Of a DNA stretch of 52,300 bases, positions 1 through 52,300 are shown piece after piece. Made by a program: the position numbers and the translations under genes. Source of the DNA: Pirellulales bacterium (GTDB lineage Bacteria > Planctomycetota > Planctomycetia > Pirellulales > JADZDJ01). The notes under the pieces are model-generated. The model saw only the letters and a list, made by a program, of their open reading frames with translations. It was not told where the DNA came from and searched no databases. Within the stretch, counting starts at the first letter, position 1; each line of letters opens with the position of its first letter. Location: NCBI GenBank assembly GCA_020851115.1, contig JADZDJ010000030.1:1-52300 (forward strand). Reading direction: 5' to 3'.

Positions 1-115
1 GATGACAATACCGTGTATGGCAAACCCGGAAATGTACATCGCACATACCAAATTGCCGTCCTTTCGCAATTGAAGTTGCGTGGATTGGGTAACTGCCTAT
101 TTCCTCTAAAGTTAG

Positions 116-481
116 CGCTGGCCCTGGTGCTTTCTCGTGCAGGACGACGACCATTCCTACGTTGGCGTGCGATACGTCGAGCGCAATTCGCTATGGGCCA
201 ACCTGGTAATTCCAGCCGAGCATTGGCCGTGGTCGAGTTTGGCCCGGAGGGCGCAACCAAAACATGGATTCCCGATCCTGGCCGACTGGCCGCTACCATG
301 ACCGGCCAACGGGATCGAGATGGTAAACCGTCCACCATCGCAGGCCGAGTTCGCAGCGCTGCGAAAGTCCGTCGGTCGCGGTTGTCCGTTGGGAAATAAC
401 CGTTGGACGGCAGCCACGGCGCAACTGCTGAGAACCGAGTTCACGCTGCGCATGCGCGGCAGACCGAGGCTGTCGACCTGA
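116..481 (+). pseudogene. REP-associated tyrosine transposase (RAYT) remnant, C-terminal part
   Basis: Reading the frame through the codon at 140 gives the typical end of a RAYT/IS200-like Y1 transposase: a YVERN motif followed by a WPWSSL motif, then a VNRP segment, an ALR(K/R)S stretch and a terminal RGRPR-like basic tail. The open frame begins only after a TAG at 113, so the catalytic HUH and tyrosine part is absent. An in-frame TGA at 299-301 sits where family members have an arginine codon, and a nearby tryptophan is replaced by glycine. The gene is therefore dead. RAYTs normally mobilise or maintain REP palindromes, and a REP-like palindrome lies at 1129-1212. Identification rests on motif memory, not on an alignment. 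Confidence 0.7.
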
Positions 482-593
482 GGGGAGCTTGTTCTCAACT
501 TGCCCAACTTTACCAAATTTGGCGGCTGTCAGCTTTTCTCCGCCCCGGCTTCGCGGCCATGGCGTTGATCGTCGCACGGGCCGGATTCATGTA

Positions 594-622
594 TTGACGG
601 CGACTGTTTGTGCGAGTGCAAT
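594..622 (+). promoter_or_regulatory. Candidate sigma-70 promoter of the OsmC gene
   Basis: TTGACG (594-599) and TGCAAT (617-622) are separated by 17 bases. This would place the transcription start about 20 bases ahead of the ribosome-binding site AGGAGG that precedes the ATG at 649. The -35 box is close to consensus and the -10 box has two mismatches. Confidence 0.35.
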
Positions 623-648
623 AAAGCAATTGTCACAGGAGGTCAAAG

Positions 649-1110
649 ATGTCGGAACACAAGGCAACGATCCATTGGCAGCGCCACGATGCCGACTTTT
701 TGTCCGGCAAGTTTTCTCGCGATCATACCTGGTCGTTTGACGGCGGGGCGAGCATTGCGGCGTCGGCGAACCCAGAAATCGTGCGGCCACCGTTGACCAG
801 CCCCGCGGCGGTCGATCCCGAAGAAGCGCTGGTCGCGTCCATTTCTAGCTGTCACATGCTCACGTTCTTGTATTTGGCGGCGAAACGTGGATTTCAAATC
901 GACAGCTATACCGACAGCGCCGTTGGCACGATGACGAAGAACGAGAAGGGAATCCCCTGGGTAAGTGCCGCTCGGTTGCGCCCCGAAATCGTCTTTGGTG
1001 GCGATCAACGGCCGACCCAAGAAGAAGTAGCCGAACTCCATCATCAAGCCCACAAGCTTTGTTTTATTGCTAATTCGGTGAAAGCGGACATCACCGTAGA
1101 GGCAGATTGA
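649..1110 (+). CDS. OsmC/Ohr family peroxiredoxin-like protein
   Basis: A 153-residue cytoplasmic protein of the OsmC family, which are thiol peroxidases acting on organic hydroperoxides. The motif SSCHMLTFLYLAA in the middle carries the peroxidatic cysteine on the central helix, and HKLCFIANSV near the C-terminus supplies the second cysteine, so both catalytic thiols are present. Length matches the family. A strong Shine-Dalgarno AGGAGGT lies eight bases before the ATG at 649. It stands alone, with a dead transposase upstream and a REP-like palindrome downstream. Whether it is an OsmC, an Ohr or one of the less defined subfamilies cannot be settled from motifs. Confidence 0.88.
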   Translation: MSEHKATIHWQRHDADFLSGKFSRDHTWSFDGGASIAASANPEIVRPPLTSPAAVDPEEALVASISSCHMLTFLYLAAKRGFQIDSYTDSAVGTMTKNEKGIPWVSAARLRPEIVFGGDQRPTQEEVAELHHQAHKLCFIANSVKADITVEAD

Positions 1111-1128
1111 TCGCCAAGGAAAGACTTT

Positions 1129-1212
1129 CCGTAGCCGCGAGGCTCGGAGCGACTTTCCGAGCCTCGCCCGTGAGGAAGCGAGGCCGCCTCAGCCGCGCAC
1201 TGATGGCTACGG
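1129..1212. repeat. REP-like palindromic element
   Basis: A nested inverted repeat follows the OsmC gene. The outer arms are CCGTAGCC (1129-1136) and GGCTACGG (1205-1212). Inside them is a perfect 11-base stem, GCGAGGCTCGG (1137-1147) and CCGAGCCTCGC (1157-1167), around a nine-base loop. The 9-mer GACTTTCCG occurs directly before the element and again in the loop. There is no T-run, so it is not a standard terminator. A RAYT remnant about 0.65 kb away suggests a REP element, but no second copy was recognised in this window. Confidence 0.55.
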
Positions 1213-1258
1213 CGCCAATGCGACAACACGTCGTTTACGTCCATGCGGAGGACAGCCA

Positions 1259-1696
1259 ATGGATCCGTTCCTGCAAGCTGCGATTGAAGAAGCCGAGAGG
1301 GGATTGGCCGAAGGAGGCATTCCGATTGGCTCGGTGTTGGTGTATGGCGAGAAGATCATTGGACGCGGGCACAATCGGCGCATCCAGCGCGGCAGCACGG
1401 TGCTGCATGGCGAGATGGACGCGCTTGAAAATGCCGGCCGGCAGCCGGCGAAGGTCTATCGTGAATCGGTGATGTATACGACGCTTTCGCCTTGCTCGAT
1501 GTGCAGCGGGGCGATATTGTTGTATGGTATTCCGAAGGTGATCGTCGGTGAAAATCAGACTTTTTTGGGCGAGGAAGAACTGCTCCGCAGCCGCGGCGTC
1601 GGCGTCGAAGTGCGACAAGACGCCCGCTGCATCGAGTTGATGGGGCAGTTTATCGCAGCGCATCCGCAGTTGTGGAACGAAGACATCGGTCTGTAG
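1259..1696 (+). CDS. Cytosine deaminase, fungal (Fcy1) type
   Basis: A 145-residue zinc-dependent deaminase of the cytidine deaminase fold. The zinc ligands are HGE (His50, catalytic Glu52) and PCSMC (Cys79, Cys82). Throughout it resembles yeast cytosine deaminase Fcy1 rather than the large bacterial CodA amidohydrolase or TadA. GGIPIGSVLV, TLSPCSMCSGAI and YGIPKVIVGEN have direct counterparts, and the terminal WNEDIG matches the yeast WFEDIG end, whose aspartate contacts cytosine. Conversion of cytosine to uracil in pyrimidine salvage is the likely reaction. The start at 1259 gives the expected length. No permease or CodA-like gene is adjacent. Substrate is inferred from this resemblance. 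Confidence 0.85.
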   Translation: MDPFLQAAIEEAERGLAEGGIPIGSVLVYGEKIIGRGHNRRIQRGSTVLHGEMDALENAGRQPAKVYRESVMYTTLSPCSMCSGAILLYGIPKVIVGENQTFLGEEELLRSRGVGVEVRQDARCIELMGQFIAAHPQLWNEDIGL

Positions 1697-1903
1697 TCGA
1701 CTGCCCTGCGCTCAACCAGCAGGGGCGAAAGCGAAGCGAGGGGTGATCTGAAATTCGTAGGCCATCCGCAGGAGACGAGCCTTTCGCTGACGCTGGCCGA
1801 TGTTGATGGAAATCCTCGCACGGATTCGCCTCCGATGATCGAAAGGTCTTCGGCCCGTCTGCGAATGCCGCGTCGCGGCCCGGTCGTTTGTTGGCGTATG
1901 CAA

Positions 1904-3040
1904 ATGTACGATGTCATCGTTCTGGGCATTGGCGGAGTCGGCAGCGCCGCTTTATCTCATTTAGCGCGTCGCGGCGTCCGCGTATTGGGGCTTGATCGTT
2001 TTCCTCCAGGGCATGGTCGCGGTAGTTCGCACGGTCGGACGCGAGTGATTCGGCAAGCCTATTTCGAGCATCCCGATTATGTGCCGCTGCTGCTGCGAGC
2101 ATATCAATTGTGGCGCGAACTTGCGGAGCGATTGGGCATGCCGCTCTATCGCGAAGTGGGCTTGCTGCAGGTGGGTCCGCCTGAGGGCGAAGTCGTGCCG
2201 GGAGTACGGCGCGCGGCTCAATTGCACGGTTTGGAGATCGAAAATTTCCTGGCCCAGGAAGTAATGACGGAGTTTCCTCAATTTCGCATTCCCAGTGGGT
2301 GGGAAGGTGTGTTGGAGCGCCGAGCCGGTTATCTCAATGTGGAAGATTGCGTGCTTGCCCATTTGGACGATGCTCAACAAAACGGCGCGGAACTGAAGTG
2401 CGGCGTGGCGGTGCATGGTTGGCACGCGCAAAGCGGCGGAGTGGTAGTGGAAGCCGACGCAGGTGAATTTCAAGCTGCGAAACTAGTCGTTGCCGCCGGC
2501 GCCTGGGCGGGCGCGCTGCTTGCCGATCTGGGAGTGCGGTTTGAAGTGCTGCGAAAGCCGCTGTACTGGTATCCGGCCAACAATCGGTCGCTGCAGGCCG
2601 ATTGTGGCTGCCCGACTTATTTGTTTGAAACGCCAAGGGGCATATTTTACGGTTTCCCGCAGATCGACGACGACGGCGTCAAAGTTGCCCAGCATAGCGG
2701 CGGCGTACCGGTGGCGGATCCACTCGAGGTCGATCGCAATCTGGATGCCGCAGACCAAGCGGCCGTTGAGCGATTTTTATCGGAGTTCGTGCCCGGCGTC
2801 GGTCGGCCGCACCTGAATCACGCGACGTGCATGTACACCATGTCGCCGGACGCAAATTTTGTGGTCGATTTGCATCCCCAACATCCAGAAGTCGCGTTTG
2901 CGGCTGGGCTTTCGGGGCACGGGTTTAAGTTTGCTTGCGTACTCGGCGAGGCTTTGGCGGATTTGACCCTTGCCGGCCGTACGGAGTTACCGATTGGCTT
3001 TCTGGGTTGCCGCCGTCGGCAGCTTGGTATAATTCGCTGA
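1904..3040 (+). CDS. N-methyl-L-tryptophan / monomeric sarcosine oxidase family flavoenzyme
   Basis: A 378-residue FAD-dependent amine oxidase. The N-terminus has the dinucleotide-binding motif GIGGVGSAA followed by an acidic residue at the end of the second strand (GLDRF), and SSHGRTRVIRQAYFEH matches the MTOX/MSOX family. Near the C-terminus CMYTMSPDANF contains the cysteine that covalently binds FAD in SolA and MSOX, followed by the conserved SGHGFKFA segment. The enzyme would demethylate N-methyl amino acids, giving formaldehyde and H2O2. The ATG at 1904 starts right at the FAD strand as in the family. An ATG at 1898 and an upstream frame to 1835 are alternatives. The exact substrate is not deducible. 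Confidence 0.85.
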   Translation: MYDVIVLGIGGVGSAALSHLARRGVRVLGLDRFPPGHGRGSSHGRTRVIRQAYFEHPDYVPLLLRAYQLWRELAERLGMPLYREVGLLQVGPPEGEVVPGVRRAAQLHGLEIENFLAQEVMTEFPQFRIPSGWEGVLERRAGYLNVEDCVLAHLDDAQQNGAELKCGVAVHGWHAQSGGVVVEADAGEFQAAKLVVAAGAWAGALLADLGVRFEVLRKPLYWYPANNRSLQADCGCPTYLFETPRGIFYGFPQIDDDGVKVAQHSGGVPVADPLEVDRNLDAADQAAVERFLSEFVPGVGRPHLNHATCMYTMSPDANFVVDLHPQHPEVAFAAGLSGHGFKFACVLGEALADLTLAGRTELPIGFLGCRRRQLGIIR

Positions 3041-3076
3041 CGCCGCTTCACCCGCTGACTCCGCTAGTAGTTCGTT

Positions 3077-4057
3077 ATGCGACCACGCTCCTTGTTCACC
3101 GCGCTGATTTACCTTGCAATCTGCGATGCCCTCCATGCCGTCGAATTTGGCTGGCAGGCATTGCCGGAGGGAGGCCTTGAATATCTCGTCCGAATTGAGC
3201 CTGGGTTGCTCGATTCGGTGCATGAAATCAGCAGCGAACTTCCCCGCGAAGCGCCTGAATTTCGCCAGATTAAAATCGTGGTAAGCGCCGAGAAGCTGCC
3301 CAACGAAGGAACGCTGCCGCCTCAGTCCGACAGTCCAAAGCGAGAATTCGCGGCCAGCGAAGCGATGCCTTCCACACCTGCAAATGCTCGCACCTTTGCC
3401 GTGGGCTGGCAGGAATTGCCCGGCGGTAGTATAGAATACATCGTTCGCGTCGAGCCGGCGCAGCTTGCATCGTTTCACGAAGCCGTTGTCCGGCTGCCAA
3501 ACAACACCCCAGCGGCCCGTCGCGTGCGCGTCGTGGCGAGCGCGGAAAAGCTGCCGGGCGAAGGGACGCTGCCGCAGTCAATCGATCAAAACGAGCGGAA
3601 ACCGTCGGGCGGTGATAGTACGGCACCGCTGCCGGATATGGCTCCGAATCGACCCGACGTCGCGCCGCCTGCGACGATTAACGTGCCGAGCGCTTACACC
3701 GATTCGCCTCCTGCAGCGCCAATCAATCCCATTAGCGCGGCAATGCGCGGTACGTCAAGTTTGCCTTGGTCACAAGCAAATCGAGAACCCAACGAGCAAT
3801 CCACGCCTCCCGCACCCGTTGCTGCGGATCGAACGCAAGTCCCGCATTTGGACGCGAATAGCCTTCCCGGCGGCAAAAGCTATGCGCTCAAAGTGGAAAC
3901 GCCCGAATCGCGCCCGTGGCTGCCGCTGATGGCGGCACTGGTCGCGCTGTTCGCATCGCTGGGGGTGAATGTCTATCTCGCCTGGATTCACCAATCGCTA
4001 CGGGCTAATTACCGCTCACTTGCGGCAAGCAATCGAGGGGAGTCGACGACGGCGTGA
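3077..4057 (+). CDS. Planctomycete hypothetical protein, two internal repeats and a C-terminal membrane anchor
   Basis: Not recognised as a characterised family. The 326-residue product starts with a signal-like segment (about residues 1-21). Two homologous units of about 60 residues follow (about 24-83 and 109-168). Each begins GWQ.LP.GG..EY and ends in a conserved AEKLP.EGTLP segment. Next is a long proline-rich, low-complexity linker and one transmembrane helix at about residues 283-305 (WLPLMAALVALFASLGVNVY), then a short basic tail. The layout suggests a tail-anchored envelope protein with a paired small beta-rich domain outside. It lies 36 bases after the oxidase gene in the same direction. 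I infer an envelope location, and no function. Confidence 0.7.
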   Translation: MRPRSLFTALIYLAICDALHAVEFGWQALPEGGLEYLVRIEPGLLDSVHEISSELPREAPEFRQIKIVVSAEKLPNEGTLPPQSDSPKREFAASEAMPSTPANARTFAVGWQELPGGSIEYIVRVEPAQLASFHEAVVRLPNNTPAARRVRVVASAEKLPGEGTLPQSIDQNERKPSGGDSTAPLPDMAPNRPDVAPPATINVPSAYTDSPPAAPINPISAAMRGTSSLPWSQANREPNEQSTPPAPVAADRTQVPHLDANSLPGGKSYALKVETPESRPWLPLMAALVALFASLGVNVYLAWIHQSLRANYRSLAASNRGESTTA

Positions 4058-4114
4058 CGCGCGTTTCCGAACCCGACCCGCGTGTATTTGGAAACGCAGC
4101 AATGGTTCAGCGGC

Positions 4115-5005
4115 TTACGGTCGCGTCTTTTTCGACGGTTGCTGACTGGCCATGCTGACTGCGGAAAGATTGCCCGCCACTTGCTCGATGACGAGCGCGA
4201 ATTGGCTTCGTCGATCCTCATCGACGTGATTCAATCGTCCGGCGAGTTTTCGCATGCCTTGCGGGTTCGTCTCGGAGGTGCTCGAGACGTTGCCCAAGAA
4301 CGCTACTGTTTCCGTGAAATTGTGGTCGATGGTTTTACCTAACCAACCCTGGAACATTTTGGCGAGCAGTTCCACGCCGGCGTTTTCGACGTGCAAGAAT
4401 AGGTCGAGCCGGGCGGTGATATAGTAGCGGCCGTTGGTCTCGCGAATTTCGGCTGTCTTGAGCATCGCCACGCATTGGCCGCGGACCGGCCGCGGAAAGA
4501 GCGGCCCTTCGTAGGTTCCTTCGCCGTAGATGATGTTCGTGTCGTGGTCGCGATAAACAAACTCGGCGGTGCAGGTCGTGCCATCGCCGTCGGCAGCGCG
4601 AAAGTGATCGGCGTCGAGGCGGTCCATGCTAACACTGGTCACGCCCATGGACCGCCAAATGTTGACGACGATGTCGGGATTGGTCACCAAAAATTGAAAC
4701 AACGCCGGGTCGCAGTCGATTGTTTGCGTCGGTAGACGCCGAAAAATGCTGGTATCGTTGAGCACGGCCGCGACTTTAGCTTGCATTTCCGGCCGAAGTT
4801 GCTTCAGCGGAAGGGCGCGGAGGGCATCTTCACGAGCTGCTCGGCTGGTGGTGCTTTTGGCCGCTGGTTCGGCCGCTCGAAGAGCCGGCCGAGTGCTAGC
4901 ACTGCCGGCAGCCAGCAGGGCGAAGGCCATCGCAAGTGTTGTCCAGCGGCGCAAGCCACCACGGAGCCGGCGCGCAGCGCCAAGCCCACCGACGTCGAAT
5001 TTCAT
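4115..5005 (-). CDS. Secreted hypothetical protein (planctomycete)
   Basis: A 296-residue protein of unknown function. The N-terminus has an arginine-rich stretch followed by a hydrophobic core (LAMAFALLAAGSAS) and an Ala-rich cleavage region, so export is likely. The body contains IDCDPALFQFLVTNPD, SMDRLDADHFRAADGDGTTC and a C-terminal stretch reading KTIDHNFTETVAFLGN. It has no motif I can assign. A G-rich Shine-Dalgarno (GGGGGG) precedes the ATG at 5005. The gene converges with the repeat protein upstream (57 bases between stops). Planctomycetes carry many such conserved exported proteins. Confidence 0.65.
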   Translation of the reverse strand: MKFDVGGLGAARRLRGGLRRWTTLAMAFALLAAGSASTRPALRAAEPAAKSTTSRAAREDALRALPLKQLRPEMQAKVAAVLNDTSIFRRLPTQTIDCDPALFQFLVTNPDIVVNIWRSMGVTSVSMDRLDADHFRAADGDGTTCTAEFVYRDHDTNIIYGEGTYEGPLFPRPVRGQCVAMLKTAEIRETNGRYYITARLDLFLHVENAGVELLAKMFQGWLGKTIDHNFTETVAFLGNVSSTSETNPQGMRKLAGRLNHVDEDRRSQFALVIEQVAGNLSAVSMASQQPSKKTRP

Positions 5006-5945
5006 GTTCCCCCCTGCAACGTGCGCGGCAGACTTTGCCGCCTACAGGGGTTATTCGGCTTCGGCAGACCTTCAGGAACAGTGAAATTTTAGGGTTCAAG
5101 GTTCAGGGTGGAATGGTACAAGGTTGCCGCTCGCACACCATCGGGTTCATGTCAGTTTTAAAATCGTTCATGCGACTTGGCGGAAAATGGGCTATCGGCG
5201 TAATTGTGCGAATATTAAAAAGTTTTGCGCGGAAATGACGGAGCGAATAATGGGCAGTGTTTCCAGATCGCTGCGTAGATTGTCGCGGAGTTCATTTCCG
5301 CTTCCTTTCTGGGGGAGTGGCGGAAAATCGGGAGATGATAAGCGAAATGACACGGGAATTTCAGAAGGTACTTGACGTTCGAGCCGTGGCGGAGGTTGAT
5401 GGAAAAATGGCGCCATTGGTTAGAGGTTGGCGATTGGCTGCTCGAGGCTAGCTGCCAGTTAGGATGTGATATTTTATATACTTTACCCGCTGTTGCCGCG
5501 GCGAGTGATCAAGTTCTATCCCTGCGAAGATTGTGCATACGCGCCTCCCAACTTCGCAGACGTGTGCGTCGTGTCAGGTATTGAATTTTCAGCGCGAGTC
5601 AGGCCCGCCCGGTAGAAAGTCGCTCTACTAGTAGCTATCTGAGCGGCAGCGGAGGTAACGAGGTCGTCAAATCCTTCGATGGAATGGATCGTGCAACCAT
5701 CAACCACCGTCAAAACCTGCATGTCCCCATCGCGCCAGGGAAAAATTCCAAGAATGGCCGAGTTGACGGCAGCAACTTCGTGCACGACGATAGAAGAACC
5801 TAGGCGCAAAGACCGTTTGAAGAAAGTTCCATGGCCCGATTGAAGAACCAATCATCGCGGCATTTTGGCGAAGCAACTCACCCCCGACAGACGAGCTTGG
5901 GATCGGCATGATGCGGCATGCATTTCAGAAATGAGGAATTTCACG
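5006..5945. other. Gene-poor interval of about 0.94 kb
   Basis: No convincing gene was found. Short open frames exist on both strands (for example minus strand 5516-5851, 111 codons), but none shows a recognisable motif, a good ribosome-binding site or a family-like start. The left part contains imperfect copies of the short motif GGTTCA(A/G)GG around 5091-5110, a type of degenerate filler repeat seen elsewhere in the window. Confidence 0.5.
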
Positions 5946-6683
5946 ATGTCCACCTTCGCTGTCATTCTTGCGGCGGCCGGCAGTAGTAGCCGGTTTCACG
6001 ACAAGAACTACAAAAAGCCCTTTGCGCCGCTCGAAGGCCGGGCCGTTTGGTTGCATTCGGCGGAGAAGTTTATGGCCCGCAAGGATGTGGCACAATTGCT
6101 GCTGGTGATCGCCCTGGATGATCGAGAGTATTTTCAAGCGAAGTTCGCCGGGAACGCGGCGATTTTGGGGGTGGAAGTGGTCGAAGGGGGCGCTCAACGG
6201 GCTGATTCGATCCAGAAGGCGCTGGAAAAGGTGCGACCGGAGATCGATTTTGTCGCCGTTCACGACGCCGCGCGGCCGTGTCTTGCGGACCAGTGGATCA
6301 GCGACGTGTTTGCGGCAGCCGAGAAAGGCGGCGCAGCCATTCCGGCGATTCCCGTAAGTGGAACGCTGAAACGAGTTTCGAATCACTCGATTGTCGAAAC
6401 CGTTGCTCGCGATGGATTATGGGAGGCTCAAACGCCGCAAGTGTTTCGCCGCGAACTGCTCGTGCAAGCCTACGCCCAGCGCGGCAACTTTGCCGCCACG
6501 GATGATGCGCAATTGGTCGAGCGTGCTGGACACAAAGTGTCCGTCGTCACAGGCTCGGCAATTAATCTCAAAATCACCACTCGCGAAGATTTGCGATTGG
6601 CCGAACAGGCGATGAAAGCGCTTCCGCGGCCGAAACTCATGGGGCCAGCGCATCCGTTTGCAGATGATGACATGTGGCGATAG
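5946..6683 (+). CDS. ispD: 2-C-methyl-D-erythritol 4-phosphate cytidylyltransferase
   Basis: A 245-residue cytoplasmic enzyme of the non-mevalonate isoprenoid pathway that joins CTP and MEP to give CDP-ME. The N-terminal signature ILAAAGSSSRF with a downstream KKPFAPL supplies the CTP-binding glycine-rich loop and lysine. The VHDAARPCL motif contains the conserved aspartate and arginine. AQTPQVF and the TDDAQLVE segment are also typical. The ATG at 5946 is preceded by GAGGA and places the motif at residue 8, as in the family. Longer in-frame starts (5931, 5865) are less likely. ispF is not adjacent. Confidence 0.93.
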   Translation: MSTFAVILAAAGSSSRFHDKNYKKPFAPLEGRAVWLHSAEKFMARKDVAQLLLVIALDDREYFQAKFAGNAAILGVEVVEGGAQRADSIQKALEKVRPEIDFVAVHDAARPCLADQWISDVFAAAEKGGAAIPAIPVSGTLKRVSNHSIVETVARDGLWEAQTPQVFRRELLVQAYAQRGNFAATDDAQLVERAGHKVSVVTGSAINLKITTREDLRLAEQAMKALPRPKLMGPAHPFADDDMWR

Positions 6684-6757
6684 GAAGGGTCGGGATTCGG
6701 GATTTGAAACCGATCGTTGCGACAATCCCTGAACCCCGAACCCTCGCAGTCGGCGAT

Positions 6758-6785
6758 TTGATCGCGGAACGATACGTCCTAGAAT
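6758..6785 (+). promoter_or_regulatory. Candidate promoter of the DtxR-type regulator
   Basis: TTGATC (6758-6763) and TAGAAT (6780-6785) are 16 bases apart, upstream of the regulator gene. Directly after, TTGCAAA occurs twice (about 6794-6800 and 6803-6809), which could be a binding site but is not a recognisable DtxR or MntR box. Confidence 0.4.
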
Positions 6786-6838
6786 AGAATACTTGCAAAT
6801 CGTTGCAAAATGGGCTTTTTGTCGCAAAGGAATTACCC

Positions 6839-7498
6839 TTGGCAAGCCTCACGGTTGAGAATTACGTCAAAGCGATTTACCAGCTTTGCGCCGGACAAAA
6901 CGACGAACCTGCCGCGACGGGACAGCTTGCCGCGGCGCTACGGGTTTCTCCCGGTACCGTCACGAGCATGTTGAAAACACTCAGCGAGAGCAATCTGGCG
7001 GAGTATACGCCGCACCGCGGAGCGAAGTTGACGCTGCCGGGAACTGCGCTGGCATTGCGAGTGCTTCGACGGCATCGGCTGATCGAACTATTCTTGTCGC
7101 GAACGCTCGATTTGACCTGGGACGAAGTTCACGAAGAAGCCGAGCATATGGAACATGCCGTCAGCGATTTGCTGGTCGATCGGATTGATGCCTTTCTCGG
7201 CTATCCAAGCGCCGATCCGCACGGCGATCCTATTCCGCGCGCCGACGGATCAATGCAGCAATCGCCGGCGCGGTCGCTAGCGGCGTGCGATGAAGGAGAG
7301 CCATTCCGGCTGGTGCGAGTCGTCGATCAGTCGCCGGAATTCTTACGCTATCTCACGGCCGCTGAGTTGGAATTGGGCACGCAGGGCCGCGTCGTGACGA
7401 ATCGTACCGAAGCCGGTTCGGTTTCGGTCGAAGTCGCGGGACAAGTCACTTCGCTAGGGCGCGACGTGGCGGAGAAACTGCTCGTGGCAACGCCGTAG
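6839..7498 (+). CDS. DtxR/MntR-family metal-dependent transcriptional repressor
   Basis: About 219 residues. The N-terminal winged helix reads SLTVENYVKAIYQL, then LRVSPGTVTSMLKTL as the recognition helix, then the wing. The middle has the dimerisation and metal-binding part RRHRLIELFL, DEVHEEAEHMEHAVSD and the GDPIPRADG segment, all DtxR hallmarks. The glutamate and histidine ligands in HEEAEHMEHA are intact. A C-terminal FeoA/SH3-like domain follows (EFLRYLTAAELELGTQ). I chose the TTG at 6839 because AAAGGA precedes it by seven bases and the product then begins at the usual position. A TTG at 6803 is the longer alternative. It would respond to Fe(II) or Mn(II). Its target is not obvious here. 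Confidence 0.87.
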   Translation: MASLTVENYVKAIYQLCAGQNDEPAATGQLAAALRVSPGTVTSMLKTLSESNLAEYTPHRGAKLTLPGTALALRVLRRHRLIELFLSRTLDLTWDEVHEEAEHMEHAVSDLLVDRIDAFLGYPSADPHGDPIPRADGSMQQSPARSLAACDEGEPFRLVRVVDQSPEFLRYLTAAELELGTQGRVVTNRTEAGSVSVEVAGQVTSLGRDVAEKLLVATP

Positions 7499-7567
7499 CC
7501 GGCAGCCGCTGCGACTGGTAGGCAGAAAACTCCGCCCCGCTTAGCGCTGGGCGAAGCCCAATTCTAT

Positions 7568-9478
7568 TCACGTTTCGAAGGCCCCTAAATCTGGTGCAGC
7601 GCCCTGAAACGCGAACCCTAGACTGACGCCGGCGTCGACCAGTCGGCTATTTATTGCTAGGTGCAGGAACGAGCTAACCGGCAAGCTGCCGTCCGAGGGC
7701 CGCGGCCCTCGGGCCACCGACGAATCGAGCGAGACGAAGTCGATGGAGCCGACGCCCAGCCCATTCCAGCTATTAAAGACACTATTGACCGAGGATCCCA
7801 CGAAATCGGCCGTTGCGCCATCCAAAGAGATGTTGTTTCGGAGCACGTGCGTGGTCAAATTTTCGATCTGCCAATTTCGAGCGCCGTTCGCGTATGCGGT
7901 GCAATTATAAATATGAACACAATACCCGTTGCCGTTGGTATCGAAGCCGTTATTGCTGTTTTCCCAAGCCAGGCAGTTGGTCAGAAAGTGCGCGCCGCTA
8001 TCGCGACCAAGTTTGAAGCCGTTTCCGTCGCCTTGGAAATTTGCGTCGTTCCAAAGATTGACACCGTTGCGATACGACCATGAGTCTACGACGGTCACGG
8101 CCTGCGAGGCTTCCCATAAATCCCAGCCATCGTCCGAGTTTCCCCACGCCCGGCAACCGTGAAACCGATTGCCAGTCCCGATCGTGTAATTCAATCCGAA
8201 CCCGTCGGCGTTCTCTCCGTGCCAAGCTGCATCGTAATTCTCGTAGGAATCGCAATTCAGGAACAAGTTGTCGGAGGGAATCAGACCGTTGGTGCCGATG
8301 AGCGACATGCCGGTGGCGGCGTTCCATCGAAATGTCATGTTTTCGTAGATGTTGTGCGAGCCGTTAGTCTTCAATCCGAACGAGGAGGAATGCTCGATGG
8401 TCAGCCCTTTGAGGTGCCACCAATTGGTTTGCACCGAAACGGCTTGATAAAAGTTCGTCGGCGTGGCGGCGAAATCCAAGACGACGCGTTCGTTTTGATA
8501 CGCCCACAAGCGGATCGGGTTGTTCTCTGCGCCGGGGCGCACCAGTTGCAGCGGGGCATTGACGGAGTACGTGCCGCCCCGCACGAAGATGGTATCACCC
8601 GGATTGACCAGCCGAACCACTTTTTGCAGAGTCGCAAAGGGACGATTCAATGATCCGTCGTTGGCGTCGCTGCCATCGGTCGCGACATAGTAAGAGATTC
8701 CGGCGGCGAAGGGATTTTCAGGATTGCTTGTCAGCCGCAGCTTTACCGAACCGTTGCTGCCGGCGACGTGAAGATAGAAGACCTCGTCGCTAGCGGCATC
8801 CACGGTTATATCGTCTTTATAGCGACCCTTGCTTGTAGCGAGCTTTTGAAACTCAGCGTCGTACAGTTCGAGCCGGATGTCTTGGGTCGATCGGCCAATC
8901 CAACTTTCTGCCCGCAAACTTCCTGGATTGGAACTGGAAAATTGAAACCACTTTTCGCCCCGAATGTGCTGATTTCGGAGGAGCTTCGATTGGATCTCTC
9001 CCAACTTCACAGCGTCCGGTGTCAGGCGAAGTGTGAGTTTGTAGTTGCCCAATCCTTCGACCGCACGAACGTTGAAGGTAACGGTTTGGCCGGCTGCAAC
9101 ATGGGTGTTCATCGCGTACCCATGGACGAGCCGCGAACTACCGTCGGCAAAATAGCGGCGGAACTGCGTCCGCAAGTTGTCGTAGGTCGAAAGAGTCAGG
9201 CTGACCGTGCCGCTCCGACTTGGATTGAATTTGAAATAATCTTGGTCTCCTTCGAAGTTTCCGCAGCCGCTCGCCGTCTTTCGCAGTCCGAGCGACCCAA
9301 GATAAGTCGCCGTCGAGCGAGAATTGCCTTCTATGTCCGCGGATGCTGCCGGCAGCATGTGAGCAGCGGCGAATTGCGAGTCGTTGCGATCCGAATCGGC
9401 CGCCATCAACAGTCGGGATTCGCAGCGTTCAAAGCACGTAATTCGGAAGTGTCGGCTACGACAAGGTCGAATCGGCAT
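7568..9478 (-). CDS. Secreted right-handed beta-helix protein, pectate-lyase-like (PL9 type), LEPR-XLL start
   Basis: About 636 residues from the chosen ATG at 9478; ATG at 9613 is the alternative. The N-terminus carries the planctomycete LEPR-XLL-like motif CFERCESRLLMAAD, which marks exported giants. Next come one or two beta-sandwich pre-peptidase-like domains (DYFKFNPSRSGTVSLTLS; EVFYLHVAGSNGSVKLRL). From YYVATDGSDANDGSLNRPFA onward is a parallel beta-helix with the DUF1565-like entry, GDTIFVRGGTYSV, and a series of NGF/DGWDLWE turns resembling polysaccharide lyase family 9. It probably cleaves pectin-like or other anionic polysaccharide outside the cytoplasm. The open frame reaches 10087, but that extension runs antisense across the SRP RNA gene and is not protein-like. 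It converges with the DtxR gene. Confidence 0.75.
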   Translation of the reverse strand: MPIRPCRSRHFRITCFERCESRLLMAADSDRNDSQFAAAHMLPAASADIEGNSRSTATYLGSLGLRKTASGCGNFEGDQDYFKFNPSRSGTVSLTLSTYDNLRTQFRRYFADGSSRLVHGYAMNTHVAAGQTVTFNVRAVEGLGNYKLTLRLTPDAVKLGEIQSKLLRNQHIRGEKWFQFSSSNPGSLRAESWIGRSTQDIRLELYDAEFQKLATSKGRYKDDITVDAASDEVFYLHVAGSNGSVKLRLTSNPENPFAAGISYYVATDGSDANDGSLNRPFATLQKVVRLVNPGDTIFVRGGTYSVNAPLQLVRPGAENNPIRLWAYQNERVVLDFAATPTNFYQAVSVQTNWWHLKGLTIEHSSSFGLKTNGSHNIYENMTFRWNAATGMSLIGTNGLIPSDNLFLNCDSYENYDAAWHGENADGFGLNYTIGTGNRFHGCRAWGNSDDGWDLWEASQAVTVVDSWSYRNGVNLWNDANFQGDGNGFKLGRDSGAHFLTNCLAWENSNNGFDTNGNGYCVHIYNCTAYANGARNWQIENLTTHVLRNNISLDGATADFVGSSVNSVFNSWNGLGVGSIDFVSLDSSVARGPRPSDGSLPVSSFLHLAINSRLVDAGVSLGFAFQGAAPDLGAFET

Positions 9479-9873
9479 AACAAGGGCGCATGTCGTGGAA
9501 TGTGCGGCGCATTGCGAGCGGCATCGCCCCGGCAGCGCATGGCGCGCGGCAAATGCGACGGAATAAATCCGCGATGGAAAAGTGTGAAATGACGAAAGTC
9601 GAGGCTTTGCCATCGTACAGCCGATGGCCGACAAAACCCGGAATCGGGCTGGGGCGGAAGATTTCCCGTCCACTAGAAAGCCTAGTTTATAAAATCCACT
9701 CGTGATGGAAGGTTGAATCTCTATTTTTATTTTCCACGACCGAGATTCCGGGTCGCGTGAAAAAGGTTCGAACGAATTGGAATGTAAGCTTTCGGCGACG
9801 GGAATTTCTGGCGCTCGGCCACTGCGGTGAATCCATTCGGCGAATTTTGACCAATGAATCTCACATCGCCCCT
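9479..9873. other. Intergenic region between the beta-helix gene and ffs
   Basis: No gene is supported if the beta-helix protein starts at 9478. If it starts at 9613, the first 135 bases are coding. The remainder should contain the minus-strand promoter of the beta-helix gene. I could not pick a clear one. Confidence 0.4.
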
Positions 9874-9902
9874 TTGACCGCCAGCGATCAAAACCGTAAA
9901 AC
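9874..9902 (+). promoter_or_regulatory. Candidate promoter of the SRP RNA gene
   Basis: TTGACC (9874-9879) and TAAAAC (9897-9902) with exact 17-base spacing. Transcription would start near 9909-9911, directly at or slightly ahead of the SRP RNA stem. Confidence 0.5.
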
Positions 9903-9926
9903 TTCTTAACGGGCCTCTGGCGGTCT

Positions 9927-10026
9927 CCGATGAGAGGCCCCCGCGGTGGAGCGCTGTGAACCTGGTCAGGGGAGAAATCCAGCAGCCATAAGCAGTTACC
10001 TCTTCGTGCGGCGGGTCTCTCATCGG
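9927..10026 (+). ncRNA. ffs: Small bacterial signal recognition particle RNA (4.5S type)
   Basis: The conserved SRP apical hairpin is present at 9963-9988: GGTC, AGG, a GGA stem closing a GAAA tetraloop, TCC, then AGCAG and CC. These are the asymmetric and symmetric loops that bind Ffh. The ends pair: CCGATGAGAG (9927-9936) is the exact complement of CTCTCATCGG (10017-10026), and the stem continues inward with GCCC pairing to GGGT. Total length is about 100 bases, the usual 4.5S size. The 5' end may lie as far left as about 9910. The gene is followed by dnaX, ebfC and recR, a well-known conserved neighbourhood. The RNA with Ffh targets nascent membrane and secreted proteins to the translocon. 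Confidence 0.88.
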
Positions 10027-10101
10027 CGGCCGCGGTGTGGATATGCAGGATGAGAATCTTATTCATCTTGCATTTTGCGAATTGCATTTTGTGTGGACGA
10101 C

Positions 10102-11970
10102 ATGGCCGAGCAGAGTTTCACCGACCCAGCGGAACCACACGGCACGGTGAAGGCAGCGGAATACATCGTCGTTGCCCGGCGTTATCGGCCGCAGTCGTTT
10201 GACGAATTGATCGGGCAAGAGCACGTTGCCAAGGGCTTGGCAGCGGCGATTGCCGCTAGCCGCGTAGGGCATGCCTATCTTTTCACGGGGGCGCGCGGCA
10301 CGGGAAAAACTTCCAGCGCTCGCATCTTTGCCAAGGCGCTCAACTGCGAACGCGGCCCGACCCCTACGCCGTGCAATGAGTGCGACATCTGCCGATCGAT
10401 CACCGCAGGTGACGACATGGATGTGCTGGAAATTGACGGCGCGAGCAACCGCGGGATCGACGAGATCCGGCAGCTTCGCCAAAACGTCAATGTGCGGCCC
10501 AGCCGCGCGCGTTTTAAGGTTTACATCATCGATGAAGTTCACATGCTTACCAAGGAGGCGTTCAATGCGCTGCTCAAAACGCTGGAAGAACCTCCAGATC
10601 ATGTCAAGTTCATCTTTTGCACGACCGAGCCGGAAAAGATTCCGATCACGATTCTATCCCGCTGTCAGCGGTTCGATTTCGCCGGGATCCAAACGAGCCA
10701 GATTATTCGGCGTCTTGGGCAGATCTGTGCTGGCGAAGGCGTCCAGGCCGAACCAGAATCGCTCGAAATTCTCGCCCGCCGCGCAGCCGGTTCCATGCGC
10801 GATAGCCAATCGCTGCTCGAGCAACTGCTGGCATTCGGTTCACAGCAAATTACCGTCTCCGACGTGCATCGCTTGCTGGGAACGGCTGGAAGCGAGCGCA
10901 TCGCACAGATCGTCGTCCAATTGATCGCGCGCAATTCGGCTGGAGCGATCACGGAACTCGACCAAGCGATTGGCCAGGGCGTCGACGTCGGCCAACTGCT
11001 CGATCAAATGCTTGGCTACTTCCGCGACATTATGGCAACCGCCGTCGGCTGCCAGCCGGAGTCGCTATTGCACGTTTCGGCCAGCGAGCAATCTGCCGTG
11101 CAATCGGCAGCCAAGCAACTGGGGCTTGAAACCATCTTGGCGATCTTGCAGATCCTCGATCACACGCTGTCGCGACTGAAATATGTCACGTATCCGCGGA
11201 CGGTGGCGGAACTGGGGTTGGTGCGGATTTGTCAATTGGAAGATCTCGACGCACTGTCGCAGTTGATTGCACAATTGCGCCAAGGAGCGCCGTTGTCAGA
11301 GGCTTCGCCGGGGGCCGGCGCAATGCCGGCTGCAAAAAAAAAGTATGAGCCTTCCGTAATTCCACCTACGACCTCCGCGTCATCTACACAAAATGGCACT
11401 GCAACTGGCGGCCATGCTTCGTCCAGTCTCAAGCCGTGCCCGTCAGGCGGCGGTATCCACCATGAACTGCACGAGCCTGCCCTTGAATCTTCGCTTCCCG
11501 TCGGGCGCGATTCAGTTGAATTGCCGAGTGTCCAACCTGCGAATTTGGATTTGACTCCCGAAACGGCGCTATTACTGTGGCGCGAGTCGGCTGCACGATT
11601 GGGCGGTTTGGCAGCGGATAATGCCCTTCAGGCGACGATGGCATCTGTCGTGCCGCCTAATCAACTGGTCGTATCCTTTCCGAAGAAGTATAATTTTGCC
11701 AAGCAACTTTGCGAACGGCCAGATACGATGCGACAATTGTTGGAGGTGCTGTCGCAAAATGCTCTTGGTCAAGTGCGATTGACTTTGCAAGTAGCCGACG
11801 ATGGCCCAGTGGAGCCTGTCGAGCCGGCGCGAGTGTCAAGCACGCGCCAACGGCTATTTGAAGTCTGCCGTCAGCCGTTTGTTCGGCGTACTATGGAAGT
11901 GTTCGATGCGGTCGCCGAGCGACTGGAGGAACCAGGAGTCAGGAATCAAGGGTCGGGAGTCAGGAATTAA
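10102..11970 (+). CDS. dnaX: DNA polymerase III subunits gamma and tau
   Basis: About 622 residues. The N-terminus has VVARRYRPQSFDELIGQEHV, then Walker A (GARGTGKTS), the zinc module with cysteines in LNCERG and CNECDIC, Walker B (YIIDEVHML), the SRC motif (ILSRCQRFDF) and the sensor region AGSMRDSQSLLEQ. It is the clamp-loader ATPase that opens the beta clamp and tethers polymerase. A Pro/Ala/Ser-rich linker at about residues 405-470 separates the ATPase from the C-terminal tau part. The ATG at 10102 is chosen. The frame opens at 10075 with TTG. The last residues read GVRN-QGS-GVRN and come from a filler repeat that runs into the stop codon. A slippery run of nine A bases near 11334 might allow the short gamma form by frameshifting. 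Confidence 0.93.
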   Translation: MAEQSFTDPAEPHGTVKAAEYIVVARRYRPQSFDELIGQEHVAKGLAAAIAASRVGHAYLFTGARGTGKTSSARIFAKALNCERGPTPTPCNECDICRSITAGDDMDVLEIDGASNRGIDEIRQLRQNVNVRPSRARFKVYIIDEVHMLTKEAFNALLKTLEEPPDHVKFIFCTTEPEKIPITILSRCQRFDFAGIQTSQIIRRLGQICAGEGVQAEPESLEILARRAAGSMRDSQSLLEQLLAFGSQQITVSDVHRLLGTAGSERIAQIVVQLIARNSAGAITELDQAIGQGVDVGQLLDQMLGYFRDIMATAVGCQPESLLHVSASEQSAVQSAAKQLGLETILAILQILDHTLSRLKYVTYPRTVAELGLVRICQLEDLDALSQLIAQLRQGAPLSEASPGAGAMPAAKKKYEPSVIPPTTSASSTQNGTATGGHASSSLKPCPSGGGIHHELHEPALESSLPVGRDSVELPSVQPANLDLTPETALLLWRESAARLGGLAADNALQATMASVVPPNQLVVSFPKKYNFAKQLCERPDTMRQLLEVLSQNALGQVRLTLQVADDGPVEPVEPARVSSTRQRLFEVCRQPFVRRTMEVFDAVAERLEEPGVRNQGSGVRN

Positions 11971-12005
11971 CGTCTGCGTCGTTCGCGCGTCACGGAGAGT
12001 CATCG

Positions 12006-12377
12006 GTGTTCAAAGGTCTAACCAATCTCGCGTCGCTCATCAAGCAGGCTCAACAGGTCGGTAGCCGCATCCAGGCCGTCAACGAGGAATTGAAGGGCAA
12101 GCGAGCCACCGGCGCGGCTGGGGGCGGTATGGTCGAATGCGAAGTTGATGGCCTCGGTCAAGTCCTGCGCGTAACGATCGACCCGGCACTAATCGATAGC
12201 AAAGACCGTGAACTGATCGAAGACCTGGTTCCGGCTGCGGTCAATGCGGCAGTGGCCAAATCGAAGGAAATCCACGCCGAGGCTCTCCGCAGCTTGACGG
12301 GTGGGCTGAATCTTCCAGGCCTGCAGGAAGTATTAGGGGCTAGCGAAGATGGAGAAGAAAATAGCGATGGACATTGA
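12006..12377 (+). CDS. YbaB/EbfC family nucleoid-associated protein
   Basis: A 123-residue DNA-binding protein that forms a tweezer-like dimer. The N-terminus MFKGLTNLASLIKQAQQV is the usual amphipathic start. GGGMVECEVDGLGQVLRVTIDP is the beta-sheet signature, and the C-terminal helix EDLVPAAVNAAVAKSKE is conserved. The start is GTG at 12006. It sits between dnaX and recR, the classic order, and these are probably co-transcribed. The role is nucleoid organisation and a link to recombination repair. Confidence 0.9.
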   Translation: MFKGLTNLASLIKQAQQVGSRIQAVNEELKGKRATGAAGGGMVECEVDGLGQVLRVTIDPALIDSKDRELIEDLVPAAVNAAVAKSKEIHAEALRSLTGGLNLPGLQEVLGASEDGEENSDGH

Positions 12378-12415
12378 GCATTGAGCGCTGAGCGGCAGAA
12401 TCAGACCAATGCTCA
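12375..12415. repeat. Inverted repeat overlapping the ebfC stop
   Basis: TGAGCATTG (12375-12383, containing the stop codon) is the exact reverse complement of CAATGCTCA (12407-12415). The interval repeats GAGC(A/G) several times and belongs to the short degenerate filler repeats common between genes here. There is no T-run, so termination is uncertain. Confidence 0.4.
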
Positions 12416-12456
12416 TGACTCATCGTTCTTGATAGCTCATACAGCTAAGCGTTGAA

Positions 12457-13050
12457 TTGATCACTGAATCTGTCTCCAAATTGATCGATCAGCTCGTCAA
12501 GCTGCCTGGCATCGGCCGGAAGAGCGCGGAGCGGATCACTTATCATCTGCTGCGCGTCTCGAAAGGCGAGGCGCTCGAGCTGGCGGACGCGATTCGAGAT
12601 GTCAAAGAGAATGTCCGCTACTGCAAAACTTGCTATAATTTGTCCGAAGCCGATCAATGCACTATTTGTAGTGACTCGCGGCGCGATCGGCAACTGTTGT
12701 GTGTGGTCGAACAGCCGCGCGACTTGATTGCCCTGGAGTCGGCTGGCACGTACAAAGGTTTGTACCATGTGCTGCTCGGTCGAATTGCGCCTCTGGAAGG
12801 CATCGGGCCGGACCAACTTACGATCGAACCGCTGGTGAGCCGAATTCGTAATGGTCAATTCAAGGAGGTCATCATGGCGACCAATCCGACACTGGAAGGG
12901 GATGGTACATCCCTCTATATCACTCATCAGCTAGCTGAATTGCCCGTCCAAATTACTCGCTTGGCGCGCGGCATAACCAGCGGCAGTGTGTTAGAATTCG
13001 CTAATAAGGAAATTTTGGCCGATGCCCTAGCCGGGCGGCAGAAATTTTGA
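12457..13050 (+). CDS. recR: Recombination mediator protein RecR
   Basis: A 197-residue protein that with RecO and RecF loads RecA onto gapped DNA. It shows the helix-hairpin-helix part (LVKLPGIGRKSAERI), the four-cysteine zinc finger (CKTC and CTIC), and the Toprim domain with CVVEQPRDLIALE and ATNPTLEGDGTSLY. Length is normal. The start is a TTG at 12457, since no ATG or GTG in frame gives a correct N-terminus. The Shine-Dalgarno is poor (GCTAAG region). Together with ffs, dnaX and ebfC upstream this is a conserved housekeeping block. Confidence 0.95.
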   Translation: MITESVSKLIDQLVKLPGIGRKSAERITYHLLRVSKGEALELADAIRDVKENVRYCKTCYNLSEADQCTICSDSRRDRQLLCVVEQPRDLIALESAGTYKGLYHVLLGRIAPLEGIGPDQLTIEPLVSRIRNGQFKEVIMATNPTLEGDGTSLYITHQLAELPVQITRLARGITSGSVLEFANKEILADALAGRQKF

Positions 13051-13144
13051 CGCGGTGTGGTAGACTTAAACGTGTTCGTGGTCCATCGAAAAATGAACCA
13101 CTGACAGCATACCAATACGAAGCTCAAACTTCTCAATTCTTACC

Positions 13145-14740
13145 ATGCGACTTTCCTTCGGACAAGAAATGCGAATGGCCCAGAAGCAGATTCTGGCGCC
13201 GCGCATGATTCAGTCGATGGAAATCCTGCAGTTGCCAATTCTGGCGCTGGAGGAGCGCATCGAGCAGGAAATTCAAGAAAACGAAGTGCTTGACGTCTTG
13301 GACCAAGATCCCGACCTGCCGGACGAAGCAGGAGAAAAGGAAAACCCCGATGCACCGACGATGGACGAGCGCGAGTTGGTCGTGGATGAAGGCAAAGACA
13401 ACGCCGAAGATTTCGAGCGACTGATGCAAATGGACGAGCAGTTCCCCGACCATTTCGAGGAACGCTCGCGCCCATCGGCCGCTCGCTTGGAAGAAGAGGG
13501 CGAGCGCAAGCACGACGCGATGGCCAACGCGGTCGATCGGCCGGAATCGCTCCACGACTACGTCCACCATCAATTGAGCTGGTTCGAACTCGATGAACCG
13601 CTGCGGCGAATTTGCGAACGCATAATCTATAATCTCGACGACAACGGCTATTTTCACGGCCGCCTCGAAGAGATGCTCGACCCCGACGCTCCGTCGGACC
13701 AATTGGACTTAGCCAAGAAAGCGCTGACGATCGTTCAAAAACTCGATCCACCTGGAGTTGCCGCACGTAATGCGGAGGAGTGCTTATTGCTGCAACTGAC
13801 GCCAGGAATGGAGTATTACGAAGAACTCAACACGATTATCGGCAACCATCTGGAAGATTTGGAGCACAATCGGTTACCGCAGATTCAACGGAAGACCGGC
13901 TACTCGATCGAGCTGATTAAAGAGACGGTCGAGCACTTGCGAAAGCTGAACCCTCGACCTGGCGCAGCATTCACGCCGACATTGGTTCAAGCGGTGCACC
14001 CCGATGTCTTCGTCGATGTCGATGAGGGCAAATACAAAGTGCGACTCGAAGACGGACGCACGCCGAACTTGTTCATCAGCCCCTACTATCGCAAGCTACT
14101 CATGAGCGGCGAAGCAGACGAAAAGACACGCGAATACATCAAGCGAAAGATCAATTCGGCCCAGTGGCTGATCGAAGCGATCGAGCAGCGCCGCAGCACG
14201 CTCACCAAAGTTGCGCAAGCGATTGTCGATCATCAAACGGAGTTTTTGAACAAAGGCCCCGAGTCAATCGAGCCGCTGAAAATGCAACAAATCGCCGATA
14301 AGGTCGGCGTGCACGTCACCACGGTCAGCCGGGCCGTCGACGACAAATGGATTCAGACTCCCCGCGGCATTTTCCCGTTGAAACGATTTTTCGTCGGCGG
14401 CACCGTCAGCGCCGACGGCGAAGAAGTCGCCTGGGACACGGTGCGGATGAAGCTGCAAGAGATTATCGACAAGGAGGATAAGAGCAACCCGCTGTCGGAC
14501 GACGATCTGGTCGTCGAACTTGGCAGACACGGCCTCACGGTTGCTCGCCGCACCGTGACAAAGTACCGCAAGGCGATGGATATTCCCTCATCCCGCCAGC
14601 GCCGCGATTGGACGGCAACGCCTTCGACCAAGGTTGCAGATCGAGAATGCCTCGATCGCGGCGGCAGTCCCGAAATCGCCCCAACCAACGACTCGGCTGC
14701 CAAGCCTTTAGATTCGTGCATCACTCCACCTGCCGAATAG
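13145..14740 (+). CDS. rpoN: RNA polymerase sigma-54 factor
   Basis: A 531-residue sigma-54. Region I is a glutamine- and leucine-rich start (QKQILAPRMIQSMEILQLP) that interacts with activator ATPases. An acidic region II follows at about residues 45-125. The core-binding domain contains the LDPPGVAARNAEECLLLQL motif. The C-terminus has the helix-turn-helix (VHVTTVSRAVDDKW) and the diagnostic RpoN box (ARRTVTKYRK) that reads the -24 element. A tail of about 35 residues after the RpoN box is non-conserved. An NtrC-type activator that could use it is encoded at 20718-22121. Confidence 0.95.
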   Translation: MRLSFGQEMRMAQKQILAPRMIQSMEILQLPILALEERIEQEIQENEVLDVLDQDPDLPDEAGEKENPDAPTMDERELVVDEGKDNAEDFERLMQMDEQFPDHFEERSRPSAARLEEEGERKHDAMANAVDRPESLHDYVHHQLSWFELDEPLRRICERIIYNLDDNGYFHGRLEEMLDPDAPSDQLDLAKKALTIVQKLDPPGVAARNAEECLLLQLTPGMEYYEELNTIIGNHLEDLEHNRLPQIQRKTGYSIELIKETVEHLRKLNPRPGAAFTPTLVQAVHPDVFVDVDEGKYKVRLEDGRTPNLFISPYYRKLLMSGEADEKTREYIKRKINSAQWLIEAIEQRRSTLTKVAQAIVDHQTEFLNKGPESIEPLKMQQIADKVGVHVTTVSRAVDDKWIQTPRGIFPLKRFFVGGTVSADGEEVAWDTVRMKLQEIIDKEDKSNPLSDDDLVVELGRHGLTVARRTVTKYRKAMDIPSSRQRRDWTATPSTKVADRECLDRGGSPEIAPTNDSAAKPLDSCITPPAE

Positions 14741-15003
14741 CCGTTCTGTTGCGAATCGATCGAATCGCGCTTCGTCCGGTCGTCACGGAACGGTAATCGC
14801 CGATTCGTCAACAGTGGGCGACGACGGGAAGGATCTTGGGCTTGCTCGATGCTCGTATGGATCGCGAGCGAATCGTCCATTGCTAACCTTAGCGCGAATC
14901 AGAAGACACCGACGCCACATGGACCTCTGTCGCTTGGCGGAGCATTGTTTGAGGCCCATCGACAACGGAATACGCCCACTTCGGATGCTGTTCGAATCAC
15001 CGC

Positions 15004-15639
15004 TCAAATCGATTCAATATGAATTGCTCGCCTCCGGCGTTCCGCTCGGCAAGCGCCATCGATCAGGTCGGCCACTTGTTTGATTTGGTCGATGCCTCGA
15101 AGCCGTAGCATCGGGTTCGTGCGATCGCTCGAATGAATCGCGAGCGTGCCGATGCCGAGCATTCGTTCGACCAGGCCTTGTTCGACCGTTACGTCGTCGA
15201 TGTCGATGACTTCAATTCGATCGGTCACTCGGCCGAGCAAGCCGCGCTCGTGGAAGAGACGAAAAGTAGTGAGGCGATATCGCAAGCTGAGGCGTTGGTA
15301 AGCGAGCCACAATCCCAGCGCTCCATAGAGCACAACCCCGCCCAGTAAAACTGCCAACCAAGCTTTCCAGGCATTTGACAAGCAATAGACGGCGAGAACC
15401 GACAGAAATACCAGAACGTCGAGTGCCAAAAACGGCGCAAGCAATTCTTTCGGTGAATAGCTATCGCTCCACAGATCTTCTTCCGGCGGCGGTTGGCGGC
15501 CGCGACGGACGCCGGCTTGGAGGCGGTCGCCGGTGCCAGGGTGGTTGTCGTGCGCCGTCGACTCGCTCAACGGCCTCCCGCAATGGGGGCAGAATGCGTC
15601 GCTTGGGTCAGCGGCGTGATTGCAATGCTGGCATTTCAT
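15004..15639 (-). CDS. PH-domain (DUF304/bPH2) membrane protein with N-terminal zinc ribbon
   Basis: About 211 residues. The first 20 residues contain CQHC and CPHC, a zinc ribbon. Two membrane helices follow (LLAPFLALDVLVFLSVLAVYCL and AWLAVLLGGVVLYGALGLWLAY). The C-terminal half is a bacterial PH domain of the DUF304 type, with YRLTTFRLFHERGLL, IEVIDIDDVTVEQGLVERMLGIGTL and a terminal QIKQVADLID. Such proteins sit in the cytoplasmic membrane and their roles are poorly defined. The start at ATG 15639 puts the ribbon at the N-terminus. In-frame ATGs at 15654 and 15672 are possible. Confidence 0.8.
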   Translation of the reverse strand: MKCQHCNHAADPSDAFCPHCGRPLSESTAHDNHPGTGDRLQAGVRRGRQPPPEEDLWSDSYSPKELLAPFLALDVLVFLSVLAVYCLSNAWKAWLAVLLGGVVLYGALGLWLAYQRLSLRYRLTTFRLFHERGLLGRVTDRIEVIDIDDVTVEQGLVERMLGIGTLAIHSSDRTNPMLRLRGIDQIKQVADLIDGACRAERRRRAIHIESI

Positions 15640-15788
15640 AAGTCGCAGTTCCATCAGCGAATTCATCGGCAAACGGCAGCGATGGGCATGATCGAAGGTT
15701 CAAGATTCAGACACCGGTCTAGCAGGCAACGATCAGCACCCCTGCTATCCACTCGCTATGCCGCCATCTCATGTTGTATAGTACACTC

Positions 15789-16259
15789 ATGCGTTGCCCC
15801 TATTGTCGCGTGGACAATGACAAAGTGATCGACTCGCGTGCCGGACAGGATGGCTTTGCCATCCGCCGTCGACGCGAATGTGTCCGTTGCGCTCGGCGAT
15901 TCACGACGTACGAACGGGTCGAGGAGCCTATCTTGAGTGTCGTCAAAAAAGCTGGCATCCGCGAGCCGTTCGACCGCGAAAAGCTCAAGTCCGGTTTGCA
16001 AAAGGCCCTTTGGAAGCGACCCTTTGGCGAAGATCAGATTGAAGCCATTATCGCTGCCGTCGAAAACGACGTGTTTACAACCTTTGAAACCGAAGTCGAT
16101 AGCGCCTATCTAGGAAACATGCTGATGCAACAGTTGCGCCAACTCGATCAAGTTGCCTACGTGCGCTTCGCCAGTGTGTATCGGCAGTTCCAAGACATCC
16201 GCGACTTTGTGCAAGAAGTGCAGCCGATTCTGGCGGAAGCAAAGCATACTCCCAAGTGA
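15789..16259 (+). CDS. nrdR: Transcriptional repressor NrdR
   Basis: A 156-residue repressor of ribonucleotide reductase genes. The N-terminal zinc finger is MRCPYC with DSR, then RRRECVRC and RRFTTYERVE. An ATP-cone follows, starting VVKKAGIREPFDREKL, that senses ATP/dATP. SAYLGNMLMQQLRQLDQVAYVRFASVYR is the conserved C-terminal part. The ATG at 15789 gives the canonical MRCPYC start. The gene converges with moaC, with six bases between stops. No nrd gene is in the window. Confidence 0.95.
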   Translation: MRCPYCRVDNDKVIDSRAGQDGFAIRRRRECVRCARRFTTYERVEEPILSVVKKAGIREPFDREKLKSGLQKALWKRPFGEDQIEAIIAAVENDVFTTFETEVDSAYLGNMLMQQLRQLDQVAYVRFASVYRQFQDIRDFVQEVQPILAEAKHTPK

Positions 16260-16265
16260 TGCTTG

Positions 16266-16784
16266 TTACGTTTCCCTCTTCGGCCCTTCGGCGTTCGCGC
16301 CCCTCTTCCAATGCCCGCTGCGTCCGCCGCACTTATCTTCAAGCTGCACCGGTCCGATTATCATGCCGCGATCCACCGACTTGCACATATCATAAATCGT
16401 TAGTGCCGCGACGCTCACCGCCGTCAGCGCCTCCATCTCAACCCCGGTCTTTGCCGTACATTGAACCGCTGCCTCGATCTGCACGGACGCGCTATTGGGA
16501 AACGAAAACTCTAAGGTCACGGCATCGAGCGACAATGGATGACACAGCGGAATGAGTTCGCCGGTTCGCTTTGCCGCCATGATTCCCGCCAAGCGCGCTA
16601 CCTCGAGGACATCGCCTTTTGCTGCCTTGCGATCGCGGATAAAAGCCTGCGTCATCGCCGCCATCGTCACCAAGCCGCTCGCGCGGGCGCTGCGATTGGT
16701 CATCGGCTTCTCGCCGACATCCACCATGCGGCTGGCACCGTGTTCATCGAAGTGTGAAAGAGGATTAGCCATGTCCATAATCAT
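16266..16784 (-). CDS. moaC: Cyclic pyranopterin monophosphate synthase
   Basis: A 172-residue enzyme of molybdenum cofactor synthesis that acts with MoaA to convert GTP to cPMP. Hallmarks are [13 protein letters not shown], with the conserved histidine in LCHPL, and [28 protein letters not shown], which holds the catalytic Asp and Lys. The N-terminus [17 protein letters not shown] is also typical. ATGs at 16784, 16778 and 16772 are all possible starts and none has a clear Shine-Dalgarno. The C-terminal tail is slightly longer than usual. moaA is not nearby. Confidence 0.94.
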
Positions 16785-16908
16785 AGCGGCTAACCGCGGT
16801 TGCCCTCAACCTGGGCCAATTTGGTAGCAAGGCGGATTTTCTAGCCGTACGGGCCGAATGACAGTCATTGGACGGAGCAGATCCTGAAATTGCCAGGTGC
16901 TACTCGCT

Positions 16909-17355
16909 TTACGACAGGTGGCGGACTTCAAAGCTTCCAATGGCACGAAAGTCGTACGTGTCGTTGCTCTCGAAGATTGAATCCACATTGAAATCTCCCG
17001 CGAATTTGCCGGAATGGCACGTGTTCAGGACCAGATCCTGCGTCACCTGCTCGGCGGTGAACGTGCCGGGGCAACCGCTCCGCGGAGCATCGCGAAACAC
17101 TTCCAGGATAACCTCCCGCAAGCGTCGCGGTTCTCGACATTCGAGCGCCGTCAGCTCTTCCCAAGTCGTTTGCCACCGCCGCCGCCAGACGCCGACCTGA
17201 TGGGCCCCCAAGTCGATTTCCTTCGCGATCTGCTCGTTGAGCTGACCCACATAGGCCCGCCACACGATCGTCGCCCGCTGAACGACCAACGGCGACTCCG
17301 TGCGCGACTTGCTCAACTCGATCAAAATCGGCTGCAGACGCTCGGGAATCCACAC
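16909..17355 (-). pseudogene. IS630-family transposase N-terminal remnant
   Basis: The N-terminal two thirds reads like the helix-turn-helix region of an IS630-type transposase: a LVVQRATIVWRA segment, EIDLGAHQVGVWRRRW as the recognition helix, and DAPRSGCPGTFTAEQV, which normally leads into the catalytic half. The DDE domain is missing. After AEQV the frame continues as GKFAGDFNVDSIFESND, which looks like an EF-hand/dockerin loop and not like transposase, so the fragment appears joined to the end of a different gene. Reading continues upstream in frame past the GTG at 17355 without a clear start. Not functional as a transposase. Confidence 0.6.
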
Positions 17356-17489
17356 CTTCGCTGCCTTCCCCAGCAGCTCACACCTCCGAAATGTGCTAGC
17401 CAGGGTCTAAACAATCTTCCCCTTTCATGGAAGAGCAGTTGGGAACTGTGACACTAGCTAAATCTGCGGATTACGTCGATCGGCGCGCG

Positions 17490-17984
17490 TTACGGTTGGA
17501 ACCAGTAGGACCAACGAACGGTGCGTTGCTGCTTGGATTCGACGGTGAAGATCAGTTCCGAATCGTCCAGGCCCGCGAGCCGTGCGCCTTTGGGTGCGAT
17601 TTGTAGAGCTTGTCGAACGGCGTCGTGGCTCGCGATCAGCCAGCGATAAGCGCTGCCATGCTGGTCGGGAACTACCGCAGTTCGGCAGGCAACGTCAAAG
17701 ATTACACGTCCTTCAGCAACCTCGGCGGCGATGCTTACCGACCAATGGCTTGATCCGGCCATGCCCACCAGCAGTGCCACTTGGCCCGCCGGTCGCGACT
17801 CGATGTGCAGTGTTTGCAGCGCAGGGCTGCTTGGCCAACGATCGGTTGTGTTTCCTTCAACCGACTCCAGCACGCCAGTCCAATTACCGCCGACAGACAC
17901 TTCAATTCGATGCCCGACTTGGTCGCCTCGTTGGAGAAACACGACGCGCAGCCGGCCGCACGAAAGGACGACATCGCTATTCAT
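17490..17984 (-). CDS. Hypothetical protein translationally coupled to prfB
   Basis: Function not recognised. It has 164 residues and no signal peptide or membrane segment. It is probably a beta-rich soluble protein, with VVLSCGRLRVVFLQRGDQVGHRIEV at the start and a C-terminal stretch of alternating hydrophobic and polar residues. The ATG at 17984 lies inside the last codons of prfB and the two frames overlap by eight bases, so translation is likely coupled and the genes co-transcribed. Confidence 0.65.
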   Translation of the reverse strand: MNSDVVLSCGRLRVVFLQRGDQVGHRIEVSVGGNWTGVLESVEGNTTDRWPSSPALQTLHIESRPAGQVALLVGMAGSSHWSVSIAAEVAEGRVIFDVACRTAVVPDQHGSAYRWLIASHDAVRQALQIAPKGARLAGLDDSELIFTVESKQQRTVRWSYWFQP

Positions 17985-19108
17985 CGTCCCCTCTCCCGGC
18001 TTCGACGGGCTTTCCACCGGCTGCTCGCCACTGCAAGTAGGCGTCGAGGAAGCCCTGGATATTGCCGTCGAGCACCGCATTAAAACTCCCCACGTAGTGG
18101 CCGGTGCGAGCGTCTTTCACGCGCTGATCGGGATGCAAGAAGTAGTTGCGAATCTGCGATCCGAAGCCGGTTTTGGCTTGAGAGCGATATTTTGCGTCTT
18201 GTTCCGCGGCGCGCTTGTCTTCTTCGAGCCGCGCCAAACGCGAGCGAAGCATCTTGATCGCTGTGGCGCGGTTCTTGTGCTGGCTGCGCTCGTTTTGACA
18301 TTGCACCACAATGCCGGTCGGAAAGTGCGTCAGTCGAATCGCGCTGGAGGTCTTATTGACATGTTGCCCCCCTGCGCCACTGGCTCGAAAGACATCTTCG
18401 CGAATGTCTTCATCGCGGATTTCAATTTCTCCGGATTCACTAATCTCGGGAGAAACATCAATTGCCGCAAAGCTGGTCTGGCGCTTGCCTTCCGCGTTAA
18501 ACGGGCTGATTCGCACCAGCCGGTGCATGCCGGTCTCCCCTTTCAAATAGCCATACGCCATCGGTCCGCGGATGGCGATGGTTGCGTGTTGAATGCCGGC
18601 GACGCCGTCGTCCTGGCGATCCAGCAATTCCGTCTCGTAGCCATTCTTTTGCGCCCACAACAAGTACATCCGCAGCATCATCTCAGCCCAGTCGTTCGCA
18701 TCGGTGCCGCCGTCGCGAGCATTAATCGACAGGATAGCTGCGTTGACATCGTGCGGGCCATTGAGGAGCGATTTCAGCTCGAGGTCATCCAGCATCGGCT
18801 CGGCAAGATCGAGCTGTTCCCGCAGCTCGCCGACAAAACTTGCATCCTCATCGCCCATTTCGACGAGAGTCCGAATTTCGTCATCCAGCGCGATTGCCTG
18901 ATCCAGAGGTTTGAGCAGCGAGTTTAGCCCTTTGAACTCAATCACCGATTCTTGAGCTGCGGCTTGGTTGTTCCAGAAATCGGCCGCCGCCATGCGGTCC
19001 TCGATCGTTTTTGCCTGCTTTTTCTTCGCAGCGTAGTCAAAGACTATCTCGCAGTTGTAGGATTCGCTCGTGAATGCGTTTGGCGCGATCGGTGAGTTCT
19101 TTTTCCAT
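17977..19108 (-). CDS. prfB: Peptide chain release factor 2 with programmed +1 frameshift
   Basis: Release factor recognising UGA and UAA. The frame starts at ATG 19108 (MEKELTDRAKRIHERILQL...), runs 23 codons to CTT and meets TGA at 19039-19037. The heptamer CTTTGAC (19042-19036) is the known prfB +1 frameshift site: shifting by one base continues as D-Y-A-A-K-K-K. Downstream are the SPF anticodon-like motif (RISPFNAEG) and the GGQ catalytic loop (GAGGQHVNKTSSAIRLTH). The total is about 376 residues after shifting. The frame open to 19215 is only the post-shift frame extended upstream. The TGA lets the protein regulate its own level. The stop overlaps the next gene. Confidence 0.95.
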
Positions 19109-19155
19109 GACCGTGTCAGTTTTGTAATTTCAAGAGTTGTGACGGGCAGCCCATC

Positions 19156-19184
19156 ATTATAAGCATTTGCGACAAGTGTGTCAT
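19156..19184 (-). promoter_or_regulatory. prfB promoter candidate, minus strand
   Basis: On the minus strand ATGACA (19184-19179) and a perfect TATAAT (19161-19156) are 17 bases apart. Transcription would begin near 19149, about 40 bases before the prfB ATG. It overlaps the divergent promoter of the sensor kinase gene. Confidence 0.6.
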
Positions 19185-19196
19185 CCGGCCTATGAT
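19167..19196 (+). promoter_or_regulatory. Sensor kinase operon promoter candidate
   Basis: TTGCGA (19167-19172) and TATGAT (19191-19196) are separated by 18 bases. Transcription would start near 19203, leaving a leader of about 36 bases before the ATG at 19239. It overlaps the prfB promoter on the other strand. Confidence 0.5.
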
Positions 19197-19238
19197 ACGC
19201 TGAAAGTGATTGCATTCCGACTTCCGAAACCTTTCGCC

Positions 19239-20654
19239 ATGCGCCAGCCGCTGCGTTATCAGATTTTGATTCCCTTCACTGCCGTGTTGGCCGTGGCGAT
19301 CGTCGCGGTCAGCGTGCTGAGCGCGGCATTGGCCACGCACCGGGCCGGCCGGAAAATTGAAGAACAATTGCAAGGGATTGCCAAGGCGCTAGCCGAGTCG
19401 TCGTTTCCGCTCACCAGGGTCGTCTTGCGGCAGATGCACGATTTGTCGGGGGCCGATTTCGTCTTCGTGGAAAACGATGGTCCAGTGGTCACTTCCAACG
19501 CGCAGCTCGACGCATCCGCCAGAGATGACCAGCCAACGGGCAATGAATCTCAGCCGCTGTCCTTGGACACGCCCGTGGAAATCACTGGACGAAGGTACTT
19601 CGCGATGTCGCTGGCGACCATGGCACGCGGTTTCCAAGGGCCAGGCCGGCTGCACATTTTCTATCCGGAGCGGTCTTGGCAAGAAGCTCGCAACGAAGCG
19701 GCACTACCACCTCTGGCAATCGGCGGAATCGCGCTGGCGGCAACCGCGCTGATCGCGCTGGCGATTGCTGGCCGATTGACGAAGCCGATTCTCGAGTTGC
19801 GCCGCCAAGTCGCTCGCATTGCCGAGGCGGACTTTTCGCCGATGCCATTGCCCGAGCGCGACGACGAGCTGCGCGACCTTGCCGCGACGGTCAATCGGCT
19901 GGCGGAACAACTCCGCGAAATGGAGCGAGCGATCCGCCGCGGCGAGCGTCTGGCGCTGCTCGGCCAGCTTGCCGGCGGTCTGGCTCATCATCTGCGCAAT
20001 AGCGTCACCGGCGCTCGGATGGCCGTGCAGCTTCACGCTCGCGAATGCGATGCCGATCGAGAAAGCCTGGACGTGGCGTTACGGCAATTAACGCTGACCG
20101 AAGAAAACTTGAAGCAGTTCTTGGCCGCTCCACAGGCAAATTGCGAAATATCAACCGCGCCACGGAAAGAGCACTGCCAATTATCGGCCGTTGTGAACGA
20201 AGTTGTCGAACTGCTTGGCCCGTCGCTGCGCCACCGTCGAATCGAATTATCGATTAGCAAGTCCAGCGCTCGCCTGGAGTTGTTTGCCGATCCAAATCAA
20301 CTGCGCCAGCTCTTGATGAATTTGATTCTGAACGCCGCCGATGCCGCCGGACCAGGTGGTTGGGTGAAGGCTGATTCGACCGCCGAAGGTTCGGAGCTTG
20401 TGCTGCGAGTCATCGATAATGGCGCAGGACCGCCCGCTGCGATTGCCGACCGCTTGTTCGAACCGTTTACCACTGGCAAACCCGAAGGCATTGGCCTCGG
20501 CTTGGCTGTTGTGCAGCAAATTGTCAAGGCTCACCATGGGCGTATAGAATGGAGCCACCGCGCCGAGGAAACGTGCTTCGAAGTACGGCTGCCAAAAGCA
20601 GCCAGCGAACCGTCGATGTCCGTGCAGCAGGAAGCAGGCACTTCAGCCCTTTAG
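19239..20654 (+). CDS. Membrane sensor histidine kinase
   Basis: 471 residues. An N-terminal transmembrane helix (LIPFTAVLAVAIVAVSVLSAAL) is followed by a periplasmic sensor part of about 130 residues. A second helix (LAIGGIALAATALIALAIAG) leads to a HAMP linker (RLTKPILELRRQVARIAEADF) and the H-box GQLAGGLAHHLRNSVTGA with the phospho-acceptor histidine. The ATPase domain has the N-box (NLILNAADAA), G1 (VIDNGAG), the F-box and G2 (GIGLGLAVVQQI). The kinase type is close to NtrB/AtoS partners of sigma-54 activators, which fits the next gene, 63 bases downstream. The signal is unknown. The ATG at 19239 is chosen over an upstream TTG at 19167 that overlaps the promoter. Confidence 0.9.
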   Translation: MRQPLRYQILIPFTAVLAVAIVAVSVLSAALATHRAGRKIEEQLQGIAKALAESSFPLTRVVLRQMHDLSGADFVFVENDGPVVTSNAQLDASARDDQPTGNESQPLSLDTPVEITGRRYFAMSLATMARGFQGPGRLHIFYPERSWQEARNEAALPPLAIGGIALAATALIALAIAGRLTKPILELRRQVARIAEADFSPMPLPERDDELRDLAATVNRLAEQLREMERAIRRGERLALLGQLAGGLAHHLRNSVTGARMAVQLHARECDADRESLDVALRQLTLTEENLKQFLAAPQANCEISTAPRKEHCQLSAVVNEVVELLGPSLRHRRIELSISKSSARLELFADPNQLRQLLMNLILNAADAAGPGGWVKADSTAEGSELVLRVIDNGAGPPAAIADRLFEPFTTGKPEGIGLGLAVVQQIVKAHHGRIEWSHRAEETCFEVRLPKAASEPSMSVQQEAGTSAL

Positions 20655-20717
20655 CCAGTCAATCCGAAAAATTGAGCATTCGTTATTGGCCATCATTGTC
20701 CGTGGTGATTTTCCCCG

Positions 20718-22121
20718 ATGTCTTCCATCTTGATTGTTGACGACGAAGAAAGCATCTGCTGGGGCCTAAGTCGTCTGCTCGGCGGCGAAGGACATGCGGT
20801 GAGTATCGCTTCGTCGGCCGAAGAGGCGCTCGAAAAAGTGCCGCATGCCAGGCCCGATTTGGTCGTGCTCGACGTGCGGCTGCCAGGCATGGACGGCCTG
20901 ACCGCGATGAGTAAATTTCGCGAAGCGGCAGGGCCGGTGCCGATTGTCGTCATCACCGCTTTCGGCAGTTTAAATACCGCCGTCGCAGCGCTCAACGAGG
21001 GCGCATTCGACTATCTGCCCAAGCCGTTCGATCTGGATCAGGCGGCTGCGGTAATTCATCGAGCATTGGCGCTACCAGATTATGACACCGACATCGTGCA
21101 TTCCGCGGCGGCAGTACCGAGCGACGATGGATTGTACGGCACCAGTCCGGCGATGCAGGAAGTATTCAAGCGGATCGCGTTGGTCGCGCCGACCGACGCT
21201 GCCGTGCTGATTGGCGGAGAAAGCGGCACGGGCAAGGAACTCGTCGCGCGAGCCATTCACCGCCATTCCCAGCGTGCGACCGCGTGTTTGGTGCCGGTCA
21301 ACCTGGCTTCGCTCAGCCCGACGCTGGTGGAGAGCGAGCTATTCGGCCACGTAAAAGGCGCATTCACCGGTGCCACGGCATCGCGTCAAGGCTTGCTGGA
21401 GCTGGCCAATGGCGCGACAGTGTTCTTCGATGAGGCGGGTGATATTCCACTCAGTGTGCAGGTGAAGCTACTTCGCGTGCTCGAACAGCATGAAGCAACG
21501 CCGGTCGGCGACACGCGACCGCGGCGAACGAGTTTTCGCGTGGTGGCCGCCACCAATCGCGATCTGCGCCGCGAGTGCGCCGAAGGGCGATTTCGCCAAG
21601 ATCTGTTTTTTCGGCTGGCTGTGTTTGAAATCCAGTTGCCGCCGCTGCGCGAGCGGCGCGAGGATATTCCCGCCCTAGCGGAGTTGTTCTTGCGAAGGTG
21701 GTCGAACTTCGGCCAAGGCGCACCGATACTGCTGGCCAAAACGGTCCAGGAACTATGCCGCCGCGACTGGCCGGGGAATGTGCGCGAACTGCGAAACGCC
21801 ATCGAACACGGCGCATTGATGGCTCGCAGCGGCGCGATTGCGCCGGAACATTTGCCGCCGACGACAGGTTCGGGCGAGCTAACCAGCGCCGATTCAGCCG
21901 CGATGCTGCCTCGGCACGTCCGCGAGTGGACCGAGCAGCAACTTAACGGGCCGGAGCAGAGCCAGGATCTGTACGAACGCTTTCTCAATGTTGCCGAACC
22001 AGCGCTGTTCGATGCCGTACTCGCCGCGACCAATCAAAACCGCGCACAGGCGGCGACCTTGCTCGGTATTCATCGAGCGACACTGCGCAAGAAACTCAAT
22101 GGCGATCTCGACACCGATTAA
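20718..22121 (+). CDS. Sigma-54-dependent response regulator, NtrC family
   Basis: 467 residues. The receiver domain is intact (ILIVDDEES acidic pocket, VLDVRLPGMDG with the phospho-Asp, ITAFG, KPF with the lysine). The AAA+ domain has Walker A (GESGTGKE), the sigma-54 contact loop (GAFTGAT), Walker B (VFFDEAGDIP) and the arginine finger region. The C-terminus has a Fis-type helix-turn-helix (NRAQAATLLGIHRATLRKKL). Phosphorylated by the preceding kinase, it would activate transcription with RpoN (13145-14740). Target promoters were not identified. Its stop overlaps that of the convergent dockerin gene by four bases. Confidence 0.93.
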   Translation: MSSILIVDDEESICWGLSRLLGGEGHAVSIASSAEEALEKVPHARPDLVVLDVRLPGMDGLTAMSKFREAAGPVPIVVITAFGSLNTAVAALNEGAFDYLPKPFDLDQAAAVIHRALALPDYDTDIVHSAAAVPSDDGLYGTSPAMQEVFKRIALVAPTDAAVLIGGESGTGKELVARAIHRHSQRATACLVPVNLASLSPTLVESELFGHVKGAFTGATASRQGLLELANGATVFFDEAGDIPLSVQVKLLRVLEQHEATPVGDTRPRRTSFRVVAATNRDLRRECAEGRFRQDLFFRLAVFEIQLPPLRERREDIPALAELFLRRWSNFGQGAPILLAKTVQELCRRDWPGNVRELRNAIEHGALMARSGAIAPEHLPPTTGSGELTSADSAAMLPRHVREWTEQQLNGPEQSQDLYERFLNVAEPALFDAVLAATNQNRAQAATLLGIHRATLRKKLNGDLDTD

Positions 22122-23386
22122 CAACGCAAATGGCGTTGGCGTCGACAAACGCTTGCGATCGCGAAAGCTGCCATCGCGGCAAGCCAAATCGCCGCAGGCT
22201 CTGGCACGGCTGCCATCCCCGGTCCTGACGTAAAGGGAAAGTTCGTCTGCCACGAGACGAAGTCCGCGCCATCCACGTCCCCATCGCCGTCGGCATCGCC
22301 GCCCGCCAAGGTAGCGCCGCTGGCCGTCGGAAAGTGAGTTTGCCAGGCCACAAAGTCGGCGCCGTCCACATCGCCGTCGCCGTCAAAGTCGCCGGGATGA
22401 CCAGGAGGCGTTGGCGTAAATGGAAAATTCGTCTGCCACGAGACGAAGTCGGCGCCGTCCACGTCCCCATCGCCGTCAGCGTCGCCACCGGCCAAGGTAG
22501 CGCCGCTGGCCGTCGGAAAGTGCGTTTGCCAGGCCACGAAGTCGGCGCCGTCCACATCGCCATCGCCGTCGAAGTCGCCGGGATGTCCGCTCGAAGTTGG
22601 TGCGGCTTCATAGATCGCCATCAACATGTCGCGATTCGAATCGAGCGGCCTCGTGCGATCGGTGGCGAGCGAATCGTTGGCCGCAAGATAGCTATCGCCG
22701 GCCGGATACGGATTAGTTCCACCAGGGGAGCCGACATCTAATCGTCGCGGATTGAAGGCGTCCGTCAGGGAATTGCCCCAAATCTCAAACGCATAGGTGC
22801 GATTGGCCTGCAATTCCACTTGGTCGATGCCGCTGAAATTCATTTCGACGAAGGCGTAAGTGAACGCGGGCAAGCCATTGAATTGCAGCGGTAGACCGGC
22901 CCCTCCGCCCAATAGGTCAATGGCCGCCGAATCTCCATCGCCGGCACTCGATAGGTTGTAACTTGCGGGCAGGGACTCCGTACCCGAGGTGCCAGGAGAC
23001 AATTCGTATAAATGAATACTGAGCGGCAAATGGTCGTTGGGATCCTCCGTGCTGGTGTCGTAGGTTCCAACGCCGTCGGCATACATCGCAATCGCTCCCA
23101 GCTTGAAATTGACCGTTGGAGCGAAAAGTTGGCTGGCGATCTTGCCGCCGCTGAGGTCAACGGAATCGAGAAAATAGCTGAACAATCCGTTCGTTACCGA
23201 GTCGGGGACAATTTCGATCTTCGGTTGACCATCGATTGCAGCGATGTTGCTGGTTTCGGGTTGCGGCCAGGACATCGCATCATCGTCGGTGGTGACAGTC
23301 ATCTCAGCCTGTGTGGTCGCGGCAACCAACATTGCCGTAGTAAAGATAGCAGCGATACTCGGCAATCGACAAAGCATGCTTGGCAT
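22118..23386 (-). CDS. Secreted dockerin-repeat protein with PEP-CTERM sorting signal
   Basis: About 422 residues. The ATG at 23386 follows GGAGAG and starts a signal peptide (SIAAIFTTAMLVAATTQA). Residues of roughly 30-290 form a beta-sandwich-like domain with no clear family. Four EF-hand dockerin loops of the form GDFDGDGDVDGADFVAWQ or DADGDGDVDGADFVSWQ are arranged as two near-identical pairs. The C-terminus is a PEP-CTERM signal: VPEP, a hydrophobic helix (AAIWLAAMAAFAIASV) and an arginine-rich end. The protein would be exported, bind calcium and be processed by an exosortase. It is divergent from the papain-like gene. Confidence 0.8.
   Translation of the reverse strand: MPSMLCRLPSIAAIFTTAMLVAATTQAEMTVTTDDDAMSWPQPETSNIAAIDGQPKIEIVPDSVTNGLFSYFLDSVDLSGGKIASQLFAPTVNFKLGAIAMYADGVGTYDTSTEDPNDHLPLSIHLYELSPGTSGTESLPASYNLSSAGDGDSAAIDLLGGGAGLPLQFNGLPAFTYAFVEMNFSGIDQVELQANRTYAFEIWGNSLTDAFNPRRLDVGSPGGTNPYPAGDSYLAANDSLATDRTRPLDSNRDMLMAIYEAAPTSSGHPGDFDGDGDVDGADFVAWQTHFPTASGATLAGGDADGDGDVDGADFVSWQTNFPFTPTPPGHPGDFDGDGDVDGADFVAWQTHFPTASGATLAGGDADGDGDVDGADFVSWQTNFPFTSGPGMAAVPEPAAIWLAAMAAFAIASVCRRQRHLRC
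22236..22585. repeat. Tandem 186-bp duplication within the dockerin coding region
   Basis: Two copies, about 22236-22399 and 22422-22585, repeat with a period of 186 bases (62 codons). They are nearly identical at DNA level, with scattered changes mostly at third codon positions. This indicates a recent in-frame duplication of one dockerin pair. Confidence 0.85.
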
Positions 23387-23556
23387 GAAACTCTCCAGGT
23401 GTGGCGAAAATTCTCTGTTGCAACGTTTCACAGCCGCGGTTGCTCGGCGTAGACGAGTTATGGCGCAACTCCAGCGTTCGCCGTGCATCATTGACGACCG
23501 TAGTCTGTCGCGGCAGTACGCCCCTGATCTATTGGTCTATTGTGGTTGGCCGGCGA

Positions 23557-23570
23557 TTCTTGTGCAAGAA
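23557..23570. promoter_or_regulatory. Palindrome next to a -10-like box upstream of the papain-like gene
   Basis: TTCTTG-TG-CAAGAA is a perfect 6+2+6 inverted repeat. It is followed at once by CCTATACAATG, a -10-like sequence (TATACA at 23573). The site lies between two divergent genes and may be an operator. No matching -35 was found. Confidence 0.35.
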
Positions 23571-23802
23571 CCTATACAATGCTGCTAAAATTAACGGAAC
23601 TTGCAGCGATTCGGCGAGTTCAATCATCTTCGGAGGGATGGTTCGTTTTATTTCCATTCTGCGCAGGCAATTTATGGCGCCGACTCAACGCTGCGCCCGC
23701 CAAGTAGCGGTTAGGTCGGTCGCACTTTTGCGCCGGCGCGGCTCGGAATTGCTCAACCTGTTGCTGGGCAGAGTAACTCAAGAAACAGAGGAGGCCAAAA
23801 TA

Positions 23803-24594
23803 ATGCACGGTGGACTATTAACGATGGCTACGAAACTGACGTTGCTGGCGGCGTGCTTGTCGCTGGAGAGCGTACAGCTGGCGGCGGCAGAAGCGAAATC
23901 GGCTGCGGATTCCGTTGACGCCCAAAAGGCAGCGGATAATCCGGCTGCACAAACGGCCGATCCGTTGCCCGCCAAAGTGGATTTGCGACCTGAACTGGAA
24001 AAGTACGGTCTAGGACCGCGGCAACAGGGAAAGCGAAGCACTTGCTCGGTGTTTACGACGGCTGCCGCATATGAGTTTGCACTCGCCAAACATCGCGGCC
24101 GCGGAGAGCCGCTCAGCGTCGAGTATCTGAATTGGGCCAGCAATCAGCTCCTCGGTAGGAACGAAGATTTAGGCCAATTTTTTCACCATCTGGTGCGGGC
24201 GATTGGAAAGTACGGAGCTTGCCCGGAAGCCGACATGCCATATCGCCAGAAGTTCGACCCAGCCTTTGCACCGTCGGACGACGCCAAGAAGCACGCACAT
24301 GAATTCGGCGATTTAGGGTTCCAGGTACACTGGATCAAGCGCTTCCACCCCGAACGGCTGAGCGACGAACAGTTTCTGGAAATCAAGAAGACACTGGCGC
24401 GTGGCTTTCCTGTTGCGGCAGGTGCTTCCCATAGTCGATTATTCGTCGGCTACCGCGATGATCCGGCCAAGGACGGCGGGGGAATTTTTCTAACCAAAGA
24501 CTCCGGTGCCGGACGGTTTGCGGAAGTGACTTACGAATTCGCCAAGAAGGAAGTGAATGATGCCTATTGGGTGAATATCCCTGTAGAAAAGTGA
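23803..24594 (+). CDS. Secreted papain-like (C1) cysteine protease homolog
   Basis: 263 residues. A Shine-Dalgarno GAGGAGG precedes the ATG at 23803. The N-terminus is a hydrophobic export signal ending near AAAEA, then a low-complexity Ala-rich spacer. The C1A signature is QQGKRSTCSVFTTAAAYEF, with the presumed nucleophile Cys81, and ASHSRLFVGY holds the catalytic His210. The third catalytic position, normally Asn in KNSWG, is KDSGAG here, an Asn-to-Asp change. Activity may therefore be altered. There is no obvious propeptide. Longer in-frame starts to 23401 run through intergenic sequence and are rejected. Confidence 0.82.
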   Translation: MHGGLLTMATKLTLLAACLSLESVQLAAAEAKSAADSVDAQKAADNPAAQTADPLPAKVDLRPELEKYGLGPRQQGKRSTCSVFTTAAAYEFALAKHRGRGEPLSVEYLNWASNQLLGRNEDLGQFFHHLVRAIGKYGACPEADMPYRQKFDPAFAPSDDAKKHAHEFGDLGFQVHWIKRFHPERLSDEQFLEIKKTLARGFPVAAGASHSRLFVGYRDDPAKDGGGIFLTKDSGAGRFAEVTYEFAKKEVNDAYWVNIPVEK

Positions 24595-24756
24595 CTGACC
24601 GCGTGGTGCTTCCCAAGGCTGAATTCACCACAGGAGACGCAAAAGAGGTAGAAGATCAATGACGAATTTTTGCCGTAGCAAAGTTTTTAAGATTTGTCAT
24701 ATTTGTTTTTCCGCATTTGGTCGTTGGTAGCCTGCTCAGTGTCTCCGTGGTGAATC

Positions 24757-26385
24757 ATGTCCTCGAAGTCTGCTCGACCATCGTCCACCGATCTCGTCGC
24801 GCAACTTGCCGAATTGGAAACCGACCTGCGCCTAGGGGGTGGTCCGGCGGCAATTGAACGGCAGCATCAAAAAGGCCGGCTGACGGCCCGCGAGCGCATC
24901 GAGCGGTTACTCGATCCAGATTGTTCGTTCTTTGAACTGGGGCTGTGGGCTGCATGGGGGATGTACGCCCAGTGGGGCGGAGCGCCGGCGGCCGGCGTCG
25001 TGACCGGCATCGGCAAAATTTGCGGCCGGCGGCACATGATCGTCGCCAACGACGCCACGGTGAAGGCCGGAGCCTTTTTTCCCTCAACTGCGAAGAAAGT
25101 GCTGCGGGCCCAGCGGATCGCAGCGCAGAATCGGCTGCCGCTGGTCTATCTGGTAGACTCGGCCGGTGTCTTTTTGCCGTTGCAAGAAGATGTCTTTCCC
25201 GATGAAGACGACTTCGGCCGAATCTTTCGCAACAATGCAGTGATTTCGGCAATGGGCCTGCAGCAAATCGCGGCAATAATGGGCAACTGCGTGGCGGGTG
25301 GGGGGTACTTGCCGGTGTTGTGCGATAAGCTGTTGATGACGGAAGGCTCGGGTTTGTACCTTGCCGGACCTGCCCTCGTGAAAAGCGCCATCGGTCAAGA
25401 AGTTTCACACGAAGAACTCGGCGGCGCTGCCATGCACGCTCAAGTGAGCGGCACGATCGACTATCGCGATCCATCCGATGAAGCGTGCTTGGAGCGATTG
25501 CGCCGCTTGGCCGCGGCGGTTCGGCCGGACGACACCAATCCGCCGCCGCCGTTTCGGCGCGAGGCCGCAATCGAGGCGAAGCAGCCCGGAAAAAATCTGC
25601 ACGAAATAGTATCGGTCAGTTCAACCGGCGATTACGAAGTCCGCGATGTATTTTCGTGCCTCGTCGATGCCGACAGTTTCGACGAGTATAAGCCGGAATT
25701 CGGCCAAACGCTCGTTTGCGGCACGGCGCGAATCGGCGGTTTTTCGGTCGGAATCGTCGCCAACCAGCGGCACCGCGTTCGTCCAGCCGATGGCCCCTAT
25801 CAATTCGGCGGCGTGCTGTATGTAGACAGTGCCGAGAAGGCGGCGCGGTTCGTCATGAACTGCAATCAGGATTGGCTGCCGATTATCTTCTTGCAAGATG
25901 TGAATGGATTCATGGTTGGTCGCGATTCAGAGCGCGCCGGCATCATCAAAGCCGGAGCGAAACTAGTCAGCGCGATCAGCAACAGTCGCGTGCCGAAAAT
26001 CACCGTGATTACCGGCGGCTCCTACGGCGCTGGCAACTATGCGCTGTGTGGCAAAGCATTCGATCCACGATTCATCTTCGCCTGGCCGACTGCCCGCATC
26101 GCGGTGATGGGGGGCGAACAAGCCGCCGAAACGCTGCTCGAAGTGGCCGTGAAAAGCGTTCAGCGACAAGGTGGCAAGGTCGATGCCGAAGAATTGGCAA
26201 AGCTCCGCGACACGGTCACCGCCGATTATGAACGGCAAACCGATGTCCGCTATGCTGCCGCTCGGGGCTGGGTCGATGCAATCATCGATCCAGCGACGAC
26301 GCGGGAGGCCCTCGTTGCGGCACTCGAAATCGCCACCCGACATGTTGCCGAAGAACCGTTTCGACTGGGAGTGTTTCAGGTATAA
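24757..26385 (+). CDS. Acyl-CoA carboxylase beta (carboxyltransferase) subunit, methylcrotonyl/geranyl-CoA carboxylase type
   Basis: 542 residues, the usual length. Two carboxyltransferase halves are present. The N-half has MIVANDATVKAGAFFP, VYLVDSAGVFLPLQEDVFPD, DFGRIFRN and ELGGAAMHAQVSGTIDY. The C-half has GVLYVDSAEKAARFV, VNGFMVGRDSERAGIIK, TGGSYGAGNYALCGKAFDPRF and ARIAVMGGEQAAETL. These match MccB/LiuB/AtuC rather than AccD or PccB. The enzyme moves carboxyl from biotin to a branched or terpenoid acyl-CoA. The biotin-carrying alpha subunit is not in this window. It leads a same-strand run with AtuA-like proteins and an enoyl-CoA hydratase. Confidence 0.88.
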   Translation: MSSKSARPSSTDLVAQLAELETDLRLGGGPAAIERQHQKGRLTARERIERLLDPDCSFFELGLWAAWGMYAQWGGAPAAGVVTGIGKICGRRHMIVANDATVKAGAFFPSTAKKVLRAQRIAAQNRLPLVYLVDSAGVFLPLQEDVFPDEDDFGRIFRNNAVISAMGLQQIAAIMGNCVAGGGYLPVLCDKLLMTEGSGLYLAGPALVKSAIGQEVSHEELGGAAMHAQVSGTIDYRDPSDEACLERLRRLAAAVRPDDTNPPPPFRREAAIEAKQPGKNLHEIVSVSSTGDYEVRDVFSCLVDADSFDEYKPEFGQTLVCGTARIGGFSVGIVANQRHRVRPADGPYQFGGVLYVDSAEKAARFVMNCNQDWLPIIFLQDVNGFMVGRDSERAGIIKAGAKLVSAISNSRVPKITVITGGSYGAGNYALCGKAFDPRFIFAWPTARIAVMGGEQAAETLLEVAVKSVQRQGGKVDAEELAKLRDTVTADYERQTDVRYAAARGWVDAIIDPATTREALVAALEIATRHVAEEPFRLGVFQV

Positions 26386-26465
26386 TTTCAACGATGCGTA
26401 GATCATTGGCCGTGCTTTTTCTTGTTCTCCGTTTTCTAAAGGAGAGGAGTGAAGGAGGCGTGAGC

Positions 26466-26558
26466 ATGACACATGAACCATTGTCAAAGAAGGAAAGCGT
26501 CCATCGCGGGAAAGAGAACTACGCGCGTGAAGCGAACTTGAAATGGACCGAGCATTGA
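26466..26558 (+). CDS. Candidate small protein, 30 residues
   Basis: A short open frame with a near-perfect Shine-Dalgarno (AGGAGGCGTGAGC) at proper distance from ATG 26466. The product is hydrophilic and charged (starts MTHEPLSKKES, ends KWTEH), with no cysteine or membrane segment. The frame also runs upstream in phase from ATG 26394, adding a hydrophobic N-terminus (MRRSLAVLFLVLRFLKE), but that start has no Shine-Dalgarno. It sits between the carboxylase gene and a decayed protease gene. Not recognised. It may be real or a remnant. Confidence 0.35.
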   Translation: MTHEPLSKKESVHRGKENYAREANLKWTEH

Positions 26559-26669
26559 TCACAGTCCTGCGGCAATCAAAGCAAATAAGCATGAGCCGCA
26601 GTTCTTCCTGGGGTGAGCTGGATATCTCACAGCAAATAATATGGGAGACGCATGTTTGGCGATGGGTTT

Positions 26670-27047
26670 ATGAGTATTGGCAGTGTCACCGATGCCTGAG
26701 AGGTCATCGTTTCGATCGTGACTGTCGATTGTCCGCAGGTAGGTGTTGAGCTTAATGCCGATTTGGTCACTAGAATTAACGGCCCCTTGGCAATCCCTAA
26801 AGCGCTCGCGGAGCGAATGAGATTTTATCCTGGCGATTCCAACGAAGTCACGCTTGCCGATGATCGCGTCATCACCCTTCCATGTCGCGAAGTTTCGCTC
26901 CGATGGTCTGGCATCACGCGAGACGTTGTTGCATGGATTCTCGACAAAGGATGTTTAATTGGCATGGAAATATTTTTGGAATGTAGGCTTCCACTCGACG
27001 GTATGCCTGATGGCGAAGTATCGCTCGAGGCGCTGCATAGGATTTAG
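26670..27047 (+). pseudogene. Decayed clan AA (retropepsin-like) aspartic protease gene
   Basis: From ATG 26670 the frame reads MSIGSVTDA, then TGA (26697-26699), then continues through EVIVSIVTVDCPQVGVELNADLV, TLADDRVITLPCREVSLRW, LIGMEIFLECRLPL and GEVSLEAL. The pattern is that of small clan AA aspartic proteases of about 120 residues. The catalytic site is gone: family members have LVDTGFNG and this gene has LVTRINGP. That is a lost Asp codon plus changes of the following Gly and Phe. With the stop codon and the lost aspartate, it is a pseudogene. The part after 26718 (GTG) could still be translated into an inactive protein of 109 residues. Confidence 0.6.
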
Positions 27048-27050
27048 GTC

Positions 27051-28490
27051 ATGCCTATTCTTCGCATCGCCAACGGCGCTGGATTTCTCGGCGACAATCT
27101 CGATGCGCCGCGGCGATTGGTCGAGCGCGCCCAGGTCGATTACCTGACCCTGGAATACTTGGCCGAGTTGACGATGTCGATTCTCGCGCGGCAGCGCGAA
27201 AAAAATCCGGAGGCCGGATTTGCGACCGATTTCATTGAAGTTCTGAAGAGCTTGTTGCCCGCTCTCAAGACGCAAGCCCAATTGAAAATCATCACCAACG
27301 CCGGCGGCGTGAATCCGGCGGCCTGTGCGGCAGCGGCGGGGAAAATGCTCGACGAGGCTGGCCTGGGAGATACGTCCATCGGCCTTGTTTGGGGAGACGA
27401 TCTGCTGCCGCAGCTCGATGCAATGCAAGCTGGCGGTTGCCGGTTCGAGAATTTGGACACCAGCCGGCCGCTGGCCGAACTCCGATCCAAGATCGTTTGC
27501 GCGAATGCCTATCTCGGCGCGCGGCCAATCGCGGAAACCTTGGCGGCAGGAGCACGGATCGTCATCACTGGCCGCGTGGCGGATGCCTCGCTGACGGTAG
27601 GCCCTGCGATGCATGAGTTTCACCACGACTGGGATGACTGGAATTTTCTGGCCGGCGTCAGCGTGGCGGGGCATCTGATCGAATGCGGCGCCCAAGTGAC
27701 CGGGGGCTTATTCCGACATTGGGAACAATTGAATCTTGCTGACGTCGGCTATCCAATCGCTGAAATCGCCGACAATGGAACGTGCGTGATTGCGAAGCCG
27801 GGTAAAACGGGCGGTATGGTTAACCGCCGCACCGTGATTGAGCAACTCGGTTACGAGATCGGCGATCCAAGACATTACCTTACTCCCGACGTCGATGTCG
27901 ATTTCACGACAGTGCAAGTCGAGGACATTGGCCCAAATCGAGTAGCCGTGCGGGGCGCCACTGGTTGCGTCGCGCCGGAAAGCTACAAGGTTTCCATGGC
28001 CTTTCAAGACGGTTTCGCCGCCGCCGGCCAATTGCTGGTCTATGGTAGTAATTGCATTGCGAAGGCCCGCGCGTGTGGCGACATGATTTTTTCGCGCTTG
28101 CAAAACGCAGGCTTGACTTTTGAAAACAAATTGATTGAATGTCTTGGTGCCGGAGACGGAGTGCCCGAAGTAAGGGGTTGGAAGGCACAACGCAATGGGC
28201 AGGAGTCTGAGGCCGGGAACCTTCAGTCACGGCCGAGGGAGCAAGCCAGTGGTACGGCGGCAAGAGAAGTGGTGTTGCGCGTCGCGGTACAAGACACCCG
28301 TCGCGACGCGGTTGAGCGGTTTACGCGGGAATTCGCCCCGCTGATCACCAGTGGGCCACCCGGATTGGCCGGTTATGCCGCCGGCCGACCGCAGGTTCGC
28401 CCGGTATATGCGTATTGGCCGACGCTGGTGCCAAAGAAAATCGTGGTGCCCCAGGTTTGCGTTCGTCCTGCGGCAGAGTGGATAAGCTAG
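27051..28490 (+). CDS. AtuA-type acyl-CoA metabolism protein (DUF1446)
   Basis: 479 residues starting at the ATG 3 bases after the decayed protease frame. It begins with IANGAGFLGDNLDAP and DYLTLEYLAELTMSIL, and includes ITNAGGVNPAACA, VITGRVADASLTVGP and TGGLFRHWEQ, all typical of the DUF1446 domain named after AtuA of Pseudomonas. AtuA is needed for acyclic terpene use, though its reaction is not settled. A low-complexity, charged insert at about residues 375-400 is likely a loop. In many relatives the protein carries a further C-terminal domain. Here that domain is a separate gene 69 bases downstream. It likely acts with the carboxylase. Confidence 0.85.
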   Translation: MPILRIANGAGFLGDNLDAPRRLVERAQVDYLTLEYLAELTMSILARQREKNPEAGFATDFIEVLKSLLPALKTQAQLKIITNAGGVNPAACAAAAGKMLDEAGLGDTSIGLVWGDDLLPQLDAMQAGGCRFENLDTSRPLAELRSKIVCANAYLGARPIAETLAAGARIVITGRVADASLTVGPAMHEFHHDWDDWNFLAGVSVAGHLIECGAQVTGGLFRHWEQLNLADVGYPIAEIADNGTCVIAKPGKTGGMVNRRTVIEQLGYEIGDPRHYLTPDVDVDFTTVQVEDIGPNRVAVRGATGCVAPESYKVSMAFQDGFAAAGQLLVYGSNCIAKARACGDMIFSRLQNAGLTFENKLIECLGAGDGVPEVRGWKAQRNGQESEAGNLQSRPREQASGTAAREVVLRVAVQDTRRDAVERFTREFAPLITSGPPGLAGYAAGRPQVRPVYAYWPTLVPKKIVVPQVCVRPAAEWIS

Positions 28491-28559
28491 CTTTGGTTTG
28501 GAGTCCTGCTTGCGCCAATTGGCCGGCCTGGCTTCCCTACCTGATCTCACTTTCCGACC

Positions 28560-28934
28560 ATGCTGAAACTTCAACAATCGATCGCCTTGGGGCTGATCGC
28601 CCATGCGCGCAGCGGCGACAAGGGCAATCACGCAAACATTTGCGTTGTGGCATACACGCACCCTGGATATGAATTCCTGCTGCGGGAACTGACGGTAGAG
28701 CGAGTTGCGGAATTCTTCTCCGGCCTGGGCTGCTCGCGAATCGAACGCTTTGAACTGGGCATGGTCGATGCGCTCAATTTTGTGCTACACGATGCATTGG
28801 CCGGAGGTGCCAGCAAGTCGCTCCGCACGGACACCCAAGGCAAGCTGCTCGGCACGGCTATTCTCGATCTGCCATTGCCGGCACCGACCGATAGCGCACT
28901 GGCGGAAATGATGCCGGACGATTGGTATCTCTAA
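28560..28934 (+). CDS. AtuA C-terminal domain-like protein
   Basis: 124 residues equal to the C-terminal domain of fused AtuA proteins. It has the signature AHARSGDKGNHANICVVAY near the start, then FELGMVDALNFVLHDALAGGASKSLRTD and a terminal PDDWYL. It follows the DUF1446 gene in the same direction and probably forms a complex with it. Separate genes for the two halves are known in several bacteria. The start is ATG 28560. Confidence 0.83.
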   Translation: MLKLQQSIALGLIAHARSGDKGNHANICVVAYTHPGYEFLLRELTVERVAEFFSGLGCSRIERFELGMVDALNFVLHDALAGGASKSLRTDTQGKLLGTAILDLPLPAPTDSALAEMMPDDWYL

Positions 28935-29082
28935 TGGGGTAACGTTCCGGCAGTTTGCGGCTCACGGCAATTTTACTCATCGTCTTGCCGTGCGCCGCTC
29001 GCAAACAGTCGCACGAATAACCCCCGGCCGCTACAATAACGGATCGGTCATCAAATTCTGTCGCCCATTGCCTCGGTGACGC

Positions 29083-29874
29083 ATGTCTGACTCATCGCCG
29101 CTGGTTAAGGTTCACGTTCACGAGTCGACCGGTACGCTGATCCTCAATCGGCCGTCGAAGCGGAATGCACTGACGCGCGCGTTCATTGCAGAACTGACGC
29201 AAGCCATCGAAGATCTGCGCTGCGAGCGCCGCGTGCGAGCCGTTGTGCTGGCGGCAAGCGGTCCAGCCTTCTGTGCCGGCATGGACTTGCAAGAGATGCA
29301 AGAGACAGCGAGATTACCCAACGCGGTCGATTTATGGCAGGAAGATGCAACCGCGTATCGCGACTTGATCGAGTCGATGCTACGGCTTCCCAAGCCCATC
29401 ATCGCGACTGTCGGCGGCTCGGCCGTCGCCGGCGGCGCTGGTTTGGTATTGGCAAGCGACATCGTTTTGGGATCGCCAGAGGCAGCGTTTGGACTGCCAG
29501 AGCCGCGGCGCGGCATTGTGGCCGGGTTGGTTGCCCCTCTGCTGGCGTTTCGTTTGGGGGCTGGCCGAGCCGGCTACTTGCTGATGAGCGCACAGTTGAT
29601 CACCGCCGAATTTGCACAACGCATGGGGATTTACCATGAGTTGCTGCCGGGCGATCAGCTTTGGCCACGCGCGCATCAGTTGGCCGGCGAGATCGCGCAG
29701 TGCGCTCCTGAAGCAATGCTAATCACTAAGCGGATGCTGAACGAAACGATTGGAGAACAGCTCGTCACCCAACTTGCCGCCGGGGCGGCCGCCAGTGCGA
29801 CGGCCCGCACCACCGACTCGGCTGCTGAAGGATTGGCGGCATTTTTAGCGAAGCGAGAACCGAAGTTTCGGTAG
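29083..29874 (+). CDS. Enoyl-CoA hydratase/isomerase family protein
   Basis: 263 residues of the crotonase fold. The first oxyanion-hole segment is VVLAASGPAFCAGMDLQEM and the second is ATVGGSAVAGGAGLVLASD. The downstream FGLPEPRRGIVAGLV covers the usual catalytic helix region. In the Liu and Atu pathways an enoyl-CoA hydratase (LiuC, AtuE) acts on the carboxylated product of the beta-subunit partner, which fits the gene order here. Substrate cannot be fixed by motif alone. It stands 148 bases after the AtuA C-terminal gene. Confidence 0.87.
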   Translation: MSDSSPLVKVHVHESTGTLILNRPSKRNALTRAFIAELTQAIEDLRCERRVRAVVLAASGPAFCAGMDLQEMQETARLPNAVDLWQEDATAYRDLIESMLRLPKPIIATVGGSAVAGGAGLVLASDIVLGSPEAAFGLPEPRRGIVAGLVAPLLAFRLGAGRAGYLLMSAQLITAEFAQRMGIYHELLPGDQLWPRAHQLAGEIAQCAPEAMLITKRMLNETIGEQLVTQLAAGAAASATARTTDSAAEGLAAFLAKREPKFR

Positions 29875-29969
29875 CCTGTCAATTCGAAGCGTCTCCGACG
29901 GGCCGCGCGATGAGTCGATGACATGCGACACCTGGCGCCGACGCGTCGGTTTCGCCTGCAGAAAGTCTC

Positions 29970-32279
29970 ATGCCAGATACCACGAAGAAGCCCATCGACG
30001 CCGAGCATGCCACGGTCGCATGGAACGATCTGGCCGAGCGCGCCGATGCACTAATCGAAGCCTGGCAGGGAGACCATCTGCCGCCCAATTTGGCCGATTA
30101 TTTGCCGGCGGAGCCGCCACTGTTGCGGCGAATGGCCCTGAATGAATTTATCAAGATCGACCTCGAATATCGCTGGCAACAACATGAGTTGCCCAAGCAA
30201 ATTGAAGAGTACGTCGAAGAGTTCCCCGAGCTTGTCGAAGATGGCCAGGTGTCGTGCGATTTGATCTACGAAGAGTTTCACATCCGCCAACAAACCGACG
30301 ATCCGCCCGCGCCGGAAACCTATTACAAGCGCTTTCCTGGCCAGACTGAGCGACTGAAGCGGATGATGTCGATCGAGCCGAACCGAATGGGCAGCACAAC
30401 AATGATCGGAGGCCAGAAAGGGGCCGAAATCGACGTGGGGCAGCAAATCGACGATTTCGATCTGCTGTTGCGACTGGGCAAAGGCTCCTTCGGTTCGGTG
30501 TTCCTTGCGCGGCAACGATCGATGCAGCGACTGGTGGCGCTGAAAATCTCGCGCGATCGCGGGACTGAACCTCAAACACTGGCGATGCTCGACCATCCCT
30601 ACATTGTCCGGGTCTACGATCAGCGCGTGCTCCACGACCGTAAGTTGCAACTGATGTATATGCAACACATCCCCGGCGGCACGCTGCAAGATGTCGTTGA
30701 AGCGGCTCGGCGGCAAGCCCCTGCGCTTCGCAGTGGCAAAACCGTGCTGGAAGCGGTCGATCGCGCCCTGAACCATAGCGGCGAATCGCCGCCGGAAGGC
30801 GGGCTACGGCGTCGATTGGCCAACACCCATTGGCCGGAAGCGGCCTGTTGGATCGGAGCAAAATTGGCCGCCGCGCTCGAATACGCCCATCAGCGAGGTG
30901 TCCTGCACCGCGATGTGAAGCCCGCGAATGTACTGCTGGCGGCCGATTGCACGCCAAAGTTGGTGGATTTCAACGTCAGTTTCAGTTCGAAGCTCGAAGG
31001 GGCCACGCCGGCGGCGTACTTCGGCGGCTCGCTCGCCTACATGTCGCCGGAGCAACTCGAAGCGACGAACCCCGACCATGAGCGTGAGCCTGGCGAGCTC
31101 GATGGAAAGAGTGACGTCTATTCACTCGGCGTGATGCTGTGGGAGTTGCTCACGGGCACGCGACCCTTCGGCGAAGAGCACATGGAGAAAAACTGGAGCG
31201 AGACGCTCAAAATCCTCACCGATCGCCGTCGCTTCGGAGTGCCGGTGAGCGCGATCGCGGCATTGCCGCCCGATTTGCCGCCCGCCTTGCAAAACATACT
31301 ACTATCGTGTCTGGCTCCACACGCTACGAACCGCCCGACTGCCGGCCAACTGGCGCGGCAACTCGAGTTGTGCTTGCAACCACGGGTGCAAAGTTTGCTG
31401 ATCGCGCGGCCAAAATCGCTGCGACAATGGATGCGACGGTATCCGTTTTGGTGTTTTGTCGCGCTAGGTTTGGTGCCAAGCGCGGTTTTCAGTACGGGCA
31501 ATTTGATTCTAAATAAGAGCGAATTTGTTCCTAAGGGCGACGAGATCAAGAATTTTTTTGAAGGCGTTGAAGTGCCCGTCGTCAATTTCTTGTCGTTCGG
31601 ACTGGCAATTGGCGTCGTCTTTCGATTCGCTTGGCCGGTACTGTATACGGTGCGAAAAGTCGTTTACGGAAATCAAGTTCAATCGGAGCCATTGCCGCAA
31701 ATACGACTGCGTGCATTGCACGTTGGCGATTGCGCCGGTTGGTTTGGCTTTGCCTTGTGGATGATATCGGGAATTGTGTTTCCAGGTTGGATGCACCTGA
31801 GGTTTGGGAATCGCCCTGAAATCAATTCACAATTGTACGCAAATTTTATCGCATCGCAGTTTGCCTCTGGCGGCATTTCATCGACGCTGACGTTTTTCTT
31901 GCTGAGCTACATGTGCGTCCGCGCCTTCTATCCAGTTCTCATTCGGCCCGAACAAGCCTGCCCCGAGGAGGTCGAAAACTTCATTCGCCTCGAGTGCCGC
32001 TGCCGCCGAGCGTTTGGTTGGGCGGTGTTCTTCGCGGTTGTCGGTGGCGCGGTTCCAATGTTTCTCATGCTCAGCATGGAAAAGGTTGGCGAGGTGCTCC
32101 GAGTGTGGATGATCCTGCTCAGCGTGGCAGGCCTGTTAAGCTGTTTTGCGGCGTGGAAGATGCTCAATGCAATCAGTTCAGATCTCTCCGCGCTTGCCAT
32201 CGCCGTCGATCCCACTCGCGAATCGTCGGCTTCGGCCGGAACCGATACCGTCGAATCTTTTTGGACCGGCACGCGTTGA
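29970..32279 (+). CDS. Membrane Ser/Thr protein kinase with DFN motif
   Basis: 769 residues. The first 155 form a planctomycete-type N-terminal domain (LNEFIKIDLEYRW, EEFPEL, SCDLIYEEFHIRQ, YYKRFPGQ). The kinase domain runs about 163-465: glycine loop LGKGSFGSVFLA, Lys192 in VALKIS, HRDVKPANVLL (Asp315), DFN (333-335) in place of DFG, and SPEQL for the APE region. The C-terminal third has about six membrane helices (for example WCFVALGLVPSAVFSTG, FLSFGLAIGVVFRFAWPVLY, FGFALWMISGIVFPG, WAVFFAVVGGAVPMFLML). A kinase with its catalytic domain N-terminal to a polytopic tail is likely a sensor in the cytoplasmic membrane. Substrate unknown. Confidence 0.9.
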   Translation: MPDTTKKPIDAEHATVAWNDLAERADALIEAWQGDHLPPNLADYLPAEPPLLRRMALNEFIKIDLEYRWQQHELPKQIEEYVEEFPELVEDGQVSCDLIYEEFHIRQQTDDPPAPETYYKRFPGQTERLKRMMSIEPNRMGSTTMIGGQKGAEIDVGQQIDDFDLLLRLGKGSFGSVFLARQRSMQRLVALKISRDRGTEPQTLAMLDHPYIVRVYDQRVLHDRKLQLMYMQHIPGGTLQDVVEAARRQAPALRSGKTVLEAVDRALNHSGESPPEGGLRRRLANTHWPEAACWIGAKLAAALEYAHQRGVLHRDVKPANVLLAADCTPKLVDFNVSFSSKLEGATPAAYFGGSLAYMSPEQLEATNPDHEREPGELDGKSDVYSLGVMLWELLTGTRPFGEEHMEKNWSETLKILTDRRRFGVPVSAIAALPPDLPPALQNILLSCLAPHATNRPTAGQLARQLELCLQPRVQSLLIARPKSLRQWMRRYPFWCFVALGLVPSAVFSTGNLILNKSEFVPKGDEIKNFFEGVEVPVVNFLSFGLAIGVVFRFAWPVLYTVRKVVYGNQVQSEPLPQIRLRALHVGDCAGWFGFALWMISGIVFPGWMHLRFGNRPEINSQLYANFIASQFASGGISSTLTFFLLSYMCVRAFYPVLIRPEQACPEEVENFIRLECRCRRAFGWAVFFAVVGGAVPMFLMLSMEKVGEVLRVWMILLSVAGLLSCFAAWKMLNAISSDLSALAIAVDPTRESSASAGTDTVESFWTGTR

Positions 32280-32353
32280 ACCGTGACGAGTCGGCCAGAT
32301 CACTCGCCGCGCTGCGCCCTCATTGTTTTCCTATCCACTCCAAGTTAACTTGA

Positions 32354-35300
32354 ATGGGCCGGAATCACCGCATTTCTCTATCCATGCAGGCTGTTTGTCG
32401 TTCGCAACTCTGGAATTGCATCATGAAGCCGCAGCCAAGAATCACTTTGCCGACTCGTCGGATGATGAATAGAAACGCTCGTGGACGGCGTTCGTTGGAG
32501 TGGCGTCGCCTGGTCATCGAACCGCTCGAAACTCGCCAGTTGCTCTCGATCAACGTCGTTGGCATCCCCAATTGGGTCGAACAAGGACCGAGGGTCATTC
32601 TCAATGCTGGCTCGGTCGTTAGCCCTAACAATCCCGCGACGGGTGCCGTGCAGAGTATTGCTGTCAATCCGGTCAACCCCATGCAGGTTTATGTTGCCAC
32701 CGTCAACGGCGGCATCTGGCGGAGCAACAATGCCGATCCGGCGAACCCGGGCGCAATTACCTGGACTCCGCTCACCGACCAGCAAGCCTCGCTCGCGACC
32801 AGTTCGATCGAATTCAGCCCGCTCGACGCTACTGGCAATACACTCTTTGCCGGAACAGGCACCTTTAGCAACCTCATTAACAGCGGCGGCACGCCCATCG
32901 GCATCCTGCGCACAATCGATGGCGGAAACACTTGGCTGAACTTTCCCGTCAATCTCGGCAACGAGCCGCGTATCAAATCCGTGCTCCCCACCAGCATCGA
33001 CCTCGATCCGGGAGCGGCAGTTCAACAAATGGTGCTGGTGGCCGGCATCGGCGCCAACGGCGGCATCTATCGCAGCGACAATAGCGGTGAGACATTTTCG
33101 CTTCTCAGTGGCGCCAATGGATTACCCGTCGCCAGCACCACGCAGTTAATCGTCGATCCAAATAACGCCGCACGATTCTATGCTGCGCTCGCCGGACAAG
33201 GCATTTTCCAAGGCAACTTCGACGGCGGTACGGGCATCATTACTTGGAATGCGATGAACAACGGCATCGTCGGAGCCGACATCACCAGCTCCGCAAACAT
33301 CCAAATCGCTGCGCATGACGACGGAGCCAATACCGTGCTCTATGTTGGCACCGCCGATCCGCCGCCCCCAGGAACGATCACCGGCGCTCTCACCGGTGTC
33401 TATCGCTCGACCGATAATGCCGCTAATTGGAGTCCGCTTGGAACCCCTCCAGGTTTCAATGCCTGGAGCGTCGGCGGCAGCGGATTCAACCTGCTTGCCG
33501 ATCCGACCAACAACCAAGTCGTTTACCTCGGTGGCCTAGGCGGCGGCAACAATCTGTTCCGCTACCATTCTGGCGGGCCGAGTTGGGATTTAATGGTCGG
33601 TGCCGGCGCCATGAACAATACCGCTCCCCATGCCGATTCGCGCGACATGGCCTTCATTGGCACCAACGTCTTGATCGAGACCGACGATGGTGGCATTTAC
33701 TTCATGCAAAATCCGCTCGATTCGACGAATAACAAATGGAAATCATTCATCGGCACGGGAAGCCAAGCGCTCGGCGACACCGAGATGCACAATGCTGCTT
33801 GGGACAGTGTTTCGAACATCATCACCGGCGGCCTGCAAGACAACGGCACGGATGCGCAGCAAAACTCCGGTAGCCTTATCTACAATCAAGACGCGAACAA
33901 CTTCCTGCTCGGCAAAGACGGCGGCGATGTCGTGGTCGATGTCAACACCCTGGCGGGCGCGAACCGGTCGATCCGATTTTTCAGCTCGCAGAACCTCGGC
34001 ATGACCGGTGGCGACCCACAAGGCGACTTCCGCCGCCAAGTCTTTAATAACGCCAACGCGCCCATCGGCGGATTTGTCGAAGTGCTGCCAGCAGGCGGGT
34101 TAGCTGGCTTCACAGCACAGTTCATCACGCCGGTGGAAATCAATGCCATTGCGCCCACGGCCGCGCAACTGATGACAGGCCAATCGCAACGAATTGCGGT
34201 CGGTGGCGGCTCGAGCAGTACGAATCCCGTCTACGAATCGAACGATGCCGGTACGGCCGCCAATCCTACATGGACTGCCGTCCCAATTGCCGCTGGCTTC
34301 GGCAACATCAGCGCAATCGCCTATGGCGGCACGAGCGTCGGACTCGCCAACCCCGATGTACTCTGGGTTGGCGACGACAACGGCGTCGTCTATGTCCGTA
34401 CAACTTCCGGTGGCATGCTCAATCCTACCGTGGCCTCGTTTCCCGGTTCGACTGTACACGACATCGTACTCGATCCCAACGACTGGCATCATGCATTCGT
34501 CGTCAGCGCATCTGGCGTTTGGGAAACTACGGACACAGGGGCCACTTGGAACACGCTAACGGGCAGTTTGGCGAACTCCGATTTGCAGTCGGTCGAATTC
34601 GTCGAAAACGGCGCGGTCGATGCCCTGCTGGCCGGCGGCCTGGGAGGCGTGTTTCGCATGCTCACCGACAATGCCGGCGTCTGGAACGAATATGGTGCAG
34701 GCCTGCCAAATGCCGTCGCCTACGACCTGCAATATAACGCCGCCGACGATGTGCTGCTGGCAGCCACGTTTGGCCGCGGCGCGTGGATAGTTCAAAATGC
34801 GTCCGCCACGATCACGATGCTGGGCTGCCTCCAAATCACCGGCGACGACAACGACAACGAAATGAGTCTGGAAGCCGATCCAATCAATGCCTTGCGGTTC
34901 ATCGCCGACGACGGTCTCGGCAATCGGCAAAGCTTTGAGATATCCGCGTTTTCCAAAGTCCAATTCTTCGGCCTGGGAGGCGACGACACGATCCGCATTG
35001 ATTCCAACGGAGCTGCGCCAGGCGGCTCGCTCGATTTTGTCAAGTTTCTTGTCGAAGTCGATGGCGGAGCGCACAACATGGGAGATCAGTTGCTGCTCGA
35101 CGATTCCTCCAGCGTTACCGGGGCGACCGTCACTTTCACGTCCGCCGACATCGGCGCTGCAATGGGTGATACGCTGTTCGGCAGTCAGGGCCGGCTCACC
35201 TACACCGCCATCGAAAGCATCGACCTCAACCTGAGCAACCATGGAGGCGACACGGTAATGGTCGAAAGCACTTCCGTGCCCATGATGCTCCATGGCAACG

Positions 35301-36775
35301 GCGGCAGTGATGCGTTTACGGTTGGCACAGGCGACCTGACGGCGATTGCTGCGCCGGTGTCGATTTTCGGCGGCGACGACGACGATTCGCTGGCAGTCGA
35401 CGATTCTGGCCGGGCCGATGCCGTGGACTACTATCTCGATCCCACGTTGATTGCCATTTGCAATAGCGTCGGTCCACCGCCAATGCGCACAAGCATCGCA
35501 ATCATCGACGGTACGCTCGAAACCGCCCGTCTCGATGCCACAGACGGAGTCAACCGGTTCGATCTCGCGCCCAGCGCAACGACAGCCTACACCATCGCTG
35601 GCAACTTGCCGCCGCCTGGAACGGCGGGCGGCGATTTCCTCAGTATCCGCTTCGTGAGCACCACGAACCGGCAGTTGACCTACGACCCAACGACTGGCAA
35701 CGGCACATGGATATTCGATCCGCCGTTCCAAGCCATCCACTTCGAAAGCATCGAAAAGCTGAATTTCTTTCCGGTACTGGCTTACTCGGCCGATGCGGCT
35801 GCTCAAGGCAAGCCGACGGTGAAAGTGGTCGATGCCGAAACCGGCGCGATCCTCTCCACGTTTCAAGCTTATGAAGCGACTTACCGCGGTGGCGTGCGCG
35901 TCGCCGTCGCCGACGTCACTGGGGACGGAATTCCAGAAATCATTACCGCTCCAGGTCGCAATCATGCTCCCGTGGTGCAGCTCTTCAATTTGCTCACAGG
36001 AATGCCGCTCGCTGGCACGTCGTTCCATGCGTTCTCAAAATCTTTTTCCGGCGGCGTACACTTGGCGGTTGGTGATTTGGACGGCGACGGCTTGAACGAT
36101 GTCGCCGCTTCGCCAGGCCGCGGCAAAACCGAAATTCGCACGTTTCTTAACGCCTTCGCCACGACGCCGACGAAGCCGTTCAGCGGCAACACTTACAACC
36201 GCTTCTTGGCGTTTGAAAAAAACTTCATCGGCGGAGCAACGATCGCCTTAGGCGATGTCCGGTCCGACGCCAAAGCCGAGATCATTGTCGGCTCGGGGGC
36301 GGGCCGGCGCGCCGAAGTGCGAATCTTCGACGGTCTGACGAATGGCTCGGCCAACACCCCCGCATCCTACATTCGACGGTTCTTACCGTTCGATTCCCAT
36401 CAGCGCGGCGGTGTCTGGGTTGCGGCGGCGAATATCGACGGCGGGGCAAAGTTTGAGCTACTCGTCGGCGCAGGGGTCGGCGGCCATTCGCAGGTTGCCA
36501 CTTACGATTTCTCAAACCTTTCTACCCCAATCGCCACGTTCCAGCCCTTCAGCGGCAATGGCAGCAACGCGCCGCTGCGGGTCGCCGCCGCCGACATCAA
36601 CTCCGATGGCAAGAGTGAGTTGTTCGTCGCCCAAGGCCCCGATGGCCGCAGCCAAACCCTCCGCCGCGGCCCGCCGGCCGGCCCACTCGTCGATTTCCTG
36701 ATGGAGAATGACCCCGAATTTCACGACGGATTCTTCATCGCGGCCGATCTGCACGCAGAGGCGTTCTTATGCTGA
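32354..36775 (+). CDS. Giant secreted protein: LEPR-XLL start, BNR/sortilin-like propeller, FG-GAP repeats
   Basis: 1473 residues from the ATG at 32354; ATG 32423 is an alternative. The N-terminus holds the LEPR-XLL motif (VIEPLETRQLLSI) that marks exported planctomycete giants. Residues about 70-810 are many BNR/sialidase-like or photosynthesis-stability-type propeller blades (IWRSNNAD, VYRSTDNAANW, VWETTDTGATWNTLTG). A middle segment has a calcium-rich beta-roll look (LGGDDTIRIDSNG). The last 300 residues contain FG-GAP/integrin-like repeats (VAVADVTGDGIPEIITAPG, LAVGDLDGDGLNDVAASPG). It probably sits on the cell surface and may bind polymers. Catalysis cannot be inferred. Confidence 0.8.
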   Translation: MGRNHRISLSMQAVCRSQLWNCIMKPQPRITLPTRRMMNRNARGRRSLEWRRLVIEPLETRQLLSINVVGIPNWVEQGPRVILNAGSVVSPNNPATGAVQSIAVNPVNPMQVYVATVNGGIWRSNNADPANPGAITWTPLTDQQASLATSSIEFSPLDATGNTLFAGTGTFSNLINSGGTPIGILRTIDGGNTWLNFPVNLGNEPRIKSVLPTSIDLDPGAAVQQMVLVAGIGANGGIYRSDNSGETFSLLSGANGLPVASTTQLIVDPNNAARFYAALAGQGIFQGNFDGGTGIITWNAMNNGIVGADITSSANIQIAAHDDGANTVLYVGTADPPPPGTITGALTGVYRSTDNAANWSPLGTPPGFNAWSVGGSGFNLLADPTNNQVVYLGGLGGGNNLFRYHSGGPSWDLMVGAGAMNNTAPHADSRDMAFIGTNVLIETDDGGIYFMQNPLDSTNNKWKSFIGTGSQALGDTEMHNAAWDSVSNIITGGLQDNGTDAQQNSGSLIYNQDANNFLLGKDGGDVVVDVNTLAGANRSIRFFSSQNLGMTGGDPQGDFRRQVFNNANAPIGGFVEVLPAGGLAGFTAQFITPVEINAIAPTAAQLMTGQSQRIAVGGGSSSTNPVYESNDAGTAANPTWTAVPIAAGFGNISAIAYGGTSVGLANPDVLWVGDDNGVVYVRTTSGGMLNPTVASFPGSTVHDIVLDPNDWHHAFVVSASGVWETTDTGATWNTLTGSLANSDLQSVEFVENGAVDALLAGGLGGVFRMLTDNAGVWNEYGAGLPNAVAYDLQYNAADDVLLAATFGRGAWIVQNASATITMLGCLQITGDDNDNEMSLEADPINALRFIADDGLGNRQSFEISAFSKVQFFGLGGDDTIRIDSNGAAPGGSLDFVKFLVEVDGGAHNMGDQLLLDDSSSVTGATVTFTSADIGAAMGDTLFGSQGRLTYTAIESIDLNLSNHGGDTVMVESTSVPMMLHGNGGSDAFTVGTGDLTAIAAPVSIFGGDDDDSLAVDDSGRADAVDYYLDPTLIAICNSVGPPPMRTSIAIIDGTLETARLDATDGVNRFDLAPSATTAYTIAGNLPPPGTAGGDFLSIRFVSTTNRQLTYDPTTGNGTWIFDPPFQAIHFESIEKLNFFPVLAYSADAAAQGKPTVKVVDAETGAILSTFQAYEATYRGGVRVAVADVTGDGIPEIITAPGRNHAPVVQLFNLLTGMPLAGTSFHAFSKSFSGGVHLAVGDLDGDGLNDVAASPGRGKTEIRTFLNAFATTPTKPFSGNTYNRFLAFEKNFIGGATIALGDVRSDAKAEIIVGSGAGRRAEVRIFDGLTNGSANTPASYIRRFLPFDSHQRGGVWVAAANIDGGAKFELLVGAGVGGHSQVATYDFSNLSTPIATFQPFSGNGSNAPLRVAAADINSDGKSELFVAQGPDGRSQTLRRGPPAGPLVDFLMENDPEFHDGFFIAADLHAEAFLC

Positions 36776-36967
36776 CATATCGCGGAAAGTCAGAATTCTT
36801 CGGCTAAAATGCCAATTTTTCACAAATTCTGTCTTTTGCCCCTATCGCGCCGAACCTGACACCGCCGGGGGCGGTTTGCATGGCGATAAATTTGCGGAAT
36901 AATTGGGTAACTGCTGAAGGTCGCAGTCTGCCGACGAATGTACCAATTTCACACAGGAGAATTCGCC

Positions 36968-37528
36968 ATGCTGAAGCTCGTTGTCGCCCTTCCTGCTTGT
37001 TTGTTGTCCGCTGTCGCGCTGGCACAACAGCCGTCGCATGAACACGCTGCCGTAACCGGCGGGCCGAGCGAGGCTGTTGTCGTGCTGGTCCCCATGAAGA
37101 ACAGCGGCGTGAACGGCACGTTGACGCTGACGCAACACGGCAACGATGTTGTGGTAAAAGGCAAGATCACAGGGCTTAAGCCAGGAAAACACGGCTTTCA
37201 TATTCATCAATTTGGCGATTTGCGCGATGGGGAAGGGAAATCGGCCGGTGGCCATTACAATCCATCCGGCGCGCCTCACGCCGGACCAGAGGCATCGGCG
37301 CATCATGCGGGAGATTTGGGAAATGTTGACGCAGACAGCAAGGGCATCGCAGAAGTAAACAAGACCGTCGACGGATTGAAGTTGCAGACCGTGATTGGCC
37401 GCTCGATGGTGGTCCACGCCGACGCCGACGACCTGATGAGCCAACCGTCGGGAAATGCTGGCGCTCGCGTTGCCGTGGGAGTGATTGGTATCGCCGAAGC
37501 CAAACACACCGCGGCCGCTGCCAAATAG
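36968..37528 (+). CDS. sodC: Cu-Zn superoxide dismutase, cysteine-free
   Basis: 186 residues with a signal peptide (LVVALPACLLSAVALAQ). It is preceded by AGGAGA at good distance from ATG 36968. Metal ligands are present: HGFHIHQFGD (His78, His80), AGGHYNPSG (His96), PHAGP (His104), HHAGDLGNVDAD (His113, Asp116), and VVHADADD (His150). The guiding arginine is kept in GNAGARVAVGVIG. However, both cysteines of the usual intrasubunit disulfide are missing: the loop after HIHQFGD has none, and the otherwise conserved GVI-preceding Cys is Val. The only Cys is in the signal peptide. It removes superoxide in the periplasm. Confidence 0.93.
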   Translation: MLKLVVALPACLLSAVALAQQPSHEHAAVTGGPSEAVVVLVPMKNSGVNGTLTLTQHGNDVVVKGKITGLKPGKHGFHIHQFGDLRDGEGKSAGGHYNPSGAPHAGPEASAHHAGDLGNVDADSKGIAEVNKTVDGLKLQTVIGRSMVVHADADDLMSQPSGNAGARVAVGVIGIAEAKHTAAAAK

Positions 37529-37834
37529 CGGAGCTGCGGCCGACCCATTGCGTCGCGATCGATTGGATAACAATTCCTTGTATCCGCATTCGCGATCTGC
37601 GTAGATTGCTTGGTCCGCGATGAATACCATGTCGGCCCGCTCGCGAGTAAGCCGAGCGGTTTGTGCCTCCCCCGACGCCCTGCCGATGGAGTGCAATCGT
37701 GTGAGTCGCGCGATGGCCGACCGTACCATCATCCTGGTCGTCGGACGCCATCTCGGAAACAGCACGTTTTCCAACTGAAGGATGCGCCTAGAAAGCCTGC
37801 TGCCGCCGCGGTGTCGGGTACAGGAGCCAAGACG
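37529..37834. other. Intergenic interval between sodC and the hydrolase
   Basis: No gene is supported. A hairpin CCGCTCG (37637-37643) / CGAGCGG (37653-37659) followed by TTTGTG could terminate sodC transcription, but the T-run is poor. A CAGGAG ribosome-binding site for the next gene ends the interval. Confidence 0.4.
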
Positions 37835-38713
37835 ATGATCGCGCGATTCGCCTTGACCATGTTCTGTGTGGCTTGTTCGCCCCTGATCGTATCGACGCGA
37901 GCGGACGACGCCGGGCCGCGTGAAATTGAAAAGCAACGGAATGTCGAATATGGCTCCGGAAGCGGGGAGAAATTAACCCTGCATCTGGCGAAGCCGAAAT
38001 TACTCGAAAAACCGGCTCCGGCAGTCGTCGTCATTCACGGCGGCGGCTGGGCGGCAGGGAGCAAAGACGCTCATCAAGATTTAATCGAGCAACTCGCCCG
38101 CCGCGGATATGTGGCGGTGTCGGTCGGCTACCGCTTGGCTCCCAAATACAAGTTTCCTGCCCAGGTGGAAGACGTGAAATGCTGCGTTCGCTGGCTGCGG
38201 GCGCATGCCGACGAATTGCAGCTTCAGTCCGATCGAATCGGCGCAGTTGGTTTTTCGGCCGGCGCACACCTCTCGATGATGCTCGGCGTGATGGACCCTG
38301 AAGACGGCCTTGAAGGGGACGGCGGATGGGCCGATCAATCGAGTAAAGTGCAAGCGGTGGTTGCCTACTTCGGCCCAACGAATCTGGTCGATCCGTTTCC
38401 ACCGGTCAGCCGGGTGATACTCGAAGACTGGATCGGCAAGAAGCCCGAAGCGGCCATTAAAACCTATCAGCGCGCATCGCCAATCACGTACGTCAACCGC
38501 CACGACGCCGACATGCTCCTGTTTCAGGGCACGAACGATCCGCTGGTTCCATACGATCAAGCCTGGCAAATGGTCCGCGCACTGACAAAAAACGACATCC
38601 GCGGCCGCGTTGAATTCCTGCTCGGTGCCGAACACGGCTGGGGGAAAGAAGAAAACGAGCGAACGTGGAAAAGTGCCCAAGCGTTCTTGGATGAGCGGCT
38701 GACAGGGAAGTGA
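37835..38713 (+). CDS. Secreted alpha/beta hydrolase (esterase/lipase, BD-FAE type)
   Basis: 292 residues. The signal peptide ends around TRADDAG. Catalytic landmarks are HGGGWAAGS for the oxyanion hole, GFSAGAH holding the nucleophile serine (GXSXG), GTNDPLVPYD with the acid, and AEHGWG with the histidine. The pattern resembles hormone-sensitive-lipase-like and carbohydrate esterase relatives. Exported esterases of this type are frequent in planctomycetes and may act on polysaccharide esters. The ATG at 37835 has CAGGAG in front. Substrate unknown. Confidence 0.88.
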   Translation: MIARFALTMFCVACSPLIVSTRADDAGPREIEKQRNVEYGSGSGEKLTLHLAKPKLLEKPAPAVVVIHGGGWAAGSKDAHQDLIEQLARRGYVAVSVGYRLAPKYKFPAQVEDVKCCVRWLRAHADELQLQSDRIGAVGFSAGAHLSMMLGVMDPEDGLEGDGGWADQSSKVQAVVAYFGPTNLVDPFPPVSRVILEDWIGKKPEAAIKTYQRASPITYVNRHDADMLLFQGTNDPLVPYDQAWQMVRALTKNDIRGRVEFLLGAEHGWGKEENERTWKSAQAFLDERLTGK

Positions 38714-38915
38714 ACGCCGATCGAAGCCGAGCGTTCAATCCACTCTTTTGATGAACCGATCGGCCGCTCCAATCTCACCGGGCCGCATGTACCCACTTGT
38801 CTAGCCCACCCAGGACAAGTATTTGCGTATTCGATTACCGTTGACTACATTACGGTCCATTCACCAGCGAGTGAGCCTTCATCGTTCACAATCAATTTCG
38901 ACAGGAAGATTCCTG

Positions 38916-40484
38916 ATGCCTGGCAACTTTGGATTGAGCGGTTACTTGGTGCTCGTCATCTACATGTTGGCGACCATTCTATTGGGGCTCTCGTTTGCCA
39001 GAAAGCAAAAGAATCTGGCCGGGTATTTTTTGGCCGAGCGCGCGGCCCCGTGGTGGGCGGTCGGCATTTCGGTCATCGCCTGCGATCTGTCAGCGATTTC
39101 ATATATGGGATCTCCTGGCTGGGTTTACGACCAAGACCTGCGGTATCCCATGAGTACGCTAATGTTGCCGTTCATGGCCTGGTTGGTGGCCTATTTGTTC
39201 ATCCCGTTTCTGGCAAAGCTGCAGGTTTACACGATCTACGAATATCTCGAGCATCGGTTCGGCCTTAGTTGTCGATTGTTTGCCTCAGCTATTTTTTCAC
39301 TTCAACGTGCCGCGCACCTGGCGGTGGCTATTTTCGCGGTTTCATTGGCGTTCAGACAGATTGCCGGCTGGGATGTATGGGCCTGCATTATTGTGATTGG
39401 CGCGTTGACGACGTTCTACACAGTATTCGGCGGCATGAAGGCAGTGCTCTGGACCGACGTGATGCAGTTCTTTGTCTTGGTCGGCGGAATCTTCGTCATG
39501 CTCGGCGTCGTGCTTTGGCAGTTTGACGGCAATGTCGTCACGATCTGGAGATCGGCCGACAGCGGTGGCCACACCAAGCTATTCACTTTTGACACCGAAT
39601 TTTGGCGTCCGCAATTTTGGCAGGAAATGACCATTTGGGGAATCTTTCTTGGGATGTTGGTCACCCAGGTCGCTGCGTACGGCAGTGATCAAGTATTGGT
39701 TCAGCGATATATCTCGGCCGGTTCGGGAAAAATGATGACGAGATCGTTGATGTTTTCGGCTTTTTTGGCGATTCCTGTAATGGTTCTTCTCAACTTCCTC
39801 GGATTGGGCTTCTATGCCTACTATCACGCGCCGGGCAATAGCGAGTTGCTTGCCTCGTTGAACAACATGGTGAGCCAGTCGAAGGAAAATGTACAGAACC
39901 TCGTTATGCCGCACTTCATCCGCAGCGTACTCCCATCGGGATTGGCCGGCTTGGTATTTGCCGGCTTGTTCGCAGCCACAATGTCCGTGTTTTCATCGGG
40001 ATTGAACTCGCTGAGCACCGTGACCTGCGTCGATTTCGTTCAGCGCATCCGCCGCCTACAAGCCAATTCGAAGGCCGTGACGTTGGAAAATGCCCGTTGG
40101 GTAACGTTCGTCTGGGGCTTGGTCGTCACCTTAGCGGCGATTGGTGTTTACTCGGCCAACCTAGGCTCGGTCGTGGAGATAGCCGTGAGCGTGATCGGCT
40201 TTTTCAGCGGACCGCTGTTGGGCATGTTCTTGTTGGGCATGTTTTCAATGCGCGCGAATTCGACGGGAACTATTCTTGGCGCACTCGCGGGATTTGCCAC
40301 AGCCTGGTACTTGGGGGCAAATTATGTCTCGTTCATTTGGAACGCATTCACAGGCTGTGTGCCGACGGTCGTCTTCGGATATCTGTTCAGTTGCTTCTTT
40401 CCTGCGGAAGCGCGCGAGCGAGTCTTCCCCATGACGATTTGGGGGCGGAAACAGCGTCGATCGACGAGCGGTTCCGACGGCTGA
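38916..40484 (+). CDS. Sodium/solute symporter (SSS family)
   Basis: 522 residues with about 13 membrane helices. The start ATG 38916 follows AGGAAG. The N-terminus reads GYLVLVIYMLATILLGLSFA, then KNLAGYFLAERAAPWWAVGIS, a conserved entry of the family, then YEYLEHRFG and WTDVMQFFVLVGG. In the middle, YGSDQVLVQRYISA is the SSS signature, and LAGLVFAGLFAATMSVFSSGLNSLST is the Na+-binding helix region. It transports a small solute (sugar, amino acid or carboxylate) with sodium. Substrate is not deducible. Neighbouring hydrolase genes suggest sugar or acid uptake. Confidence 0.9.
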   Translation: MPGNFGLSGYLVLVIYMLATILLGLSFARKQKNLAGYFLAERAAPWWAVGISVIACDLSAISYMGSPGWVYDQDLRYPMSTLMLPFMAWLVAYLFIPFLAKLQVYTIYEYLEHRFGLSCRLFASAIFSLQRAAHLAVAIFAVSLAFRQIAGWDVWACIIVIGALTTFYTVFGGMKAVLWTDVMQFFVLVGGIFVMLGVVLWQFDGNVVTIWRSADSGGHTKLFTFDTEFWRPQFWQEMTIWGIFLGMLVTQVAAYGSDQVLVQRYISAGSGKMMTRSLMFSAFLAIPVMVLLNFLGLGFYAYYHAPGNSELLASLNNMVSQSKENVQNLVMPHFIRSVLPSGLAGLVFAGLFAATMSVFSSGLNSLSTVTCVDFVQRIRRLQANSKAVTLENARWVTFVWGLVVTLAAIGVYSANLGSVVEIAVSVIGFFSGPLLGMFLLGMFSMRANSTGTILGALAGFATAWYLGANYVSFIWNAFTGCVPTVVFGYLFSCFFPAEARERVFPMTIWGRKQRRSTSGSDG

Positions 40485-40500
40485 TCGCGGTGCTCTGCGA

Positions 40501-41916
40501 TCAACGAACCTCTGTTCGGCTGGTTGGCAATCTCAAACTTGGATCGCCAAACAACATGAACTTCATCGGCTGAAAGAAAATGCTTGCTGGATACCAGCTT
40601 TCGGTTGGCTTGATCGTTCCAAGTTGCTGCGCTCGATAATAATAGCCGACGGCCTGCGACCAGCATGTTCCCAGTCGAGGATGTTCATCGTTGGCGACTG
40701 CTCGAACAAACCCTTCGACCAGCGTCAGACCGCATGGCTGGCTCCCTGTGTTGCAGCCGATGTAGGCGACCGCGCCGTTTTCATTGCGCTTCAATATCTG
40801 CTCGCCGAGACCCGTGAGATTGTAGTCGCCCGTTTGGTAATTTGCCGGCGAGGGGGGTGGCGAATCGAACTTTTCGCCGTGGTCGGTTCCAGAGTGAGGC
40901 GCGCCGTTGACGTCTACATATGCACCATACGGCGGCAGCGGCGCGAACGTGGCCGTGCTGCATCCAGCCGAGACCACCACCGGCAGCGCGTCGGCATTCT
41001 TGATGCGGTCCAGATCTTGCATAAAAAAGCATTCTTCCCACTTGTCGTCGAGCCCGTGACCGGCATGAACGATCAATCCGGTCCCGTGGTTGAACAGTTC
41101 ACAGACCTGCTCGCGAGTGGGATTCTCGACCGCCGAGCGATTCGGGCTGTTGGAATAATAGAGCTTTTCAGCGTTCCACCCAGCCCCCAATTGCTTGATT
41201 TGCTCATCCATCCAGCCGCGGCTATCGACCCAACCGCCGACCGACACAAACCCAGCGCGGTGCAAACCGGGACGCTTGCCGGACAACACTTGTTGTTCGT
41301 AGCGAATGGTTTTGTCCGCGATCCGAGCCGCTTCGTCCGGAGTGCTTACCGGCCAGCGCCCCACGGCAACATCGGGTTGATAATCGATTGCATCGTAGTT
41401 GATCGGATCGTCCTTGTTGGCTTCGCCGCGCACTTCGCCGAAGTAGCCAGCATGAAAGCCGTCGTGTCGACCGTTCCAGTCGTCGAACGTACCATCTTTC
41501 TTTGCCAGATCGGAATAATACAAATCGCACGGATACATCGAGTAGTTAAATGCCGGTTGATGGACGCGATCGAGCGTCATGTATCGCACCGGCAATACGT
41601 CGATGTCCCCCACAAGCAGCACGTAGTCGAGGCCGCGTGTCTTCCACTGCTCGTATAAGAACCGCTTCAACTTTTCAGCGTCGTCCGCCCCTGTGCCCAC
41701 GGCCAATATCTCATCCAGTGGTTTGAGCGTCGTGTCAAGCAGCTTCAGCTTATGCTGCAAAAACTTGTGGAGCGCCGGCAAGAACTGCTTGGGGGCCACC
41801 ACAAGGAGCCGTTCGGCCGATTTCTCGGAGATTTCCGCGGCAAAGGAAGGCAGCGAAGTAGCAAAGGTCAGGAAAACGGCGACTACCAAGGGAAATTTGA
41901 GAATTCTGCCGACCAT
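40501..41916 (-). CDS. Secreted C25 (gingipain-like) cysteine peptidase
   Basis: 471 residues. The ATG at 41916 follows GGAG. A signal peptide (LVVAVFLTFATSLPSFAAE) comes first. The catalytic domain has VLLVGDIDVLPVRY (sub-strand with the acidic pair), LIVHAGHGLDDKW with His287, and VVVSAGCSTATF with Cys319, the C25/caspase-like dyad. It lacks the long adhesin domains of Porphyromonas gingipains, so it is a compact family member. The stop is 16 bases after the stop of the symporter on the other strand. Planctomycete C25 peptidases are common but uncharacterised. Confidence 0.85.
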   Translation of the reverse strand: MVGRILKFPLVVAVFLTFATSLPSFAAEISEKSAERLLVVAPKQFLPALHKFLQHKLKLLDTTLKPLDEILAVGTGADDAEKLKRFLYEQWKTRGLDYVLLVGDIDVLPVRYMTLDRVHQPAFNYSMYPCDLYYSDLAKKDGTFDDWNGRHDGFHAGYFGEVRGEANKDDPINYDAIDYQPDVAVGRWPVSTPDEAARIADKTIRYEQQVLSGKRPGLHRAGFVSVGGWVDSRGWMDEQIKQLGAGWNAEKLYYSNSPNRSAVENPTREQVCELFNHGTGLIVHAGHGLDDKWEECFFMQDLDRIKNADALPVVVSAGCSTATFAPLPPYGAYVDVNGAPHSGTDHGEKFDSPPPSPANYQTGDYNLTGLGEQILKRNENGAVAYIGCNTGSQPCGLTLVEGFVRAVANDEHPRLGTCWSQAVGYYYRAQQLGTIKPTESWYPASIFFQPMKFMLFGDPSLRLPTSRTEVR

Positions 41917-42270
41917 GAAAATGCTCCAGTGGGTCAAATGTAAGAACGAAAGGCTGATTTAAGTGTATGAGATCGTCACTTCCGGCGAAAGAAACCTACC
42001 TTCGGTCGTGGGCCATCACCGCATTTGTGGCCTGTTGGCGATGTTACTAACTCGTTACTTCGCAGGCAGTGTCGGTGTGGTTTCGTCGATCGCAGGGCGT
42101 AACTTGTTGCGATGATTTTCAACGCAAATTGAACTTTTTCGCAGTTCTTGCGCCAAACGGTTAGCTAGGCCGAGATTTCGGCAGAATCCGCGATCTACCT
42201 TTCCCTTTCCCCATTGTAACTTGAAGCTCGGGTGAACGGCCACTGCACCGCTTACCAGGAGGAGAACAAC
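41917..42270. other. Intergenic interval before the decayed alpha-2-macroglobulin gene
   Basis: No open frame is convincing. The right end carries a strong ribosome-binding site (AGGAGGAG, 42258-42265) for the broken gene. The likely C25 peptidase promoter lies in the left part but could not be pinned down. Confidence 0.4.
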
Positions 42271-42841
42271 ATGCGATCGGTGTTGCGGCTGGCGGCCTTG
42301 CTATTGGCTTCATCGGCGACTTCGACGATTGTTAATCTTTACTGCGTCATTGCGGCCGAATTGGATGCCGAGAGGTGTGGCTAGGCGGAGAAGGCCGATA
42401 GTGAGGCGTGGCCATTTTTCAAGCAGAATGTTGGCAGAATCCCAGAGGCGGTTCGACGGGCGCTGCAAGACGGGAAATACGCGGACGCGGTGAACAGCAT
42501 CGATGAGGTCGCCAAGGATTCGGCAGCGCCGCGTGACATATTGGGGGACTTGGAATCGCGGGCTTTATCATTGCTATAAAATACGATTCTGCCATTGCGG
42601 CCTACGAACTCCAGCGCGATTTTCCCGACAGCGTGTGGGCACGACAGGGCAAATTTGCAAGGGCCGTGGCGTGGCTTTCGTTCGGAAAGGAGATTTTCGT
42701 GCCGCCGAATTGATTTACCGCGAAAAGGCCGGCCGTCTGCCTTCGGCCGACCGTAAACAAGAAATTACCGCGATCTACTTGGAGTTTGCCAATGCATATT
42801 TCACGTCCAAGGACGAAATTCAGCACAAGCCCGATTACCAT
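42271..42841 (+). pseudogene. Decayed N-terminus of an alpha-2-macroglobulin-like TPR protein
   Basis: An ideal Shine-Dalgarno (AGGAGGAG) and ATG 42271 begin a signal peptide (RSVLRLAALLLASSAT). TAG at 42382 stops it. Reading on past TAG gives a TPR-like region (ALQDGKYADAVNSIDEVAK), then a frame change near 42575 (KYDSAIAAYELQRDFPDS), then another near 42660 (RKGDFRAAELIYREKAG, DRKQEITAIYLEFANAYF, HKPDYH). These segments match, in order, the TPR start of planctomycete alpha-2-macroglobulin homologs. The gene is cut off at the stop of the convergent gene at 42842, so the macroglobulin body is absent. Assignment is from memory of the family, without an alignment. Confidence 0.55.
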
Positions 42842-44977
42842 TTATCGGTCGCCACCAAAGAACCGCTCGTCGATTTGTGTCTTGCCGCGCTCGATGTAGT
42901 ATTTCACCAGTTCGATGCGTAGTCGGCGAGGAGAGAGTTGGCGGTTTTCCCAGCGTGCGACGAGATCGGCGTGGCGGTTGCGGAGCTGTACGGTGGCCTC
43001 ACGTTGGGTCGCCGACGCCGAACGCTCGCCCACTTCTGTTGGAATACCTTCCACGATGGCCTCGCGCGCCCGAAGAAATTCCCCGCTAGCGCCATACGCG
43101 ATCTCGTCGAGCGTCTCGACCACTGCCGCCGCTTTTGCGGCCGATACTAGATCCATGTCTTCGCTGACGCTGGCCGAGGCCGCCAGAGCTTTGGCCAGCA
43201 ATGGGTTATTCTTCGACGCTTCGGCCATTTTCAGCCGCAGCGATTGAAACGCATTGGGCGATGGCTGCAATTCGTTATGTTCCATGCAGCCCGCAAAATG
43301 ATCGAAAATGGCTTCCTCCACTTCGCGGCCAGGGTCGTACATCGGTTCGCTGCGGCCGACCAGCTCGAGCTGCGGTGCGAAGAGCGCGCCGGTCGGCGAA
43401 ATAAACCCTTCGCCAAGCGACAAGCCGAGCTTGGCCAAGTTGCTTTTGGTTTGACCGGCCGCGGTAGTTTCGGTGATCGGAAAAAACGTCTCTCGCGGCC
43501 GACCGGTTTCCTGCGAGCACAGCAGTAAAAAGCCGGCACAATACGTGTGAATCTTTTCGCCCCGGAGTGATTTACCCTTAATCGCGGCTACGCGGTCGGT
43601 GCGAAAATTCAAATCAAACTCGGTCGGATTGCCAATGAACGCGGTTGCCGTCTCGCCCATGGTCTGGCCTACCGCAGAATCCGGATGTCGCAAAAAAACA
43701 TAATGAAGCGTGCGATCGAGAAACGCTTCGACATTCGTGGCTGGCATGGTCGTGCCGCGTTCTGGCAGATCGACGATCACCATCCGCTGCTTGCCGTCGC
43801 TGCCGGCTTCGAGGGCGACGACCCCGACATGGGTGAACAGGCCGGGAGATAAATCGGTGAATAAATTGTACGGTGAAGGGTTCCGCATCAGCAGCCAGTC
43901 GCCGGGACGGACTCGAAAGCTACCCAACCGAAAGCTATCGCCGTTGAGGCCATGTTTTATACGATTCGCTAGCCAACCCAGCAATTCGTCCAATCGCGCG
44001 CGTTCGGAGAGGCTCAAGCGAGTCGGGTCGATTTGCTGCAGGTGATCGCGCATTTGTTGAGCCGTGATCGCTGGTTTCGGCAACGATTCTGCTTGCCCCG
44101 GCCGCGGATCTTGCGGCAGGCCAAGTTCACGAATGGCCTGGGCCGCGGCAAGCGCCAATGGCGGAGGCGTTTTCGTATTGAGCAAAAACGAAGCAAGATC
44201 ATCTACGAATTCAAAGTTGCCGCTGGCGACGATGATCTTGATCAATTCGAACTTTTCCGGCGGTGTCAGCGGCGGAGGCGCATCGGGTACGCTAGCCGGC
44301 GGATCGAACAACGCCATCGACATTTCCTGAGCGCCAACACTACTTTGCTTTTCCGCCAGCAGATCGATCAAACGGCCGCGGAAGATAGGCTGTTGGGCCG
44401 TTCGAAAAGCGGCATCTTCAACCCCGTCGACCAACAAAAATCGTAATCGGCCAGAAAGATCGATCAGCGTGTTGGCGGTTTGCAAGTAGCGGCGCAGGGC
44501 TTCGTGTCGCTGCTGATCGGCGACGAGCGCGGAAAATTCAACGCGTAGCGCAAGGACATTATCGAGTTGCCGATCGATCGACGACTTGACGTCGTGCAAC
44601 CGACCGACAATGCCAATTTGTTCGTCGATCGTTCGGCCAGCGGCAATCTGGACCCACTGCGCTACCCAAGCTTCGACAGCACTGGCAGCCGTAACGAGAC
44701 CTTCGTGGTCGAATGAAGCATAGTAGGCGGCTGATTGCGGAACGAGTTCATGCAGCCGACGCAGCCACGGATCAAGGCCGTCGATTTCGGGGAGCGCGGT
44801 TTCCTGCGGCTTGTATTGCTGTTGCTGCTGAAACTGCTGCTTCTGCTCGAGCCGCTGCAACAACCGCTGAACCCGTGGCTGGGCCCAAGCTGTTGAAGGG
44901 GCCATGAGCCCAGTCGCCGCCAAGACAAACAACCACGGGGACGCGCAACGAAGGATCTTGATCACTGCCGTCGACAT
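42842..44977 (-). CDS. Secreted protein with permuted papain-like (YiiX/NlpC-P60 type) domain
   Basis: 711 residues. The signal peptide (WLFVLAATGLMAPSTAWA) is followed by a glutamine-rich run (about 40-57). A helical region of about 300 residues comes next, without assignable motif. At about 355-490 is a permuted papain-fold domain: RVRPGDWLLMRN, then FTHVGVVALEA with His383, and IHTYCAGFLLLCSQE with Cys480. These equal the order His-before-Cys of YiiX/YebB-like enzymes. The C-terminal 200 residues look helical. It may cleave peptide or amide bonds in the envelope. A GGGCTGGGG ribosome-binding site precedes ATG 44977. Confidence 0.7.
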   Translation of the reverse strand: MSTAVIKILRCASPWLFVLAATGLMAPSTAWAQPRVQRLLQRLEQKQQFQQQQQYKPQETALPEIDGLDPWLRRLHELVPQSAAYYASFDHEGLVTAASAVEAWVAQWVQIAAGRTIDEQIGIVGRLHDVKSSIDRQLDNVLALRVEFSALVADQQRHEALRRYLQTANTLIDLSGRLRFLLVDGVEDAAFRTAQQPIFRGRLIDLLAEKQSSVGAQEMSMALFDPPASVPDAPPPLTPPEKFELIKIIVASGNFEFVDDLASFLLNTKTPPPLALAAAQAIRELGLPQDPRPGQAESLPKPAITAQQMRDHLQQIDPTRLSLSERARLDELLGWLANRIKHGLNGDSFRLGSFRVRPGDWLLMRNPSPYNLFTDLSPGLFTHVGVVALEAGSDGKQRMVIVDLPERGTTMPATNVEAFLDRTLHYVFLRHPDSAVGQTMGETATAFIGNPTEFDLNFRTDRVAAIKGKSLRGEKIHTYCAGFLLLCSQETGRPRETFFPITETTAAGQTKSNLAKLGLSLGEGFISPTGALFAPQLELVGRSEPMYDPGREVEEAIFDHFAGCMEHNELQPSPNAFQSLRLKMAEASKNNPLLAKALAASASVSEDMDLVSAAKAAAVVETLDEIAYGASGEFLRAREAIVEGIPTEVGERSASATQREATVQLRNRHADLVARWENRQLSPRRLRIELVKYYIERGKTQIDERFFGGDR

Positions 44978-45090
44978 CCCCAGCCCTTTCAGACGAAAGA
45001 ACCGTCAATTCTGTTTTACACTCTCTTGTAGCTTGCGGACGCGCTCGATGCCAGTATTTTCGACACCCGAATTGGGCTACTTTTGGGGCG

Positions 45091-45119
45091 TTGACCCGGT
45101 TTTGCGGGCTATTTAGAGT
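45091..45119 (+). promoter_or_regulatory. Candidate promoter of hisF
   Basis: TTGACC (45091-45096) and TAGAGT (45114-45119) are 17 bases apart, 33 bases ahead of the hisF ATG. The -35 is strong and the -10 has two mismatches. Confidence 0.5.
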
Positions 45120-45152
45120 GAGAAGTTTCGGGTGTCCGTGAAATCTGTTGCC

Positions 45153-45920
45153 ATGCTTGCCAAACGCGTCATTCCTTGTCTCGATATCGACCGCGGCCGA
45201 GTGGTCAAAGGGACGAAGTTTTTGGGTTTGCGCGATGCTGGCGATCCGGTCGAAGTGGCCAAACGGTACGAAGCCGAGGGAGCCGATGAACTGGTGCTGC
45301 TCGACATTACGGCCAGCCACGAAGGACGGGACATCATGGCCGACGTGGTTCGGCAGGTGGCCGATGTCATTTTCATGCCCTTCACCGTCGGCGGTGGAAT
45401 TCGGACTTTGGACGATGCGGCTCGGCTGATTAAGGCGGGGGCCGAGAAAGTCAGCATTAATTCGGCAGCCGTCCGCACACCCGAGCTAATTACGCAGATT
45501 TCGCGAAAATTTGGCAGTTGCGCCACCGTCGTGAATATCGACCCCAAACGCGTCAAGCTAAAGGGCCGCGAAGTATTGGAAGTCCACATCCATGGGGGCC
45601 GCGTTCCGACTGGTAAAGAAGCCGTGGCCTGGGCCAGGGAAGTCGAGCGGCTTGGTGCCGGGGAAATTGTGCTGACCTCGATGGATGCAGACGGAACGCA
45701 AAGTGGTTATGATTTAGAGGTAACGGCCGCCGTCAGCCAGACGGTGTCGATTCCTGTGGTCGCCAGCGGCGGAGCAGGCCAACCGGAACACCTGGCCGAT
45801 GCCATCCAGCTCGGTTGCGCCGACGCCGCGCTTGCCGCTGGCATATTTCATTTTGGCCAATTTTCAATACGGCAAGTGAAAGAAGTGATGCGCAAGCGAG
45901 GCATCCACGTCCGATTGTGA
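45153..45920 (+). CDS. hisF: Imidazole glycerol phosphate synthase subunit HisF
   Basis: 255 residues forming a TIM barrel, the cyclase half of the enzyme that with HisH makes IGP and AICAR in histidine synthesis. The two catalytic aspartates are in [14 protein letters not shown] and VVNIDPKRV. Phosphate-binding motifs are TVGGGIRTL and [11 protein letters not shown], and [13 protein letters not shown] is conserved. ATG 45153 gives the usual start. A GTG at 45132 is less likely. The gene stands alone, without the other his genes, in this window. Confidence 0.96.
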
Positions 45921-45949
45921 GACCTTTTTGAAGGAATGGCGAGCGTCGC

Positions 45950-46055
45950 ATGACAAATGAATGACCAATGACCAAGATTCTGCCCCGCGAAGTTCGTCAT
46001 TGTTCATGGTGATTTGAACATCAATTCGTCATTCGAGTTTCGTCATTCGTCATTT
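45950..46055. repeat. Intergenic filler repeat of ATGAC / GTCAT units
   Basis: Between hisF and pilT, ATGAC-like units occur at the left (45950-45975) and the complement GTCAT at least four times in the right part (45997-46053). The arms can fold as an imperfect hairpin. Similar low-complexity filler is found after dnaX and ebfC. It has no coding potential. Confidence 0.55.
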
Positions 46056-46063
46056 ACTGCACT

Positions 46064-47236
46064 ATGGCCGAACACGCGACTAATCATCATTTCAAGCTCA
46101 AGTCACCCACGGAAGACCGCTTTCTACAAAGGCGGCAAGACCTGGAGATCGACAAGCTTTTTCGCGCACTGGTGAAGCACGAAGGAAGCGACTTGCACCT
46201 GAAGGTCGATCGTCCGCCCTATGTGCGAGTCAAAGGATCGCTGCGTCCCTTGAGTCGCGATCCGATCGACGACGAAGAAATGGTGCGACTCATTTTTGCC
46301 ATGTTCGACGATCGGCGGCGGGCGATCTTCGACGAAACTGGCGGTTGCGACTTTGCCCACGTCGTTGATGTGGACGGCGTCAAATGGCGGTTCCGCGTCA
46401 ACGTTCTTCAGCAACTGGGGCATGTCGGCATGGTGGCTCGGCGCGTGAACAATTGGATTCCGGACTTCGCTGGCCTGAACCTGCCTCCGATCATGGAAGA
46501 CTTGTGCAAATTCGATCAAGGAATGATCTTGCTGGCAGGCGTCACGGGCTCTGGCAAGAGCACGACCATCGCGTCGATGCTCAACTATATCAACCACAAC
46601 TACCGCAAGCACATTCTGACGCTGGAAGATCCGATCGAATTCACGTTTACGGAAGACAAGTGCTTGATCAATCAGCGTGAGGTCGGCACGGATGTGATCG
46701 ACTTTTCCATTGGTATGAAGCATGCCGTCCGCGAAGACCCCGACGTGATGCTCGTGGGCGAGATGCGCGATCAAGAAACCTTTATGACGGCGATTCATGC
46801 CGCGGAAACCGGCCACTTGGTGTTTGGGACGATTCACGCCAGTTCTGCACCCAGCACGATCAGCCGCATTCTCGACCTGTTTCCGCAAGAAATGCACAAT
46901 GCGCTGCGCAGCGCGATCGCATTCAACATGCGGGGCATTGTCGCCCAGAAGCTGCTCCCGTCGATTAAGCCCGGTGTGGGGCGCGTGCCGACGGTCGAGA
47001 TCATGACGTTCAATCCGTCGGTTCGCAAACTCCTGCTGGAGGAGCGCGATGAAAAATTGGGCGACTTGATTCGCATGTCGTCCAAGGAAGGAATGCAAGA
47101 TTTTACGGCCAGCTTGAAGGACTTGGTGGAGCGCGATTTGGTGGATCGAAACGTGGCGCTCGAAGTGGCGCCCAACGTCGAGGCACTGAAAATGGCGCTC
47201 AAGGGCATCGAAGTCAAAACACCGGGAATTCTGTAA
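46064..47236 (+). CDS. Type IV pilus retraction-type ATPase, PilT/PilU-like
   Basis: 390 residues of the secretion ATPase superfamily. The N-domain has EGSDLHLKVDRPPYVRVKG, typical for PilT. Walker A is GVTGSGKST, the Asp box is LTLEDPIEF, Walker B is DPDVMLVGEMRDQETF, and the His box is ETGHLVFGTIHASS. All are intact, so it should be an active ATPase. It lacks the C-terminal AIRNLI-like motif that defines classic PilT, or it is altered. A role in pilus retraction or a related machine is inferred. It is 119 bases ahead of a degenerate PilB-like gene in the same direction. Confidence 0.9.
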   Translation: MAEHATNHHFKLKSPTEDRFLQRRQDLEIDKLFRALVKHEGSDLHLKVDRPPYVRVKGSLRPLSRDPIDDEEMVRLIFAMFDDRRRAIFDETGGCDFAHVVDVDGVKWRFRVNVLQQLGHVGMVARRVNNWIPDFAGLNLPPIMEDLCKFDQGMILLAGVTGSGKSTTIASMLNYINHNYRKHILTLEDPIEFTFTEDKCLINQREVGTDVIDFSIGMKHAVREDPDVMLVGEMRDQETFMTAIHAAETGHLVFGTIHASSAPSTISRILDLFPQEMHNALRSAIAFNMRGIVAQKLLPSIKPGVGRVPTVEIMTFNPSVRKLLLEERDEKLGDLIRMSSKEGMQDFTASLKDLVERDLVDRNVALEVAPNVEALKMALKGIEVKTPGIL

Positions 47237-47355
47237 ACCTGTTGGGTAGGCTGGCGGCCTGATGTCTGGTAGACAGATGCGACAAACGTTGCCAGCAAGC
47301 CAGCCGGGACGATCAGTCACCGAACGACCAGACTCTGCTACTTTGGAATGAATTA

Positions 47356-49155
47356 ATGGCGCATTGGGGAAAATTGATTCTCGGGGGCGCGTTTTTGACT
47401 GCCAGCTTGATGGCGGTCGATGGCGCATGGGCACAAGTTCCACCCTCGCCAGACCAACCGGCGGCCGCGCCCGATCGCTGGCCGAACTTTTCACTGCCGC
47501 CGTCGCCAACGGCTTTCCCTCACGGCCCTGGGCACTATTTGAGTACGCTCAAATTGGTGTTGGTCATCGCCTTGTTCCTGCTGTGGGTCAAGACGACCGA
47601 TTGGGTCGGCCAGGATACGAATCGAACGAGCTTAAACTACGCGGTTTGGGATCCAGTCGTCTTCGCGCCATTCATGGTGGCGTTTCTGCTGCTATTGATG
47701 GTACCTTGGTTTATAGTTGGCTATCTGGTGATGGTGTTTGCCTGGGCGATTCCGCTGGGCACCTATGTGGTGTTGCGCAACAAGATCGTCCAGGAACATC
47801 AAAAAGTGATGACGCCTGGCCACTTGCGCCACGTTTTTGCACAGGCAATGGGAATGGTCGGCGTGAAAATCGCCAGCGAACGTCAACTAGCCCATCAAAA
47901 GGGCGCCCCTGTGCATTTCAAAGCCACTGCGCGCGGCGACAAGGACGGAGAGGCGAATTTACTCTTGGCCAGGCGGTCGCCGGGCTATGTACCGACGAAG
48001 GATCTGTTTGCTGAACTGATCGACCGAGTTGGCAATGCGGCGCTGTTGGAAGTCACCCCACAACATGTCGCCGTCCGCTATCAAATCGACGGCGTCTGGC
48101 ACAATGTTGAGCCGCGCGAGCGGGAACCTGGTGAAATGATGGTCGCCGTCCTGAAAACCATTGCCGGCGCGGATGCCAACGAGCGGGTCAAACGACAAGA
48201 AGGAAACTTCGCCGCCGAATACAACGGCGCGAAGTTTTTCGCCCGGTTGCAGAGCCAAACGGCCGACGGTGCCGAGCGAGTGTTGATCAATCTGAATCCC
48301 ACCAAAGTGCCGATTCAAACGCTCGAAGAACTGGGCATGAGGCCCAAGACGCAGGAAAAGCTCAAGGAGTTGCTGAGTCAGCCGCGGGGCTTTGTCATCT
48401 TTTCCGCGCCGCCGGGCGGTGGCTTGAGCAGTTTGTTCGACGGCGCGCTCAAGGCTTGCGACCGGTACATGCGCGACTTTGCCTCGATTGAGGATGTCGC
48501 CCACCGCGAACACGATATCGAAAACGTGCATGTCACCACCTACAACGCGGCTGCCGGCGAAACGCCGCTGCCAACATTGCAGAAAGTGATTCGCACCTAT
48601 CCGAACGTGCTCGTGATGCGGCACCTGCCCAATGCCGAGACGGTAAAGTTTCTTTGCGATCAAGTGCAAGAAGACCGCTTGATCATGACCGCCGTGCGGG
48701 CCAAAGACGCGGCCGAATCGGTGCTACGCGTGATGATGCTCAAAGCGCCGCCGAAGGATCTAGTCGGCGCGGCAACCGGCGCGGTTTGCGTCCGGTTGAT
48801 TCGCAAGCTGTGCGACCAGTGCAAAGAGCCATATCCGCCGCCGCAGGAATTGCTCAAGCAACTCGGCCTGCCCCCAGGAAAAGTACAGGCGTTTTTCCGG
48901 CCTCCATCGGAGCCTGATCCAAAAAAGCCGTGTCCGAACTGCCAGGGCATTGGCTACAAAGGCCGCACGGGCATGTTCGAACTGCTGATCGTGGATGACG
49001 CGGTGCGCGAAGTGCTGATGAAAAGCCCGAAGCTCGACCTCGTTCGTGCCGCGGCGCGCAAAGGAGGCATGAAGACGTTTCAGGATGAAGGCTTAGTGCT
49101 CGTTGTCAAAGGTGTCACATCGATGCCAGAATTGCAGCGGGCCTTGCAAGGGTAA
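47356..49155 (+). CDS. Membrane-anchored, catalytically degenerate PilB/GspE-like protein
   Basis: 599 residues. Membrane segments occupy about 7-27, 62-80 and 100-140, which is unusual for a secretion ATPase. From about 170 the rest follows a GspE/PilB fold: LFAELIDRVGNAALLEVTPQHVAVRYQIDG, then the core. The Walker A equivalent is SAPPGGGLSSL, where Leu357 replaces the catalytic Lys. The Walker B equivalent is VLVMRHLPNAET, with His in place of Glu. The His-box region is LIMTAVRAKDAAES, with Arg in place of His. The zinc ribbon is intact (CDQC, CPNCQGIGYKGRTGMFELL). It is thus a probable pseudo-ATPase acting as scaffold or regulator. A pilT-like gene precedes it and a CvpA-like gene follows. 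Confidence 0.8.
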   Translation: MAHWGKLILGGAFLTASLMAVDGAWAQVPPSPDQPAAAPDRWPNFSLPPSPTAFPHGPGHYLSTLKLVLVIALFLLWVKTTDWVGQDTNRTSLNYAVWDPVVFAPFMVAFLLLLMVPWFIVGYLVMVFAWAIPLGTYVVLRNKIVQEHQKVMTPGHLRHVFAQAMGMVGVKIASERQLAHQKGAPVHFKATARGDKDGEANLLLARRSPGYVPTKDLFAELIDRVGNAALLEVTPQHVAVRYQIDGVWHNVEPREREPGEMMVAVLKTIAGADANERVKRQEGNFAAEYNGAKFFARLQSQTADGAERVLINLNPTKVPIQTLEELGMRPKTQEKLKELLSQPRGFVIFSAPPGGGLSSLFDGALKACDRYMRDFASIEDVAHREHDIENVHVTTYNAAAGETPLPTLQKVIRTYPNVLVMRHLPNAETVKFLCDQVQEDRLIMTAVRAKDAAESVLRVMMLKAPPKDLVGAATGAVCVRLIRKLCDQCKEPYPPPQELLKQLGLPPGKVQAFFRPPSEPDPKKPCPNCQGIGYKGRTGMFELLIVDDAVREVLMKSPKLDLVRAAARKGGMKTFQDEGLVLVVKGVTSMPELQRALQG

Positions 49156-49241
49156 TTTTTGGTCGGTTGCCAGTGGTCAGTCGTCGGCGACAAGCACAAT
49201 GGATCTACAACGGACCACGGACATCTGACGAACAGCAAACC

Positions 49242-49841
49242 ATGTACATCACCATCGCCCTACTCGTCATTTTCTTCATTTGCCTCGGCATGATCTTTAA
49301 CGAGGGTCTTTGGGGGGCCGCCGTCATGTTCATCAACGTGCTGCTGTCGGCGATGATCGCGACAAACTTTTTTGAACCACTGGCGACGTGGGCGAATTCA
49401 CAAATGGGCAGCTATACCTACTTAATCGACTTTGTCTCCCTGTGGTTGATTTTTTGCGTGTCGCTGATTGTCTTGCGAATCCTGACCGACACGCTGTCGC
49501 GGTATCGAGTGCGGTTCAAAAAGCCTGTCGACATCGGCGGCGGCTTGTTTTTCGCAGCCTGGATTGGCTGGCTGATGATCCAGTTTTCGCTGTTCACCCT
49601 GCACACTTCGCCGCTGTCGAGAAATTTCTTTGGTGGCGATTTCCAGCCGGAACCAAATTCTGCAATGTTTTTTGGCCTCGCCCCCGACCGAAATTGGATG
49701 GCGTTTATGCACAAGATGGGTGAGGATGGCTCGCTGGGAACCGGAACGCCATTCGACAAGGAAGGAGACTTCATCTTGCGCTATGGTACGCGAAGAAAGA
49801 CCTTCGAGAAGCAACCGAATCTACGAGTCAATGCGCCGTAG
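49242..49841 (+). CDS. CvpA-family membrane protein
   Basis: 199 residues with four membrane helices: ITIALLVIFFICLGMIFNEG, LWGAAVMFINVLLSAMIA, YLIDFVSLWLIFCVSLIVLR and GGGLFFAAWIGWLMIQFSLF. The order and the polar ends match the CvpA/colicin V production family. CvpA proteins have roles in envelope homeostasis and biofilm, with no known mechanism. The C-terminal 60 residues are soluble. ATG 49242 is chosen because it starts at the first helix. It follows the PilB-like gene by 86 bases and the pair probably belongs to one transcript. Confidence 0.75.
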   Translation: MYITIALLVIFFICLGMIFNEGLWGAAVMFINVLLSAMIATNFFEPLATWANSQMGSYTYLIDFVSLWLIFCVSLIVLRILTDTLSRYRVRFKKPVDIGGGLFFAAWIGWLMIQFSLFTLHTSPLSRNFFGGDFQPEPNSAMFFGLAPDRNWMAFMHKMGEDGSLGTGTPFDKEGDFILRYGTRRKTFEKQPNLRVNAP

Positions 49842-49925
49842 GTTGCGCAAGCCGAGCGGAGCCTAAGTCGAGCATTGCCGAGCACGGCTGGTTTCGCTTG
49901 GTTCGCGGCACGAACCGATCACGCG

Positions 49926-50633
49926 ATGTCCACACCTCAGCTTGAAACGTCGAAGAATCGCGCCGCAAGCGACGGGACGATTCAATACCGCGCCGTGAGC
50001 GGCTTGGCGATTTTAGCCTTGGCGCTAGGTATTGCCTCGGCTGCGGCAATGGTGGGGCCGGTGCTGTGGCTTGTGCCGCTATTGGCCATCATTACCGCGC
50101 TGGTCGCGATGCGGCGGATCAGCGCGTCGGAAGAATTGACCGGCTGGTACATCGCCTTGCTCGGCTTGCTGCTGGCGATTCTGTTTGGCGTCGCTGCGCC
50201 AGCCCGCACCCTCAGCCGGCAATATTGGCTGGCCTGCCGGGCCGAGGCGTTTAGCGGCAAGTTCCTCGAATTCTTGCAGCACGATAAACCCTATGCTGCG
50301 CATCAGCTCCGCGAGCGATCGGGAGTTCGCAAGCCGCTGAACGAGGCACTGCCCGAGGCGTACAACAACGACCCCGAATCGCAAAAGAGCTTCGCGAAGT
50401 TCGTGGCGGAAGAGCCCATGAAATCGCTGCTGGAAGCCGGCCAGAAATCGGTCATCATGCGAACTTCAACCGAATCGCTTGGGCGGGACGATCAACACGA
50501 TCTGTGCGTTGTTCACTACCAAATCACCGCGCCAGGTCGCAAGCCGATATCGGTGATGATCGCTGTCAAACGCAGCCTCGAATATTCGACCGGGCGCGAA
50601 ACTTGGCAGATCGAGAACGTGGCCGTGGAATAA
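49926..50633 (+). CDS. DUF4190-like membrane protein
   Basis: About 235 residues. Two or three membrane helices (LAILALALGIASAAAMVGP, LVPLLAIITALVAMRRIS, IALLGLLLAILFGVAAP) look like the DUF4190 region. A soluble C-terminal domain of about 130 residues ends in SVMIAVKRSLEYSTGRETWQIENVAVE. I do not recognise the soluble part. The gene lies 84 bases after the CvpA-like gene in the same direction, and its stop is one base before that of the convergent SDR gene. Function unknown. Confidence 0.65.
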   Translation: MSTPQLETSKNRAASDGTIQYRAVSGLAILALALGIASAAAMVGPVLWLVPLLAIITALVAMRRISASEELTGWYIALLGLLLAILFGVAAPARTLSRQYWLACRAEAFSGKFLEFLQHDKPYAAHQLRERSGVRKPLNEALPEAYNNDPESQKSFAKFVAEEPMKSLLEAGQKSVIMRTSTESLGRDDQHDLCVVHYQITAPGRKPISVMIAVKRSLEYSTGRETWQIENVAVE

Positions 50634-50634
50634 T

Positions 50635-51498
50635 CTATCGCGGCTTGCTCGGCAGTGGATTGGCCGACCGCATCATAAATTGCTCGACGGGCAGCGAGAA
50701 TTGCGGCGACCACCCCAGCGGCAGCGTCACTCCAGTAACCCAACGGGCATCGTCCGAAGCAAGAAACGCCACTGCGCCCGAGATGTCGTGCGGCACGCCA
50801 ACGCCCAGAAGATGAATCGCTTCGAGCTGCGCATGCACTTCCTTGGTGAGGTGCTCCATGTGCTTGAGTGTCATTGGGGTGGCAACCAAGGCAGGCGCGA
50901 TCACCGTGACGCGAATCTTTCGCGGTGCAAGTTCGCAGGCGAGCGATTGCGTCAAGCCAATCAAGCCTGCCTTCGCAGCGCTATAAATCGAAAAGCTAGA
51001 ACAACCGCCGATGCCTAGCGCCGATGCCACGTTGACAATCGCGCCGCCGCTAGCAGGAAAATGTGGCAACACGGCGCGACTCACGCGAATCGCGCCGTGC
51101 AAGTTGACGTCGAGTAGCCCCTGCCACTCGTCGTCGGTGAATTTCTCGAAGGGTTTAGCATATTCGACGCCAGAGTTATTCACCAATACATCAATTCGGC
51201 CGAACCGCTCGATGGTCCGATCGACCGCCTGGGCGACTTCGTCCGCCCTTGTAATGTCGCATTTCGTCCACAGCGATTGACAGTGTAGGCGTCCCAAGCG
51301 TTTGTTGATCCGCTTGCCCTCGTGACGCGACAACATCGCAATCGCAGCCCCTTCGCTCGCCAGCCGCTCGGCGATTGCGCCGCCAATACCCCGATCGCTG
51401 GCACCGGTAATGAGGACGATTTTGCCGCTAAATCGCGACGACACAGGATTGGACGCAATCTCGGATTTCTGCGCAATCTCGCTCAGATCGGTGATCAT
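50635..51498 (-). CDS. Short-chain dehydrogenase/reductase
   Basis: About 287 residues from ATG 51498. The cofactor motif is VLITGASDRGIGGAIAERL, NNSG is present (LVNNSGVEYAKPF), and the catalytic residues are Ser in VNVASALGIGG and the YxxxK of IYSAAKAGL. The segment RVTVIAPALVATPM is typical of classical SDRs. NAD(P)H-dependent reduction of a ketone or beta-ketoacyl group is expected; the substrate is unknown. A longer frame to 51642 exists with ATG 51570 as an alternative start, but its sequence is not SDR-like. Confidence 0.85.
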   Translation of the reverse strand: MITDLSEIAQKSEIASNPVSSRFSGKIVLITGASDRGIGGAIAERLASEGAAIAMLSRHEGKRINKRLGRLHCQSLWTKCDITRADEVAQAVDRTIERFGRIDVLVNNSGVEYAKPFEKFTDDEWQGLLDVNLHGAIRVSRAVLPHFPASGGAIVNVASALGIGGCSSFSIYSAAKAGLIGLTQSLACELAPRKIRVTVIAPALVATPMTLKHMEHLTKEVHAQLEAIHLLGVGVPHDISGAVAFLASDDARWVTGVTLPLGWSPQFSLPVEQFMMRSANPLPSKPR

Positions 51499-51773
51499 TC
51501 GTCGGTTATCGGCGCGAAAGAGAATACCGTCCTTGGCAGGCTTCGTCCAGCATCCGCCCGCAGGCAACATTGCTCCAATATCATAACCGATGCGGCACGC
51601 CCTGCACCGTCCCCTCGTGACCAAAATCGGCGTAGCCCGCAAAATTCGACTACTTTCGACGGAATTTTCCTCAGAATCGGCGCGGTGCGGAAGCTCTACG
51701 GCGACGGCTGGATGTCCTGCGATCCTGCCGCCGTCCCCCCCCGCGCTCTCAGACGCCGCCGAAGCAACTCGCG

Positions 51774-52019
51774 TTAGAAGAACTCTGGCATCGGCTCGAT
51801 CCTGCTTGTCAGCAGCGGCTGCTCACACGCTGTTTCTAGCGACGAAACCGCGTGCTTCTTGGCCAGCGAGAGCAAGCCTTGCAGCACTCGCGTGCCTTCG
51901 ATGCCGCGCGTGGCGAGCATCGCTTCGGCCCACTGGTGAGCTTGGGGACCGATTCCCTGTACCTTGCCGAGCAGATACGCAGCCCCGCGTTCCACGCCGC
52001 TGATCTTCTCCGCCGCCAC
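51774..52019 (-). pseudogene. IS21-family transposase (IstA) C-terminal remnant
   Basis: The frame reads VAAEKISGVERGAAYLLGKVQ, then GPQAHQWAEAMLATRGIEG, VLQGLLSLAKKH and SSLETACE. This is the usual C-terminal end of an IS21-type IstA transposase. The catalytic core and IstB are absent. Its upstream edge meets an ISAzo13 fragment on the other strand at about 52020-52037. Not functional. Confidence 0.65.
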
Positions 52020-52300
52020 GTGTTCAGCCAGCGTGCTGAATCAAGCTTCCGACGCCCGCGCCGACTCACTGCGGATTTCCATCGACACCAAGGCCAAGCT
52101 CGAGCTGGGCGAGTTCTCGCGCGGCGGCAATACAATCCGATCGAACGCTGTTGGGGCATCCTGGAGCGGCACAGGAATGGGACGCTGATTGACAGCGCCA
52201 CGACGGCGATGAACTGGGCCGCGACGATGACCTGGAAAGGATTCCGCCCGGTCGTTCAACTGCTGGAAACGACCTACGACAAGGGAATTCGCGTGGCCAA
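52020..52300 (+). pseudogene. ISAzo13-family transposase remnant with internal deletion, reaching the window end
   Basis: Three frames carry transposase pieces. A first piece (VFSQRAES, 52020-52044) and a second (DSLRISIDTKAKLELGEFSR, then GG, to about 52129) match the DTKA/GEFSRGG region of ISAzo13 transposases. After 52130 the reading switches frame to YNPIERCWGILERH, TAMNWAATMTWKGFRPVVQL and YDKGIRVA, the family's C-terminal part. The catalytic middle, which normally lies between GEFSRGG and YNPIERCWG, has been deleted at the join near 52130. The element continues beyond the window. Confidence 0.65.

Follow-up and report, generated by a model that had tools for sequence, protein, structure and literature searches.

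The gene at 47356-49155 of the window (the whole 52,300-nucleotide stretch of Pirellulales DNA analysed here) encodes a membrane-anchored pseudo-PilB. On balance, this protein appears to be a ring subunit of the PilB/GspE type that is anchored in the inner membrane and catalytically dead, and that most likely docks the neighbouring PilT onto the membrane. Catalytic residues are gone in every relative examined from the order and selection on the gene is strong. Thus, of the two roles offered by an earlier sequence-only reading, scaffold or regulator, that of a scaffold for the live PilT motor is the probable one.

Identity and anatomy of the protein

The open reading frame on the + strand is uninterrupted and specifies 599 residues. 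A profile search for T2SSE/GspE, suggested in the sequence-only reading, was carried out and placed the Pfam domain T2SSE (PF00437) at residues 230-595 (score 138 bits, cut-off 24.9). The best PDB relatives in a sequence search were PilF/PilB and GspE, and the identity of PilB, PilF and GspE to the core is 22-26%. The curated NCBIfam cut-offs were not reached (TIGR02533, 160 vs 630 bits; TIGR02538, 139 vs 676 bits). The AlphaFold2 model, built from 34 sequences, has a pLDDT of 87.1. It was aligned to PilB (5zfr) by VIA-align with a Z of 41.0 and an rmsd of 2.5 over 379 residues, and Foldseek gave a TMt of 0.90.

In the model, a signal-peptide-like helix (residues 8-26) is followed by a disordered Pro-rich linker, three membrane helices, and a second linker that leads from helix 3 to a full PilB-type core. 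The three N-terminal membrane segments described earlier are thus present, but the signal-peptide-like helix has to be added to them. A similar start is seen in relatives from the order and the class, and is absent from the Phycisphaerae-like ones. Given the three helices left after removal of the signal peptide, the core would be cytosolic. The three-helix anchor corresponds to no known domain in Pfam and has no PDB match by sequence. Nor was it matched in any of 25 genomes from other phyla, a set without a positive control and hence a weak negative.

The core fold, the tetracysteine zinc ribbon and the C-terminal GRxGxFE block are common to pseudo-PilB and PilB/PilF/GspE (PF00437). The four cysteines (C486, C489, C526, C529) are invariant across the order and the C-terminal GRTGMFELL block is present, as had been noted. 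Pseudo-PilB differs from PilB/PilF/GspE in the absence of the Walker A Lys, the catalytic Glu, the HIS-box His and the second arginine finger. It also lacks the N1/MshEN domain, and has a signal peptide and the three-helix anchor instead. The coordinates of these features and of the neighbouring genes are given in Table 1. A scan for promoters and terminators returned signals no commoner than chance.

Table 1. Features of the pseudo-PilB gene and its surroundings, in window coordinates.
Feature	Coordinates	Strand	Basis or remark
hisF, conserved upstream flank	45132..45920	+	PF00977, 270 bits
Intact PilT, 390 aa	46064..47236	+	TIGR01420, 391 bits vs cut-off 319
Membrane-anchored pseudo-PilB, 599 aa	47356..49155	+	ORF; PF00437, 138 bits; orthologues order-wide
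Signal-peptide-like segment, residues 1-26, end AWA|Q	47356..47433	+	helix 8-26 in model
Membrane helix 1, residues 64-91	47545..47628	+	model, hydropathy; conserved columns W77, W83, D87
Membrane helix 2, residues 95-113	47638..47694	+	model, hydropathy; W98 conserved
Membrane helix 3, residues 119-144	47710..47787	+	model, hydropathy; Y137, R141, N142 conserved
PilB/GspE-type core, residues 207-599	47974..49152	+	VIA-align to 5zfr, Foldseek
N312 at second arginine-finger position	48289..48291	+	alignment
Degenerate Walker A, residues 350-359, SAPPGGGLSS	48403..48432	+	Leu357 (48424-48426) at Lys position
ASP-box Glu379, retained	48490..48492	+	E in 36/42 order members
His423 at catalytic Glu position	48622..48624	+	order: D25 E8 R4 S2 H1 T1 K1
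Arg448 at HIS-box His	48697..48699	+	His in 0/42 order members
Zinc-ribbon region with C486, C489, C526, C529	48811..48942	+	cysteines are invariant columns
CvpA-family membrane protein	49242..49841	+	PF02674, 42 bits vs cut-off 29.3
Membrane protein, weak DUF4190-like stretch, often fourth gene	49875..50633	+	20 bits, below cut-off 35

A conserved gene unit with pilT and cvpA

Across the order, pilT recurs immediately upstream and cvpA immediately downstream of pseudo-PilB, and the gene order pilT - anchored PilB - cvpA is conserved across Planctomycetota. The Walker A, ASP box, Walker B and HIS box were intact in all 38 PilT neighbours examined. The downstream gene passes the family cut-off for CvpA (PF02674); its reading frame opens at 49167 (TTG) and the likely start is the ATG at 49242. 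We know of no PilT or PilB partner of E. coli CvpA. The sequence-only reading had asked for co-occurrence with pilT, the CvpA gene and the membrane gene beyond it. This was seen for pilT and for cvpA (downstream in 37/40 loci), but the DUF4190-like membrane gene was present in only 12/40. hisF lies upstream in 22/40 loci and is probably a mere neighbour of the unit. In the loci compared, the only conserved neighbours were hisF, pilT, cvpA, the DUF4190-like gene and SDR genes.

A profile of the anchor detected the domain in 55 of the 195 near-complete genomes searched in the phylum; this PilT type was found in all 55. By coordinates, pilT is adjacent in 6/6 genomes of the order, in 30/30 genomes of other classes and in 5/19 genomes of family f5, where the ATPase is intact; in the remaining f5 genomes pilT lies about 10 kb away or elsewhere. 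Among the anchor-bearing genomes, all 33 dead copies checked adjoin pilT, and the contrast between dead, adjacent copies and intact, non-adjacent ones comes largely from f5, is confounded with ancestry and is not phylogenetically independent. In more distant lineages PilT occurs alone or beside an intact PilB. Over 17 taxa, and measured against a short and noisy hisF control tree, distances of PilT and its dead partner correlate beyond hisF (partial 0.68, p 0.001), as do those of pseudo-PilB and CvpA (partial 0.66, p 0.002).

The sequence-only reading knew of no described planctomycete system of this kind. This agrees with our search, in which no description of the pilT - pseudo-PilB - cvpA unit was found in the open-access literature, which leaves out most subscription journals. 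The unit hints at an envelope machine that is not yet characterised, in a phylum whose cell biology is unusual; it may instead be an accessory of another pilus system of the genome.

Elsewhere in the genome there are a canonical pilus cluster with two PilB and one PilT, a T2SS-like cluster and Tad genes. Pilus extension is thus independent of the pseudo-PilB gene. A second, intact copy of the anchored type was not found in the same genome, the other PilB matches being canonical. The platform gene PilC/GspF (T2SSF) is absent from the window contig, so that the unit is linked to pili by homology only. It is conceivable that PilT, the anchored PilB and CvpA make up an envelope machine of their own, for transport or cell-wall functions, which borrowed pilus motor parts and is no pilus device; we hold this only tentatively. 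The missing T2SSF gene would fit such a machine, as would the fact that no conserved pilus gene was seen beside the operon in the loci examined and that the canonical T4P, T2SS-like and Tad clusters have ATPases of their own. However, the PilT is clearly a member of the PilT/PilU family, and orphan PilC/GspF-like genes of the genome could serve the unit in trans.

Three T2SSF (PilC/GspF-like) loci, on contigs C99, C24 and C164 (L226-L228), have no T2SSE match on the same contig, and are possible platforms for the PilT/pseudo-PilB pair. The PilT type encoded at 46064-47236 carries a conserved C-terminal LxMxxxGI tail, which is also found in lineages without an anchored partner (L254-L273). On the - strand of the window, a 711-residue protein (42842-44977) has no Pfam match; by our own reading, its RPGDWLLMRN...THVGVV resembles a YiiX/NlpC-type papain-like motif.

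Proposed docking of PilT on a dead ring

In the proposed mechanism, the three helices, alongside the CvpA-like membrane protein, would hold pseudo-PilB in the membrane. The core would face the cytosol as a static or ATP-insensitive ring, and PilT would hydrolyse ATP on the platform formed by this ring. The origin of pseudo-PilB is a membrane-anchored, ATP-hydrolysing PilB, of a kind still present in some sister lineages. We infer that the protein forms hexamers and contacts PilT and CvpA, and that PilT supplies the work. The cargo moved may be a pilin, another protein or an envelope component.

A precedent for the docking ring comes from V. cholerae, where a Walker A mutant of PilT still supports PilU-powered retraction; each of the two proteins forms a homohexamer of its own, and these homohexamers interact (PMC6821130). 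In that pair, two rings of the superfamily act together and a Walker A-dead ring can still be needed as the partner of a live one (PMC6821130). V. cholerae PilT and PilU are both natural ATPases of the PilT clade and are soluble, whereas pseudo-PilB is of the PilB clade, naturally dead and membrane-anchored. No naturally dead member of the PilT/VirB11-like motor superfamily was found in the open-access literature searched, and such proteins seem not to have been described so far. The soluble paralogues of f5, in which a PilB core has lost its catalytic residues without an adjacent pilT, count against the docking of PilT as the role of such dead cores.

A dead protein could also act as a regulatory subunit, mixing into or capping the hexamers of PilT or of canonical PilB and thereby slowing or gating them. 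We consider this rather unlikely. The core fold is compatible with a superfamily hexamer, the genome has intact canonical PilB/GspE genes at other sites, and the activity of native PilT and PilU is inhibited when their Walker A mutants are overexpressed (PMC6821130). On the other hand, sequence identity to PilT is low, and the separate homohexamers reported for PilT and PilU (PMC6821130) do not favour mixing; the three-helix anchor and the fixed position between pilT and cvpA would be needless for a regulator. The docking ring is not exclusive with a regulatory role, with residual ATPase activity or with an envelope machine apart from pili.

Loss of catalytic residues throughout the order

Catalytic residues were placed by alignment with the three canonical PilB/GspE proteins of the genome and with orthologues. 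The order was represented by 42 proteins of the pseudo-PilB locus type, from 34 genera and 19 families. The Walker A Lys is absent from all of them. The sequence-only reading had singled out L357 for a test of conservation; what is conserved is the absence of Lys (42/42), while Leu itself is found in 34 proteins and is replaced by Phe (3), Met (3) or Tyr (2) in the others. The degenerate P-loop is itself conserved in the order (P353 in 37/38, G356 in 38/38, a hydrophobic residue at 357), and the Ser/Thr358 after it is kept. A bulky hydrophobic residue always replaces Lys and P353 and G356 are near-invariant, a pattern that drift would not produce.

Three catalytic motifs had been reported as lost together. 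This holds for the window protein, but in the order only the losses of the Walker A Lys and the HIS-box His are universal. The change at His423 had been correctly seen and was called that of the Walker B acidic residue; catalytic Glu is the better name for this position. The catalytic Glu of PilT-like ATPases is the residue that follows the atypical Walker B, and their ASP-box Glu holds Mg (PMC5424180). A further loss had been missed, that of the second arginine finger, which is Asn312 in the window protein. Arg is found at this position in 21/21 intact class relatives and in 4/42 order members. The first arginine finger is kept (R297).

Pseudo-PilB is thus presumably without ATPase activity. 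Nucleotide may still be bound, as E379, G356 and Ser/Thr358 remain. An unusual working or nucleotide-sensing ATPase, in which Mg would be held by Glu379, hydrolysis would be carried out by the Asp423 of most relatives and Lys would be dispensable, seems quite improbable. It would account for the retention of the ASP-box Glu, of Asp or Glu at the catalytic position in 33/42 proteins and of the Ser/Thr after the P-loop. It does not sit well with the loss of Lys in all members, the loss of both HIS-box histidines and of the second arginine finger in nearly all, the His at 423 in the window protein, or the strongly relaxed constraint on the core.

Selection on the anchor and the zinc ribbon

A search for orthologues covered 392 genomes from the phylum, together with 40 close relatives, and recovered them throughout the order Pirellulales. 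In five pairs of dead copies with at least 80% identity, dN/dS was 0.05-0.125; in intact relatives it was 0.02-0.07. These values, together with the Z of 41 to PilB, bear out the earlier statement that the fold is kept by selection. Columns that are invariant in intact relatives were then followed in the dead ones. They are still conserved in 9/82 cases in the catalytic core, in 7/12 in the anchor and in 24/49 in the zinc/C-terminal part. Judged from these columns, constraint is gone from the catalytic core and retained on the anchor and the zinc ribbon.

The broken catalytic motifs could by themselves be taken for a decaying gene or an assembly error, but the open frame in 34 genera, a dN/dS far below 1, the invariant zinc cysteines and the confident fold rule this out for practical purposes. 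As the same losses recur in those genera, a frameshift or a mutant copy, which the sequence-only reading had left as a possible cause, is excluded.

Relatives with and without catalysis

The same anchor, together with all catalytic residues, is found in families f5 and f6, which belong to the same class (21/21), and in f36, f50 and f101 of the phylum (4/4). Homologues with the Walker A Lys and the catalytic Glu had been named beforehand as a sign that the window copy is just a mutant. Within the order none has the Lys (0/42), but these sister families keep both residues. The pseudo-PilB family thus descends from a working ATPase and is not a separate dead lineage. The intact anchored proteins share the anchor and the zinc ribbon with pseudo-PilB and, in part, have pilT upstream and cvpA downstream like it; they differ in their complete catalytic residues and, in f5, in a pilT that is often elsewhere. 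Because the family has both live and dead forms that share their anchor and their gene neighbours, it allows a direct test of which part of such motors acts as mechanical platform and which as engine.

In the Phycisphaerae-like families f8, f52, f61, f68, f74, f79, f90 and f97, Lys is lost in 27/27 proteins checked and is replaced by R, L, V, Q, T or G. The single protein of f95 keeps Lys and has lost Glu and His. Dead Phycisphaerae-like copies always adjoin an intact pilT.

On the PilT tree, at least three changes between an intact and a dead partner are required. The ATPase-core tree, computed after masking of the motif columns, places the dead copies together in one group (100/99), for which two changes suffice. 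This tree is a weaker witness than the PilT tree, owing to long branches, and a forced clade of Pirellulales with the intact class copies was not rejected on it (AU p 0.35). The anchor tree is too short to tell single from repeated loss. Going by the PilT tree, catalysis was probably lost repeatedly, which is the likelier course given the descent of the fold from ATPases that worked. The pattern may instead go back to an early duplication followed by differential loss.

A broader and more speculative proposal is a planctomycete membrane machine found across the phylum and distinct from both secretion systems and type IV pili. Its live PilT ring would act on a naturally dead, membrane-anchored PilB ring that has a CvpA-like partner, and the PilB ring would have given up catalysis several times independently. 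We regard it as possible rather than probable.

Further variants of these proteins were seen among the relatives. In four f8 genomes (L234-L237), some of the zinc cysteines are also lost (LAKSSR ... CPESGG) and decay is further advanced. Two members of the order, G402 (L112) and G274 (L119), have a dead copy beside pilT that is entirely without the membrane anchor. The f5 genomes (L105-L111, e.g. G321:C1:1742284-1743519) encode, besides the intact anchored protein, a second, soluble and degenerate PilB-core protein of about 440 aa. This paralogue has lost even the ASP-box Glu and retains the second arginine finger; none of the genes near it is conserved in more than 4/7 loci. Genomes G400 and G414 of family f108 (L113, L114, L115) contain extra, catalytically complete copies with a different hydrophobic N-terminus, and also carry a dead copy beside hisF-pilT.
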